A DNA stretch of 64,000 bases from Tilletia caries (lineage: Eukaryota > Basidiomycota > Exobasidiomycetes > Tilletiales > Tilletiaceae). Both the position numbers and the translations under genes were made by a program. This document shows positions 1 to 64,000 of the stretch, piece by piece. Below the pieces are notes generated by a model. That model did not search any database. It saw only the letters and a list, made by a program, of their open reading frames with translations, and was not told the origin of the DNA. The stretch spans positions 1,208,001 to 1,272,000 of the forward strand of contig JALUTQ010000003.1 in assembly GCA_032718865.1 (NCBI GenBank), written 5' to 3'. Each line of letters starts with the position of its first letter. The first letter of the stretch is position 1.

Positions 1-896
1 CGAACCCCTCTCGCTTTCGCGTACGCAGCTTGGTGGTGAACGACGTGAAGTCTTTGTCTCCTTGAATTTCCATCCAGCTTGTCCAGGGACCTCCAGCATT
101 GATGCGGCCCTTGACCTGAAGTTTGTCGTAAATCGGTGTACCGCACCCTTCTTCTGCTGCCGCGTCGATCACAATGTGGCTGAATGCTTGGAAGCTGATC
201 GTGTCTTGAAGGTATAGAAGGGTGACCTCCTTCTCTTTGGCTGGCCGTCCTCGACCTTTCTTGCTGGAAGAAGCGGTCGATCGCGCCGTGCCCGACATCG
301 TAAGGCTGATTTGGAACTCTTCCTTGGCGTCATCAGGTGCTGCAGCTGGCAAGATGGGATGTTGAGATTCGGTGGATGAATGCGAAGTGGAAGTTTTGAA
401 TAGTATGGCTCAAGCACAACTCACCAATATTCTTATTATTGGAAGCTGTCTTCGAAGCAGAAACAGCCTTATTGCCCTTCTTCTTTGCTGGCTCAGGCTC
501 GTTCATGCCCCGCATAGACGCTGAAAGAGGAAGATGAGAGAATACATCAGATGTGCGATATCGTATCACATCACACACGCATGGGACTCATCACTCAAGC
601 CACTTACGACTGTCTTCGCTCCATCTCGTATTCTTCTCCTGGGAATCCTGAGAGTCATTGTTGACTCGAGCCAGATGCTGGTTCTCGGAAAGATTCAAAC
701 TCTGCAAGGGAGTTCGCCCCGTTCCTCCTTCGAGCACTGCCCCGCGTGTGGGGGTCGACGGCAGAGTCGAAGTCATCTCGGAATCACGTCGAGCCGTCGA
801 GGTGTCGAAACTTGGACGATGTCCAACAGCGAAGTTCTGAGAGCGAGTCTGAGGACTGAGAGTGAATGCGGTTCGAGTACGAGCTCGTGGTCGCAT
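1..896 (-). CDS. Unknown protein, 5' part of gene (3' end beyond window)
   Basis: Three exons can be read: 896-608, 520-425 and 345 to the window edge. Donors are GTAAGT and GTGAGT, acceptors CTTTCAG and TTGCCAG, and phases agree at both joins. The first exon encodes a Ser/Thr/Arg-rich, probably disordered stretch. The second is Lys-rich (PAKKKGNK). The third starts with an AT-hook-like GRGRPAKEKE segment and then a more ordered region (LLYLQDTISFQAFSH) running off the window. The start is the first in-frame ATG after an intergenic stretch. The basic segments suggest a nuclear protein, but that is inference. I do not recognise the family. Confidence 0.6.
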
Positions 897-1369
897 GAGG
901 CGGGTCTGATCGCGTGGCTCGGACCTCGGTGCGTTTTTCCAAAAAAAAATTAAATTAAAATTCCCTCATCGGGTCAAGCTTTTCGCAAAGTCCTGTATCA
1001 GAGACAGTCAGCGTTGGAAAAATAAACAAGGGAAGGTATGGAAGGGTCAGAGTCACAGCAGAGTTGAGAAATAGGGAGGGTCAGTTATCTTTGAAAGGCC
1101 GCTGGTGGTCAGAATCAGCACCGGTTGCGCGCAAACGAGGCCCAAAGCAACTTCATCGCTACCTCAACGACTAAGGCCTTGCTTTACCTTGTGTGACTAT
1201 GTGTGGATGTGGATGGCATCCAGGTGTCCAGGTAAGAGCACGGAAAGGCATGGTTGCGAGGAGGGATGTTGGCCACGCGGAGAAAGGCCTTTTCATTTTC
1301 TCATCATATGTATAACCAAGGAAAGGCGGTGTTTTGCCCTGTTAGGCTCTTATGAGTGCTATTCGGTTT

Positions 1370-1700
1370 TCAGAGCCGGGGGCCCAAAAATTTCAGAGCG
1401 CCCTCACTCAGTTCTGAGCGCGGCGCTGGGCCGACCTATTTCGATCGGCCCACCTCTTCGAGCGCGCGCTCTGGCTCCCGCTCGATTACAGAAGCATCAC
1501 GTGACTTTTGTATTGATCACAAAATCAATACAAAACACAAAATATTGAGAAAGCAGAGGCCGAGCCGGAGAAAGCAGAGCGCACTTTCCGGCGCAAGCGT
1601 TGTTCAGTTGTGGGCGCGCGCTCTGAGAAGCAGATTTTCAGAGCGCGGCGCGAGGGGCCTCGCGCTCTGTGATTGAGCGCCCTTTTTGAGCGCGCGCCCG
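1370..1700. repeat. GAGCGCGCTC-type palindrome cluster in intergenic DNA
   Basis: The 897-2020 interval separates two genes and has no convincing ORF. Within it, 1370-1700 is packed with short GC palindromes built on AGAGCGCG/CGCGCTCT. The strongest is a hairpin at 1639-1669 with nine-base arms (CAGAGCGCG/CGCGCTCTG). A second perfect inverted pair (GGGCCGA...TCGGCCC) lies near 1428-1451. An AT-rich spacer at about 1505-1545 divides the cluster. It resembles the palindrome-array elements elsewhere in the window, but I found no terminal inverted repeats or target duplication. Confidence 0.5.
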
Positions 1701-2020
1701 CAACTGATCACCGCCTGAAGGCGCACGGCTCGCTCTTCGGGAGCTGTGTGTGTGGAGGGTTGCAGACTCCAGTGTGAGACTCTGAGACTGTGAGACTGTG
1801 GGCTGATCGCCGCCGTGCTGTAATCGACGCTTACAAAGGAGGATGCGGATTACAACCGGGCGTCACCCTTTCTGGCTTCACCGCTTCCCGCCAGCTCGCA
1901 CTCATCAACACTCCCGACCTCATCCAGACATCGACAGCAGCGAGCTCGACAACGACGACGACGACGGACGACGGCGGCAGAGACAGAGATAGGATCGCGC
2001 ACTGACAACGAAACCCAGAA

Positions 2021-3859
2021 ATGCGATTCACACGCACAGTCCTCGCCATCGCAGGCGTAGCATCACTCGCCGCCAACGCTCAGACACACGTCCAGGCACA
2101 GGCACAGGAACAGGTCCAAGTCCAAGTCCAAGTCCAAGTCCAGCAGCTCGAACAGAACGCAAGCACCCACCACCTTCCCTCATCCGCATCATCACCCGCA
2201 CACAACAGACACGACCAGCACGCATTCCAGCGCAGAATAGTCACAAAACGCACCCAACAGCAGCCACACAGAAGGCAGAAGCAGAACTACCAGACCAACA
2301 ACCAGGCAAACGACTATCCCGCAGAGGCTGATCAGCAGGGATGGGCAAGTCAGTCCCTAACAGACCCCATCGGAGCATCACAGGCAGTCCTCAGCCAGAA
2401 CGTAATGGTCTTCAACAACCAAAACTTCAGCGCGTCCCTGCACTCCATCAACAACGATCAAGAAACACAGCTTCCCAAGTGGCAGCCCTACAATCTCTCC
2501 TTCACCCCCATCGGAGACGCACCAGCAGCCACCGCAGCAGGAGGTTGGCCCGCCATCCCCGTACAGCCAGGCTTCGACCTCGTCAACTGGACCATCGTCG
2601 GCAATGCAATCATGCCCTACTACGTCACCTCCGGCTACAACCCTGCCCTCATCAAGCGCGCCGTCCTCACCTGGCCAGGTAAACCCCGCGATTGCTGGAA
2701 GTACGGCGCATACGCTCTCTCCGCCCTCCAGGCTGCCCACCAGAAATCCATACTTGAGAACCTGGCACCAGAAGATACACCCGCCAACGACTCCGTCCTC
2801 ATCATCTCGCCCCAGTTCCTCAACGATGCCGATCTCGAGGCCGGCTCCGTAGAAAGTAACTGGATCTCCTTCCACGGCTCTCGCTGGCAGTCCGGATACC
2901 CCGCAAAGACCCCCGCCGCAATGAACGATTCCATCACCTCCTACGACATTATGGACAACTTCACCGACTGGCTCTTCGACAAGACCCGGTTCCCCAACCT
3001 CAACTCCGTCTCCATCATCGGTCACTCCATGGGCGGACAGGCCGCTCAGCGTTATGCGGTACTCAAGAAGACAAAGCCCTACGACGACAACATCCGATAC
3101 TGGATCGGAAACCCGGGTTCCTGGGCATGGCTCAACCCAGACCGCCCTTCGAACACGAACGAGTCCTGCTCCACCACCACCTACGACGAGTGGGGCTACG
3201 GTCTCGCAGGAAACCTGTCCAAGATGACCAAGTACGGTCGCAAGCAGGTCAACGCTTCAAAGACAGACGTCGTCAATCGCTTCCTGGGCCGACGTGTACA
3301 CATCGCCCTCGCCCTCCTCGACAACGGACCGGGAGACACCCACTGCGAGGCCCTGGCCCAAGGCGACACCCATTTAGGCCGAGGCTCCCAATTCGTCCAG
3401 GACATCGCGGACGTAACCAACGGAGTGTGGCCATCGAAGTTCAGCCTTGCCTACGTGCCGGACACCTCGCACGCCGATTTCAACATGTTCTCCGCCGATC
3501 AGAGTCTGTACCATATCTTCCAGGAGGACTTTAATGTGCGGTACCCGGACCTTACGAAGGTCCTTAATCCGGGGGATGTCGCTAAGAAGCCGCCGGGCAC
3601 GAAGTCGTTTGCCACTCCGACCCACAAGATCATGGTGTGTACTCCCAAAATTTGCCACAATGTCTCCTTGTCCCTCAGAATCAACTAACATCTCCACCCC
3701 TCATCTCTTCTTGTTCCTTCCCAGGCCTACTCGCTCCTACTAGGATCCATCGCCTGTATCATCCTCGCCTTCGCCCTCCTCCCTTACCTCTTCCCCGCCA
3801 ACTCCAAGAGCTGGGAAGAGTCCGCATGGGAGAGCGAGGCGAAGCGGAAACTCATCTGA
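2021..3859 (+). CDS. Secretory alpha/beta hydrolase with C-terminal membrane anchor
   Basis: This 582-residue protein has two exons, 2021-3634 and 3725-3859. It starts with a signal peptide (residues 1-22, MRFTRTVLAIAGVASLAANA) and then a Gln-rich low-complexity stretch to about residue 110. The catalytic domain follows, with a classical nucleophile elbow GHSMGG (Ser near 336). A candidate His lies in DTSHADF near 483 and an acid in LLDNGPGD near 436. The second exon adds a hydrophobic segment (LLLGSIACIILAFALL) followed by a charged tail, so the mature protein is probably an ER, Golgi or cell-surface type I membrane protein. Several N-x-S/T sites suit a secretory protein. The substrate is unknown. 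Overlooking the small last intron would give a soluble protein with a false 17-residue tail. Confidence 0.82.
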
Positions 3860-4028
3860 GCGGCCGTATTCCTTTTTCACAAGAAGACATGAGGGTCCCC
3901 CCATCACAGACAATTCCCATACGGGCGGCTCTCCCCCTCACTTCCCCCTTTAATTCGCACATCGGCCCCTCCGTTTTCGTCGGTCGGCAGCGCCTGCAGG
4001 AGCCCAGGGCCAGACGTTTCTCACATGC

Positions 4029-4088
4029 GCACACACACACACACACACACACTCTCTCTCTCTCTCTCTCTCTCTCGCTCGCTCGCTC
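4029..4088. repeat. (AC)n(TC)n microsatellite in 3' intergenic DNA
   Basis: A run of AC dinucleotides passes directly into TC dinucleotides and then GCTC repeats. The surrounding 3860-4859 interval, between the convergent hydrolase and PAB1 genes, is pyrimidine-rich to about 4360 and purine-rich after that. I see no gene in it. Confidence 0.9.
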
Positions 4089-4859
4089 GGCTCGTTGACC
4101 CTCATTTGCCCGCTCTGTCTTACTCTCTCTCTCGCTCTCTCCCCTACTTATCCAGCCGCCGCCTGGCGCGTCCGCTCTCTCTCGTCCGCTCCTTCTCGCT
4201 CGCTCGCTCTTTTCTTCCCCTCACCCAGCAATTCCTCGTTCTCCCTTCGTCGTGGTCCCAGCTCTCTCCTTTTCCTCTCTCCTTTACAATTGCCCCACTC
4301 ACCGCGGTCCGTCCCTTCGATCAAAATCTTCTACTCAGCCTTTTCCTTTCTCTCTGCTTCCAGCTTTGTGAGAACACTCGAGAGCGCCATGCTCCTGTAT
4401 CGACACATGAAGGAAGAACGAACGGAGACGTTCAGGAGGGGACAGGAGTCAATTGGGACCACGTTCATTTGCGAGCGAAGAGGGTGCAGAACGACATGGA
4501 TGGGGAAGATCACAAGAAAGAAAGGGAAGAAGAAGTGCGAGAAGGAAGAAGAGCGAAAAAAAAAGTCGTCACGAGGAGGGGAGGGACGTGGTCGAAGCCT
4601 TGGGTGAAAGGAAGGCAAACGACCTTTTGAACTTGTGATCAGAGTGGAGAGAGAGAAAGAGAGTGGACAGAGAACGAGACGGAAGTGGTACAGCAGAAGG
4701 GAAGCGATACAGAAGTAACCTCCCACTCCAAACGAAGCCCCTAGCTCTCACCAATCCCCAGCTTCCCCCCCCCCCTCAAACCCCCGCCCACCCAACCAAC
4801 GCCCCTCCAACCCGAAAGATCCCCTCCCATCCCACAGCCGAAAAAGGCATGAACCCCAT

Positions 4860-7046
4860 TCAAGCCTGCCCAGCCTCAAACTGCCGAAGCACATCAAGAG
4901 CCTCGACAACCTTCGCATCCAGCGCCTCCGGGTCCTCCAGCAGATGCAACAGCTCGCTCACAGGCAGCTCCAAAATCATACCCGTAAGCTTACCAGCCTG
5001 CTCCGGCCGAGCCTCCGCAATCTTAGGGTAGATCGCCTCACCCAGCATCTGCTTCTGGTCCTCCGGGCTCGCATTCGCAAGCGCGGCCGCGTTCAGCGAC
5101 GGAGGCTGCTGGGCTCCGCCTTGTTGCTGCTGGCCGGGACGACCGCCAGGTCCACCGAGCGGTCCACCACGAGCGCCCGGTCCGCCAGCTCCAGCAGGCA
5201 ACGGTCCACCACGACCGCCCGGTCCACCAAGGGCAGGCTGGCCCGGCAAGCCAGCGGGTCGACCACCCGCCGCACCGTTGATGCCCGCCGGTCCACGGTT
5301 ACCCGCAGCAGGCGAAACACCACCAGCACGAGGAGCACCACCGGCCCCACCGGCACCTGCACCCCGTCCGCCCGCAGCGCTGCCGGGTCCACCTGCACCG
5401 CCGGGTCCTCCGCGGTATCCACCCTGCTGCTGTTGCTGTTGCTGCTGCTGGGGGGGCATCTGGCCGGGGAACTGGGGCTGGCCGTAGGGTCCACCCATGG
5501 GCATGCCCTGTGCCATCATGCCCGCGGGGGCATACCGGGGCCGGGGCACGCCGGGCAGCACACCAGGTTGACCCGGGAAGCCCGCCGCGCCAGCAGGGGG
5601 CGGGGGAGGGTAGAACATCGGCGGCGCATTGGGGAAAGCGTTCATCCCCGCGGCCGCAGCCTGCTGTTGCATGCGAATCTGGTTGCGCTGCATAAGCTGC
5701 GCCTCCAACTGTTGCCGACGGACGTCCTTCCGCTGGGCCAGGGTGACGTACAGCGGCTTGTTGTCCATCATCTTCCCGTTCATCTCCTGGACGGCCTTGT
5801 TGGCCTCCTCGGGGGCGGCGTAGCAGACGAAGCCAAAGCCGCGGGAGACACCGGCGGTGCTGCGCATGATCTTGCAAGAGGTGATGGTGCCAAAGGGAGC
5901 AAACTCCTCGCGGAGACGCTCGTCGTCGAACTCCTCGGGGATGTTCTTGAGGTAGAGGTTGACGCCCTGGAACTTGCTCAGCTTCTCGTTCTTCGCAGCC
6001 TCGTAGCTCCGGCGCAGCTCGTCCTCACGCTCCGTCTTCTTCTGGGCGCGGGCCACAAAGAGCTTCTGGCCGCGGTGCTCGGAGTCGTGCAGCTCGTTCA
6101 CTGCTGTCTCGGCCTGGTCGTGGTTCTCGAAGTTGATGAAACCGAAACCGCGGCTCTTGCCCTCCTCGTCGACGGACAGGATCGCAGAAGTGATCTTGCC
6201 GAAGGCGGCGAACATCTCCTCAACTTCCTCTTGAGTGACAGAGGGGTCGAGGTTCTTGATGTACACGTTGGTGAAACGAGAGCGGGCCTCCTCGATCTTG
6301 GCCTGGCGCTCCTTGCGGGGGATGTGGTGACCGACAAAGACCTTCTTGTCGTTGAGGAGCATGCCGTTAACGTGCTTGATGGCCTGGTCGGCGGCCTCCT
6401 TGGTCTCGTAGTGGACGAAACCGTAGCCGAGAGACTGGCCAGTCTCGCTGGTTGCGACCTTGCAGGAGAGAATGTTGCCGAAGGCATTGAACGTGTCGTG
6501 AAGAGCCTTGTTGTCGATCTGCTCGTCCAAGTTCTTAATGAAGATGTTGCCCTGGCCGGTGCGACGGAGCTGCGGGTCGCGCTGGGACCACATGATGCGG
6601 CAAGGACGGTTTCTGATGAGCGAGTAGTTGAGCTGCTCAAGCGCCCGCTCGGCATCGGCGGCGTTGAGGTAGTTGATGTACGCGTACCCGAGCGAGCGAC
6701 GGGTGACCGCATCACGGCAGACCCGGATGGACTGGACGGGGCCGACCATGTTGAAGATCTCGTAGAGAGTAGCCTCGGTGACGGTGAGGTCGAGCTCTCC
6801 GACGTAGAGGGAGGTGTTGGACTGGTTGGCGGCTTGCTGGGCGGCTGCCTGGGACTGAGCCTGCGCTTGCGCCTGCGCTTGCGCGGCACCGGCGTCGGAG
6901 GAGGCGGCGGTGGAGGCACCCTCGGCACTGGTGCTGTTGTTGGCAGCGGCATTGTCGTCGGAGGCCCGGGCGGCGGCCTGATCGACGGGCGCGGTGCCGT
7001 TGACGGGCTCCTGAGTCGGGGCCGTGGAGGACTCGTTCGAAGACAT
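4860..7046 (-). CDS. PAB1: Polyadenylate-binding protein
   Basis: Cytoplasmic poly(A)-binding protein binds mRNA tails and eIF4G, supporting translation and controlling deadenylation. The single-exon gene encodes 728 residues. After a Gln/Ala-rich N-terminus come four RRMs, roughly at 79-157, 167-244, 260-338 and 363-441, with typical RNP motifs (LYVGELD, NIFIKNLD, GFGFINF, GFGFVCY). A Pro/Gly/Gln-rich linker follows, then a C-terminal MLLE domain (about 655-725, with GEAIYPKI and KLTGMILE) that recruits PAM2 proteins. The start is the first Met of the frame, just after a T-rich leader. Length and order match fungal PABPs. The opposite strand stays open for about 700 codons here, a by-product of codon bias. 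Confidence 0.98.
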   Translation of the reverse strand: MSSNESSTAPTQEPVNGTAPVDQAAARASDDNAAANNSTSAEGASTAASSDAGAAQAQAQAQAQSQAAAQQAANQSNTSLYVGELDLTVTEATLYEIFNMVGPVQSIRVCRDAVTRRSLGYAYINYLNAADAERALEQLNYSLIRNRPCRIMWSQRDPQLRRTGQGNIFIKNLDEQIDNKALHDTFNAFGNILSCKVATSETGQSLGYGFVHYETKEAADQAIKHVNGMLLNDKKVFVGHHIPRKERQAKIEEARSRFTNVYIKNLDPSVTQEEVEEMFAAFGKITSAILSVDEEGKSRGFGFINFENHDQAETAVNELHDSEHRGQKLFVARAQKKTEREDELRRSYEAAKNEKLSKFQGVNLYLKNIPEEFDDERLREEFAPFGTITSCKIMRSTAGVSRGFGFVCYAAPEEANKAVQEMNGKMMDNKPLYVTLAQRKDVRRQQLEAQLMQRNQIRMQQQAAAAGMNAFPNAPPMFYPPPPPAGAAGFPGQPGVLPGVPRPRYAPAGMMAQGMPMGGPYGQPQFPGQMPPQQQQQQQQQGGYRGGPGGAGGPGSAAGGRGAGAGGAGGAPRAGGVSPAAGNRGPAGINGAAGGRPAGLPGQPALGGPGGRGGPLPAGAGGPGARGGPLGGPGGRPGQQQQGGAQQPPSLNAAALANASPEDQKQMLGEAIYPKIAEARPEQAGKLTGMILELPVSELLHLLEDPEALDAKVVEALDVLRQFEAGQA

Positions 7047-7719
7047 GTTTCTTGAGAGGGGGTTTTCGATTTTTTTGTGGGATGGTTTTTTTCGTTTGAT
7101 CTTTCTTGATGGAAGAGCGTGGCAAGGGCCGAACGGTCTTTTTGGGTAAGAGGACGGGGGATGAGGAGACGAGACAGGAAAGGATGAGGAAGGTGGTGGT
7201 GAAAAGGTGGATTGATGTTGGTGGTTATGAAGAAGTACGTAGAGCCCGAAGAAAGGAGAAGACGAGAATCAGACGCAAAGGGAAAAAATATCGGCGGAAG
7301 CGGTCATCGCGCGACCCGATAAGCACGTGACCAGTTCTCCCCCTCCCGAATCGGAAGCCAAGAAGCACTTTTGCGATCAAAATACAGCTTTACGATAAGA
7401 GCTTCGGAACGCCTCGGGACGGTTCGACTCAGCTGGCGGGACATGTCGCCTGACTTGTTCTAGACTTCCAGAGGGTGTCCGAGCACCGCGTCCGCTCGCT
7501 CTCTCGTATTCATTGACAAGGATCAAGTCGACCGCACATAAATGTGCGGCCGCAAAGCCATGTTTATAGTTGAGACTCATGACTTGTTATGACATTATTC
7601 GGGCGAGTGTCACAGCTCTCAGGAGAAGTGAATTTTCCGCAACAACTGAGGGGATGAAGAGGTGATTGGGACATGGGGTGAGTGAGCGGTAGAAATCAGA
7701 TTGTTCATGGTTCATTTTT

Positions 7720-8375
7720 CTAAAGTGATACAGTATTGGTGCCCATGGCGACGTCCTTCTCGAGGCCTTTACCGGTGACGTCCTGGTGCGCGACGGCTGA
7801 GGTGTTGATGCCAGAGGAGGGTGCGGACGGTGCGTGGAGACGCGGAGGTCCGTCGGCGTCGAGGAGCGAGGCGTTACCAGTATGATCGGCGAGCGAAATG
7901 AGAGCGGTCGAGCCAGACTGGCCGACGGTGAAGACGATTTGTGGGAGGGTCTGGGAGGGGGCACCGTTGGGGACAACAGTGGCGTTGGTGTTGGGCTTGA
8001 CGGTGGTGGTGGAGCTGTCGGGGAGTGCGTTCTTGGTAGGAGGAGTGACGTTGATGGCCTTGAGGTCAGGATGCTGAAGGTAATCTTGGTTGAGTCGGCA
8101 ATGGAGACGATGGCCTGGATGGGAACGCGTTCTCCTGTCAGAAGACGCTTCAGAGAGTGATCGCAGCCGATTCGCGCTACAGGCGGGAAATAGGAAAGAG
8201 GGGGGCAAGGTCGTCAGCAATCCGAAGCGCAGAACCAACCGGGCAGCTCGGGTTTCCGCTACACATACCGTGTCACCAGTGTCCTTCTTCAACGCGACTG
8301 TATATTCGCATGCACCACACCGGCCCCCGCCACCGCCGTCGCCACCGCCGGCCCCACCGACGAAAACACAGAATT
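7720..8375 (-). pseudogene. UDP-glucose dehydrogenase C-terminal piece joined to an unknown coding tail
   Basis: Reading leftward, codons near 8290 give ALKKDTGDT, then a GTATGT donor. A pyrimidine-rich CCTGTAG acceptor resumes in phase with RESAAITL, followed by a stop. KKDTGDTRESxAI is the signature around the hinge and C-terminal domain of UDP-glucose 6-dehydrogenase. From there, strongly C-biased codons continue in a shifted frame (KRLLTGERVPIQAI), then shift again near 8080 into HPDLKAINVTPP and a Ser/Thr/Asn-rich tail ending at a stop at 7720. The tail does not look like dehydrogenase. I read this as a decayed gene end, with the tail possibly from another gene. The frame changes could also be assembly errors. 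Confidence 0.5.
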
Positions 8376-8379
8376 ACTA

Positions 8380-10372
8380 CTAGCCGCGTCCGGGTGGAGA
8401 TCTGCCCTTGCCGCCGCCGCCGCAGCAGCCTGCAGACTTGCAGTTGGCGGCGGTCCAGAGACGAACGAGGCCCGACGCGCCGCGGACGAGCTGACGAACG
8501 ACGGCGGTGATGGGGTTGGCGAGCGTGCACGGGCCTGGTGATGATGCGGTGGAGGAGGCGAGCGTTGGGAGGGTGGTGGTGGTTGTTGTGGGTGTGGAGC
8601 TGGGAAGCGGGCGTCGTCGTGGTCAGCTTGACTGCGCATGGACGGGGGTGGTAGGAAGACTGGTGAGCGATTGAGGGGCGGTGATCGACTTCTGGAGGCA
8701 CATATCGAACAGAGGTCAGCATGAGGAAGAGTCTCAATCCTCAGGAATGATGATCCGAAAAACAAAACTCACGAGCTAGCATGCGGATCCCTCTTCACGC
8801 CCCACTGTCGCATCGGCGCCGCCCCATGCGGATGAGGTGGCGACGATCCACCGGCACTCGACCGCCCCCATCGTCTCCCACCAGCACCAGCAGCACCCGT
8901 CAGACCACCGCCGAGGCCCAGCCCACCGGAGGAAGGACCCGGAAGCCCACCCACGCGCATGGAGATGCCCGAGACGGAACCCGTGCCGGAGCCGGACTAC
9001 ATACGATCCCTCCCGTCCCTTTCCCTTTCCCTTTCCCTTTCCCTTTCCCTTTCCCTTTCCCTTTCCCTTTCCCTTTCCCTTTCCCTTTCCCTTTCCCTTT
9101 CCCTTTCCCTTTCCCTCTCCCTTTCCCTTTCCCTTTCCCTTTCCCTTTCCCTTTCCCTTTCCCTTTCCCTTTCCCTTTCCCTTTCCCTTTCCCTGTCCCT
9201 GTCCCTCTCGCGATCAGGTCCAACACTAGCCCCTCGCGAGCTAATCGGCGAGCGACCAGGAGGCGGCCCCGCACCACTCATCTTTCCCCCACCCCCACCC
9301 GCGCCAAACGGAGCAGCCGAGTACGGCGGATGATAATGATGATGACCACCAAACCCGGACGACGACGGCGGCGGACTGCGAGATCGACCGCGAGGTGACC
9401 TCGCAGCAGCAGCACGCGAACTGGCCGAGGGAGGTCCGGCAACCCAGGAACTTCCCCCACCGCCTCCTATACCCGTCTCCGAGCCGCCGAAGTCCTTCAA
9501 GGAGGCAGGCGGGGGTGGGAAGGAGCGCCGTCCGCCGAAGCCGAGAGATGGTGTGCCCGGTCCTCCTGGGCCGGAGGGGGGGAGGTGGACCCGACCCGCT
9601 ACCGCTGTTGAGTTGGGGAGGAGGCGGACCTCGGCCTGACGGGGAACGCGAGCGTCGTCGGAGTAGTGGTGGACGGAAGGACCTCCGCCTCCCCCGCCCG
9701 CACTGCCGACCCAAGAACTCGACATCCCCCGATCACGAGGTGAATCCGCCCAGCCTCCCCTGGGCTGTGGTCCCGCTCCCGCTCCCACTGCTCCCGGTGC
9801 GCCGGGCCCAACGGCCCGCCCCGGCCCACGAGGCTCCAACGCCGTTCCCGGGAGGACATCCCGGCCATACCGCTGCTGTGCCCGGATGGCATCGATGTCT
9901 TCTACGCTGAGGTCTCGCTCGCGTCCTCGTTCCTGTGGTGGGGGACGGTCGCGGTCGCGGAAGGAGGAGGTGGATGTGGAGGAAGGGGGTTCGCCCCAAG
10001 TTGAAGGTGCTGGTGGACCTCGTCTTCGGATTGGCGGTTGTGGTTGTGGTTGTGATGGAGGCGGTGCATCTATACTCCTACCATCCACACCTCCTCCTCC
10101 TCCTCCCCCCCGCCGGTCTCGAAGACCGTCGTGCCTTGTCCTTTTCCCCTTCAGGTATAAGATTCCGAGTAGGAACAGGCAGAGCAGGTATAACAGCAGC
10201 GACAGCTGCAGCAGAAAGCGCGGCCAGCTCCTCCGCTGAGGCTTTTGGTGCTTGGTCTCCAGCGTGTATGTCTGGTTGCGGATGGCGGAGGTCCGGCGGT
10301 AGTGGCTGTAGAAGGGCTGGGCATGGCGGGTGATGGAAAGGTGGATGCGGAGGTGGAGAGGGCTGGGGAAAG
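8380..10372 (-). CDS. Membrane protein with Arg-Glu repeat, interrupted by a stop
   Basis: A C-biased reading frame enters near 10372, after a CCCCAG acceptor, and runs to 8998. It encodes a short basic N-terminal part, one transmembrane segment (LLLYLLCLFLLGILYL, near 10190), then a long Pro/Gly/Ser-rich region with the ordered piece SVEDIDAIRAQQRYGR. An Arg-Glu repeat made by a (CCCTTT)n tract follows. A TAG stop lies at 8997-8999, yet the same frame continues coding-like (SGSGTGSVSGIS...) to a GTGAGT donor near 8773. A last exon (8599-8380) ends in a Gly/Cys-rich tail. No in-frame ATG lies near the N-terminus, so a 5' exon is missing or displaced. Family unknown. Confidence 0.5.
9016..9195. 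repeat. (CCCTTT)n hexanucleotide array
   Basis: About thirty nearly perfect CCCTTT units. On the minus strand, in the frame of the surrounding gene, they read as alternating Glu-Arg; in the other minus frames they read as Gly-Lys. The multiple-of-three unit keeps the frame open whatever its copy number. Confidence 0.97.
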
Positions 10373-10384
10373 GCGTGCTGCGAG

Positions 10385-10873
10385 TGGAATGGCGGGTGTC
10401 GCAAGCTTCCAATGAGCACGCGATCGGGATGCTTGAGAACGCTGATGGCAGTAACCTCGGCGAGGAACTCAGGGTTGGAGAGGATGTCGAATCGCAATCC
10501 TTCGCGCGAGTTGGCTTCGAGGATCGGTCCGGCAAGGGACTGTTGACTTCTCGACGATGTATTGGAGGAGGTGGCAACGGCGGCAATGCGACGCGTGCAA
10601 GCCTCGACGTAGATGCGAGAGAGTCATCAGAAAAGAGTGTCAGGACCCGTGCAACCTCGCGCGAGTGGCTGGAATGACGCGTCAGAAACTCACTGCAAAT
10701 CGGCCGCGTAGCCTTTTCCGACACCGGACTTTAACCCCTAACCCATTGTGAGAGGTGTAGAGACGGCCCTGAGCAATGTCTGTCAGCCATACCCGGCGTT
10801 ATTCGCAGCCGATGGCGAGCTTGATCCGGAGAGGCGAGGAACCGATGGGCGAGCCTGTACCGGCAGGCGGCAT
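10385..10873 (-). pseudogene. UDP-glucose dehydrogenase N-terminal remnant
   Basis: Minus-strand pieces in order match UDP-glucose 6-dehydrogenase: GVGKGYAADLQ before a GTGAGT donor (near 10710), then YVEACTRRIA, YIVEKSTVP, ILEANSREG, and finally SNPEFLAE...TAI...NPDRVLIGS-like sequence ending near 10390. The pieces lie in different frames. The expected AG before YVEACTRRIA is absent (CTCTCGCATC precedes it), a TAG sits just upstream, and the Rossmann GAGYVGG region is almost entirely gone. An ATG at 10873 opens MPPAGTGSP, possibly the old N-terminus. The enzyme makes UDP-glucuronate for wall and capsule sugars; this copy cannot encode it. Assembly error is the alternative. Confidence 0.62.
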
Positions 10874-11373
10874 GAGAAGGGAGCGATCTGGAAACAATGA
10901 GGAAGGACTGATGATGGCGTTAAACCATTGAGGATGCGGAAGGGTTAGCACGAAGATGTATTGATGAAGAACCCCCCCCCCTGTTAGGAAGCCCAGTCAG
11001 CGTCAGCGTCATCATGGACGGGCGAAGATATAGCTACACAGGGTCGCGAGTAAAGCCGTTTCAGAACCGGAAGGCTCCGATTTGAAAGCACGTGGTGTAC
11101 GCCATGTGGTGTATGCAACGTGGCACAGCGCGAAAGCGACTTTCCGTTATAATGTTAAAGATTCAGAAGGGGGTTGCTCTTTGCGAAGTGTTTGCTTGAA
11201 TTGCTATGTTGAAGAGGTGGTAGATTGACAAACGAGGGCAGATCTTGATGACTTGATCTGCTCTGGCCTCTGGCAAGGAGGCAGGCACCGTTTCCGCAGC
11301 AGACTAGCTTCCGGACCCCAGTTGCCGGCATTGTGGCGCTGGATTTCGAAGTAGTATGCCTGCGACGAAGACA

Positions 11374-12312
11374 TCAGTCGGTACCCTGGACGACGCCGAC
11401 TTGGGCAGCGCGCAGGACGCGGTTCTTGATCTTGTATCCGCGCTTCTGGCATTCGAGTACGGTACCAGGCGTCTTGCCGGGGACGGGAGCCTGGTAGAGC
11501 GCCTCGTGCAAGTCAGGGTCAAACTTCTCGCCTGTGGGATCGAACTCGACGACGCCGTGTGACTTGAGCTGGTCGAGCAGACTGCGCTCGGTCAGCTCGA
11601 GGCCGGAGTAGAGCTCTGCCAGGACGCGACGAGGATCTTCCTTGGCGGCCGCGTCTTCTGATGATGATGCTGATGATGGAGACGCCGCAGCCTTCCGGAG
11701 GGATTCGGGAACCGATCGGAGCGCGATCTGGAGAATGTCGAGGGAAGAAACGAGATCGCGCGCGAGCTTGGTGATGGCGTAATCGGACGCGTTGGCTTTC
11801 TCCTCTGCCGATCTTCTGACGAGATTTTGCATATCCGCGCGTGCGTACAGCAGCGTGTCCTGTCAGGATGGAAGGTGCCATTGTTGGAAGAGAAAGACCA
11901 TTAGGTAAGCAGTCGAGCGCGTAGAGAAAGGTCAAAACAGTGCCACAACCTGACTACTCACGCTAAGGTCCTTTATCTTGGCGTCCTTCTCCTTCAGCGC
12001 TGCAGCATGCGCGTCTGCTTCCTTTCCTGCGCCGTCAGCCGATGCTGATGCTGGTGCCGCCTTCTTGCCTTCTTCTGAGGCGGCGGCGCCTTCGCTCCTT
12101 CTGGGCGAGCACGAGGAGAAGGCGCGGATCGATGCAGAAGCGGCGAGAGCAGAGCGCTGGCGTGGTAGAAGCGCAGCTGACGAGGAAGCGGTCGAGGCCA
12201 AGCGGGCGGGGAGCGCGGAGCAGGCGCGTGGGGACGATGCGACTTGAGCGGCTGCCTGGCGGCTCTGCCGTGCGACAGCCCGGAGGGCGGTGGATGATGA
12301 GCAGCTGAGCAT
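11374..12312 (-). CDS. MGE1: Mitochondrial GrpE nucleotide-exchange factor
   Basis: GrpE releases ADP from mitochondrial Hsp70 during protein import and folding. Two exons (12312-11962 and 11859-11374) join in phase 0 to give 278 residues. The first 75 or so are a basic, Ser/Ala/Arg-rich presequence (RAFSSCSPRR). An acidic-basic coiled coil follows (AALKEKDAKIKDLS), then the conserved GrpE core: LLYARADMQNLVRR, FDPTGEKFDPDLHEAL and the C-terminal beta domain (GYKIKNRVLRAAQVGVVQ). A Ser/Ala-rich insertion sits in the core near ASPSSASSSED. Both the length and the motif order fit fungal Mge1. The intron begins GTGAGT and ends CCTGACAG. Confidence 0.96.
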
Positions 12313-12697
12313 GTTGGAAGCAGGGCAAGAAGGTAGAAGGAGAGGATCGTCGGTGTCGGTGTCGTGTTCGTACTCGTAGTTTTCGTCAGTCTCTGCGAAT
12401 GACGACTGTCGGATGAGGAAAGCTGTTTGGAAGTTTGGAAGGTCGCGGACTTCTTGGCCAGAAGGAAGCCCGAACAGAATCAGATCTTTTGATCGGGAAA
12501 ACCGCGAACAGAGCGGCGTAAAACCACTTTTGCCGCCGCTTTCGTTCGTTCTGGTGACGCTCTGTCCATCTCACCGCTCACCGCCTCACTTTCCCTGATC
12601 ACTCTGCACTCACTCGCTCCTCCCTGACCACTATCAGTCCGCAGCAGCACTCACTCGTACTCCCAGCGCATCCACCCAAGCAACCCACTCAGCAACC

Positions 12698-13845
12698 ATG
12701 GCCGCTCAAGTCCAACAGATCCAGGCTCGCGCCGAATACTTCGTTGCCCAGGTACGCTTTCTACTCGTGCCCCGGCGCTATCATCATTGACCTGTCACTC
12801 ACCCCCTTCTCTCCCTCTGCACGGCCTCATAACAACAGCTCGACAAGGAGGTGCGTTTCATTCGAGAAGCTCTTTCTTTTTGCTACTGCGTGTGCTGTGT
12901 CTGACTCGCTCACTCTCTCCCCTACAGCTGTCCAAGTTCCCTCAGCTCGTGAAGTTCGAGCAGACCACCCACGTCCCTAAGGCATACGCTGCCATCGGAT
13001 CGTTTGCCGTCTTCGTCACGGTTCGTCACACCTTCTGCTCTTTGATCGCAGCTAATTCAGACCTCATCATTACTCACATTCCTTACTTCACTCTTCTCCC
13101 ACACAGCTCATCTTCTTCAACATGTACGCGCACCAAGCATGTGTGCATTTTTTTTGCCATCGACTTTGCTGATCGATATCTCTCTGCTTTTTTCTTTCTC
13201 CGTGCCTCAACAGCTTCGCCGGTTTCTTGACCACCGTTCTCGGCTTTGTTCTCCCCGCCTACTTCTCCCTGCGCGCACTTGAGACCAAGGGCGCCGAGGA
13301 CGACATCCAGTGGTACGTTATCTCATCACTTACTCACCGCACAGGCAGCGCTTAAGGACGTATCGATTCTGACCTTTCGTGTTTTCCTTATCGCAGGCTC
13401 ACTTACTGGACTGTGAGCATCCACTCTTACAGAGTGACCCGTGCGCATTTACTGACCAAATTCCGAAACCCTTTGCCTCTGATCTCAATGCGGTTGCTAT
13501 ATGCAGGTCTTCGGGTACGTCAGAGACGATCTCACGTCCAAGTTCAACAGTGCATGACTCACATACCTTCCCTCCCCCCCTTTTTAAATCTACCGCTTCC
13601 CCCTTCTCTCCAACAGCTTCTTCTCCTTCCTCGAGTCCTTCTCCGTCCGCATGCTCGTCTACTACTTCCCCTGGTACTACACCGTCAAGGCCTTCGCCAT
13701 CACCTACCTCATGCTCCCCCAGACCCAGGGCGCCAAGGTCGTCTACCTCAAGTTCCTCCGCCCCGTCCTCGCACAGTTCATCAAGGCGTCCCCAAGCCCG
13801 GCCGTGCCCCAGCAGACTGCGCCTGCCCCTCAGGTGGTCCAGTAA
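12698..13845 (+). CDS. YOP1: ER-membrane-curving reticulon-like protein of the REEP5/DP1 family
   Basis: Yop1 inserts hairpins in the ER membrane and shapes tubules together with reticulons. The 175-residue protein is spread over eight exons: 12698-12751, 12839-12850, 12928-13020, 13107-13123, 13214-13312, 13397-13412, 13507-13514 and 13617-13845. Every junction has GT...AG and the phases agree. The family core TB2/DP1/HVA22 is clear: FVTLIFFNIFAGFLTTVLGFV, then PAYFSLRALET, WLTYWTVFGFFSFLE, YYFPWYYTVKAFAI and LMLPQTQGAKVVY. The protein has no signal peptide, as usual. Exons 2 and 7 are only 12 and 8 bases long. A 3' tail of about 600 bases without a gene separates it from TOP2. Confidence 0.95.
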
Positions 13846-14498
13846 ATGCGCCCATTCTTCCTTTGATGAACATAGCATGATGCCCCCCGGCGAAAGGGGT
13901 TCGTGCGCCCAAACAACCACAAAACACGTCGCCGTCCATACCTCGTTACCAGCAGAACCGCGCCTTCAAAACGCGCGTTCTCTTCTCTTTCCTCTTCCCA
14001 GTTTCCCGTTTTCGCGCCTCTCCCTTCCCCGCGCCCTATTCTTCCAATTCTCGTGTTTCCCCGCCCGGCAGCCTGACTCTTCCTTAGACAACGGGTCCTT
14101 CACCGAACGTGTTTCTTTTCTCCCTTTTCAATCGATCAACGAAACCAAACTACTACCTCCCCTCTCACGACTCACGCCTTCCCTGCAACGCGTCTGAAAT
14201 TTTAGAACGACACCCCGTGTTCCCCTTCACATTCTATATCGTGTTTTTCGTTCGGTCTCAGCTTCCTTCTCCTGCTTGGCTTGCTCTCGTCCCTTTCTGA
14301 TCCGTCCTCTTCCTTTTCGACGAGCTACATATCAGACCTTCCTCCCCCCCTTCAAGCGTCATCTTTCGTTTTCATCTTTCTCTCCTCAGTCCATCTTCTC
14401 GTTCGAATGAGTCTTTCATTCTTCGCGCATGGTACATACAGTAGTGAGTGAGAGTCCGCGTGCAGGCCTGAGTTTAGACTTCGTGACCAGGCTCCTCC

Positions 14499-17400
14499 TC
14501 AGTCCATGAAGTCGTCGTCGTCGTCATCCAAGATCTCCTGGTACTTGGGCTGCTTTCGCGCCCGTCCCGACGTCTTGCGTGCCGTGACACGAATCTCTCC
14601 ACTGGTGCTGGCGTCGCCAAAGTCGTCATCGACGTCCATCGAGAACTCCTGGCCATCGTCGTCGTCGTCGTCGTCGTCTCGCACAGACCTCTTCTTGGAA
14701 GCCGGCTTCGAAGCAGCCTTGGAGGAAGAAGCTGTCGCTTTGGACGAAGAAGCTGCCGCAGGCTTTGACGAAGAAGCCGTGGGCTTGGAAGAAGACGCCG
14801 TGGGCTTGGATGAAGAAGCCGTAGGCTTGGACGAAGAGGCAGCAGACTTCGAAGAAGACGCAGTGGCCTTGGACGAAGAAGCAGTGGCCTTGGACACAGC
14901 TCGCGGTTTGGTTTCCTTCTTCACATCCATCATGAAGTCGTCGTCGTCCGAGTCGGCCTTCTTCACAGCCGACTTGCCCGACAATCGAGGTCGGGCCCCT
15001 TTGCTCTTGCCCTTCTTCGCAGCAGCTTCGAGGTCGCGAGCCACATCATCCGCGAGCATGCCCTGGTCGAAAAGAAGCAAGGTCGCGACGTCAGTTGCAC
15101 AGTAGATGACTGGGGCCAAGTTCGCAAAGCTCATTGCAATTTACTCACCTCCCAGATCGCTTCGAACTCTGCCAGATCCTGGTTCCACAGGTCTTGCGGG
15201 CTGCGCTTCAGCAATATGTTCAGCGCCGTCTCCTTTACGTCACGCTCCGCAAGCAGCTTGTCGACCTTCTCCTTGGTCAAATTGTAGATCGCCATGCTCA
15301 GCAGGTAGTCGAAATCGTTCTCCGAAGTCACCGCTTCTTGTTCCTCGGGCTCGATGTTGGTGTCCACATCGCCGGCGACAACAGCCTTGACTTGCTTCGG
15401 GAAAGCACGGAATTTGTGCTTTCGAAGATCGACCACGATGTCCTTGCGCTTGCGATTGCTGACTATAAGCTCGCGCTCAATGATCATCTTGACGAACCTC
15501 GCCTGATTCGACAGGCGTTCGTACTGCAACTTCAGCTCTTCGACAAGGTGCTCCTGAAAAATGTAAAGTTGATCGTCAGTATTGAGAGAAGCTTCATCCA
15601 TGTCCGATCAGCCACAGGAAAACTCACTTTGCGCTTCTGATAGAAGCTCATGCGCAGCAAATAGAACTCATCCAGGATGGCTTCTGGCGTCTGGTACTTC
15701 TGTATCTTGCCCGCCTGGTCGAAGACGACCATATTTGACGTCGAGATCGTGGTCGAGAGCTTGAAGAAGATCTCCGCACCCTTAGAGGCAACTTCATCCT
15801 TGCCTTTGGCGTTGAGCTCGACGATGAACTTGACCTTGCGATCCGTGTGGTACTCCTTGTACTCCTGTCAAACGCAAGTTTAGTTCAGCGTGAGCAGGCA
15901 AACAAAGAAGGCGAGCGAAGACCTCCTGTACGTACTTTCACAGTGGCTGGGACCTTCTCTGTGCCGGCCACGCGCTCTTCGAGTCCTTCTTTGTAGGTCG
16001 AAGTCCACATCCGAACTGGAAGCTCAGTGATCTCGTACACCCCATCACCCGTCTCCGTTATGGTGCCAGAGCATTTGAACTTGTCCGGAGCGGTGCGTTC
16101 GATCGTTCCCTGCAGAATGGTAGAACAGAGTCAGCATCGCCGTCCCGTCGCAGCAAGGCTCGAAACGGTCTTACAGTGAATCCTCGGAACCAGGGGGTCA
16201 TCGGCACCAAGTCTTCGCCCGCCATCCGGCGTCTGAGATTGGCAATAATGTCCTTTGGGTTGTAGTTTGGAATGGAAGTACTCCAACCTAGAGGAGGAAA
16301 AATGCATGAGCACATTGCTAAGATTCACATCAGGCATACGCGCTTACCTGTTCCAATGCCATCGGCGCCGTTCACCAGCGCAAGGGGAATTGTGGGTATG
16401 AACCTGCGAAAAGAAGAAAAACTTCAGCCAAGCTCCAACAATGCATATCCCACGTCAGTCTCACCATTCCGGCTCGATGCTTTGACCTTCATCGTTCAAG
16501 TAATTCAGCAGCGCATCGTCTGCCCGGTGGAAAACGGCCCTGGTGAGCGGAAGCAGATCGGTGAAAATGTAACGAGCCGAGGCAGCGTCCTTTCCTCCCA
16601 TAGCACGAGTGCCGAATTGGCCAATCGGAGCGAGGATGTTGGCATTGTTTGCGCCGCAGAAGTCTTGCGCCAGATTGACGATCGTAGATTGCAAACTGGC
16701 CTCGCCGTGATGGTATGCGGTGTGTTCACCAACGTAACCAGCCAATTGCGCAACCTGCAGGGCGCCAGAACATCAGCAATCACTCGAAGCCGGATGGGGG
16801 CCTTTTACAGGACGTACCTTGATCTCAGCCCTCAGATTTCTCTTGAAGCAAGCAAACATGATCTTCCGCTGTCCCGGCTTCAGCCCGTCCACAGCAGATG
16901 GGATGGACCGCATGTTGTCGGCCATGGAGAATAGGACAAGCTCCTTGTTGATGAAGTCAGCGATGGGGACCTTGGTGATGTTGTGATCGAGGAAGGTACC
17001 AGGCTGTTCCAATAATCATGGTCAGTCTACGAATCACGAAGTTTGGCGCTTATATGGAGACGTACCACAAACTGTCGCAGCCATTCCTTACGGTCATCAG
17101 CCTTCTTCTTGTTGAAGGCCAGGTCGATCAGTTCGCGGTCACCGGGCTGGGTGGTCTGGAAGGGCAGCATGTGCTTGTTCAGGGCGGAGAAGTATTTTCG
17201 AATGAGCGTGTTCTCGGTCGTTCCGAGACCCTAGAAATGGCAATACCGTCAGCGACTTACTTCGATACGCGGTATAACTCATTGCTGCTTACCTTGTAGT
17301 ACTTGATCTTCCAACCAGTCAGGTTTCCCTGCTGGTCAGCCCATGCCTGGTATTCAGGCACCGTGAAGAATGCGAACTCTTCGCTCCGTTTGGTGGCCTG

Positions 17401-19682
17401 AAAAACACAAGCCCGTTCAGCACCTGCCCTTGATCGATTGAACTCCAAGATGCGACTCACCCGAACAATCGGAGTGATGAACTCCACCAAGAAGTTGGGC
17501 AACTTCAGCAGTGAGGGGAAGAAGTGGTCGAAGAAGTTGATGATCAGACCCTTGATATGCGAACCATCGTGATCCTACGCATGACAAAGCAAAGTCAGTA
17601 CCAAAATCACATGTGCCAATTGCAGACCTGACACCCAGACATACCTGATCCGTCATGATCATCAAGCTTCCATATCGCAGACTTTCGACCGAGTTGTAAA
17701 CTTTTGCGTGTTGGAGGCCCAAAATCTCCTTGATGTGCTTGATCTCGGCGTTCTTCATGATGGCGTCGTGTGAAGCTTCGCGGACGTTAAGCAGTTTTCC
17801 ACGTAAGGGGAACACTCCCCAGTTGTCGCGTCCGACGACGGAAAGACCACCGACAGCAGATGCTTTGGCTGAGTCTCCCTCCGTCAGGATCAGCGTGCAG
17901 TCACCGCTTTTCCTCGTCCCCGCATTGTTCGCGTCTTCAAGCTTGGGAATGCCAACGATACTGGAGACAAGGAAGTCAGCTCTGTGTGAGAGAAAATGGA
18001 GCAAGAGGACGATACTCACCGCGCTCTTCGGAAGCCATCCGTCTTCTTCATCTGGGATTCTTGCTTCGCTCTGCTGATCGCCATTATATTTTCCAACACT
18101 CCAGACTTGATGACTGTAATCGAGGAGATGCTACGTCAGACCATGCACTGGCATCCGCAGATCGTAAGCGCACTCACCCGCCGAGCCGAACTTGTCGCTC
18201 ATGTTCCAAGTGCTCCCAAAGCTCTTTTTAGCCAGCGTCAGCTTCTCCTTCGTCTGACCGTCAAAGGTCGGGTTCACGATCTGACAGTTGACGAAGATCC
18301 ACAGCTGATTGGCAATCTGACTGGACCGTACAGCGGCTGCCTTCTTGTCCTTCTTGATGTGGTCCGTGATCCGCGTTATGAGCTGGTTCTTGATCATTTC
18401 AACATGGGTTCCGCCTTCGATGGTGGCGATGTTGTTGACGAACGAGACGTTGCGCTCCTTGCCATCAGACGGGGTGAACGCGACTTCCCAAAGCTTTCCC
18501 TTGTCTTCGACCGACTCGTAGACAATAGGTTGTTTGGCAGGCGGCGCTGCGGGCTCATCGCCGTCCTCCGTCTTCGCAGGCTCGTCGGTGAGCTCGTTGA
18601 TCGCCGACACATACATTCCGACGTACGCCTTGAAATCCTTGATCGCGAGACGCTTGCCGTTGAGGGAGACCTTGACATCTTTGATGGTACCGGCCATGTC
18701 GTAGACTCTCTTCATCATCAGGGCCTCAATGTCGTCGTCGATCGTGCTCATTTTGAATCTTTCAAAGTCGGGCTTGAAAGTAATGCTGGTGAACTCGACC
18801 TTCTTGGGATTGGCGAGTACCTTTGGCTTGTCGCGCTGCGACATGTTGTTGCGGAAGACCTGCTTGTACTTTTTCGCACTGTCGGCAGTTTCAACGATGA
18901 ACTCGGTGGAGTAGATATTGGCCAGCTTTGCACCGTAGCCGTTGCGTCCACCAGTCACCTTTGCCTCCTCGTCGTCGTAGTTGGACGATGTAAGCAGGTG
19001 TCCGAAGATCAGCTCTGGGATGTAAATCTTTTCTTCTTCGTGGATCTCAACCGGGATACCCTTTCCGTTGTTCCACACCGTGATCGACCCTTCTTCTTTG
19101 TCGATCGTAACCTTGAGGGCGTCCATCGAAGGATCGCGCACCTGTAAGATCAAGTATGAGTGTGAGTAGATCGCTTCACGTATACGCATAGACAGGAAGG
19201 CGTACCTTGTTGTCAGCGGCATTTACCAAAATCTCGTCAAAGATCTTGTAAAAGCCTGGCGTGTATGTGATCTTCCTGCAGGGCATGAGAAGACGGTCAG
19301 CTTTGTAACATGACCCCGGTCGTGGTATTAAACAAAGAACGAGAGAACGAACCTGTATGCCATCTGCTCCTTCTTGGGGTCGAACACCCAGACCTCCTTT
19401 TCCTGTGGTTCGACACTGCCGATGTAAGTGTCAGGACGCTTTAGGACGTGCTCCAGTTGCGTCATCTGTAAAGTGTGGCATGTGTTGTGAGTGGCGAGCT
19501 AGAGCGCATGGAAACGCAGTGATCACAGGTGTACTGACCTTCTGGTAGGTCTGAGTAGCCGACTTGCTGCCGCCGCCATTGCTGCCGCTGGCTTTGCTGG
19601 AGGACGCCTTGGGTTTGGCAACCGCCTGCTTCTTTCGGGGCGGAGAGTCCTCATCATTGTAGAAGTCGTCGTCAGATTCCAT
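14499..19682 (-). CDS. TOP2: DNA topoisomerase II
   Basis: The enzyme passes one DNA duplex through another to untangle and condense chromosomes. About 17 exons give a protein of roughly 1370 residues. The GHKL ATPase region comes first (ILVNAADNK, NNGKGIPVEIH, GGRNGYGAKL). Then come the TOPRIM domain (LTEGDSAKASAVGG, and DHDGSHIKGL split by an intron) and the breakage-reunion domain with DGLKPGQRKIMF and the catalytic Tyr in ASARYIFT. The C-terminus is a long Ser/Lys repeat (SSSKPTASSSKPT) with acidic ends, presumably nuclear targeting and regulatory. The start is the ATG at 19682 (MESDDDFYND), and the acidic tail ends DDDDDFMD. Introns are mostly 50-100 bases. The 19683-20261 gap is a divergent promoter region shared with BUD32. 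Confidence 0.97.
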
Positions 19683-20261
19683 CTTGGCTGTTGCTTTCTT
19701 TTGAAGTAGAGCTGTGGTGGTTGTGAGTGTGCGGTGCGGAACAGAGGATGGAGGAAGGCGGGTGGGAAACGCCGTTGACGGCGGCGGTGTCCGTGCAGCT
19801 GTCTGAGAGATGTGGCGAACAAAAGCGGAGTGAGCTTGCTGTGACTGCGGGAACCTCGGCAAGATCTGAAGGAACAGCCGGGCAGAAGAAGCTGGCGCAG
19901 GTCCTCGCATGCACTTGCCCTGGTGATGGTGTTGGTGTTGGTGTCCCTTCTCGAATCGCAATTCGCACCTCTAAAGGCCCCCAAGTGTTGGACGAGCTCA
20001 TTTTGCGGCAGCACGCGTCCACGGCGCGTCACGCGTTTCGCCTCACGTGCTATCAATCGGTCAGAGAACAAAGGGAACAGTGAGTAAATGCAAGGAATCA
20101 TTAATGCAGGGATCTTTCTCCCTCACTTCGACGAAGAGGTTCACTAAAGCATCGCGACCTTCTACATAGGAAAGGGTTTATCTTGTGCGCTGAGTCCTTT
20201 CTGGCACCCTTCCACTGCTGATTTCTCCGTTTCCAGGTCGAACACCCTGAGTCTCAAGACA

Positions 20262-21415
<1,154 letters not shown>

Positions 21416-21421
21416 TAAATG

Positions 21422-22161
21422 TCATGATACATTCCCTTCGAGCTTCATCGTTCGCATTCGGTTGGACACTACTTCTGCAATCCATTGACGAAGCACTTGT
21501 CCTCGCATTGCTGAGGTTGCCGCATCCTCGTCAGAGTCGCAGCCGCCGTCCACATTCGCTCGGCTTCTTTCCGGTTGCTGGATCTTGACCAAACGACGTC
21601 GATCGACGCTGGCGATCTCTTGGGCACTCTCCCAGAAGGGTTCTTCTCCGGTACATCCGAGTAACTTCCAGTCCATAACCTCGAGGATGACAGCACCTCC
21701 GGGAGCGGTGCCCGGTCGGATGTGAGCCCATGGACTGTTCTGCACCTGTGCAGGGACGCGATCCGGCCACACGGTAGCTCGCGCGGCCTTGATGAGCAAG
21801 ATTGACCCTTTGAGGGAAGTGAGGTCTGCAAAAGGAGGGACCGTGCGCCGGAAGGAGGTGACGGAGGAAGCGAGGAAGCGGCATGCTACGAAGTGCTCTG
21901 GATCCGACACTTGTGCCCAGATGTCGAGAGGAGCGAAGGGATCATTGACTGGGCGAAAGGTGAGGAACTTGGGGATGCTCTCGAGAGTCAGCTTTTACCC
22001 CGGCCACCTTGAGCAGCTGGAATGGCGAATGAATGGGACGGGTGACTAACTTTGACCACTTGCACCTTCTTTCCCGGGCGGAAGAGGGTGTCTGCGCGCT
22101 GTTGGCAGTCGGCATACGCGAAGGCGAAGGCGCGCACCCAAGGATGGACCGAGGACGACAT
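21422..22161 (-). CDS. OB-fold protein resembling shelterin subunit TPP1/Tpz1
   Basis: Two exons (22161-22051, 21967-21422) encode 218 residues. The N-terminus reads HPWVRAFAF, like the PW(I/V)RE start of the human TPP1 OB domain. It is followed by VQVVK, WAQVSDPEHFVACRF (TPP1 has VSDGTHSVRC at this point), a helical-looking segment, and the strands GSILLIKAA and GGAVILEVMDWKLLG. This order is that of the TPP1/Tpz1 OB fold, which binds Pot1 and recruits telomerase. The rest (SVDRRRLVKIQQPERS onward) is charged. The assignment rests on remembered motif order, not on an alignment; another OB-fold protein is possible. The donor is GTTAGT, unusual but in phase. Confidence 0.6.
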
Positions 22162-22418
22162 GTCCGCTTCGTGAAGGAACGGCAAGGGAGATGCGGGGAA
22201 AGGTGGGACGCGGGAGTGGACTGCGGAGATGAGACTGCGAAGTGCGAACCTCGCCCGCTCCCGCTCGCCCTGTCTCATGCACGTCAAAGCCAAATCAGGC
22301 CCAGCACTCAGTACTCAGCAGCATGTCGTTGTTGTTGCACGCGTCCAGCTTACAGCTTACAGCCTTCATATATTCATCGCTACCTCGCTCTCCGTGCTGA
22401 CCGCTGACCCAGACCAAA

Positions 22419-24452
22419 ATGTATCATCCACAGCAGCAGCAACAGCGAGACGGCGGGCCGGGCGGTAGCGGCAGCAGGAACCAACACTTCCAGCCTGCCG
22501 CCGATCCCACCAACACTCAAACATCGTTTCATCACCCGCAGCAGCAGCATCAACACCTCATGACACACGCCTACCCGTCGCCAGAAGGACCCCTGTCCCC
22601 CCTCGACGCCTTGGTCCGCAACGGAAAGCAGGCAAAGCGCGATGCACGCAAGAGCAACGGCGGCCGGACGGGAGTCGGACTCTCCCAAGACTTGCTCACA
22701 CGCGCCCACTCTCTTAGTCGCTCCACCAGCGTGCGCACCGCACACCCGACCACCGTATCAGAGGAGTACGATGGCGACGGTGGGAGGGGACCCTCGACGT
22801 ACCAATCTCACACGATCAACGAGTACGGCGCGGGCCGAAACACTTCACTTGTCCGCAAAGATTCAGTCGACACAGTTCGCTCCAGCGAATTCGGCGAGGA
22901 GGGGCGGTGGGCGAAGGCTTGGACACGGAGGGCAGACGATGAGGAGAGCCTCTTTGATGATAGCTCCAGCCAGTGGGACGCAGAATCATATCGATCCTCC
23001 GATGACGTCGGTTGGTCCGGCCAAGGCCAGAACACGATCTCGGAGGAAGAAGAGTACCTCCAGGCGCAGGCCGCTCTCAAGAACAGCTCCGTCCAAGTCG
23101 ACCGATCCGATGCAGGCAGCATGCGATCGTCACGCGGTCACCCCGCAGGAAGGATGCCTCCTCCTCCTCCACCCGCAGTAGCCGGAGGATCCACTTCACC
23201 TGGACGCCCAGTGTCAGGAGTCTATCAGAACCCAAACCAGCCGTACGGCAACTCCCATGTCTCGGAGCGGGATTGGACTGCCTCTCTTGGCAAGCATCGC
23301 GCCGCCATCTTGGCCGCACACGACGGCCGAGCATCCCTCGTCTCGGACCTCGACGTCGAGACACTCCGACTCGACGGCGGCAGCTCTCGTCGTAGCAGCA
23401 CAAGCACAATAGCTATGTCCAACTCCCGACCATCATCGACCCTGCCGTCGTCCACCTCTGTTGGGTATGCCACCGACTACAGCCAGATCCTGCATCCTGA
23501 GGCGGCAAGTACCAACGGCCATCCACGGGCCCAGCAGCAACAACCAAACATTCGACAGCAACCTAGCGTAGGATCCCTCTCCAAGCCACCACCAAAACCA
23601 GTCAGCACAGCGGAAGAATTGCTATCGCGCGGCATTGAATATCACGAAGCCGGCGATCTATCGCGCTCCGTCTTCTACTTCGAGCGATCGGCGAAAGTTG
23701 AGGGCGGATGCGTGGTGGGTATGTGCATGTACGGCATGGCCTTGCGCGAGGGGTGGGGAGCCAAGAAGGATCAGAGGAGGGGCTTTGAGTGGATCCAGGC
23801 TGCGGCCACTCGGGCTGGAGAGGTCTTGAAGATCGGCCAACCGCGCACGGAGGCCGAGATCAATGCTCTGAAGGTGAGAGAGTCTCCAAGCTTTTTCAGG
23901 ACCCCGCGCTTGAGGAGCGATCGGTTAGCCTTAACTCACCTATCTCTTTGTTTGAATTCAGTCCGAGCTGAAGCTTTCCGTGTATGAGCTAGGGAAATGC
24001 TACTGCTACGGCTGGGGTGTCAAGACGGACAGTAAGTAGGAACCCATGAATCTGCACGCCCATTCAAACAGGTTCTGCGTTAACTCCCAATTTCTCGACC
24101 CCCCTCAGAGCACATAGCGCTTGAATACTTTGAACTAGCCGCCAAATTGGGAGATGCGGATGCTCAAGCAGGTGAGTTGTCTTCAGATCTATGCCTAGAA
24201 GCTTTTCTGACCTTTTGTTTTTCTACAACAGAGGCAGGGGCGCTTTACGCCACGGGCAAGGGGTGCAAGAAAGACCTAAAGCAGGCGGCGCGCTACTATC
24301 GCATGGCGGTACGTGACAACATTGCCCTCCTCATTCCAAATGCCCTCATCATTTCCTCGTTTGCTCATCTCGTCTCCCGCCCCTACTCACAGGAAGCTCA
24401 AGGCTACGATACCGTGGGCCTCAGCTGGATACACAAGGAAAAGTATCTCTGA
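22419..24452 (+). CDS. Sel1-repeat protein of the SKT5/CHS4-DSF2 type
   Basis: Five exons (22419-23873, 23962-24031, 24109-24171, 24232-24308, 24393-24452) encode 574 residues. The first 400 are disordered, Gln/Ser/Pro-rich. From about 405 onward come Sel1-like repeats: AEELLSRGIEYHEAGDLSRS, YGMALREGWGAKKDQRRG, LGKCYCYGWGVKTDKEHIAL and AGALYATGKGCKKDLKQAAR, ending with WIHKEKYL. This pattern is seen in chitin-synthase activators (Skt5/Chs4) and in Dsf2. The number of repeats is low for Skt5 and no C-terminal CAAX box is present, so a direct role in chitin synthesis is inference. The start is the first ATG after the short gap to the divergent OB-fold gene. Confidence 0.85.
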
Positions 24453-24717
24453 GCTCAAACACACACAACCCTTGCTCCTTCTCGACTTTCACCGTCCCGC
24501 CTCGGCATTTGTACTCGCTCCATCGAACTATTCTGTAACATTAATGCGGGCTCGCTACATATCTCGCTCTCCTTAACTATGAAATGCGATTTTTGGTCAT
24601 GCGATATGTACTCTGCTCACATTTCACACAGTTACACCAGGTCGGCCGTTCTTGTGAGTGTGCGTTACAGGGGGGTATTCGGGGGGGGGGTTGTCCAAGG
24701 CATTACATAAAAAATCA

Positions 24718-27700
24718 TTATTGAGGATCCATCCCGAAAGAAATGCCTTCATCCTCATCCGAAGGCGGGAACATCGACTCAAAGCACCGATCACACGCCC
24801 GCGCCTGCTGATCATCCACCCCTTCCTCATACGCCGGAATCAGGAAGGACCGCTGACTGCAGTTCCAACACACCACCTGCCCGCACAGGCGACAGTGATG
24901 TCGCCGTCGCCAGATCCCGAACCAATCCCAACATACCGCGCACTTGTCCGCGTGGTTGTCGGGAACCCACACGGGGGCGTTGTAATCTTCGACCATCTTG
25001 AGCGGTTTAGCTGGCTGGGTTCCATTGGGCCCGCCTGCCATCGCCGGTGAGAGAAGACCGCCCAGACTGCCCGGGCTCGGGATTGCCGACGCGATCGATT
25101 GGAGCGAGCTCAGTCGATGTCTCTCCCGGATCACAACACCACTGACACCACCGCCACCGCCGCCGACAGAATCTGCCGCGACCGCAGTCGCTGAACTCGA
25201 TTCCGGTATTTGCTGCTCCGGCCCACCACCACCACTGGGATACCCATCGCCCGAGGCAGCATCGACCGTCGGGAACGGCTCCCCCTCGCGCAACGTCGGG
25301 AACGCCTTGCCCCCGCCCCCCTCGCCGCGCACCGCCGCAATGCTCGCCAAGCTACTCCCAAGAGGCATCGACAACCGTAACGCCGATGATTTGCCCGCAG
25401 CAACCGCCGCCGCCGCGTTCGAAGCCGTCTTTTGATGGTCCTTGTACAGCGACCGTCTCCGCTCTCTCTTCGCCTCGATCGAGTCTTCCTCCGCCCGCAA
25501 CGTCTGCCGCGCGATCATGTGCGCCTCCCTCGCCTCCCGGATCATGCTCATCCAGTCGTCCTTCGCCTCCTGGCTCTCGGCATACAGCGCGAAGCTCTTC
25601 TCCGGCGTGCGTAGCTCAAACGCATGCATCAGGCCTTCGGAAACGGACGCAGACGACGAGCCGCCGTGATAGTGATGGGTCATGTCAACGCTGACGACGG
25701 TGCAGTCTTGCAAGGCGATCTTGGCTCGGAACTGGAGAGAATGTGTCTGCATGTTGACGGGTGCCATCGACGTGGTGTTGGTGCCCGACTCAGCCGCGGA
25801 GGCCGAATGTGTCCGAACACGCGCCCCAAAGGCCGAGACCGCCGGTCCACCTGCGCTACTCCCATGATTCCCATGATGGGCCGGACCCGCCAGCTTCCTC
25901 GAGACACCAGCCAACGAGGATGAACCATTGGCCCAATCGGCTCCGAGGACAGACGCCAACCCAGCCCCGACCATCGCCTGCCACGCTGCGCTTGCAGACG
26001 ACTCCAACCCGCCATTCGTCGGACTTGCATACATGATGCAATCCGTGAAGAGAAAGAACTGGCGCGGTTGGATGTTCTTGCGGCACGTTTTCAGTAGGGC
26101 GCCCCGTTTGAGAAGAGAGCGACCGGGCACAATGAGAGGCTCGGTCAGGCCATTGAGCGATCGTTGGAGGTCTACCATGACGAGGACCATCTCGTGTGTT
26201 CGAATGTTGTCGTCACAGTCATGAGCAACTAGAGAAGGAGAAGATCCAAAGTGGAATGTGTGAGATCATCACACCTGAATCGGATAGGGGGTCAAAGCCG
26301 CGGAGAAAAGCTCACTTTGAGAGACCAGATTGAACGCCTTGACGAGGTCCGGCCGATCGGCATGCCCCTCGGGCGTGAACTTGACCAAATCACCAACCAA
26401 CATCTTATACCTCGTGATTCTCTGTACGATCGTCAACAAATGGGACTCAAACCCCAGGCCGAAGCCACCGGAACCGGACCTGCCAGCCTGTGCAGCCGAT
26501 TCGGCGGCGCGGAGAAACTTGGCAAAGGAGTCGTTCTGTTTCCGCTCGGCGTCGATCCGTGCGAGCGAGTTGGAGAACTGTTGAGCGAAGAGCTTGTACA
26601 TGCTCAGGAAGGGTGCAATGGGGACCAGAATGTCGCCGACGAGATGGTCCCTGGGATTCCACGCCTGTGCCGCGATTCGGGAGCCAGTGCTTGTGCTGGT
26701 GGCATCGCTGATGGCGGAAGAGGCACTGGGAGTCACGGAGGACGACGAGGAGGAGGATGGCATGTTGATGTCACTCCCACTACCTGATGAATCGCCACTG
26801 CTATCCACCGAGAGAGGCCGGGCGGGCACGGCTGATTCGACGACAATGGCGGGTTGTTGCTGGGCCTCCAGTCTGCGTTCGAGCTGAGCGAGGAGCTCCT
26901 TGTTGAGCGTGAAGATGTTGGTAAAGTTGCCAAAGATTTCTGCAATGGTCTTCTTGCTGAGTTGAGGACAGGGAGCACTCGTCTTGCTGGGCGGTGGTTG
27001 ACCGATGCTGGCCAATTGCATCGGTTTGAGGTAGTGCTAACGCGCCGCAAGCGGAGATTCAAAGAAGCAAGCTGTTCAGCAAAGAAGCGCTCCGTGGGAA
27101 TGAGAATGCAGAAGGAGAAATGGAAGACTCACCTCGTCGAGAAGCTTCAAGCTCTGCATGTATACCCTCTCTGTGTCGAGAAGTTCCATCGCGACGAATC
27201 TGCGCTTTGTCATGAGCATCTCGAACTCCTTGCCCATTCCGTAAGGTTCGGTCACCGATCGCTTGAGGATGCTCTTCGGTCGATTTGTAGACTTGGAGTG
27301 CTGTAGTTGGTGAGGGCGGGGCAGGTCTGGACTTGTGGGGGGTGAGTCTGAAATGCTGAGGGATGACCGTAAACGGGGCGATGGTGGGAGAGCGGGGAAT
27401 CTGCGGAGGTCGGAACGTGGTGAGGCAACGGACGAGGAGGAGTCGGAAAGGGTGGGTGAATGTGGCAAGGGAGCGCCGAGTGCTTCATCCTCCGGCAGTG
27501 ATTCGATGCTTGCGACGCTGACCATGCTGACGCGGTTGACCATGCTGGGTACGTTGGGGAGCGAAATTCTGCGACCAGTTGCTGCGATGGCGCCTGGTGC
27601 GATGAATCGTTTGGCCGCGAGCCCCGCGCCGCTTGCTGGGGAGGATGCGTTGGTTCCATGTGCGCTGCGACCTGCTACGAGGGTGGAGGCGAGTGCTGGG

Positions 27701-27834
27701 GAGAGGAGGGTGGGGGACAGGATGCGTTCTATGCTTGACTGGGATCCACAGGATGCTACCGAGGGCGGCCTTGAGGAGGCGAGCACAGGCAGATTGGGTG
27801 AGGATGAGGAGCCGCGTGATGATTTTGCTGCCAT
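24718..27834 (-). CDS. Rho/Cdc42 exchange factor with DH, PH and FYVE domains (Don1-like)
   Basis: Three exons (27834-27133, 27036-26316, 26228-24718) join in phase and give 977 residues. A disordered Ser/Pro-rich head (1-200) is followed by the DH domain (about 205-475: FVAMELLDTERVYMQSLKLL, ...LLTIVQRITRYKMLVGDLVK). The PH domain carries long insertions (KRGALLKTCRKNIQPRQFFL to SFALYAESQEAKDDWMSMI). A C-terminal FYVE finger (CAVCWDWFGIWRRRHHCRLC) is expected to bind PI3P on endosomes. The same order is found in FGD proteins and in Ustilago Don1, which activates Cdc42 during secondary septum formation. Orthology to Don1 is inferred from architecture. The Ser-rich insertion inside DH (near VDSSGDSSGSGSD) is long. 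Confidence 0.92.
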
Positions 27835-28338
27835 GATGGTTGATGCCGACTGTGGATATGTATATATGAGAGAATGGAAGCCCCTGATGCGTGAGATGCG
27901 TGATGCCCCTGGGGTGTGCTGCCTGTCGCTGCGGCTCCTGTCGCTGCTGGCTGGCTGTGGTTCTGCGCTTGCACGTGACGAGTGACGGGCTGGGTGTTGA
28001 CACTATGTATGTATGTACGAGTGAAGATGAAGATGAAGGTGAAGGTATGTAAGATCGAGGTCCAGAGAGGGGTGCCGGGTGAGGCGCTGAGTGAGATGAG
28101 GAGACGAGATGAGATCAAGCTGAAGCTGAATCCAAATTAAACCCTCGGAGCAAGCAACAACAACAACAACACCCACAGCCGGAAAAACTGCAGACACTGC
28201 TCTAGTGCCTCACCTCCCCACAAAGAACAAAGGGGTCCCCAGAGAGAGCTCTGTTTGCGCGCCCCTAATCTCTGTGTATGACAAGCGGCAGACTTTTCCA
28301 AAACTTAAGACTCGTAAAACATCGGCCCAAATGCCCAT

Positions 28339-28520
28339 CACTGCTACACCAGCAGACCTGGGGGACTGACAGGGAGGGTCCGGGGTCGGGACAGGTCTGG
28401 TATTCGACCAGGGCGGCATCCGGGATTGTCCTGACGGAGAAATCCCAGAGCTGTCCCAGAGGTACCGTCCAGGTACCATCCCTGGGCCGGGACAGTTCCC
28501 CTAACTTTAGTTAAGGGGTT
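28339..28520 (+). repeat. Left terminal inverted repeat and subterminal array of the CACTA element
   Basis: After the 20-bp terminal repeat, short words such as GGGAC, GTCCC, GGTACC and TCTGTCCC-like variants recur on both strands to about 28500. Subterminal arrays of this kind are where CACTA-encoded DNA-binding proteins attach. The right end has a similar array at 36360-36590. Confidence 0.75.
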
Positions 28521-28956
28521 ATAGGGCGGCTCTCGCCTTACGGCCGTAAGCTTTTTGCCATTCAGGCTCGTAGTTTGGGACTTTTCTTCGCAACTACCAA
28601 CACAACACACCATTCTGAATCAGTAGACCCTTGACCAAATCTAGTCCTGCAACTTCTGGCACAGGTTTCGTGGTTGTAGCATCAGAATTGACTGATCTGT
28701 CCTTGAGCCAAAGTTTGGTTTTTCCTTACATAAGCACAGAGTGCAGAAATCTTGCATACGTAATCAGTTCATTTCGACACTCGACAGACGACAACCAACA
28801 CCGCCAGCCTTTCTTCACGCTTCCATCGAAGCCCGACAAGCATCATGCGAATTGAACAATCCCCCCTCGATTTCTTTTTTTAACCGCTCTCTGCTCACCA
28901 AGGTTCAAGTTAATGATGCTCACCGCTGTTTTTGCTCTTTTTCTTGCTTAACCTGA

Positions 28957-29403
28957 TGGCTGATACCACTTACCCATACCAGTCTCTGCTTTGTTCCCAT
29001 TCTGAGTCCGGCCCAGCAGTCAGCACTCCCGAATTGTCATCCAAGGTGAGCCTCGTGTTTATACGCGCATCTGCATCAGGTGCTCCGGGTTAGGTCCTTA
29101 CTCACCCATTGGCCTTCAAGTCTTTACGACCCCAAGCGGTGGGTTTTCCCCCGACCCCCTCTCCTTCTTCTAACGGCTCTGACGCTTCATGAGTTAAAAT
29201 GGTGCTCATCACTGCATATCTTCGTACAGTCTGTTCTGTGTCACGGGTCACCACCTTTGACATCACACGCGCCTCCACCTTCCACTTCGACATTGCCAAC
29301 GTCAAGCCCGCCGAGGTCAATGTGTCCGTCGTCGGTGGCCACCTTCGGCGTCACCATTGTGCTTCTCCTCTCTCAAGTCGCCCAGGGTTCCATACTCCAA
29401 TAG
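28957..29403 (+). CDS. Possible small spliced gene in the left arm of the CACTA element
   Basis: An ATG at 28957 opens a short frame ending at a GTGAGC donor (SVSTPELSSK-like end near 29045). After a possible CGTACAG acceptor near 29230, a C-biased frame reads VTTFDITRASTFHFDIANVK and PAEVNVSVVGG, while another frame ends in VTIVLLLSQVAQGSILQ before a stop at 29403. The strong third-base bias suggests real coding history, but I cannot build one convincing exon chain. The 28520-30416 interval otherwise shows only low-complexity DNA, including a CCTGA pentamer run near 29425-29462. Function unknown. Confidence 0.25.
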
Positions 29404-30416
29404 TATGTTCAACACTGGACCTGACCTGACCTGACGGCTGACCTGACCTGACCTGACCTGATCTGACTTTCTTTCTGCTGTGCTCTTGCCTCTTCTATAT
29501 TCCCTTACCTTCGCATCAAGCTCTGTTGGCATTCCTTTGCCCATTCGTCTCCGGTCTCAGCCTTCACCCGTCTTCTACGTCCCTTCCGTCTGCTTCCCCG
29601 GCCGCTTATGTTTCCTATCCCCTAACCTCTCCTTCTGCATTAGCCTCACGCTTTTTTCTCCTCAGTCTTTTTAATCTTATCTTCATTGCGCTCGCAGCTA
29701 TTCTCCGTCTTGTTTGTCAATTGTCTCTCTCTGCGCGAAGCCATCATATGACATATCATTCTTTGCTTTCTGCTTCCTTGGTAGATACAGCCGTGCGGGA
29801 TGATTACGTGTGTGAAGTTCCTCAATCCCTTTTTCACGCAAGTTTGATCAACATTCAAAATGTTACATGGACAATGATATAGATGCTCGTAGCTACGATC
29901 GCAAGTCGCAGCCGCATGGCGAAGCAGACGAAGGGTAGTGAAGCTACCTTGAGCTTCTGCGTAGCCGTGCTGGGCTGAGATTCGGTGACCTTTCTGATAC
30001 AAAAGATTCGCGAAAAGGGGAGGGGGAGAGGACGCCCCAGTCACGTCTTCGCACATCTCTACCAGGTCATAAGGGTCTGAGGTCCACATCGAGTCTGAGG
30101 GACACCCTGGCCTCTGGGCTTCAGCCGACAGCCAGGTCACTATGGTTCCAAGGCGTAAGTTGATGCTACTTAACTTTGTTGACTAAGTCTGTATTTAAAT
30201 CCCACTCCCAGCCCCCAGCGACCTGTTATTCAACAAGGCGAAAAAGTTAGGGGAACACTCTGGTAAGGTACGCACCCAGGTCAGGAATCCTGGAGTATCC
30301 CAGAGGCGGACTCTCAGCACTGGTCAGCTCAATTCCAAGCATTCATAGAGACCACAGTGGTGCTAATATCTTCGATTAAGTTTGTGATAGCGAGAATTCC
30401 ATACATGTTCAGCGCG

Positions 30417-33400
30417 TCAGAGACTCCGAATCACATCTTCCAGGGATCGCGTGGCAGGGAGGACTTGATACATGTGATGCATTTCCCACCCAGATCGGCA
30501 AAGCGTATCGTTGAGGATGGCCGTTTGCGGGTCGTCGTCGATGTTGTGGCTGACCTCGTATGTTGTCGCACTGACTGTCTCGCGCTCTTGCCTTCGCAGT
30601 CGTGTGTTGGTGATGGGACACTCATGCGTCGCACAGTCGTGAACGATGTTGATTTTGTTGAGTATTGCCTGTTTCATGGTTGCGAGAAGTCAGGACTCAG
30701 GAGTGGGTCAGTGCTGTGTCGCAAAACGACTGGGAGATCATGTATGCACTTACTGTGATGGGAATGAGGAAATTCTCTTGTCCATAGCTGAGCTTCCGCA
30801 CGCCGTGAGCGTCAAGAGACACGGAGAACATTGGCTGCACAAGAGCAAGAGGTCCCTTTGCTCTGTCGGGATGCTGCTGCGGCAGAGAGACTGGGTCACC
30901 AAAGAGATGGACCACACGTACCACGCACGTCTGTTTATGAAGAAAGATGTGAGGCGTTAGCATGTATGCCAACGCGCTTTGACATCAATGATAACTCACC
31001 CATTGGAGAGGACCATCATCATCTGCGTCTGAGGGGATCCGAACCGCCGCTCGCACGAAAGACCCGGGATAAATGCGTTCCGAATCGTTCGAGATGGTGA
31101 ATCGCAGGGAGTGGTACTCGACCTCGGAAGAACCGGCAAAGCCTTCTTCGCCGAGCAAGATTTCAGCAGCGTCGGCAAACTGGCTGAACACCTTCACCCG
31201 CTGAACTTGCAGCTTCTGATAGGCACCTGATAGGAAAAAGAGACAAGAAGTTATCAGTGCGAAGCAGCAAAGAAGAGAAACGCAGACATGCTCACCTGGA
31301 ACCAGCTTCTTCTTCTTTACTTCCACCCCGTACAACTTCAGCAGCGTGCCTTCCTGAAAGCCGTACGCAAACCGGACCAAAGACGCAGCGTCGTTGCTTC
31401 TTTCGTCGAGAATGAGCTGCCGCACGAGTTCTTGACCGTAAAGTCTCAGTGCGATATCTCGAGACGGCGCTGCCCGATTTGAACACATGCTCGCATTTCG
31501 AGCGACCGTGTTAAATGACTCGTACCTTTCCGTAGCAAATCCCTTGGCCGGGCCGAAAAGCGCGATCCCCGCCTCCAGATGGGTCAAGAGATGATACTTT
31601 CTCTTGTTCTTCATCTGTTTTGGGTCCACAATCGCCATCGCGGCGAAGAAATTTCGCATTGCTGTTCTGAAGTTCGTCTGGAGGAAAGATTCATTTAGCA
31701 AGTATCTCAATAAATGCTTGAAGAGGACACTCACTTGGTACTCATCCCCGTCTTGCCTCGGCACCTCTTCGACCAGAATCAGACCGTGATTACCCCAGCC
31801 CATCTACACGCCTGCCACAGACTCTCTTCAATCTCTCCCTCATTGCGCAAGGGAAGGAGCACCAGCCACAGTACCTGTGCAAGAACGCGCATGTCTTTGC
31901 CGGTGAGGCCACCTGCGTTGTTAAGCAGGTAATAGCCGTCGAGCGTGATCGATTCACCAATGCCGTCGACGTCGATTGAAGAAAGGCGAGTCGCTACCTC
32001 CCGGAACAGCGTGCTCTTCTTTTTTGCTTCCCGAACGACCTCGGCGACGAGGTACTTGACCGGTCCAAGCAGCTATGTGTGGAGAGCCTCAATCGGAAGG
32101 CCCGAGCAAACCTGGAAACCAGTCACGTCTGTGAGACATGAGAACTTGTTCAGATCCAGGGCATGGAAGACAAAGCATGCCACACAACTCACCATACAGA
32201 CGCAGCAATGGACCGTACCAGTTTCCCGACTGAATCTCCCTCCTCTTGTCGTGCGCAGCCTGGTTGATGTGCTCTGTACTCCGGCCCTCTTGCCGCAGAT
32301 CCTTGCGCAGTTGGATGAGGTCGTCGCAGTACTTGGTCGTCAGCGAGTCTTTGATGCCGGTCTCCTTGCGAAGGGCAGTAAGATCGGACTGCGGTCTGCC
32401 TTTCTCGGCGGCATCGAGCTGTCCTTCTAGGGCTCCTTTGATGCTGCGCCGAACGAGCATTCGCAGTCTTGAGGTATCGAATGAAGCCGTCAGTTGTCGA
32501 GAGGGTGCTCTTGCTTCCGTCAACGTCGCACATGCGGCAGAAGCGATTGCCTGTGAGGCCGATGGAGGAAGTGAGGCTTGCGGCCATCGGGTTATCCGCC
32601 ATGACTGCGAGCAAGAAGGGTCGCACCATCACGTCTTCGCCAAGGGTATAGTCAAAGACGCATGTCGGATTCTCGTGCAGCTGCCTGCGAAAGAAGAGAG
32701 AACCAAAAACGTTGGAACGCCTGCCCGCCAAAGGTGCGAGTCAGGAAAGCAGAATGAACTCACATAAATTCGTCTACAAGGGAAGACAACTGGCCTTCTC
32801 CTGTCACATTCTTGCTGATCGAGACTAGCTTGATGTTGGAGTCCAGATCAAGCACGGAGCGGTCCAAAGTTGTGTTGGAAAGGTAGATTGCTTCGTGTTT
32901 ATTCCAGCGCTTCGATCTTGCACCAGAAAGGTCATCGATGAAGACCACGAGAGGCACACTGAATAGCCTTTTGCCATTGCACCGAATTCGTTCTGCGTTT
33001 GTGTGGGGAAGTTCTTGTTCACCGTCGACTGTCACAGCAACCATTCAAAGCAAAATATTTGAGTCAAGGAGTCGGAAGCACAATGCAACTGCTTCGATTC
33101 CGAACTTACCCAACGGCAACCTGCTCAACCGTCTCTCCGCATCGTACTTGAGTTGGTCTGCGCGGAACATGAGCCGGTCCTCCGTGAGCTGAAGTTCGTC
33201 CCCGTTCTGCCGTACGATTTTCGCCTCGCCGAAGATCTCGCCTTGCTCTCCTTCGAAGAAGCACTGCGGCCTCACCATCTGTTGTCCATGCTCGTATACC
33301 TCTTTGATCCAGAACTCCTTGCCATTCTCGAGCCGGATCATGGGTGCCACTGTTCGCTCGTCTGTGTTGTACGCGAGCGCTCCTCCGTCGCGAAGCTCTC

Positions 33401-34429
33401 GTACCACAGTCGTGCGCCGGGGAAGAAGGTGCATGTTTGGACGCACTGCAGAGTTGCAGAAGTCCTGTATGATAGAAAAGGTGATGGAGTAAGTGATCGC
33501 CTCAAATATACTATCACCTGCCTTGGCCCTTGACTGACCTCCTTAAGCAAGCTGGCGACCGAGTTCCGCCAAAACACATTGCCGTCGACGTCTGTAGAGC
33601 GAACCAACTTTTCCTTGCCTCGCAAGTAGATACGTGCCAATGCCTTTTTGCAGACGTTGATACTCGGAACGTTTGGCGCGCCAAGGGCTTCCGCCAGACC
33701 GAGCGCGTGCTCTAAGCTCTGCAACGAGTGAGCTTGGCGGGGACTGAGAAGGAAGCTGAGCGATGCAAAGATCTGAGGATCAAAGAGAAGAAGTCATCTG
33801 CTCAGCTCTGTGCAACACAGACAACTGAGCAACTGTGTAACTCACCCTTTTGTCTCGGAATGGTCCCCATGATCCAGCCTCTTGCCCAACCAGATGCCGC
33901 AACGGGTTTTCATGCGCGGCATGGGCATCGGCCATCTCCTGATCCTCCCGGCGCAACTCGGCCAGCTCAACCTCAAGACCTGCAATGACATCGTCCCTCT
34001 CCTCGGCCATCATCCAAAAGGCGTCCCTACTCTCCCCTTCGTACCATGTCGGCAAGGCAGCGTCGTCCGCGAATCCAGGAGCATCGTCTTCCTCATCGTC
34101 GTCTTGATCGCCATCAAACGCCATCGGGATGTCATCAGCAGGAATCTGAGGAACGAAGAGATGCGTCAGCCGTCGTCAGGTGACTAGCATGAAGGTCAAA
34201 GGGGACTCACCAATGGAGCCCGGGCAGGATAGAATGTCTTTGCGTTCTTCTGATGCTTCTTTGACGCAATGTGTGCTTGATGAGCCGCGGGCTTGAACTG
34301 GAAAGGCTTGGAGCCTTCATGCCTGCATACCAGACACTGTACCTGGACTGGAAAGCTGTCGGGAACGACCTTGAAGTGAGGGCCAATCTGGCGCTGAATT
34401 GCTTCTGGGTCTTTGCGTGGTGCTGGCAT
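30417..34429 (-). CDS. CACTA-type transposase-like protein with N-terminal zinc finger
   Basis: A chain of about a dozen exons on the minus strand starts at MPAPRKDPEAIQ (34429) and ends at a stop at 30417. The N-terminus holds a BED/C2H2-like finger (CLVCRHEG...HQAHIASKKHQ). Farther on come an acidic stretch, VVFIDDLSGARSKRWNKHEA, GEDVMVRPFLLAVMADNPMA, GNRFCRMCDVDG, YHLLTHLEAGIALFGPA, TERYESFNTV and APSRDIALRLYGQE, ending with a charged C-terminal domain. These blocks, in this order, belong to a large basidiomycete protein family carried by CACTA-like transposons. The finger probably reads the subterminal repeats. Exon borders were not all resolved, so minor breaks cannot be excluded. Catalytic acids are likely among the FIDD and GED residues (inference). 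Confidence 0.72.
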
Positions 34430-34575
34430 GCTGAGAAGGTGGTTGAGCTGCTGTGCACGGGTCTCCCCTCCTGAAAAAAGACTTGGTGGAATTTGCGTGT
34501 CCCACTCACTCACCACCACCACCGATCACCACCAGCCACAACACCACAGTCCACACAACACCACACAATCACAAC

Positions 34576-36152
34576 ATGGCTGGATCCGGATCGAGCGACT
34601 TCTCCATTCTGAACGAGACGCCGCCGCGTCGTGAAAACGGCCGCAACACAGCTGCAAACAACACAGACGACAACAGAGACGACAACAGAGACGACAACAG
34701 AGACGGCAGTCGGACTCCCTCCACCCCACGTCCGCAGAAGCGCAAGTTGTTGGAGATGGAGGAAGAAGATGAAGATGACGATGCTCCTTCGCGAATCAAC
34801 GAACTGCCATCGGACATTAAGGCCTGGGTCAGGAGGGTGAAGTTGAGCAAACTGCGCATTGACGATCTTGCGCAGTTCGGTCTAGATTATAAGACAGTGA
34901 GTTGATCTCCCCATCCCCTTCACCTTTGTGCGTTGTTGACCTTCACTTGACTTTCAACAGGAGACAGCCGAGGACTTCTGCCCTCTTCACCTGTACCGTC
35001 CGTACGCTCAATCGCTCCTTCAGACTCAGCTCGCCCAAATCGGCATTCAGACAACCAATCAGCTGCGCGAAGAGGTCGTCCCGCCCCTCAAGCGAGCTCG
35101 ATCAATGCTCACTCGCATCGAAGGAGATGTGAAGGATCTCAAGAAGGCAGCGGAGAGCAAGCTTACGGAGGCTGACACGGTGAGAGTTCTGGTTCATGCG
35201 CATGACAAGGACTGCGGGTGCTGAAGATGTTTCGTTTGGTCTTTGGAAGTTTGCCATCCAGCGCATTATAGCCAGTGTCTTCCACAGCGCAGACGTGCAG
35301 TTGTACAGCGAGAAGGGAGACCTGCCTAAGGTGATCACAGTGAGCTGAACATCACATTCCTCAGCGCTTGATGTATATGCTCAGGGTTACCTTTTCATTG
35401 CAGATCTATCTCGATCGCAATCCGGATCTCGTCGGTCCCGCCTTTGCTGAGCGATACAAGACCGGAGAAGTGCATTTCCTGGCTCTTGTCTCCTCCGTCA
35501 TCAAGAAGAAGGTCAACAACCTGCGCTCTCACATACGCGACAAGGTGAGCAATGAGTTTCACTTCTCCATGTTCGTGTGATCGATGATGACCTTCCACCT
35601 TCCCTTTGCAGATCCATTGGTCTCTCGGACTGGACGCGAACAGGTCGAAACAAGACCTCTTCGACCTCTACATGAAGCTAACAAAGAGCTACGGTGTGCC
35701 GGTGACGAAAGAGCGCGTGCTGCGCATAGCATACATCGTGAGTGAATGCATACATCTCGCCTTTGAGCGAGAGGATAGCACTGACAGCGATTCTTTGAAT
35801 GCAGCGGAGCTTTGCAATCAAGAACAACCCTCGAAAGGTGGACGGGGAGCCGGTAGATGGCTGGTGGGAGAAGTTGGACGAATACATCACCAAGCTGCTC
35901 TCCACTACCCGCAGAGACTCGGAGAAAGGCAGACGGTAAGTTTGAATGTATTCGTTTGCTTTCTGGATGTGTGCTGCATCTGATTTTTCCTCCCATGAAC
36001 TCAGTGTGCTCAATGCTACATACGATGCGGACAAGACGAAGTTTGGCGATTTCCCGCGACACGAGAAGGGCATCTCCAAGGCAGGCAGCGAGGACAACGA
36101 TATTCGCTCCGCTTTCAAGGCCGCTGCGACAGGCAACGCCAACGACCTCTGA
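34576..36152 (+). CDS. Unknown accessory gene of the CACTA element
   Basis: Seven exons (34576-34896, 34961-35179, 35250-35339, 35404-35544, 35612-35737, 35805-35935, 36005-36152) join in perfect phase to 391 residues with no stop. The N-terminus is polar with DDNR repeats and a basic-acidic switch (RPQKRKLLEMEEED). The middle is helical (LPSDIKAWVRRVKLSKLR, LREEVVPPLKRARSMLTRI). Then come IASVFHSADVQLYSEKGD, VSSVIKKKVNNLRSHIRDK and a basic C-terminus. I do not recognise a domain. The divergent placement 146 bases from the transposase gene suggests coordinated expression and a role like TnpA of En/Spm (binding element ends), but this is inference. An intact seven-exon frame suggests recent selection. 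Confidence 0.78.
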
Positions 36153-36359
36153 TCATCACCTCTCCATCGTTCAGCTCCGACTCTTCTTCTTCTGCCACTC
36201 TCACCACTCGCTGACTCGGGACTCCTCAAGGCTCAAATCCATGTTCTCCATGCTCGTTGGCAGTTCGCTCCATAGTCACCTGTGTTCTGTGACTCAAAAT
36301 CAAAGCTGTTGTGTACTTGTTTCTTTATGTATCGGCTGTGATTGCATTGACTGCATACT

Positions 36360-36593
36360 GGAAGGGGATCTGGGAGTGCTGATCTGGGGGGTCCGGTACA
36401 TCCCATGGGTCATCTGGGACGGTCCCGGGCATGTCCTGGAGCGGGCCCCAGGATTTCGGTCCCGGCAGTTCCCAGGATAGCGGAGGAAACGCCGCCGGGA
36501 CAGTCCCCCGCTGGCTGGGCCCATACAGATCTGGGACCGCCCCGGGAGATCCCGCGGGACCGCCACGACATGTCCCCGTGGTCTGCTGGTGTA
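36360..36593 (-). repeat. Right subterminal array and outer part of the right CACTA end
   Basis: Words GGGACGGTCCC, GGGCCC, CCCGGGA and TCTGGGAC recur in both orientations between 36360 and 36590. The array ends with GGTCTGCTGGTGTA, the first 14 bases of the right terminal repeat, where the MITE is inserted. Remaining bases of the terminal repeat lie at 37234-37239. Confidence 0.75.
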
Positions 36594-37231
36594 CCATGGG
36601 GGTTGTTTTAAGGGGTGTAAAGCGCTTCTGGAACGCACGTGTTTACCCCATGTTATAATTTTCTATTTTGTTCCGCTGATTTGGGTGTTAAAACACCTTT
36701 CTAATAGTGTTAAAACCCAGTATAGGCATAGTGATCACGTGACTGCTGCAGCGACCCGGGAAGTGAGACTAGGCGTCTCCAGACGCCTTCCTCACCGCCA
36801 CCACCCTGCTCGACACCACGGCCCTCACCACACCCACCCGCCATGCCAAGCCAACCTCAACATGTCATCCACGGGTAGCAAAACTGTAAATCGAGGGTTT
36901 CTGTCTTCAGAGAGCAGCATCAATTGAGTGTGGAAGCAGCTGTGAACCTTTTGAGATGCAGGGCAGAGACTCTGAGACCACCGAGCAGACCCATTCTAAT
37001 TAGAGAAACTGAAAGTCTATCTTGTCTTCGGTTCTAGCAGCCGTAGAACAACCTCCCAGGGGGTCCAATACGTCATTGTTTTCAGACATGATTCCGCACC
37101 ACGTAAAACGCTGCGATTTTTGCCGAGCCCTTAAAACTCCTGCACAACAGGGATGTTTTGAGAGAACCGTAAAATCATTGTAAAACAAATTATTACGAAG
37201 CGCTTTACACCCCTTAAAACAACCCCCATGG
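36594..37231. mobile_element. Tc1/mariner-type MITE, 638 bp
   Basis: A 35-base perfect inverted repeat (36594-36628 and 37197-37231, beginning CCATGGGGGTTGTTTTAAGG) borders the element. TA dinucleotides flank it at 36592-36593 and 37232-37233, and removing element plus one TA restores the CACTA terminus exactly. The interior is AT-rich, has no coding capacity, and contains short repeats of TTAAAACAC/TTAAAACCC near 36685-36720. TA duplication points to Tc1/mariner mobilisation. Confidence 0.9.
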
Positions 37232-37579
37232 TAGCAGTGCATCGCGTCCGTGTTCCCGACTCATCACGTGCGGCACGCCACACCCTCAGTTGCTCGGCCG
37301 CGCTGAAAGCAGGTCTCGGGCTTCGCCGATGTGGGTAGTGGGTTGTTGTCACGGTATCTTGGTTTGGATCACCAGCGGATCACCATTTTCGCGGATCGCC
37401 AGTGACCCAAATCAAGAAATGTTGGCTCGATCATCATTTATTACTAAGAGATCCACGCTTTCTTGATGATCATAGTCACTGCGCCGATACTCTCTCTCAG
37501 CAATGCATCCGTTTTCTCCTTCATCTGAACCAGTGCGCATATCCAGCTTGCCTTCCTCATCTGACCATCAAAAACCAGT

Positions 37580-40500
37580 ATGGCGGCAACGCGGAGCGCA
37601 CCAACATCCGGCAGTACCGCAACAGCCTCTGCTGTTGTCGAGTCGTTGACGACAGCAGCCGTGCGGAATGCCAACGACGTGCAAGCGGCAGTCAATGCCG
37701 CGGTGGTACTTGGGGTCGAGGCGCGGCCGAAAGGCACATCAAAGACATATGAGCCACGGCAGCAGAGATGGAAGGTGAGTGTGCCGTACGCGCAGCGTAG
37801 ACCTAAGATTTAAGAAGAGGTCAAAATTGACAGGCATTCCCTTCGTTTCTGATAGGAATTCTGCGAACGCCGTCAATTTGCGGACGGCCTGGTAGTGAGC
37901 GAGGGAAAGGTCTTGTTGTGGCTGCAGGAAGACATAGTTCCGACGGGGAACAAGAACAAAGCCAAGCGGAAGATTCCTGCGGAGGAGGTGGTCGAGGAGG
38001 TGGCCAAGGACGCGTCTACCTCTGCCCCTCCAACGCGCAAGAAGGGCAAGGGCAAGGGCAAGGGCAAGGCAAAGCAAAACGCGCCTGCGACTGCGACGGA
38101 TGTCGTTACGGAGCCGGCCGACGAATCGCCTGTGGCTGCTCCAGCGCCGCTCGCCGCCAAGACGATCGACGGATACGTCACAGCTGCAGTCAACCTATAT
38201 CAGCAGCAGATCTCTTTGGGCGTCCACACCGGCAAGCACCCCCGTGGCGATGCGCTGGCCAGCTACCTGGACAGTCTCAAGCGCGACACACGCAAACGAA
38301 AGCGCGAAAACTTTGAAGATCGAGCGGCAGGAACCATCCAGGATGGATATTCTCGAGAGATATACGAGCGCATCAACAGACACCTGCTGGAGAACCCCTC
38401 GCAAAACAACGCAGCACGAACCCGACTCGATCACCTTTTCGGATTCTCCATCATGGCACGGGGCGAAAACATGCGACAGGCCCAGCTCGCCGATCTGTTT
38501 GTCCTTCCCCTTTCAAACGAGGGAGCGCAAGATGCGTCCGCCGTAGTGTTGATCATGGACAACGGCAAGACCAACGCCTATGGTAGGATCGACTACGGTG
38601 GATGCATGAGGGCGAAAAATGCGTCCGAATGTCCGCACAATGCCCTTGCTTTCTCTCTTTTCCAGCGCTTTCACATCGACAACGAGCCCTTTCCCACCTT
38701 CCAACGACGCGAAAACTGGTACCATATTCACCTCCTCGTGCACGAGGAGCGGACCGTCGCTATGCAGTAAAACAACCACTACCACATCATGAAGAGGATT
38801 CTTGGGTCGCTTGATATCCACACATCCAAGAAGACTCATTTGAACCGAGGCGGAGCAGCACGGCATGCGGAGGACAGTGGGGCGAGCGAGGGTGAGATTC
38901 GTAGGGCAGGTCGATGGAACGTCCAGCAGATGCAAGGATGCTACCTCACAGGCCTTCCTCGAAAGGCCATGCGCGCCCTCGCAGGATTCCCGACGAAGCC
39001 AGGAGCTTACCATCTTCCCAGAGCCACCATCAATCCTCCCCCAGCTCTCCTCAACAAGATCTGGCCGGATGTCGAAGGCGCACTCCTCGGAATCGAGCAA
39101 GGCCGCCTGGAGAAGGACCTGGCGGCGCAGGGCTTCCTCCGCCTACTCGTCTATCTGCGCACGGTTCTCGTCCAGGATGCTGTTGTCATGCGCAAGCAGT
39201 TCCCCCAACATCCAATCTTCCAGCACACCATCTTTGCCGATCCACTCTTCATCGACTATGCAAAGAACCTCGAAGTAGCGCTGGACAAGAACGAGCGACC
39301 TCTTTCCGTTTCCGTACAGGAGATCTTGCCCGAGGTCCATCGATACCTTCTGGATATGCAGCGCGACCAGCAAGCCGCACACCTCGTCACCCAGCACACC
39401 AACAGCACCATTTTTGCAGCTCGCTGGTCTCGTCCAAGGCGCCTTTACCTCCATCCTCAACGAGGTCGACTCTCTTGCCAACAGGGAAGTGAAAGTGACC
39501 GTCCATATCGAGCAGCATCAGCAGCGCACCGGCTCTTCTCCTGTCGCTGTCGCAGCCCTGGCTCAATCAGTCGGTGAGTCCTCCGACTGCCGCACATGCT
39601 CCCCCCTTCTCAGACTATCCTTCTTATGACCTTCTTGCTCTCCATCTCTTCTTCACCAGCTGCCCCTTCTTCTACACTGCCGCGACAGCTCCTGGGCCTT
39701 CCCACAACAGCCGCCATCGCCTCCTCGTCTTCTCCTTTGGTTCCCGCTCTCGCCCCTGTCTCGCCCTTCCCGTCAGCTGCTCCGCTCTTGGCTTCAGCTT
39801 CCACGACTTCTTCTGCTCTCGTTCTCGCCTCCTCTACACCTGCGGTTATCACGCCTCCTTCTCCTTCTCCACCTGCTCGCGCCCTCACCGTTGCGCCTCA
39901 TTCGTCAGCCGCTGTCTCTGAGGATTCATCAGCTGCTGTGGTGCGTATCTGCTCGTGTGTGCTTGCTTGCGTGTCGTGTCTCATCCTCTCTTACTGACTT
40001 CACTTCACTTCCTTTGTATTATCACCTTTGCAGCGCGATGGTATGTTACATGTTGTGGCTGGCTCGTTGTGACTCGCTCGCTCCGAGAGTGTACACTGAG
40101 TTTTGAAGCTGATCCGCGTGCTTGCCTTCCTGCTCTAGACCGTCTCTCCATCACCAGCAACGAGGACGAGAACATCGACCACCATGTGGAGTCAGAACAG
40201 CAGCAGCAGCGCTCAGAGCAGCCCCCTCTACTTCTCCCCTCCCCCTCGTCCTCGTTGCCATCTCAGTCTCCAGCATTTGCTCTGCCTCTGCGAGGAGCAG
40301 CGGCAGCAGCAGAAACGGAGGAGGAGACGGTGCCGATATTTCAGCAGAGCCGCGCGTTGACAAGCATAGTTCACGTGTGGCAAGAGTACGAGAAGGGCAT
40401 CAACCACGGACCGGCGGTGCGAGACTTGGAGGCTCGGTGGCAGCACAAGTGGAGGACAGACACGAAGAGTCGGAAATTTTTCTCTCAGCGTAACAAGATA

Positions 40501-40662
40501 TATGCCAAGGTCATGCGCCTCGCACACGACAAGCGCATCACAGAGGTTCAAGCGGCACAGGCACTGGAGAACGCACGGGTGGCTTTGAAGCGGTCGGTGG
40601 ACTGGTGCCAGAAAAACGCAGATACTCTTTTTACTGCTACAATATCGTGCTTGAGGAAGTAG
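37580..40662 (+). pseudogene. Crypton tyrosine recombinase with GCR1_C domain, inactivated
   Basis: Exon 1 (37580-37774) and exon 2 (from 37856) encode a SAM-like DNA-binding region and a tyrosine-recombinase core. Visible are an Arg motif (ARTRLDHLFGFSIMARGENM), HLNRGGAARHAEDSG, RRAGRWNVQQMQGCYLTGLP with the likely nucleophile Tyr, and an Ndc10-like helical region. A Ser/Pro-rich linker follows, then a GCR1_C DNA-binding domain near 40330-40620 (SIVHVWQEYEKGINHGPAV, RKFFSQRNKIYAKVMRLA). Cryptons of this layout are known in fungi. A TAA at 38768-38770 splits VAMQ from NNHYHIMKRIL in an otherwise continuous frame, and a one-base shift occurs at a T-run near 39412. These breaks make activity unlikely. 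Cryptons lack inverted repeats, so element borders are not set. Confidence 0.85.
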
Positions 40663-42420
40663 TGTAGTCTCTCAGTTCTTCCCTTCATTCTTTTTCACTC
40701 TTTGTATTTTTTCGTCAAACGTTCACGGCTCTGGAACTGCATTCATTCGGTGACTGTAACGATCGATGTGCATTGTGATCCTGTTTGAATGCTGATGTCG
40801 AAAGGGGAGAAGAGAGAAGGAGAAAGAGGTGCCGGGGCTCGGGTGCGAGCTTGATTCGATGCCGGAGCCGAGTTCCCCACGCACCCCGAGTACGCAACCC
40901 GACCCGACAGCAAAGCGCACCGAGACGCGCATCGCCGAGCGCGAGAGGGAAATCTGATCTGATCCTGTTCCCTGAAAAGAGAAAGAGAGAGAGAACAGAG
41001 AAAGAGAAACAGGGAGGAAAAGAGGCAAGAGGAAGACAGAAGAAGAAGAAAGACAAAGAGAGGTTGTCAGCTCAAGTGGGTGGTCAGTGATAGCAGCAGC
41101 AGCAATGTAAGATGCCCACGCACCCGGTATGACATGCGCGCAGCTGCGGTAAAGAAGAAGTGGAGTGAAGCAGAAGCAGGGGCGAGAGGAGGTGAGGGTG
41201 AGCAGGGCAGAGGCAGAAGCACGATAGACGGAGACGGGAACAAGAGAGAAGGCGAACGCGGTTTCAGTAAGGGTTAGCTGCTCAAGGACGCGTCCGTATC
41301 ATACTGACTCTTAGATAGCTGATGTCTGATGAGCGCGCAGAAGTTGAGTGAGGATGAGGAAGTTGAGTGAGGATGAGGAGGAGCCCTCAGGTAGTTGGGT
41401 CACCAGAAGCCGTGATCACGACCTGGTGATCTCGATCACTCATAGTGATCTAGGGCAATAGAGAATCTCGATCACTTTGTGGTAGCGGAATCTGGGCCCG
41501 ATGTGCCGAAGAGGATAGGCCGGAAGAAGGGATAGACCGGGTAGCCGATCAAGGAAGACCCTGCGACGAGAACATCAACACCAACTCGGATCACAACCAC
41601 ATCCGCTCACCATACACTCACAACGACGTCGACCGGTCGACCTAGACACAACTACGACACCCCCAACAAACCTCCATCAGCACCATGCTCCCTTGTCTCC
41701 TATGCTTCCCCTTCCTCTCCCGTCCCTTCTTCTCCAGCAGCAGGTCTCGGAGCCACACATCCCCAAGGACCTCCGTGCAGCAGCGGCATCCGACCTTTCC
41801 CCGCCAGCAGCAAGCAGAAGCAACAGCTACAAGGGACGGACGACAACATCCGGCGCGGGGCAGCAACTCCCGGACGAGGAACAAGGAGCGCGAGCACCAC
41901 AACCTCACCAAGCGGACGGGACCAGATTCTGTTGGGAACATCGCACAAGATACGGGACGGAATCGCTTGCCTCTCCCCAGCGCACAGGGACAAGAGCGTA
42001 CGACGGATTCTAGGAGGCGAAGACGGAGAGTACAGGAGGAGCGAGGAGAAGGGACAGACGGAGGAAGGTATAAGAAGAGGGGGGACTGGGCGACACGGAC
42101 GACTTGAGCTTCCCCAGCAGAGTTCACAGCACGGATTCGACCCTTTGGATCACTACAATCGGTCAGTCCTCTCTGTCTCCTGATTTCCAGCTCCTCATGG
42201 ATCAGCGTGTTTACCCTTCTTTCCTCTTCATCCTTCTTCCTTCCTACTAAACGCGCACTCTCACACCCTCCTTCGCACTTCGGTCTCTCCCTCAATCTCC
42301 CCCCTTCTTCCGCATGATCTATGATTCCTTTCCCTGCTCCACAGCCTGTGCATCTCGCCCTTACCCTTACAAATCACACACACCCAATCTCCGTTTTACC
42401 ACGTGCTTTAGTCTATCCGT
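40663..42420. other. Gene-poor interval
   Basis: No supported gene. Purine-rich low-complexity DNA fills about 40960-41260. GTGATCAC-type palindromes cluster at 41410-41475. An open frame at 41685-42107 encodes an Arg-rich protein with no recognisable motif. A pyrimidine-rich stretch runs to the LTR element. Confidence 0.6.
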
Positions 42421-42811
42421 TGCCATGATTACAACTTGGCTGCGCCCCCTCATTTCCCACCTTTGAGCCCCTGTCACACATGTAGTCCCATCCTTCACCC
42501 TCATTTGCTTGCAATACGACGACCATCAGAGATTCAAAACAAGTAAGCGTTACAATTGGTAGCTCCGCACCTTCGTCAATAGACAGGCAGAGCCCTCCCC
42601 CCTACCACAGGGACGCCTTTATCGCCTTCAACCCCAAATTCCACGTGGAAGAAAAACTAGATCACGTGACCCCACTTCCAGCTCGGCGGGGGGGCTGTGC
42701 CCCCCCGGAACCCCCCCAGCCAAAAGGACAGTCTCATCCGTCTCCATTGCTATCATGTCTAATCCTGCCCGCTACGCGCTAACTCTAACCCGAAAAAAAA
42801 AGTGGTGTCCT

Positions 42812-43517
42812 CAGGGCTCGGCACGACTATGGGATTTTACGACTATTACGACTATAGCCTCATACGACTATGAGCGACTATAGTCATAGCCGCTGATAGT
42901 CGCACTTACGACTATGACTATGACTATGCTCCAGAAGATGTAAGACAATAGTCGCCATAGTCGCTAAAAATCTGGTCTAAAATTGATTTTGCGACTATAG
43001 TTGGACAATAGCTGGACGTCAAGGCTATAGTCGCAGCAAACAATTCGGCTATAGTCCGACTATAGCATGTCATGGTCTGACTATAGCTTGAAGTTGCGAC
43101 TATAGCCGCAGGCCCGACCGCCACCGCTATAGTCAGACTATGACATCTATTGCCCATGAAACACTATAGCCAGTCATAGTGCGACTATTATCGTTGGATA
43201 GTCGAACCATAGCCTGACTATATCCGATTTTAGACAATTAAAAGCGACCTACACTATAACTATTTATAGTCTGAAATTGGACGTGCAACTATAGTGCGAA
43301 AATTATTGTCCCAAAGTCCGACTATAGTAGCGCACAGGCGTTACAATTTTGGCTATAGTCACACTATAGTGCAAAATTTGGCTGCGCAAAAGCCTGCGAC
43401 TATAGTCGACTATGGCACTATAGTCAGACTTACGACTATGACTATTTCGGATTTTCAAAAAACGCCTACGACTACGACTATGACTATGCCAAAAAACGTG
43501 GTCGGAGCCGAGCCCTG
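42812..43517. mobile_element. hAT-type MITE made of CTATAG palindromes
   Basis: Ends are CAGGGCTCGGC and GCCGAGCCCTG, with an exact 8-bp duplication GGTGTCCT at 42804-42811 and 43518-43525. Both features are typical of hAT transposons. The 706-bp interior contains about 16 copies of CTATAG within larger CGACTATAGTCG-like palindromes, plus related CATAGTC and GACTATG words. It has no coding capacity. Confidence 0.92.
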
Positions 43518-43582
43518 GGTGTCCTGCATCTAACTTAGCAACCAAGTAGAAAAAAAGAAAAAAAAGAAAAAAAAGAGAGACC

Positions 43583-43662
43583 TGAAAGGGAATCTAACCG
43601 CAGACCTGCACAATCGCAAGCCGCATCACTAACGCCTATACCATGAGGGAAAGTTGATGCAG
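43583..43662 (-). other. tRNA-like relic with internal promoter boxes
   Basis: Minus-strand sequence shows an A-box-like TGGTATAGGCGTTAGTG and, after about 35 bases, a B-box-like GGTTAGATTCCC followed by long T runs that could end pol III transcription. The acceptor stem does not pair, so it is not a functional tRNA. Possibly a tRNA-derived SINE head. Confidence 0.45.
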
Positions 43663-43799
43663 ACCTTGATTTGTGACGCAATATATTATATAAGCAACTC
43701 CAACGCGAGCGCGCTAAAGATAGGGATCAAAGCGCGCTAAAGCGCGCCCCGACAAATCGCGCCCCGATCGCCTCAATCGCCTAATCACCGATACCACGT

Positions 43800-45532
43800 G
43801 GAATTGGGGTCGAAGGCGATAAGGGCCTTGTACCACAGCCTACCCGCACCTTCGCAGAGCTCTCGACCGCGCACGAAAGCTCCACAGCGGATCTTCACCG
43901 CGGCGCTAAACGCAGCGAGCCCGACTACGTCCAAGGAACCGACAACACCGTCCGAGCCGGCCCCGAGTCGGCCCAACAGGCCGAAGACCGAACACTGGAT
44001 CAGATCGAGGTTGCCAGTGCCCGACTGGCCCACCAGTCTCGGGAGAACATCGCCGCCATCACCAAGATGTTCCAAGAGCAGCTTCGCGTCATGCAGCAGC
44101 AACACGAGGAGCGCATCCAGGCTATGCTCGCACAGGATCGCCTTCGTACGTCGGAAACGTCAAGCCCGACCACTCATGCGGCCAACCGACTCAACCAGTC
44201 CCGCCGATCGAATGCAGCGCGCGTCTTCCTCGGCGCGGAAGACCAAACGACCCACGAGCAGCTTCCTCACGATCGGACGGCTGTGCCTCCTCACCTCGCA
44301 CCTCACCACGACCTTTTGAACCCATTGGCGACACCAGGACGCGCACACTTGACGGCAGGAGCTTCCGAGGGTCTTCATCCCAGGCGATTCACGCCGGCCA
44401 AGCCAAGCGACATCGGCCTATACGAGCCGGATAAAGGGCGAGACATCTTCAGCTGGTGGCGCGGAGTTATTCAGTATCAAGCCTACTCGGGCGCTACGGA
44501 GGCCGAGCTCTTCTCTGGCCTGCCCGGCTGTTTCTCCAAGTGGCCTCGGCAGTGGTTGGACGAACTGGTGCCTCGCCCGGCGACGTTGAAGGAATTCAGC
44601 AATCGTACGTTCCAGGCTTTCATGCGCGACGCTACGCTGGTGCAGGACGATGTCGACCACCGAAAGTTCAAGCCGGACAAGGAATCCCTGGAGACATACC
44701 TCTCCGACAAGTACAAGCTGGTTTCGGAGCTGCAGGTGGCCAAGGCAATGGCTGCAGGTCATACGGACTTCGACAACCCAAACCCGGAGGCAGCGCGGAC
44801 CTCATGACGGTCACGGACGCGATTCAGACGGTCCACAACGGCCTTCCGGCGGACTGGCGCACCCTGCTCAACGTCTATCGCCAAGAGGACGATTGGTCGG
44901 CATACCGGTCCCAGCTTCTCGGGAACGAGCGACAGACAAGAGAAGCCATTGCTGTGTTTTCGGGAAACGCACATGCACGCAAGACACGCGAGGAGGAAAC
45001 ACCCGCGAGCGTCAAAATCGATACAGCCATCCACGGCAACGGATGGAAATCGGCAACCCCAAGCATTCGCACGTACGGACAACCAACACCCGCAACCTCG
45101 GACAGCTCGGTAAGGAAGAAGGACAGGGAGGAGCACCTGTGCTATCACTGCCACGAAGCAGGGCATTTCAAGTACGAGTGCCCTCGGCGCGAGGAAGACA
45201 TCAAGCACGTGCGGGCGATTCTGGCGACGATGGAGGACACCGACCACCGCAACATCGATTCCCACGTAGTCAAGAAGGTACGCATGACGACGGATCAGCC
45301 GTCTCGTCCTGGAAGCTCGGGTGGCGACGACCTGGTACGCGTCGCTCAAGGAACGCACATCACCAGAGACGACATCGACGAGCCCGCGCGCGTGGTGTAC
45401 GCAAGGAAGGCTTACGTCTCGTCAGACGTCGACAATTCGCCACCCCTTTCGCCCATCCACTGGAAGTACGGCGGCCCCACCATCACAGCATCGTACACTG
45501 CCAGCTACGAGAGCGACTCCGACTCGGACTAA
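43800..45532 (+). pseudogene. LTR-retrotransposon Gag with zinc knuckle, frameshifted
   Basis: A continuous frame enters near 43800 (VPQPTRTFAELST) and passes DQIEVASARLAHQSRENIAA, MFQEQLRVMQQQHEERIQAM and a capsid-like part (GLYEPDKGRDIFSWWRGVIQ, FSNRTFQAFMRDATLVQDD). Near 44795 the reading must change frame: PNPEAA goes into a stop, while the neighbouring frame continues DLMTVTDAIQTVHNGLPADW. Farther on is a CCHC zinc knuckle (CYHCHEAGHFKYEC) and an acidic Ser tail ending at 45532. Gag would package element RNA. One small frameshift breaks this copy. The N-terminus has no clear ATG. Confidence 0.75.
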
Positions 45533-45718
45533 ACACGAAGATACTGTGGTTCGCGCGGACGCTCAAGGATCTTTTTGTGGGGGATATTGTCACGATCACT
45601 TGGCTGCGCCCCCTCACTTCCCACCTTTGAGCCCCTGTCACACATGTAGTCCCATCCTTCACCCTCATTTGCTTGCAATACGACGACCATCAGAGATTCA
45701 GAACAAGTAAGCGTTACA

Positions 45719-47440
45719 GTTGTACAGTAGGGTGCAATAAGGTTGTACCAAAACAATTTTGAGAACATTTCGTGACACCTTCGCTCCTTGACAAAATACA
45801 CAACCACATAACAAAACACACATGAAACTGGTATCCAGCGATTCCTTGTGTTGTACTCTACTCAAAAGTTCCCCAGTCACGACCGCTGGGCCGCAGACTG
45901 GCTACGTTACCTTGCTCATAAATCATAAGTTCATATCACAGTGCCCAGATTTCTCTTGACCACAGCACCTTCCACAGAGCACCTACTGGCAATACTAGAG
46001 GCTTTAATGGTAGATCCTTTCCTCTCCTAAAAGTCTCTCACTTTGCGATCTGGGCCGTCGCAAGGTGGCTGGCGGTTGACAGCCAGATATAGTTTCAGCC
46101 ATATAAATCGGATCGGAGTCAAATATTTCAAGGCGTCTAGGAAGGTCGTAACTGGCACTACAGACACAGGACTCGGGCAGGGTATGGTAATCTTACATAG
46201 CTCTGACTTCCGTGCGCGGCGTGCGCCCTCTGAGAGACGTAGATTCGGCCTGAGGACTTGCTATTGCGAAGTGGAGAGTGCCGTACATATTGACGTTGAA
46301 CACTCTGACTGTAAGACGTGTACTTCCGTAAATAAAGGCCTATAACGTCTCTGACGGCCCTAGACGAGGTATAACTCTCGTCGGTGGGCACCCAGCGCGG
46401 CATAAGCCTGCGGAGATGCCAATGCTACACAATCTTGAGAGACTAAGTATCATCCTTGACGTTGAGGAGTGAGGACGTGGACGGGAGTGAGGAGATTGGG
46501 AAGAACCAATTTTGCCAGTGTACCATCCTGTGATTTTTTGCTCCCCTGGAGAAACGGAGGTAATAAACTGGGTATAAACTATAAGGAGAGAGAGACGGGG
46601 AAGGGGGAGGCTAAAGAACGCGCTGATCGCTGACCTGCAAAGCGGAGCAGAATGAAGATCAGTGCCATACAATAACAGCGCTTAAAGAGGAGAAAGGCCG
46701 TGATGGCTGCTCCTAGAAGAAGACTGGTTAGCGTGCCGATTGACAGGGGGGGAAGGTGAGTGCCGAGACTTGGAAGTTTACCATAAGGCGTTAGGGGATT
46801 GCAGTGTACGTGCAACGAAAGGAGAGCGCGAGCAAGGGTGGAAAAAGTGGTTGAGTCGGTCAGAGTCAGTGGTTGGAATCCGTCAGGTGCTGGTGCGGAT
46901 AAAGATACAGTCGCTCCACAAAGTTTTGACACCCCCAGGAAATTTTTTTGGAGGAGACGCAACGCCCCCTTTTCCCCGGAAAATATGATTCACAGATCCG
47001 CCGGCTCTCGGTCTCATATCGCAATGAAATGTTTTTCTTCCAAAATTCAGGTACCTGTTTTTCTTGCCCCCGCCCCCTCATTTCAATTTCGGCCGCGTCA
47101 AAACGTAATGGAGCGACTGTAACAGAGCTTTCACAAGCGGCGTTAAAGTTTCGACCTTTCGGAGGTGAAGTGGACGCCGGAAATTACGGAAAGTTGCTAA
47201 CTCCGTGACGAGGTCAAAATCGGTCGGGGACGTCCCAATTGACCCCCCTTCAAAGTCATCCAAACGACGCGTAACTTGGCGACATAACAGAAGATAGAGA
47301 TCTTCCCCTGCTGAGAAGTTTTGAGGAGGATACGTGTAGAATTGCGAAAAAAGTTTCAATTGATGTAGGCGGATAGCTCTACGGCCGTAAGAAAACCACC
47401 TCTATAACCCCAGTACTAAAGTCTGGGGAAACCAAAAATG
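45719..47440. other. Interval without recognised genes
   Basis: Only short open frames with no codon bias or motif. A C/T-rich block with TTTTCCCCGG lies near 46970. I see no LTR pair that would frame the following gag relic. Confidence 0.5.
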
Positions 47441-47448
47441 CTTTTGTG

Positions 47449-47522
47449 GTATAGCAGTCAACACCTGCGCTTGTGTTCTTGGTGCACACGCAGGGTCAAA
47501 TCCCAATCTCGACGATCTTTTT
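47449..47522 (+). other. tRNA-like relic with internal promoter boxes
   Basis: TGGTATAGCAGTCAA (A-box-like) is followed by a CCTGCG...CGCAGG stem and GGTCAAATCCC (B-box-like), then a seven-base T run. Arms are too irregular for a functional tRNA. It sits directly upstream of a gag relic. Confidence 0.45.
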
Positions 47523-47551
47523 TTCTATTTTTTCCGATTTTTATGTTTTCC

Positions 47552-49131
47552 TCAATAGGCCCCTGCTGAACCCCCGCGGAGAGGAAGAACGCAGACCGCC
47601 TCCAGGCGGCGCCGAAGGCCATCGCCCTGGTCAAGATCCCCAACGCGACCCACGTCCAAACCCAGCTCAAGACCCGGCACCAGGCCAGCAACCAGCAGTC
47701 CAACCAGAAGTCGCTGCTCAGCTGAGACGCCAGTCTCCAGAGAATCGCGGAGAAGACATTGCCGACCCCTTCGAGCCCACACCCGACCAGCTTAAGGAGG
47801 CAGAGACCCTGCTCGACAACCGAAAGCAATGGTTCAAAGACCTCAACCGTCCGACCGACAAGAGATTCCGACGACAGGTGACAGAGATGGCACATTCCAT
47901 CATCTTCACCTCCAAGCAGGACGCCAAGGACGCCTTCGACATGGCCCTGTTCCACGTCGACCTCCGACCGCAGATCCAAGAAGCAGTCGGCAAGGACATC
48001 AACCCCTCGTCAGACCCCGACCTCTCGTCAGTCCCCGACCCGGTCCCGGTCAAGCTGAATGCCCCGTCAAAGGGCAAGGAGAAAGAGAGCTCCCCGTCCA
48101 AGAAGCGTAAGGCGAAGCGGTCGAAGGACAAGTCGAAGTCGAAGAAGAAGCTGAAGCGTCAAGACAGCTCCGACACAGAATCGTCCTCTAGATCGTCCTC
48201 CTCGTCTCCCTCCTCGGATTCGTCGGACTAGGACTCCGATTCCAGCTCGGACTCGACCTCGGACGAGGACGACGTCAAGTGGAAACCGGGCCGCGCTAAC
48301 ATGCACCTTTGGGGGGCATTGAACGTCCCGGATCGAATCGCCAAGAAGGTGGACGATGGCAAGTTCGTGGATATGGTGGTTTACCCCCACAGCGCTGTCA
48401 ATGGAGCACAAGGAGAAGAAGCGGTTCCTTACCCTCCAAGGTGGGGAGCTTCGGTCAGCAGAGCCGACCAAGCCCTCCGAGTTCGTGGAGGACGAACAGA
48501 TCCCCTGGGACGACTGGCTGTATGCCATCGACAAATGGGTCGAGACCATGGAGACCGAGGACATCGGCAAGAAGACCCGTCGCGCATGGAACAGCTTCAA
48601 CGACCAAGTCCGGAAACATACGGACCGTCACAAACCACTAGTCCAGCAAGCTCTCAAGATCCCCCACTGCTGGCAACGACACTGCTTTGCTCAGACACCC
48701 GTCAGACGAAGACGAAGCGCAAACGCATCAAGCGCAACGACGATCTGGCCCCAGAACAGAAGGAGAAGAAGCTCGAAGAGCTACGCAAGTTCGACCCAAG
48801 CGCATGGCCGAAGAAGAACTTCAAGAGGATCAAGAAAGACCTCAAGAAGAAGAGGGAGTTGGCCATCGAGAAGGAGATCAAGGACATCAAGGCCTCCACT
48901 GCCGGACAGTCCTCCTCCTCGTCTTCCAAGAAGGGACCGCCACAACAACCAGCTGCAGCCCCAAGTGGAAGCGGAACACAGAAGCCCAAGCCCTTTCGGG
49001 ACAACGTTCCCAAAGGCCCGAACCCCTGCTCCCGATGTGGGTCAAAGGTGTACCACGATTCTCGAAAGTGCATGGCGGAAGCCCTTGCCGCGGACACCAC
49101 CAAGAAGACCTTCGCCATCACCAACGCCTAA
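47552..49131 (+). pseudogene. Second Gag-like gene, broken
   Basis: A frame from about 47552 encodes a Pro/Arg/Gln-rich head, then PFEPTPDQLKEAETLLDNRK and DAFDMALFHVDLRPQIQEAV, and a basic Ser-rich region. A TAG stop lies at 48229-48231, yet the frame continues acidic (SDSTSDEDDVKWKPGRANMH) and then shifts near 48390 to FLTLQGGELRSAEPTKPSEF and IPWDDWLYAIDKWVETME. Another shift near 48680 leads to a Lys-rich coiled stretch and a C-terminal knuckle-like CSRCGSKVYHDSRKC before the stop at 49131. The layout is that of a retrotransposon Gag, unlike the one at 43.8-45.5 kb. No pol region or LTR was found. Confidence 0.6.
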
Positions 49132-49182
49132 CGGGCACTGCATCCGCAGAGAGGGCGGAAAGAGGATCTGCCATGGATACTA

Positions 49183-49967
49183 AGGTTGTCCCCGGAGTAA
49201 CGCGGAGGGCTCCGCCTCCGCACTTCCAAATTCCGCCAGGATTTTGACTTTTTGAGGCGAGCTCCGCCTCTGCAGATCAAAACAGAGCTGAAAAAAACCA
49301 GCTCCGCATTCCGACGGAATTTTGCCAAAGTTGAAATCCCAGCTCCGCGCTCCGCGTTTTTTTTTGTGCGTTGTCATAATGCTCCTCCGTGCTCGGTGTA
49401 CGCGGAGCTCGGAGTTCCGCGGAATTCTGTCGGAGCGCAGTGGTGGTATAAGTTGCTCTCAGAATGACTCTATTACAATCAGAGCTATACATTCACCATC
49501 CGACATTGTTGCGGTATTGACTCCAGTGCTATTTTGAAGCTCTCAACGGATGATCATGCCTGTTTTATCCCCTGAGCGTATCTCGACGATACCTATTTTC
49601 TCGGAATTCCGCACACTTCCGCGGAACTTGGAGGAATTCCGGCGGAGCGCACCCAAAATAAGGTCACGTGACCGCTGTTTTCGATTATCACGTGACCTCA
49701 CAGCTCCGTCGGAATTCCGCGGAAATTCCGCCGGAATTTTCACGCAATTTTGACGACTCCGCGCTCCGTACTTTTGGCTAGTGGGCTCAGGATTGGGCTC
49801 CGCGCTCCGCGTAGATTCCGGCGGAGTCCTCCAGGCGGACTCCGTGCTTTTTTAAGATCAAAAATTTCTCGAAAGTGAGCTCCGCGCTCCGCCTCCGGCG
49901 GAGCCCTCCGTCGGAGGAGTACGGAGTCCGCAAACCCCCAGCTCCGCGTCAACTCCGGGGACAGCCT
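49183..49967. mobile_element. TA-type MITE rich in GGAATTCC/GGAGCTCC palindromes
   Basis: Ends AGGTTGTCCCCGGAGT and (inverted) AGGCTGTCCCCGGAGT differ by one base and are flanked by TA at 49181-49182 and 49968-49969. The 785-bp interior repeats words such as GCTCCGCGCTCCGC, TTCCGCGGAATT and CGGAGCTC, nearly all self-complementary. No coding capacity. TA flanks fit Tc1/mariner mobilisation; two bases alone are weak proof. Confidence 0.68.
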
Positions 49968-50074
49968 TAGACGAGGGGGCGATGCATTTCCAAGGGAACA
50001 GTCTGTGACGCCCTTATCCCTTGATACTGGAGGGTAGGGAAAGGGGAGAAGGAGCAGGACATGGGCACACTCAC

Positions 50075-50818
50075 AGCTTGACCTCGTTGATAAGGAACCA
50101 TTCGCATTCCATATCCTCGTCTCGTAGCTCGTAGTTGATTGAACCTGTGACTACCCGGTCGTCGATGTCTGTCTCGGGCTGGTTCGGGTCTCAAGTCGCA
50201 TTGAAGCAGACCCGATTCTTCTCGGGCTTAGGAGGGACGGCAGGGGTGTGAACGATCGTGAGAGGAATAGTAACCACGGGCCCTTCCACGCGCTCAATGT
50301 CTTGGAGCGCAAATGGACCGGACGCAAAGCTCTTGGCCAGCGTCTCGTCTCTCCAAGAAAGGATAATGTCGGTTTGGTCGTCCCAAAAATGATTCGGTGT
50401 AAGAATGGACTTCGATGGCAAGGAAAAAGGGCCCATGCTGAATCCTTGGTCGATACTCGTCGGAACATGACCGAGTCGCATTCGATGCGAGACGCGCAAG
50501 CAGCGCAGGGCTTCCGCAAAGACTCCAGCACGCAGAGGGGTGCTGGTGGAGTACCGAAACGCGATCTTGATGGCGGTGTCGAGTTCAGAGATCAGGACAA
50601 GTGATCGCTCGGCATCCTTCTTTCCCGCATGAGGAGCAGTAATGGCCAAATGAGCATTTCTCGCTGGACGACAGGCAATCAATTCCAAGGTTGTATCGAT
50701 TTCAGAAGCAGTGGGACTTGCCGTCCCAGCGCCAACCGTGCGGCGGGATGCTCTTGAGGCGCTCGTTGTGTGCCTTGGGACACACGCGGAAGTCGTGACC
50801 GGCATTTGGCCGAAGACA
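50075..50818 (-). pseudogene. Retroelement Gag/RT fragment, downstream half
   Basis: Minus-strand reading resumes the gene broken by the Harbinger insertion: GHDFRVCPKAHNERLKSI completes a zinc knuckle, then frames change to SELDTAIKIAFRYSTSTPLR and VPTSIDQGFSMGPFSLPSKS. ASGPFALQDIERVEGPVV and PKPEKNRVCFNAT, the region just before a reverse-transcriptase palm, come next. A TGA follows where a Trp codon would fit, and coding resumes (DPNQPETDID...FLINEVKL) to a GTGAGT at 50075. The linker pattern is that of basidiomycete retroelements with RT; which order they belong to is not settled. Confidence 0.55.
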
Positions 50819-52588
50819 GGAGGGCAGTTCACGCGTCATGAAATCTCACGCCGAGAACCGCTCATTCTCGCTCATATCAACCCAGAGCCGCCCAGAGCCA
50901 CCGAGAAATGAGGGTCGGGGATGAACTCGGCGGGTGCTTTTTGGCCCGCCCAGTCACCCCCAGCTCACTCCCAGCCAGTCCCAGAACCGCTCAGAGCCGC
51001 TGAAATCTGCTCAGCACTACCTTTATTGCGTTTTTCAAGATTTACAGGCGACTGCAGTTACAACAATCCTACAGATATACCAGTGTACCATTCGGGCCTG
51101 AGCGTAAGCGGTGAGAGTCGAGTCTGGGAGAGGTTCGGTCAGCTTGCCCCAGTGGCTTGTCCCTATAGAGTGCAATGTGCGTTGCAGTGATGTCGGTGTA
51201 GACGGGTACCAGAGTAGCTGGTTTGCGAGTAGCTGGTTTATTTGCTACCAGCTAGCACTTAGCAACGTGACCCGACGTACCGTCTGCTCAGAGCGCGAGC
51301 CAGGAAGGATGGCCCGTCGTGCGATGGAGTGATGGTAGATGCGAGGATGGAGGCGATCGTTACAGCCTAGAAGCGCGAAAGTCGATACCCAAAATGAATC
51401 TGGGGAGTGGACGCATCTTGGCGTTGGCAGGACTCTGGTGCTGGAGATGGAAAAGGGCTATCAGAGTTTAAGGGAGTTGGGGCAGGGTTAAAAATAGCAG
51501 CTGGCAGGGTTAGAAAAAGGAAAAAGGGTTAATCCATGTTCTGCCCTTATGTATTCATCGGGAGGGTTAGTACTGCGTAAGTGGGTATAGGGAGTTAGGA
51601 GTACTGAGTACTCCATATCGCCGTAGCGGAACTGGTGGGTGGGTGGGCCTCAGCATGTATTCGGTGTGTACATGCGCATACATGTAACATGCTGCACATG
51701 CCACTTTTATGCGACGGGTTGTTGGACGTCAGCTACATAGCTGTCGCCTGTCCGCCCGCCGGACTGTGGGGATGCACCCCCCGGAAGTCACGGAGATGTG
51801 GTATCGGGAGTGGATAGGGTTGAAGAAAGGGAGGGATACATAGGAGGGATTGGGTGCATAGGTCATACTCACCTTCAACGACAAGGGTTCCCAGCATTGG
51901 GCAGTGGGATGTTCCTTGTACGTAGATTTAGTGGCTTGGCGGGTTCAGTATCTGTTCGCGCAACCTCAGAGAAGCAAGTAGCAATCGTAGGAAAGTGGAA
52001 ACAGTATCAGTGAGAGTGCGTTGGCTGGCAAACAGTGCCTGACGGTCGACGGTGGAGACATGGAGTCGGGGTTAGGGGACGATGCGACTCAACTTCAGAA
52101 AAGAGACAACAGTCAACACTTGACGGCCGCAAACGCGAATATGTCCACGAGCACCGATGTCCACGAGCACCGATGTGGTTGAGCAAAGAGATGGGGTTGA
52201 TGGTTAGCCATGGCCCATGAACCAGGAGTGATGCGACGCAGAGTGAGAAGGGTTAGGAGAGGCGAGAGACTACTCACAACATGGGCAGACAGGATGATCT
52301 TCGGCAGCAAGTCAGCAGCTGCAAACCTGCAAGGATGGCCCATCGGCGATGCTGCGGGACGGAGAGGTGGGGAGCAGCGGGATGGGAGTCGAGAATTTCG
52401 TGAGGGAAGAAGAGGGGAGAGGGGTCGCCGGTGTTTGAAGAAAACTGAAATGAGACGGTACTCGTGAGTCGTGGGAAAGAAAGGCAAGGAAGGTCAAGGA
52501 AGCAGAACAAGAGGTAAGCTGTTGGGTTACAGGAAGGTCAAAGGAGGCTCATCCATCGATACTTTCCTGGCTGCTGCGTACCGCTGCC

Positions 52589-54856
52589 GTGATGGGATCC
52601 AAGAAAGACAAAGGCAAGCCCCCAGCTCCCTGGCAATGGACTCGAGAGCAAGAAGAAGCAATCTGCGAGTGGTTGGCGAAGCCGAGCCGCGACGGAACTG
52701 CAAATGGAGGAGCTCGTTCCTACGACAAGAGCAAAGCAACTGCATGTGAGCATATGCTCGAAGCACTTCACGCAGACAAACCGATCAAAGCCACCGGTCT
52801 CACCAGTCAACAGCTCGTCAACAAGGTTGCCAAGATGATCTCGTTGTACAAGAAGATCCTGGACACCGTCGAGAACTCCACGGGCGGTGGAGTTGCTCGC
52901 GAGCACCACGACACGGCTGATTGGATCTGGGATAAGCACGGTGGGCGAGGGGCAAAGCAAGGCAAGAAGAAGGAGAGCATCAAAGGTTAGTCAGAACAAG
53001 AACAAACGTCGTTCGGCTTGAGTACCCTGCACCAGACTCTAGACTGAATCGCGTGGTCCTCCTAAACCCTCCAGCCTACATCAGTCGCATATGCCACTAC
53101 TACTATACCATGGACGACATCCTCGGGGACAAAGCCAACGTCAAGCCACCGAGCCTGTTGGAGGGAGGAGTCAGAACCCAGCTTCAACTCGCAAACTTGG
53201 CGACCTCAAAAAGGAAGTCGGCTGCCAAGAAGGATAATGGAGAGGACGAGGAAGAAGATGAAGACGAGGAAGAGGAGGAAGAGGAAGAAGAAGAGAAGGA
53301 AGATGAGGAAGAGGAGGACGAGGAAGATCAGATAGAGGACGAGGGCGAGGGGGACCAGGTTCCTCACGGAGCGACGGATGAGAGTGATCTCGCCGAGTCA
53401 GAGGACGAAGAGGAGGGCGGGTATCTGGGACAAGGCACCGAATCATAGGCTGAGCGACTGCTGGCGAAGGAGGTGGGGGGTTCATGCTCACCAGGAGTCG
53501 GTGCGAAGAAGCCGGCCAAACCCAAAAAAAAGTCAGCTACCGCGAAGCCGAAGAAAAGTATGGCCCCGATCTGTGTCCCTGGAGCTTCAAAGAAGAAGGT
53601 GAAGGTCCCGGCGAAGCCGAAAAAGGTCAAATCGTCAAAGCAGCAGTCAACGCGTGCTCCTGGGCAGACCAAAACTCAACTGGCACAACAAAACTCTCTC
53701 GTCTCCCCGGCCTCGTCAAGCCCGAAACTAGGAAGAAGCCCGCCGACGGTCCGTCTGTTGGCCAGGCTCTGGCCGAGATGGTCAGCGCGGAGGATCGACG
53801 TCTTCGACTGAAGCGACAAGACGAACTCACGGAGCGGGAACGGCTCTCGGTTGTTGGCGATACCACCGAGACGGCTCGGATCGATCTCGAGCGAACAAAG
53901 GCGAAGGATGTTCGGGACCTCGAAGACCGAAAACTTGCCGCGGTCGAGACCAAAGAGGCCTTCGAGAGGGATCATCGTCAGCTGGAACGGGAGCGGGAGA
54001 AAGAAAAGGAGAGACGCGAGGACCGGTGGCGTGAGGAAGAGTACAGAAGGGAAGAACGCCGAAGGGACAAGGAGCGACAGGAAAGGGAAGCGGAGGTCAG
54101 ACGGGAAGAGAAAAGGAGGAAAGGAGGAAGGAGAAGGAAGATCGCCGGGAGAGGGATGAAGTCAATCGTCGCTTTCTGTTGGAGATGGAGGAAAGGAAAC
54201 AAGAGCGGGATCGTGAGCGTCAAGACCGGGAACGAGAACGCGAGCGGCAAGAACGAGAACGACGCGAAGAGCGTGAGCGCATGTGGATGCTGCAATCGTC
54301 CGCGCCAGGTTTGCAGATGCACAGTGCAGCTTTCCCGTCACTGCCGCTAGGCGTCAGCCCTGGTCGGGCAGCAAATCAAGGCGTACCCATGCCACCTTTC
54401 GTCTCTCCGCACGCAGCACCGCCTGTGCCGCATGTACCCCACGATACTTACCCGCCTTCGGGGCCCGTGTATGGAAGCGGTGCTGCGTATGGATACTTCC
54501 AAGGCTCGCCCTCGACCGGATCAGCTTACGACCCAACCATCCCATTCTATGGACGTCCACAGCCGACTCACCCCATGATGACCCCGACCCCTTCACTAGC
54601 CCGGCGCCATCATCCCGAGCCCTCTGCCACTGGCCACTCTTTCACCAACCCCCCTTTCTCGCCACTTCAGCACAACGGCGCCCCTGCTCCCATGCCAACC
54701 GCCAACCCTCCTACCTTCAGCCCAGCTCAGTCGATGCCCTACCCCTCCCCGACAGCAGAGCGGATGACTGCGCTCAATACGCGCGACGGTTGGAGTTGGA
54801 GCGGAGGACAGTTCAACGAAGGTGACGATGGTGGTTCTGCTTTCGGCCCATGCTAG
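52589..54856 (+). CDS. Harbinger Myb/SANT-like DNA-binding protein (probably degraded)
   Basis: Exon 1 (52589-52985) encodes a Myb/SANT-like domain: WTREQEEAICEWLAKPSRDG, LTSQQLVNKVAKMISLYKKI and ADWIWDKHGGRG. After an intron (acceptor at 53073-53074) the frame gives ISRICHYYYTMDDILGDKAN, which fits the family, and a Glu/Asp-rich run. Beyond 53450 reading must change frame at least twice: KKPAKPKKKSATAKPKKS, then KPADGPSVGQALAEMVSAED with an Arg/Glu coiled coil, then a Pro-rich tail ending at 54856. Harbinger Myb-like proteins carry the transposase into the nucleus and bind the ends. Undetected introns could explain some shifts; otherwise the gene is decayed. Confidence 0.72.
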
Positions 54857-55053
54857 TTCATGGTGGTCATGAACAAAAGTCAGAACATTGCTCCAGGAGC
54901 AAACCTTGACACCCCAAACTACCATGCCCTCACACTTCAGTCTCCAATCACCTAAGCCTCAAATAATGACAACACCACTTTGATTCGACATCAGACTTGA
55001 CTGTGAATCATGATTGCCCAGAGTCCTATGCCCATTGCCCAGAGTCCAGACTG

Positions 55054-56369
55054 TTACGCATACATTCTGCTCAAAGCCCGTTGTTTGACCACCTCTCTCC
55101 ACTCCTCGTCATCATCTCCCTGCTCTTCTGCCGAGCCTCCTTCTTCTCCGTCGTCCTCAGGGTCGGGTTCCATCGTCCAGTCGTCTCTGAGGTGTAGGAG
55201 AATGTTATGAAGAACGACGCATGCTGTAACATACCTGCATGCGGTCGCATGCTGCTCGTTGTTTAAGAGCCGAACTCGAAGGCCTTTCAAACAGGCCCAT
55301 CATCCTTTCAGAAGGCCAAACGCGTGTTCGATATCGATCCTCACTGACGAAAGAAGTTTGTTGAACAGCTTGTTGGGCCTGGCGTTTGACTGCGGGCGCT
55401 TGTACGGAGTAACCACCGTAGTGCTACTGGAGTAAGCACTATCGGCGAGCAGGTACTCGCCCTCGCTGAAGAACGCTCCTGGCTGACGATGGGGAGATGA
55501 TGTCGACCACGCCCTGCTGTCATGAACGGACCCAGGCCAGCCGACAAGGACGTATGTGAACTGCAACTTGTAATTGCAAACGGCCGACAGATTGATTGCG
55601 TATCGACGCTTCCTGTTGAAGAATTCGTCGCCGTTGAGAGTGCCGCCTGAAGGAACACCAAAGAAGATCAATTCAACACATTCATTTCAGGTCCCAAATG
55701 CACAAATCATGATGCATAACAGAACTTGCCTGGTCGCTCATAGAGAACTATGTCCGTTCCATCCAGCTTCCCTATGACGCCACGCAATCCTGAACGCCGC
55801 TCTGAGTTGCGCGACTCCCTCTCGCGACTGGCGGTATCGGGCCATACGACCCAGTTGTCCACGAGAGATGCCAGCGCGGTAACCACTCGGCGAACGCAGT
55901 CCGAAACGTGACCCTCTGAGATTCCCCATTGCCCGGCATTGACGCGTATCGACGCTCCAGAACCGTTAGCCCCAAGACAGTGCAGGGCTAGCGCAAGCTG
56001 GACTGCGACCGGAGTCTGAGCAGACCGAACTCCGCCTCTGAAGACGGCGTGATCTCGGATAAGAGAGAGCGTGTAGCTGAAACTGTGCCTGTCCATTCGC
56101 ATCCAGCTCCGAAATCGAACGTCGTCGAGCTCTGGAAGAATCTCGTTGATCCAAATAGAGGATTTGGGAACCTTAACCCGCTCGACAAGGTATCTTTGCT
56201 GCTGTATCTGTGAAAGATGGGCCCAAAAAAAGAGTGAAAGCCTGGGATTACGAGCTGCCTCTTCCGTTGGGTCTTGAGATTCCTCTTGCCTTGACTCCCG
56301 CAGCCGCTGTATGACTGCAACAGCCGCGGCCTCGTCAATGAGTAAAGACCGCTTGGTTGCTTTAGGCAT
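55054..56369 (-). pseudogene. HARBI1-like Harbinger transposase with one nonsense change
   Basis: From the ATG at 56369 the protein runs through a helical N-terminus (WINEILPELDDVRFRSWMRM) to the DDE core: VIGKLDGTDIVLYERPG (first Asp), GWPGSVHDSRAW and LLADSAY (second Asp region), then VRIDIEHAFGLLKG (Glu). One intron is needed between RPG and GTLNGDEFFNRKRRY; its donor is GCAAGT, a GC-AG intron ending CCTTCAG. A TGA at 55300-55302 follows LLKG where CGA (Arg) is expected, and the same frame continues WACLKGLRVRLLNNEQHATA and CVVLHNILLHL to a stop at 55054. So only one C-to-T change separates it from an intact gene. The three core acids lie before the stop. Confidence 0.88.
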
Positions 56370-56562
56370 TGGATGTCAGTGAGATCGAGACGTAAGATGT
56401 GTGAAGCGATGGTGGTTTGAATTCAGATCTCAGAAGAGTGGTCACATTTTTTTTTGGCACGGATGAAGGCGGAGGGGGCGAGCGGGATATGGCGGAAATG
56501 AACCAGAATGAGCGAGAATGAGCGGTTCTCGGCGTGAAATTTCATGACGCGTGAACTGCCCT

Positions 56563-57580
56563 AGGCGGTGCAGAAATGCTCCTGTCGGCGCTCGCCTCCG
56601 CCGCTGGTAGCGCCGGGTCCGGTGAACCTCTGAGGTGCACTGCCATCGCCGCGAGAGGGTCCCGACGATGGCACAGATCGAAAGGGCTGCATGGTGCTGT
56701 GGCCATCGCGAGCCTTGCGCTTCAGGGAATGCGGTCCAGAGGGTGGAGCACCCAGCCGATTTGCCGCTTCCGGAACAGCAGCAGCTCCGGGACCGAAGGT
56801 TCCGAAGTGCAGCGTCTTGAGGCCCGTCTCGTACTGGCGAGCGGCAAGCTCGGCGTCCTCGCGCTTTGCCGTGAGGAGGTAGTTGACGAGGCTCTTGCCG
56901 TCGTTCGAGTGGTCGTCGGCCCTGCCCTGTGGGACCGAGGCCGCTTCTCCCGTTAGGTGCAGGAGGCTGGGATCGATCTTGCTGACGTTGAAGTCGAGTT
57001 CGTCGCCCCGGCGAAGCTCTCAGATCTTTCCCAGGACGTTGCGCACGTACTGGCGCCATAGCCACCAGTGTTCGTCGGATGCGCGTGCTGCGACGGCCAG
57101 GCTGAGCTCGTCGACGAGCGTGGCTGGGTCTTACTCGTCCTCTGCGACCTCGGCCTCGTTCTGGAAGGCGCGGAACAGCGCGGCGAGGTCCCCCAGAGCG
57201 CAAAGAAATGGCGCACGGGGCAGAAGCGAGCCACGTGCCAGCGCATCGTTGATTTCGTCCTGGCCTTTCTTGTCGAGGGGGAAACTGAGCTGCTGTCGAC
57301 GGCGTCCGGCATCGAGAATGCCCTCAACAGTGAGTCAGATAAGAGGCGGCTTATGTCCACGCCTGAACAGCTCGACGACGTCCTTGAGAAGCGCGTATGG
57401 CGATCCTACCCACGGGCGCACTGCCGAGTCTTCGCGAGTCGGGTTGTGCTTGAACTTGGGAATGGCGACTTTGTCCATTGCTCCCTCTCTGTCTCTCTTC
57501 TCCGCTTCCCGCAACCCGATTGCTGCTGTCAGAAAGGCCTGCATCTGCTCTGGATTAGGGACTGGGGCTGCGTCTGCCAT
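56563..57580 (-). pseudogene. Retroelement Gag fragment, upstream half
   Basis: The ATG at 57580 opens MADAAPVPNPEQMQAFLTAA and GAMDKVAIPKFKHNPTREDS, a gag-like start. The neighbouring frames carry on through the middle (LVNYLLTAKREDAELAARQY, ALRSEGT-type Gly/Pro-rich linker) with several in-frame stops and shifts near 57300, 57130 and 57020. The last codons before the Harbinger element read F-C-T-A-C, the first half of a zinc knuckle completed at 50818. The element therefore was already or later became non-functional; decay and insertion cannot be ordered from these data alone. Confidence 0.6.
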
Positions 57581-58077
57581 GATGTTGATGCGCGGATGCT
57601 GAGGGTCAAGTCAAAATTGCGGTCGCGCGGAGGTGAGACGAGAGGAAGAAGACGATGGTGGACGTCTTCTTTCTTTCTGACGAAAATCTTTGCTCTCCTC
57701 ACCTCCACTTCTCGCAAGGCCGCACGTTACGCTCATTCTCTCGCCAAACTCATATGACTACTGACTACTGGTTAGGAGTACTGAGGTCTGACTGTATGAG
57801 TGCTGATATTCCTACGTTCTTTTCTATTCCGATTTCATTCTTGCTGCTGGTAGATGGTAGTCCGGGGTCCCGGGTCCTGATCAGCTTCATTGCTTCTATT
57901 TTAATCTCCTACGTTCTACTGGACTTGGCCTTGCAATATTGACCCATTGTCATATGCATTCATGCTGCATGCTGCATGCATCATCGCGGGCAGCATTGCT
58001 TATGTTCTGACTTCTCAGAACACTCTTGCAAGAACGAATGAACTCACACACTGAGCGCCATTCTATCAGGTGAATGA
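57581..58077. other. Interval without recognised genes
   Basis: Promoter side of the gag relic followed by T-rich unique-looking DNA. I see no motif or coding bias in it. Confidence 0.5.
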
Positions 58078-58150
58078 TCTGCTCATCTGCTCATCTGCTC
58101 ATCTGCTCATCTGCTCATCTGCTCATCTGCTCATCTGCTCATCTGCTCAT
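58078..58150. repeat. (ATCTGCTC)n octamer tandem repeat
   Basis: About nine perfect copies of an eight-base unit, followed by degenerate copies (CATGGGCTCATCCGCTCATC). Single units recur at 58981-58990. Confidence 0.95.
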
Positions 58151-58198
58151 GCCTCATGGGCTCATCCGCTCATCACATACGTCATGTGTGACAACTCA

Positions 58199-59200
58199 CG
58201 GCGGAGAGCTCGAAGGGTAGCGAAGCTACTCTGAGAGCGAGGCGCGATAGGCGTCAGTCTATATTGATTGATTGACTGTGGCCTGTGGATCACCGATCAA
58301 GTATTCAGGTACTTACGTACACATGTCACTTTACAACTATGGGCAGATCTATGATCTCAGAGGTCGGCATGGGTTAGGTTTTGGGTATTTGGGGTCCCAT
58401 ACCGGAGGGTATACCCTTTTTCCCGACGAGACTCATACCCATACCCGAGGGTATACTCAAGTTATACCTGCTTATGTAATCAACCGAATTTTTTTTGGCC
58501 ATTTTTAGATTGTATTTACATTTTACCTACGTGTACCTGCGTTGAACCTGGGTATACCTAGGTATACCCATCTTGTCTGGCTTCTGACCGTTTTTGTACA
58601 CATACCCAGATTGTACACTTGTACCTAGGTATACCGTATACCCTGCATTCCAGAATTATACTTAAGTATGTGCAAGTGTACCCAAGTAAGACTCTGTGTA
58701 TACCTGGAATACCCTGTGCATACCCAGATTATACCTGCGTATACCCAGGTTATACCTACGTGTACCCAAGATATACCTGCGTATACCAGGGAGATCATTC
58801 AAATGGGTATAAGGTGGGTACAGGTCAGGTATGGTGGGTAATGGGTATACTCAGGTCATACCCACATACCCAACCTCTTGGGTATAGCGGACCCCATACC
58901 CAATACCGTACCTGTACCCACAGGGTAGGTACTGGGTATACCCAAGATGTACCCATACCCACGCCGACCTCTGTATGATCTATCTGCTCATCATCTATTG
59001 ATCTATGTTGTGTGGAATTCATGGCGGAGAGCTCGAAGGGTAGCGAAGCTACCCTGAGAGCGAGGCGCGGTAAGCGTCAGTCCATATTGATTTATCAACT
59101 GTGGCCTGTGGTTCACCGATCAGGTACGCAATAAACATGTTACATTACAGCTTTGGCCTTTAGGGAGATCTATCTGATCATGATCTATGTTGTGTGGATA
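58199..59200. repeat. Tandem duplication (about 175-bp unit), first copy split by a MITE
   Basis: The block beginning GGCGGAGAGCTCGAAGGGTA at 58200 recurs at 59032 and stays similar for over 110 bases. The two copies continue alike to CTATGTTGTGTGGA once the MITE at 58358-58973 is ignored. The unit includes an inverted pair (GGGTAGCGAAGCTACCC) within it. Confidence 0.82.
58358..58973. mobile_element. hAT-type MITE made of GTATAC palindromes
   Basis: Ends CAGAGGTCGGC(A/G)TGGGT are inverted copies, flanked by an exact 8-bp duplication TATGATCT at 58350-58357 and 58974-58981. The 616-bp interior has about 11 GTATAC words in contexts such as GGGTATACCC and CCTAGGTATACC, with many half-sites (TACCC, GGGTA). 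It has no coding capacity. Confidence 0.92.
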
Positions 59201-59348
59201 AACATGCAGGTTTCCCTGGTGCGCAGCCCTGCGCAGCCCTGCGCAGCACACTGCGCGGTGCCACTGTGCCAGTCACTCTGTCGACACAACCTTATCTAAG
59301 TACAGACACAGTCAAAACAGTGACATAGGAACGGGGGTAGTCGACACT

Positions 59349-59550
59349 TGATAGTAAAAAAGGGAAACAAGCAGAGCGGGTGTGATATAGAAAAAGGGAA
59401 ACAAGCAGAGCGGGTGTGATATAGAAAAAGGGGGACAAGCAGTGCGGGTGTGATAGAGAAAAAGGGGAACAAGCAGTGCGGGTGTGATAGAGAGAAGGGG
59501 GACAAGCAGTGCGGGTGTGATAGAGAGAAGGGGGACAAGCAGTGCGGGTG
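59349..59550. repeat. Minisatellite, about 33-bp unit
   Basis: Six head-to-tail units resembling AAAAGGGGGACAAGCAGTGCGGGTGTGATAGAG, with small variations (GGGAAACAAGCAGAG in the first two). The opposite strand reads as a Tyr-His-Thr-Arg repeat open frame, which is a by-product. Confidence 0.93.
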
Positions 59551-59751
59551 TAAATGGAAGAAAGAAGAAAGGAGGAAGAAGGAAGAAGGAAAAAAAGGGG
59601 GACAGGCGGTGCGCGAGCCAATGAGAAAGATGAGAAGGTGAATGGTGATTGCGCCCCGCGGTTGTGTGCGGCTACGCACGGACGCACGACGCGCGTCGCG
59701 GAAATAGCGGGTAGCGAATGGTGAGTGAAGAAAACAAATGCGGTGCAAAAA

Positions 59752-59848
59752 AATGGATGACCAAAAAGTCTCCGACAAAAGGATTCGAGCACACGACCTT
59801 TTGTCAACACAATTTTAAGTCAACGTAATTCCAACTAGACCATACAGT
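59752..59848 (-). other. tRNA-like relic with internal promoter boxes
   Basis: Minus strand: TGGTCTAGTTGGAAT (A-box-like), then GTGCTCGAATCC (B-box-like), then T runs. Stems do not pair well. It is the third such relic in the mobile-element region. Confidence 0.4.
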
Positions 59849-61217
59849 CATCAGTTGGAATCAATAACCAGTTGGTCATCATACACCAATATGCTCAAAC
59901 CCATTATTCACTAAGTGAAGGTGCAACAACAATTCAGCATTGATGCCCACACTACTATGAACGTTGAGGGAGATTAATAGGAAGTGACAGAAGTAGTAAT
60001 TCTGGGATAACTAGTAGAACATGGAAGAGTGGCTACGACTGATCAGCACACTCAGCCGTAATTCTTACAGGCGAGGAGGGTGAAGGGGCAGGGAGAGGAG
60101 ATGAAGGAGAAGGGAGAGGGAGAAGATGAAGGTGAGGGTGAGTAGGATATAGTTGCAGATCGACGGATGAAGAGCGCTGCTTATATACCCTTTCAAGTTC
60201 GCATACTCTTTCCAGTCCAGAGCTCACAACGTACCAGCCATCAGGTGAGTCGTCAGGTTCGGTAGACGATGTGTTTGCCACAAGACAAGAGACCTTGGCT
60301 GATACTATCCCACCCTCCATAGAACACAGCAACGCAACACGTCAGCCTAAGTGAGTACCATCCCAGCCGACTACAGCAACAGGAGCTCTACCTCACACAC
60401 TTTCGCTACATCTCATACAGAGGTGTTCACGCACGACAGGGCCTCGCTACACACCAAAGCAGCGATACAACACTCCTTTTTTTGGGGACAGCACAGCATC
60501 GAGACATCAAGCAGCATCAACCAGCACTGAGGCTCCACGTTTCTCACCCTTCCATCAACGGCGACTGGAGTAGGCGAGACGGTGAGAGCAAGACGGCGAG
60601 AGCAAGGCGGCGATCGTGCAAGCGCGGTGGCGGGCGGGGCTGTGAAGGTAATGAACGAGGGTTGTCAGTGAGGGTTCGTTGCAGCAAGCGGAGGGCAGGC
60701 AAGCAGAACAGGGCGACGAACGACCGTCTTCCTACGGATGCCGGGGCGTGGGGGCTGGGGTGACAAGGGCAGGCGAGGAAGCCAGCCGGCGACGCTATCA
60801 AGGATGACGCGGATGCCGTCTAGCGAAGGAGCGGTGTTGGTCGCCGAGGGACAACGCGCCGTACTCACGTGTTTTGTCTAGCTACCGTGATTGCCAATGA
60901 CGAAACCAATAGCTTTTGCGATAGCACAATACCTGCAATTTCCATCCCAACAGCTATACCTATCCGGTAATTATTGCAGGTAATGCGAGACACCTAATGC
61001 CGGTATTGGCACGATTGTCAGCAGTCTAAATATGCAAGCCACCGCGCTAATGGAGGCCTAAACGAGGCAATAAACCAGTATTGGCATTTTACAACAGCTT
61101 GTCAGGCGTATCTCTCATTGACAAGGCTGTTGCCCTCCCCAATAGCAGCTAGCAGCTTGGACTCCCCCAATAGCATAGCTGTTGCTCTAAACAATCCTAA
61201 CCCCCTTTCTCCTGCGA
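59849..61217. other. Interval without recognised genes
   Basis: Purine-rich repeats at 60070-60140 and short unsupported frames. The stretch 60880-61210 repeats words such as ACCTGCAAT/ATTGCAGGT, CCGGTATTGGC and CCAGTATTGGC and may be the left arm of the MULE that follows. Confidence 0.5.
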
Positions 61218-61720
61218 ATGCTTCCTCCTCCGACCGAACAGCTATTCGACACCAGCCAGATTGCTGAAAAACACATGCAGCTGTGGGCAACAACTCATGG
61301 CTATGCAGTGATCAGGTCGCACTCTGCAAAAAATGGACGATACTTGTACTTCATATGCGACAAGAGAGGCAACTATCGGAGCACGCGCAAGCTACAGGAG
61401 GAGGATCGACAGCGCAAGACCTCTACCCGCAAAGAAGCTTGCAGTTTTAAGTTAAGGATCAGCAGCACGAGCTCGGGATGGATCATAGCTGTCCAGTGTC
61501 CCGAACATACAGGTCATGGGCCAACTACGTCTCTTCTCGCGCACCCCGTCCTTCTTCGTTTTGATGTGGCGTCTCGAGAACAGATCTTGGAGCTGGTTCG
61601 ACATGGATCAAGCACGCGTCAAATTGTTCCCCTGCTCGCCCAACGCGATCCCCCTCTGGTGTGTACCTCCAAAGACATCGCCAATCTCATTCAAAACCAT
61701 CGAAGAGAGGTGCTGCAAGG

Positions 61721-63537
61721 GATGTTAACCACAGGATGGTACGGAGGGCCTCCAAAAACCACGGGAGGGTACGCTCCTTATCTTACCATGGGAGGGTACG
61801 AAAAATCTTCTCGCCAGTCTCATATCTCATTTCGGGGCGTATCCGCGTATCAGACAAAGAGTGAGCGGTGAGCAGTGAGGAGTGAGGGGTCTGGAGTTGA
61901 TGACCATAATCAGCGAGCAAGAAGAACAAGATCAAGGATGCCAGCAGAACGGGAGCACCGAGCTGCTCTAGCCCACAAATCGACCTATGCAAGCATGGAC
62001 GAGTTCAAGAAAGCCGTCACAGATTATGCCCTGGCGCAGCACTTTCCTCACAAGTGGGCGGCTTCGAAGACAGACTGGGCTGTCGCTGTCTGCCAGCGCA
62101 ACAAAGCCTGTGATTTCCGGGCGCGCGTGAACCACAACACTGCTCTGCAGCTGTACGAGGTTACTGTGTTTCGGGAGGGGCATGTCTGTGCTGGATTAGG
62201 CGATCCGAAGCCGACGGAACATGGACGACAAACAAACACAGCATGATCCTATTGCTCGCTGCCGCCATGGACGCGGATGATAACCTCGTCATCTTGGCTT
62301 GGGCTCTAGTGCAGAGCGAGACACAGGTCAGCTGGGAGTGGTTCCTGCGCGCGCTACTGCAGGCTTTCCCGTCCGTTGGTGCCCACACTACGACAGTGGT
62401 TTCGGACCGGCAGAAGGGCCTGCATAATGCGATTCAGACAGTTTTTTGCCCAGCGCCACCGAAGGCTACTGCTGCTGGCACTTAGCCGAGAACGTCAAAA
62501 AGCACTACGGCATGGCAGCACGCAAACAATTCTGGTGCCTCGTCTACGCGGAGATGGCCAACAAATTCAAGACCGCCATGAGCGAGCTTGCAGGTTGCAG
62601 AGCTCAGCTCTGGTGCCGCTCACTACCTTCGCGACTCTGAGGAAGGGGGAATCCCACACAAATTTTGGGCGTCCTATGCTTTCCCTGGCCGCCGGTTTGA
62701 TCACGTCACATCGAACCTGAGCGAGATTTTCAACTCGGCACTGCGCCTGCATCGCGAGCTGCCGCCTCTGCAGCTGCTCTCGGCTGTCTACAATTACCAA
62801 ATGGGGCACTTCCACGAGTGCGTGCAGAAAGCCACTGCTTGGAAGCAGATTCTGGCCCGCACCCGCACGGTTTGTTTGTTGCGGCACTGCAGCAGGCCCG
62901 GAAGCTCAACTGCATTCCTGCAAGTGCAAACACTGGTCTGGTGAAGTACACCGACGGCAAGCAGTTCAACGTGGAGCTGTCAAGCAACCCACAGACTAGC
63001 GCGAGCATCTGCAGCTGCGGCCTGCGGGGTTCCACAGCTGATGCTCATCTAGCATCCGCTCTCAAGAAGCCTCCGGTCCTCTATGCCCACGCCTATTGGA
63101 CTACGAGGCAATGGCGCCTCACCTGCGCGAAGCCTTACATTGTGGCTGAGCTCAACTACCTCGACTCCAACGAGCTCGACGCCCCCGACTCCAGCACGCG
63201 ATCCAAGAAGGGACGCCCACAGAAGCAGCGTCGCGAGGCCGGAAAGGGTGGGAGTTCTTCGCGAGACATTGTCCCTTCTTTCTGTAACAAGTGCGGAGAG
63301 TTTAATCACTCTGCCAGGCACTGCTGCACTTCCTATTAGCTTGTTCCCTTTTCTCCCTATGCCTTCCTATTTTTCCCTCTGGGATCTTGTCATATATGCT
63401 CTCCCATCGCTTACTCAGTAATCTAACTTCAGCTTAATTTTCATTTCGATAATTTTCGTACCCTCCCATGGTAAGATAAGGGGCGTACCCTCCTGTGGTT
63501 TTTGGAGGCCCTCCGTACCATCCTGTGGTTAACCTCT
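61721..63537 (+). mobile_element. Nested, internally deleted Mutator-like element
   Basis: Long inverted ends (about 85 bases, 61721-61807 and 63455-63537, sharing GGATGGTACGGAGGGCCTCC) are flanked by a perfect 9-bp duplication GCTGCAAGG at 61712-61720 and 63538-63546. Both are the marks of Mutator-like elements. At 1817 bp it is shorter than an autonomous copy. Confidence 0.93.
61875..63339 (+). pseudogene. Inner MULE transposase, deleted and frameshifted
   Basis: A first frame (61930-62246) gives MDEFKKAVTDYALAQHFPHK and CDFRARVNHNTALQLYEVTV, a FAR1-like start. Directly after, ILLLAAAMDADDNLVILAWA holds the first catalytic Asp region, so the usual segment between them is missing. SDRQKGLHNAIQTVF then shifts frame to YCCWHLAENVKKHYGMAARK. 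Another shift brings DHVTSNLSEIFNSALRLHRE, which includes the Glu region, and a last one leads to SASICSCGLRG and a zinc knuckle CNKCGEFNHSARHC, ending at 63339. It cannot make a functional transposase. Confidence 0.85.
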
Positions 63538-64000
63538 GCTGCAAGGTCGTCCTCCAGTTGAGGCCCTTCTTGAGTGGCTAGAAGAACAGCAATGTCCCCA
63601 TCGAAAGCTGGTTACGGACGTGAGCGAGAATGTCCAGCGACTGGATGGCCTTCTCTTTGCGCATCCAAAAGATCTCAAGCTTCTTCATCGATTTGGAACC
63701 GTCATTGGTGCAGACGCAACCTACACCACAAACAAACATTGCCTGCCCCTACTTCATTTTGTCGGACACACCAGCTCCAACAAATCCTTCACAGCTGCGC
63801 TCGCTTTCCTCCCAAATGAGACGACAATGACCCACACCTGGGCGTTCGAGTCACTCCAAGAAATTGCACCAGGATTCGCTCCGGATGTTGTCGTCAAAGA
63901 CCACGACGCAGCCATCGGTGCTGCTCTTTTGAACACAGTGCCAGAATCCGCCCATATTCTTTGCCAGTGGCACATCCGCCAGAACGTGGAGAAGATGGCC

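What the first reader, a model, noticed from the sequence alone, without database searches (positions are those of the whole stretch)
28339..37239. Complete CACTA-type transposon whose right terminal repeat is split by a MITE
The 20-bp left end CACTGCTACACCAGCAGACC is matched perfectly by the right end only after removing a 638-bp TA-flanked MITE. The outer CAT duplication then also fits. The element carries a zinc-finger transposase-like gene and a divergent seven-exon gene of unknown function, both readable without obvious breaks. Because the MITE hides the end, standard repeat searches could miss the element. It may represent an undescribed two-gene CACTA family.
Basis: partly seen in the sequence, partly recalled or inferred. 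Interest (0 to 1): 0.9.

Follow-up and report, generated by a model that had tools for sequence, protein, structure and literature searches.

The report
Two-gene transposon inside a CACTA MITE
In a bunt-fungus (Tilletia) genome, an 8.2-kb two-gene jumping gene that duplicates the letters TA jumped into the end of a small CACTA-type element, so the two insertions together looked like one bigger transposon with longer ends.

Summary
The 638-bp 'MITE' is the CACTA-type element. Its own end is CACTGCTACCATGGGG (88 exact matches in the genome, reversed control 0). Of 15 other copies examined, 14 have equal 3-bp flanks, as here (CAT). An 8,245-bp two-gene transposon (28347-36591) jumped into the TA of that MITE's left end. 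The 20-bp 'terminal repeat' is 8 bp of MITE end plus 12 bp of the transposon's own end, CACCAGCAGACC. That end recurs next to TA (53 of 56 ends). Joined flanks of 5 of 18 other two-ended copies match uninterrupted empty sites with one TA. The transposase has the motifs of the EnSpm/CACTA-Mirage-Chapaev-Transib group, but this copy is broken. The divergent seven-exon gene is open and shows purifying selection. Its relatives sit head-to-head with transposase matches at 11 of 14 other loci, and all 12 database hits are Tilletia. Best reading: a new TA-targeting EnSpm-like family with a genus-restricted, TnpA-like companion. Novelty is moderate: a new member of a known kind.

The parts
28336..28338 (.). 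CAT, left target duplication of the CACTA MITE
   Evidence: 14 of 15 other MITE copies examined have equal 3-bp flanks
28339..28346 (+). CACTGCTA: left end of the CACTA MITE, cut off from the rest by the large element; the TA is the large element's target
28345..28346 (.). TA, left target duplication of the large element
28347..36591 (+). Large two-gene transposon, 8,245 bp including a nested repeat
28347..28358 (+). Left terminal inverted repeat CACCAGCAGACC
28347..28495 (.). Left subterminal arm, GGGAC-rich (4 of the 12 counted on both strands)
   Evidence: 12 GGGAC in both arms (360 bp); letter shuffles mean 1.5, largest 7 of 2000
28496..30286 (.). Nested insertion; its own inverted ends TTCCCCTAACTTT run 28496 to about 30254, plus about 31 bp of extra sequence not in the C1 and C28 copies
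32465..34429 (-). Transposase gene, exons 1-6 (34211-34429, 33846-34145, 33539-33772, 33110-33464, 32764-33028, 32465-32684): C2H2-like motif, first D (FIDD), second D (MADNP), CxxC (CRMC)
30985..32464 (-). Transposase gene, rest: one in-frame stop and two apparent frame breaks; HxxxH (HLLTH) and E (ATERYES) present
34576..36152 (+). Second gene, seven exons (34576-34896, 34961-35179, 35250-35339, 35404-35544, 35612-35737, 35805-35935, 36005-36152), 391 aa, open
36381..36591 (.). Right subterminal arm, GGGAC-rich (8 of the 12); its last 180 bp or so shared with short non-autonomous copies
36580..36591 (-). Right terminal inverted repeat (GGTCTGCTGGTG on +)
36592..36593 (.). TA, right target duplication of the large element
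36592..37239 (+). Remainder of the CACTA MITE, from TACCATGGGG to its right end CCCCATGGTAGCAGTG
37240..37242 (.). CAT, right target duplication of the CACTA MITE

Best explanation
Two successive cut-and-paste insertions are seen. First, a roughly 650-bp CACTA-type MITE (ends CACTGCTACCATGGGG) inserted with a 3-bp duplication (CAT). Second, an EnSpm-like transposon (ends CACCAGCAGACC, GGGAC-rich subterminal arms, divergent transposase and companion genes) inserted into the TA inside the MITE's left end and duplicated that TA. A further repeat inserted near the left end, before or after. I infer that the DDE transposase cuts at CACC...GGTG and joins staggered cuts at TA, and that the companion protein binds the subterminal arms like plant TnpA. 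The transposase of this copy is now broken, so the copy could move only in trans. Shown: boundaries, TA and CAT duplications, nesting order, copy family, motifs, broken frame, companion-gene conservation. Inferred: catalysis, companion binding, mobilisation of the short copies.
For: Large-element ends: 49 exact TACACCAGCAGACC, reversed control 0. With up to 2 mismatches there are 56 ends, 53 preceded by TA; one two-ended copy has TC/TC as a direct repeat, so the dinucleotide is target and not terminus. Flanks outside TACACC differ in the other copies, including the C1 and C28 copies whose left 156 and 155 bp are 98% and 99% identical. Joined flanks with one TA gave uninterrupted matches for 5 of 18 other two-ended copies (four with 100% matches, L031 at 98%). 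MITE: 88 exact CACTGCTACCATGGGG, reversed control 0, the window giving only its right end; equal 3-bp flanks in 14 of 15 other copies examined, of 39 listed. Those uninterrupted MITE ends are also the window element's empty site (CACTGC-TA-CCATGG). Motifs DD, DNP, CxxC, HxxxH and E in homologues. Companion gene head-to-head with transposase matches at 11 of 14 other loci; dN/dS 0.144 (companion) and 0.102 (transposase exons 1-6) against a diverged copy. Subterminal GGGAC excess.
Against: No empty site of the window locus itself was found in this one genome: its joined-flank block gave no match, with 40 of 365 candidates scored. The empty-site argument for the window rests on other MITE copies. 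Thirteen of the 18 other joined-flank blocks gave no match either. Three of 56 ends lack TA, and the pattern itself contained TA. The Pfam match to Transposase_21 is below the curated cut-off (E 0.0089 for the window protein; 4 of 10 homologues, best E 0.00049). Structure models of transposase and companion were too poor to use (pLDDT 47.5 and 54.2). One companion locus (C30) is on the same strand as its transposase match, and two have no match nearby (one search scored 99 of 155 candidates). Companion binding is untested.
Confidence: 0.93

Rival explanations
1. One reading: a CACTA element with 20-bp ends and a 3-bp CAT duplication, later split at its right end by a TA-inserting MITE.
For: The 20 bp match exactly and CAT fits.
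Against: None of the other ends printed has CACTGC outside TACACC; 5 of 18 other copies have single-TA empty sites; 14 of 15 other MITE copies examined carry CACTGCTA as their own end with equal 3-bp flanks, the fifteenth has a changed first base and unequal flanks.
Confidence: 0.02
2. The element belongs to the recently named ESTA lineage (EnSpm-like with TA duplications) described from rust fungi.
For: TA duplication and CMCT-type motifs match the published description (passages and section 16 of PMC12730594; motifs).
Against: The 10 transposase homologues found include no rust protein; outside Tilletia they are two Agaricomycetes and one chytrid (capped at 7998 candidates).
Confidence: 0.3
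3. The companion gene is an unrelated host gene captured once, with no role in transposition.
For: No Pfam family over its cut-off and no solved relative; relatives found only in Tilletia (12 of 12).
Against: It stays next to transposases whose matched exons are only about 30-68% identical to this one, shows purifying selection like the transposase, and is open here while the transposase is broken.
Confidence: 0.12

Closest known systems
ESTA, EnSpm-like transposons with TA duplications (PMC12730594)
   Same: 2-bp TA duplication; D, D, CxxC, HxxxH, E motif order of the CMCT group
EnSpm/CACTA
   Same: CAC...GTG ends, GGGAC-rich subterminal arms, weak Transposase_21 match
   Different: The fungal EnSpm families of PMC12730594 make 3-bp duplications; this makes 2 bp (TA). 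The surrounding MITE, by its ends and 3-bp duplication, is the CACTA-like one
Plavaka A/B
   Same: Agaricomycotina group with the C(2)C and H(3-4)H motifs (PMC12730594, passages)
   Different: Ends TGT...ACA or CATCA...TGATG there, CACC...GGTG here; no Plavaka Pfam match in this genome (where no control rang either)
Maize En/Spm TnpA + TnpD, and SmTRC1 (PMC1636069, passages)
   Same: Transposase plus second protein; SmTRC1 shows a 2-bp direct repeat in 7 of 14 copies
   Different: In En/Spm the proteins come from one alternatively spliced unit (passage); here they are two divergent genes; no sequence similarity shown

Membership tests
[quoted passage not shown]
   Window FIDD, MADNP, CRMC, HLLTH, ATERYES; homologues: first DD 8 of 8 and E 8 of 8 of those covering the columns (several are near-identical), D449, C468, C471 at 90% or more, H724 and H728 invariant
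[quoted passage not shown]
   CACC...GGTG with TA
EnSpm/CACTA (large element) | 3-bp target duplication (fungal EnSpm in PMC12730594) | tested here: not met
   TA, 2 bp, with single-TA empty sites for 5 of 18 copies and a TC/TC copy
EnSpm/CACTA (large element) | Transposase_21 domain over its curated cut-off | tested here: not met
   E 0.0089, 15.7 bits against 28.6; 18.8 bits for P0007
EnSpm/CACTA (the MITE) | CACT ends with 3-bp duplication | tested here: met
   14 of 15 other copies examined, plus the window
EnSpm/CACTA (the MITE) | Mobilised by an EnSpm transposase | not testable with these tools
   No autonomous partner seen; the one 6-kb copy fetched holds a nested MULE-like element instead; an 11-kb pair on C4 was not fetched
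ESTA | TA duplication | tested here: met
ESTA | Transposase groups with ESTA in a tree | not testable with these tools
Plavaka | PF18759 match | tested here: inconclusive
   No match in the genome or the window protein, but no control genome rang either

The most novel reading that the evidence does not exclude
A separate branch of the EnSpm-like transposons, so far in bunt fungi, that has swapped the 3-bp CACTA duplication for TA and depends on a genus-restricted TnpA-like partner encoded head-to-head with the transposase.
Probability: 0.35. Interest if true: 0.5.

Novelty: new member of a known kind. Interest (0 to 1): 0.36.

Why it matters
It is a worked warning. Two nested insertions can fake a single element with longer ends and a different target duplication, and only other copies and empty sites expose it. 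It also defines a TA-targeting EnSpm-like family in Tilletia with a conserved companion gene that has no named relatives, a tractable case for asking what the second protein of such transposons does.

Tried and rejected
A palindromic target CACTGC-TA-GCAGTG: I first took the extra inverted letters for a palindromic target. Flank symmetry in other copies was not significant without the window (shuffle fractions 0.16-0.32), and the palindrome occurs nowhere else (0 matches). It is simply the two ends of the MITE. An autonomous partner for the MITE: the 6-kb copy on C7 (GGT/GGT) proved to hold a nested MULE-like element with its own ends; other wide pairs of ends were not all fetched. A TA duplication as an artefact of searching with TA in the pattern: eased by allowing mismatches (53 of 56 ends) and by the TC/TC copy. 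Structure prediction: both models too poor, so no fold search was run. Solved structures by sequence: best E 0.93 and 0.07, nothing used. The ends of the diverged copies on C3 (1173-1181k) and C7 (76-82k) could not be placed. In print: searches were listings; passages were seen of PMC12730594 (plus its section 16), PMC9674265 (nothing on this), PMC9172201 (0 hits for CACTA, EnSpm and MITE) and PMC1636069. I saw no description of this family in these, but most journals are not held.

Full report
What is there. The window lies in a 38.1-Mb genome of 40 contigs. The closest proteins of both genes are from Tilletia caries, T. controversa and T. laevis, so it is a wheat-bunt fungus or close kin. 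A 38.18-Mb T. caries assembly is reported in PMC10684912 (start of abstract seen).

Boundaries of the large element. The 14-mer TACACCAGCAGACC occurs 49 times in the genome against 0 for the reversed pattern. In the other copies the letters outside TACACC differ, and none has CACTGC there. That includes the two long relatives on C1 (left 156 bp, 98% identical) and C28 (155 bp, 99%). Of 56 ends found with up to two mismatches, 53 follow TA. One two-ended copy on C22 is flanked by TC on both sides as a direct repeat, which shows that the dinucleotide is target and that the element starts at CACC. Apart from the window, C1 and C28, 18 copies have both exact ends: 15 span 558-610 bp and three span 2.1, 3.1 and 7.0 kb. 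I joined the flanks of these 18 and of the window around one TA. Five of the 18 blocks (L031, L035, L058, L062, L067) matched whole, uninterrupted places elsewhere: four with 100% matches, L031 at 98% over 142 nt, all listed whole-block matches at 97-100%. The other 13 and the window block did not match. Only 40 of 365 candidates were scored, so this is a lower bound.

The MITE is the outer element. The 638-bp segment has 39 other places, 32 of full length, in a search that scored 40 of 74 candidates. When I looked outside its TA in other copies, the five first examined read CACTGC-TA on the left and GCAGTG on the right. CACTGCTACCATGGGG occurs 88 times (45+, 43-), reversed control 0. The window contributes only its right end, as expected if its left end is interrupted. 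Of 15 other copies examined at both ends, 14 have identical 3-bp flanks (TGT, AAT, ATG, TAT, ATA, TAC, CGT, AAG); the exception, L106, also has a changed first base. The MITE is thus the CACTA-type element with a 3-bp duplication. The window reads CAT-CACTGC-TA-[large element]-TA-CCATGGGG...CAGTG-CAT. The uninterrupted CACTGC-TA-CCATGG of the other copies is the empty site of the large element's insertion.

A third insertion. From 28496 to about 30286 the window has sequence absent from the C1 and C28 copies. Its first 105 bp match 37 other places at 96-99%, and in five loci compared the likeness runs on for 1.4 kb or so, up to the end of the stretch held, interrupted by about 190 bp that the window lacks. 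It has short inverted ends (TTCCCCTAACTTT). About 31 bp at its right side remain unexplained.

Transposase. Reading the minus strand exon by exon gives a C2H2-like motif (Pfam match below cut-off) followed by FIDD, MADNP, CRMC, HLLTH and ATERYES. In the homologue alignment the first aspartates are in 8 of 8 covering sequences, the glutamate in 8 of 8, the second D and both Cs at 90% or more, and both Hs invariant; several of the sequences are near-identical. This is the motif order given for the CMCT group in PMC12730594 (passages and section 16 read). Pfam gives only a sub-threshold Transposase_21 match. The window copy has one in-frame stop and two apparent frame breaks. The C28 copy has exon matches without stops but carries three long insertions, and the C1 copy has an internal deletion that runs the transposase into the companion gene. 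Related copies on C7, C4 and C15 lie in open frames of up to 564, 334 and 384 aa. Homologues outside Tilletia are Ceratobasidium, Pilatotrama and Phlyctochytrium (3 of 10 hits).

Companion gene. Seven exons, 34576-36152, 391 aa, open. There is no Pfam family over its cut-off (run on a 401-aa version with one mis-set splice) and no solved relative (best E 0.07). The model of a homologue is helical but poor (pLDDT 54.2). In the genome it has 15 loci including the window (clustered by me). Of the other 14, 12 have a transposase match in the same element or within about 5 kb (C28: 16 kb, because of an insertion). Eleven of these are head-to-head, one (C30) is on the same strand, and two (C39:1.07M, C27) have none, which scored 99 of 155 candidates. 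Several of these loci are recent duplicates (C7 and C4 97.6-98.8% identical where compared), so they are not independent. Against a diverged copy on C3, dN/dS is 0.144 for the companion (374 codons, with one internal stop in the other copy) and 0.102 for transposase exons 1-6 (475 codons; dS 1.77 is near saturation, exon 5 was about half aligned and exon 6 only in six blocks). Against the C28 copy the values are 0.145 and 0.13, on 21 and 16 changes. A profile search found 12 proteins, all from Tilletia (T. caries, T. controversa, T. laevis, T. indica, T. maclaganii, 7987 candidates scored).

How it works. The arms carry 12 GGGAC on both strands in 360 bp, where letter shuffles of each arm give 1.5 on average and at most 7 in 2000; the 6-kb middle also has 12. 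Subterminal arrays, a DDE transposase and a second protein recall maize En/Spm (array recalled; proteins from PMC1636069 passages: tnpA and tnpD both essential, TnpD stabilising the DNA binding of TnpA). I infer the same division here; binding is untested. Short copies share the last 180 bp or so of the right arm and are probably moved by the same proteins (inference).

Verdict. The element is real and not described in what I could search, but it is a TA-targeting EnSpm-like family nested inside a CACTA MITE, not a CACTA element split by a MITE. Placement in ESTA or beside it is open. Scores: interest 0.36; new member of a known kind.

Noticed in passing
window 28496-30286: Nested repeat (first 105 bp at 37 other places, 96-99%) with ends TTCCCCTAACTTT, plus about 31 bp on its right that neither relative has.
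   Followed up: partly
window 37895-38770: Open frame with an NDC10_II match (E 1.9e-18), as in Crypton-like tyrosine recombinases (recalled), just right of the MITE.
   Followed up: no
window 26269-27834, minus strand: Reading frames that look like a RhoGEF-type host gene left of the element (recalled resemblance, not searched).
   Followed up: no
L108 (C7:1070480-1076520): A MITE-family copy (GGT/GGT) holding a nested MULE-like element with a 785-aa SWIM/MULE frame and ends TGGACGCCC...GGGCGTCCA; C23 (L109) has a short insert with related ends at nearly the same site.
   Followed up: partly
L021 (C1:1263001-1270500): A relative with an internal deletion joining the transposase to the companion gene, plus an inserted GC-rich stretch; another, oppositely oriented copy end lies about 305 bp to its left.
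   Followed up: partly
C39:1069934-1072171 and C27:357300-357577: Companion-gene relatives without a transposase match nearby.
   Followed up: no
two-ended copies: Pooled half-sites next to TA favour G outward (26 of 40), a CTAG-like target preference; the window's two half-sites, included here, are MITE ends.
   Followed up: partly
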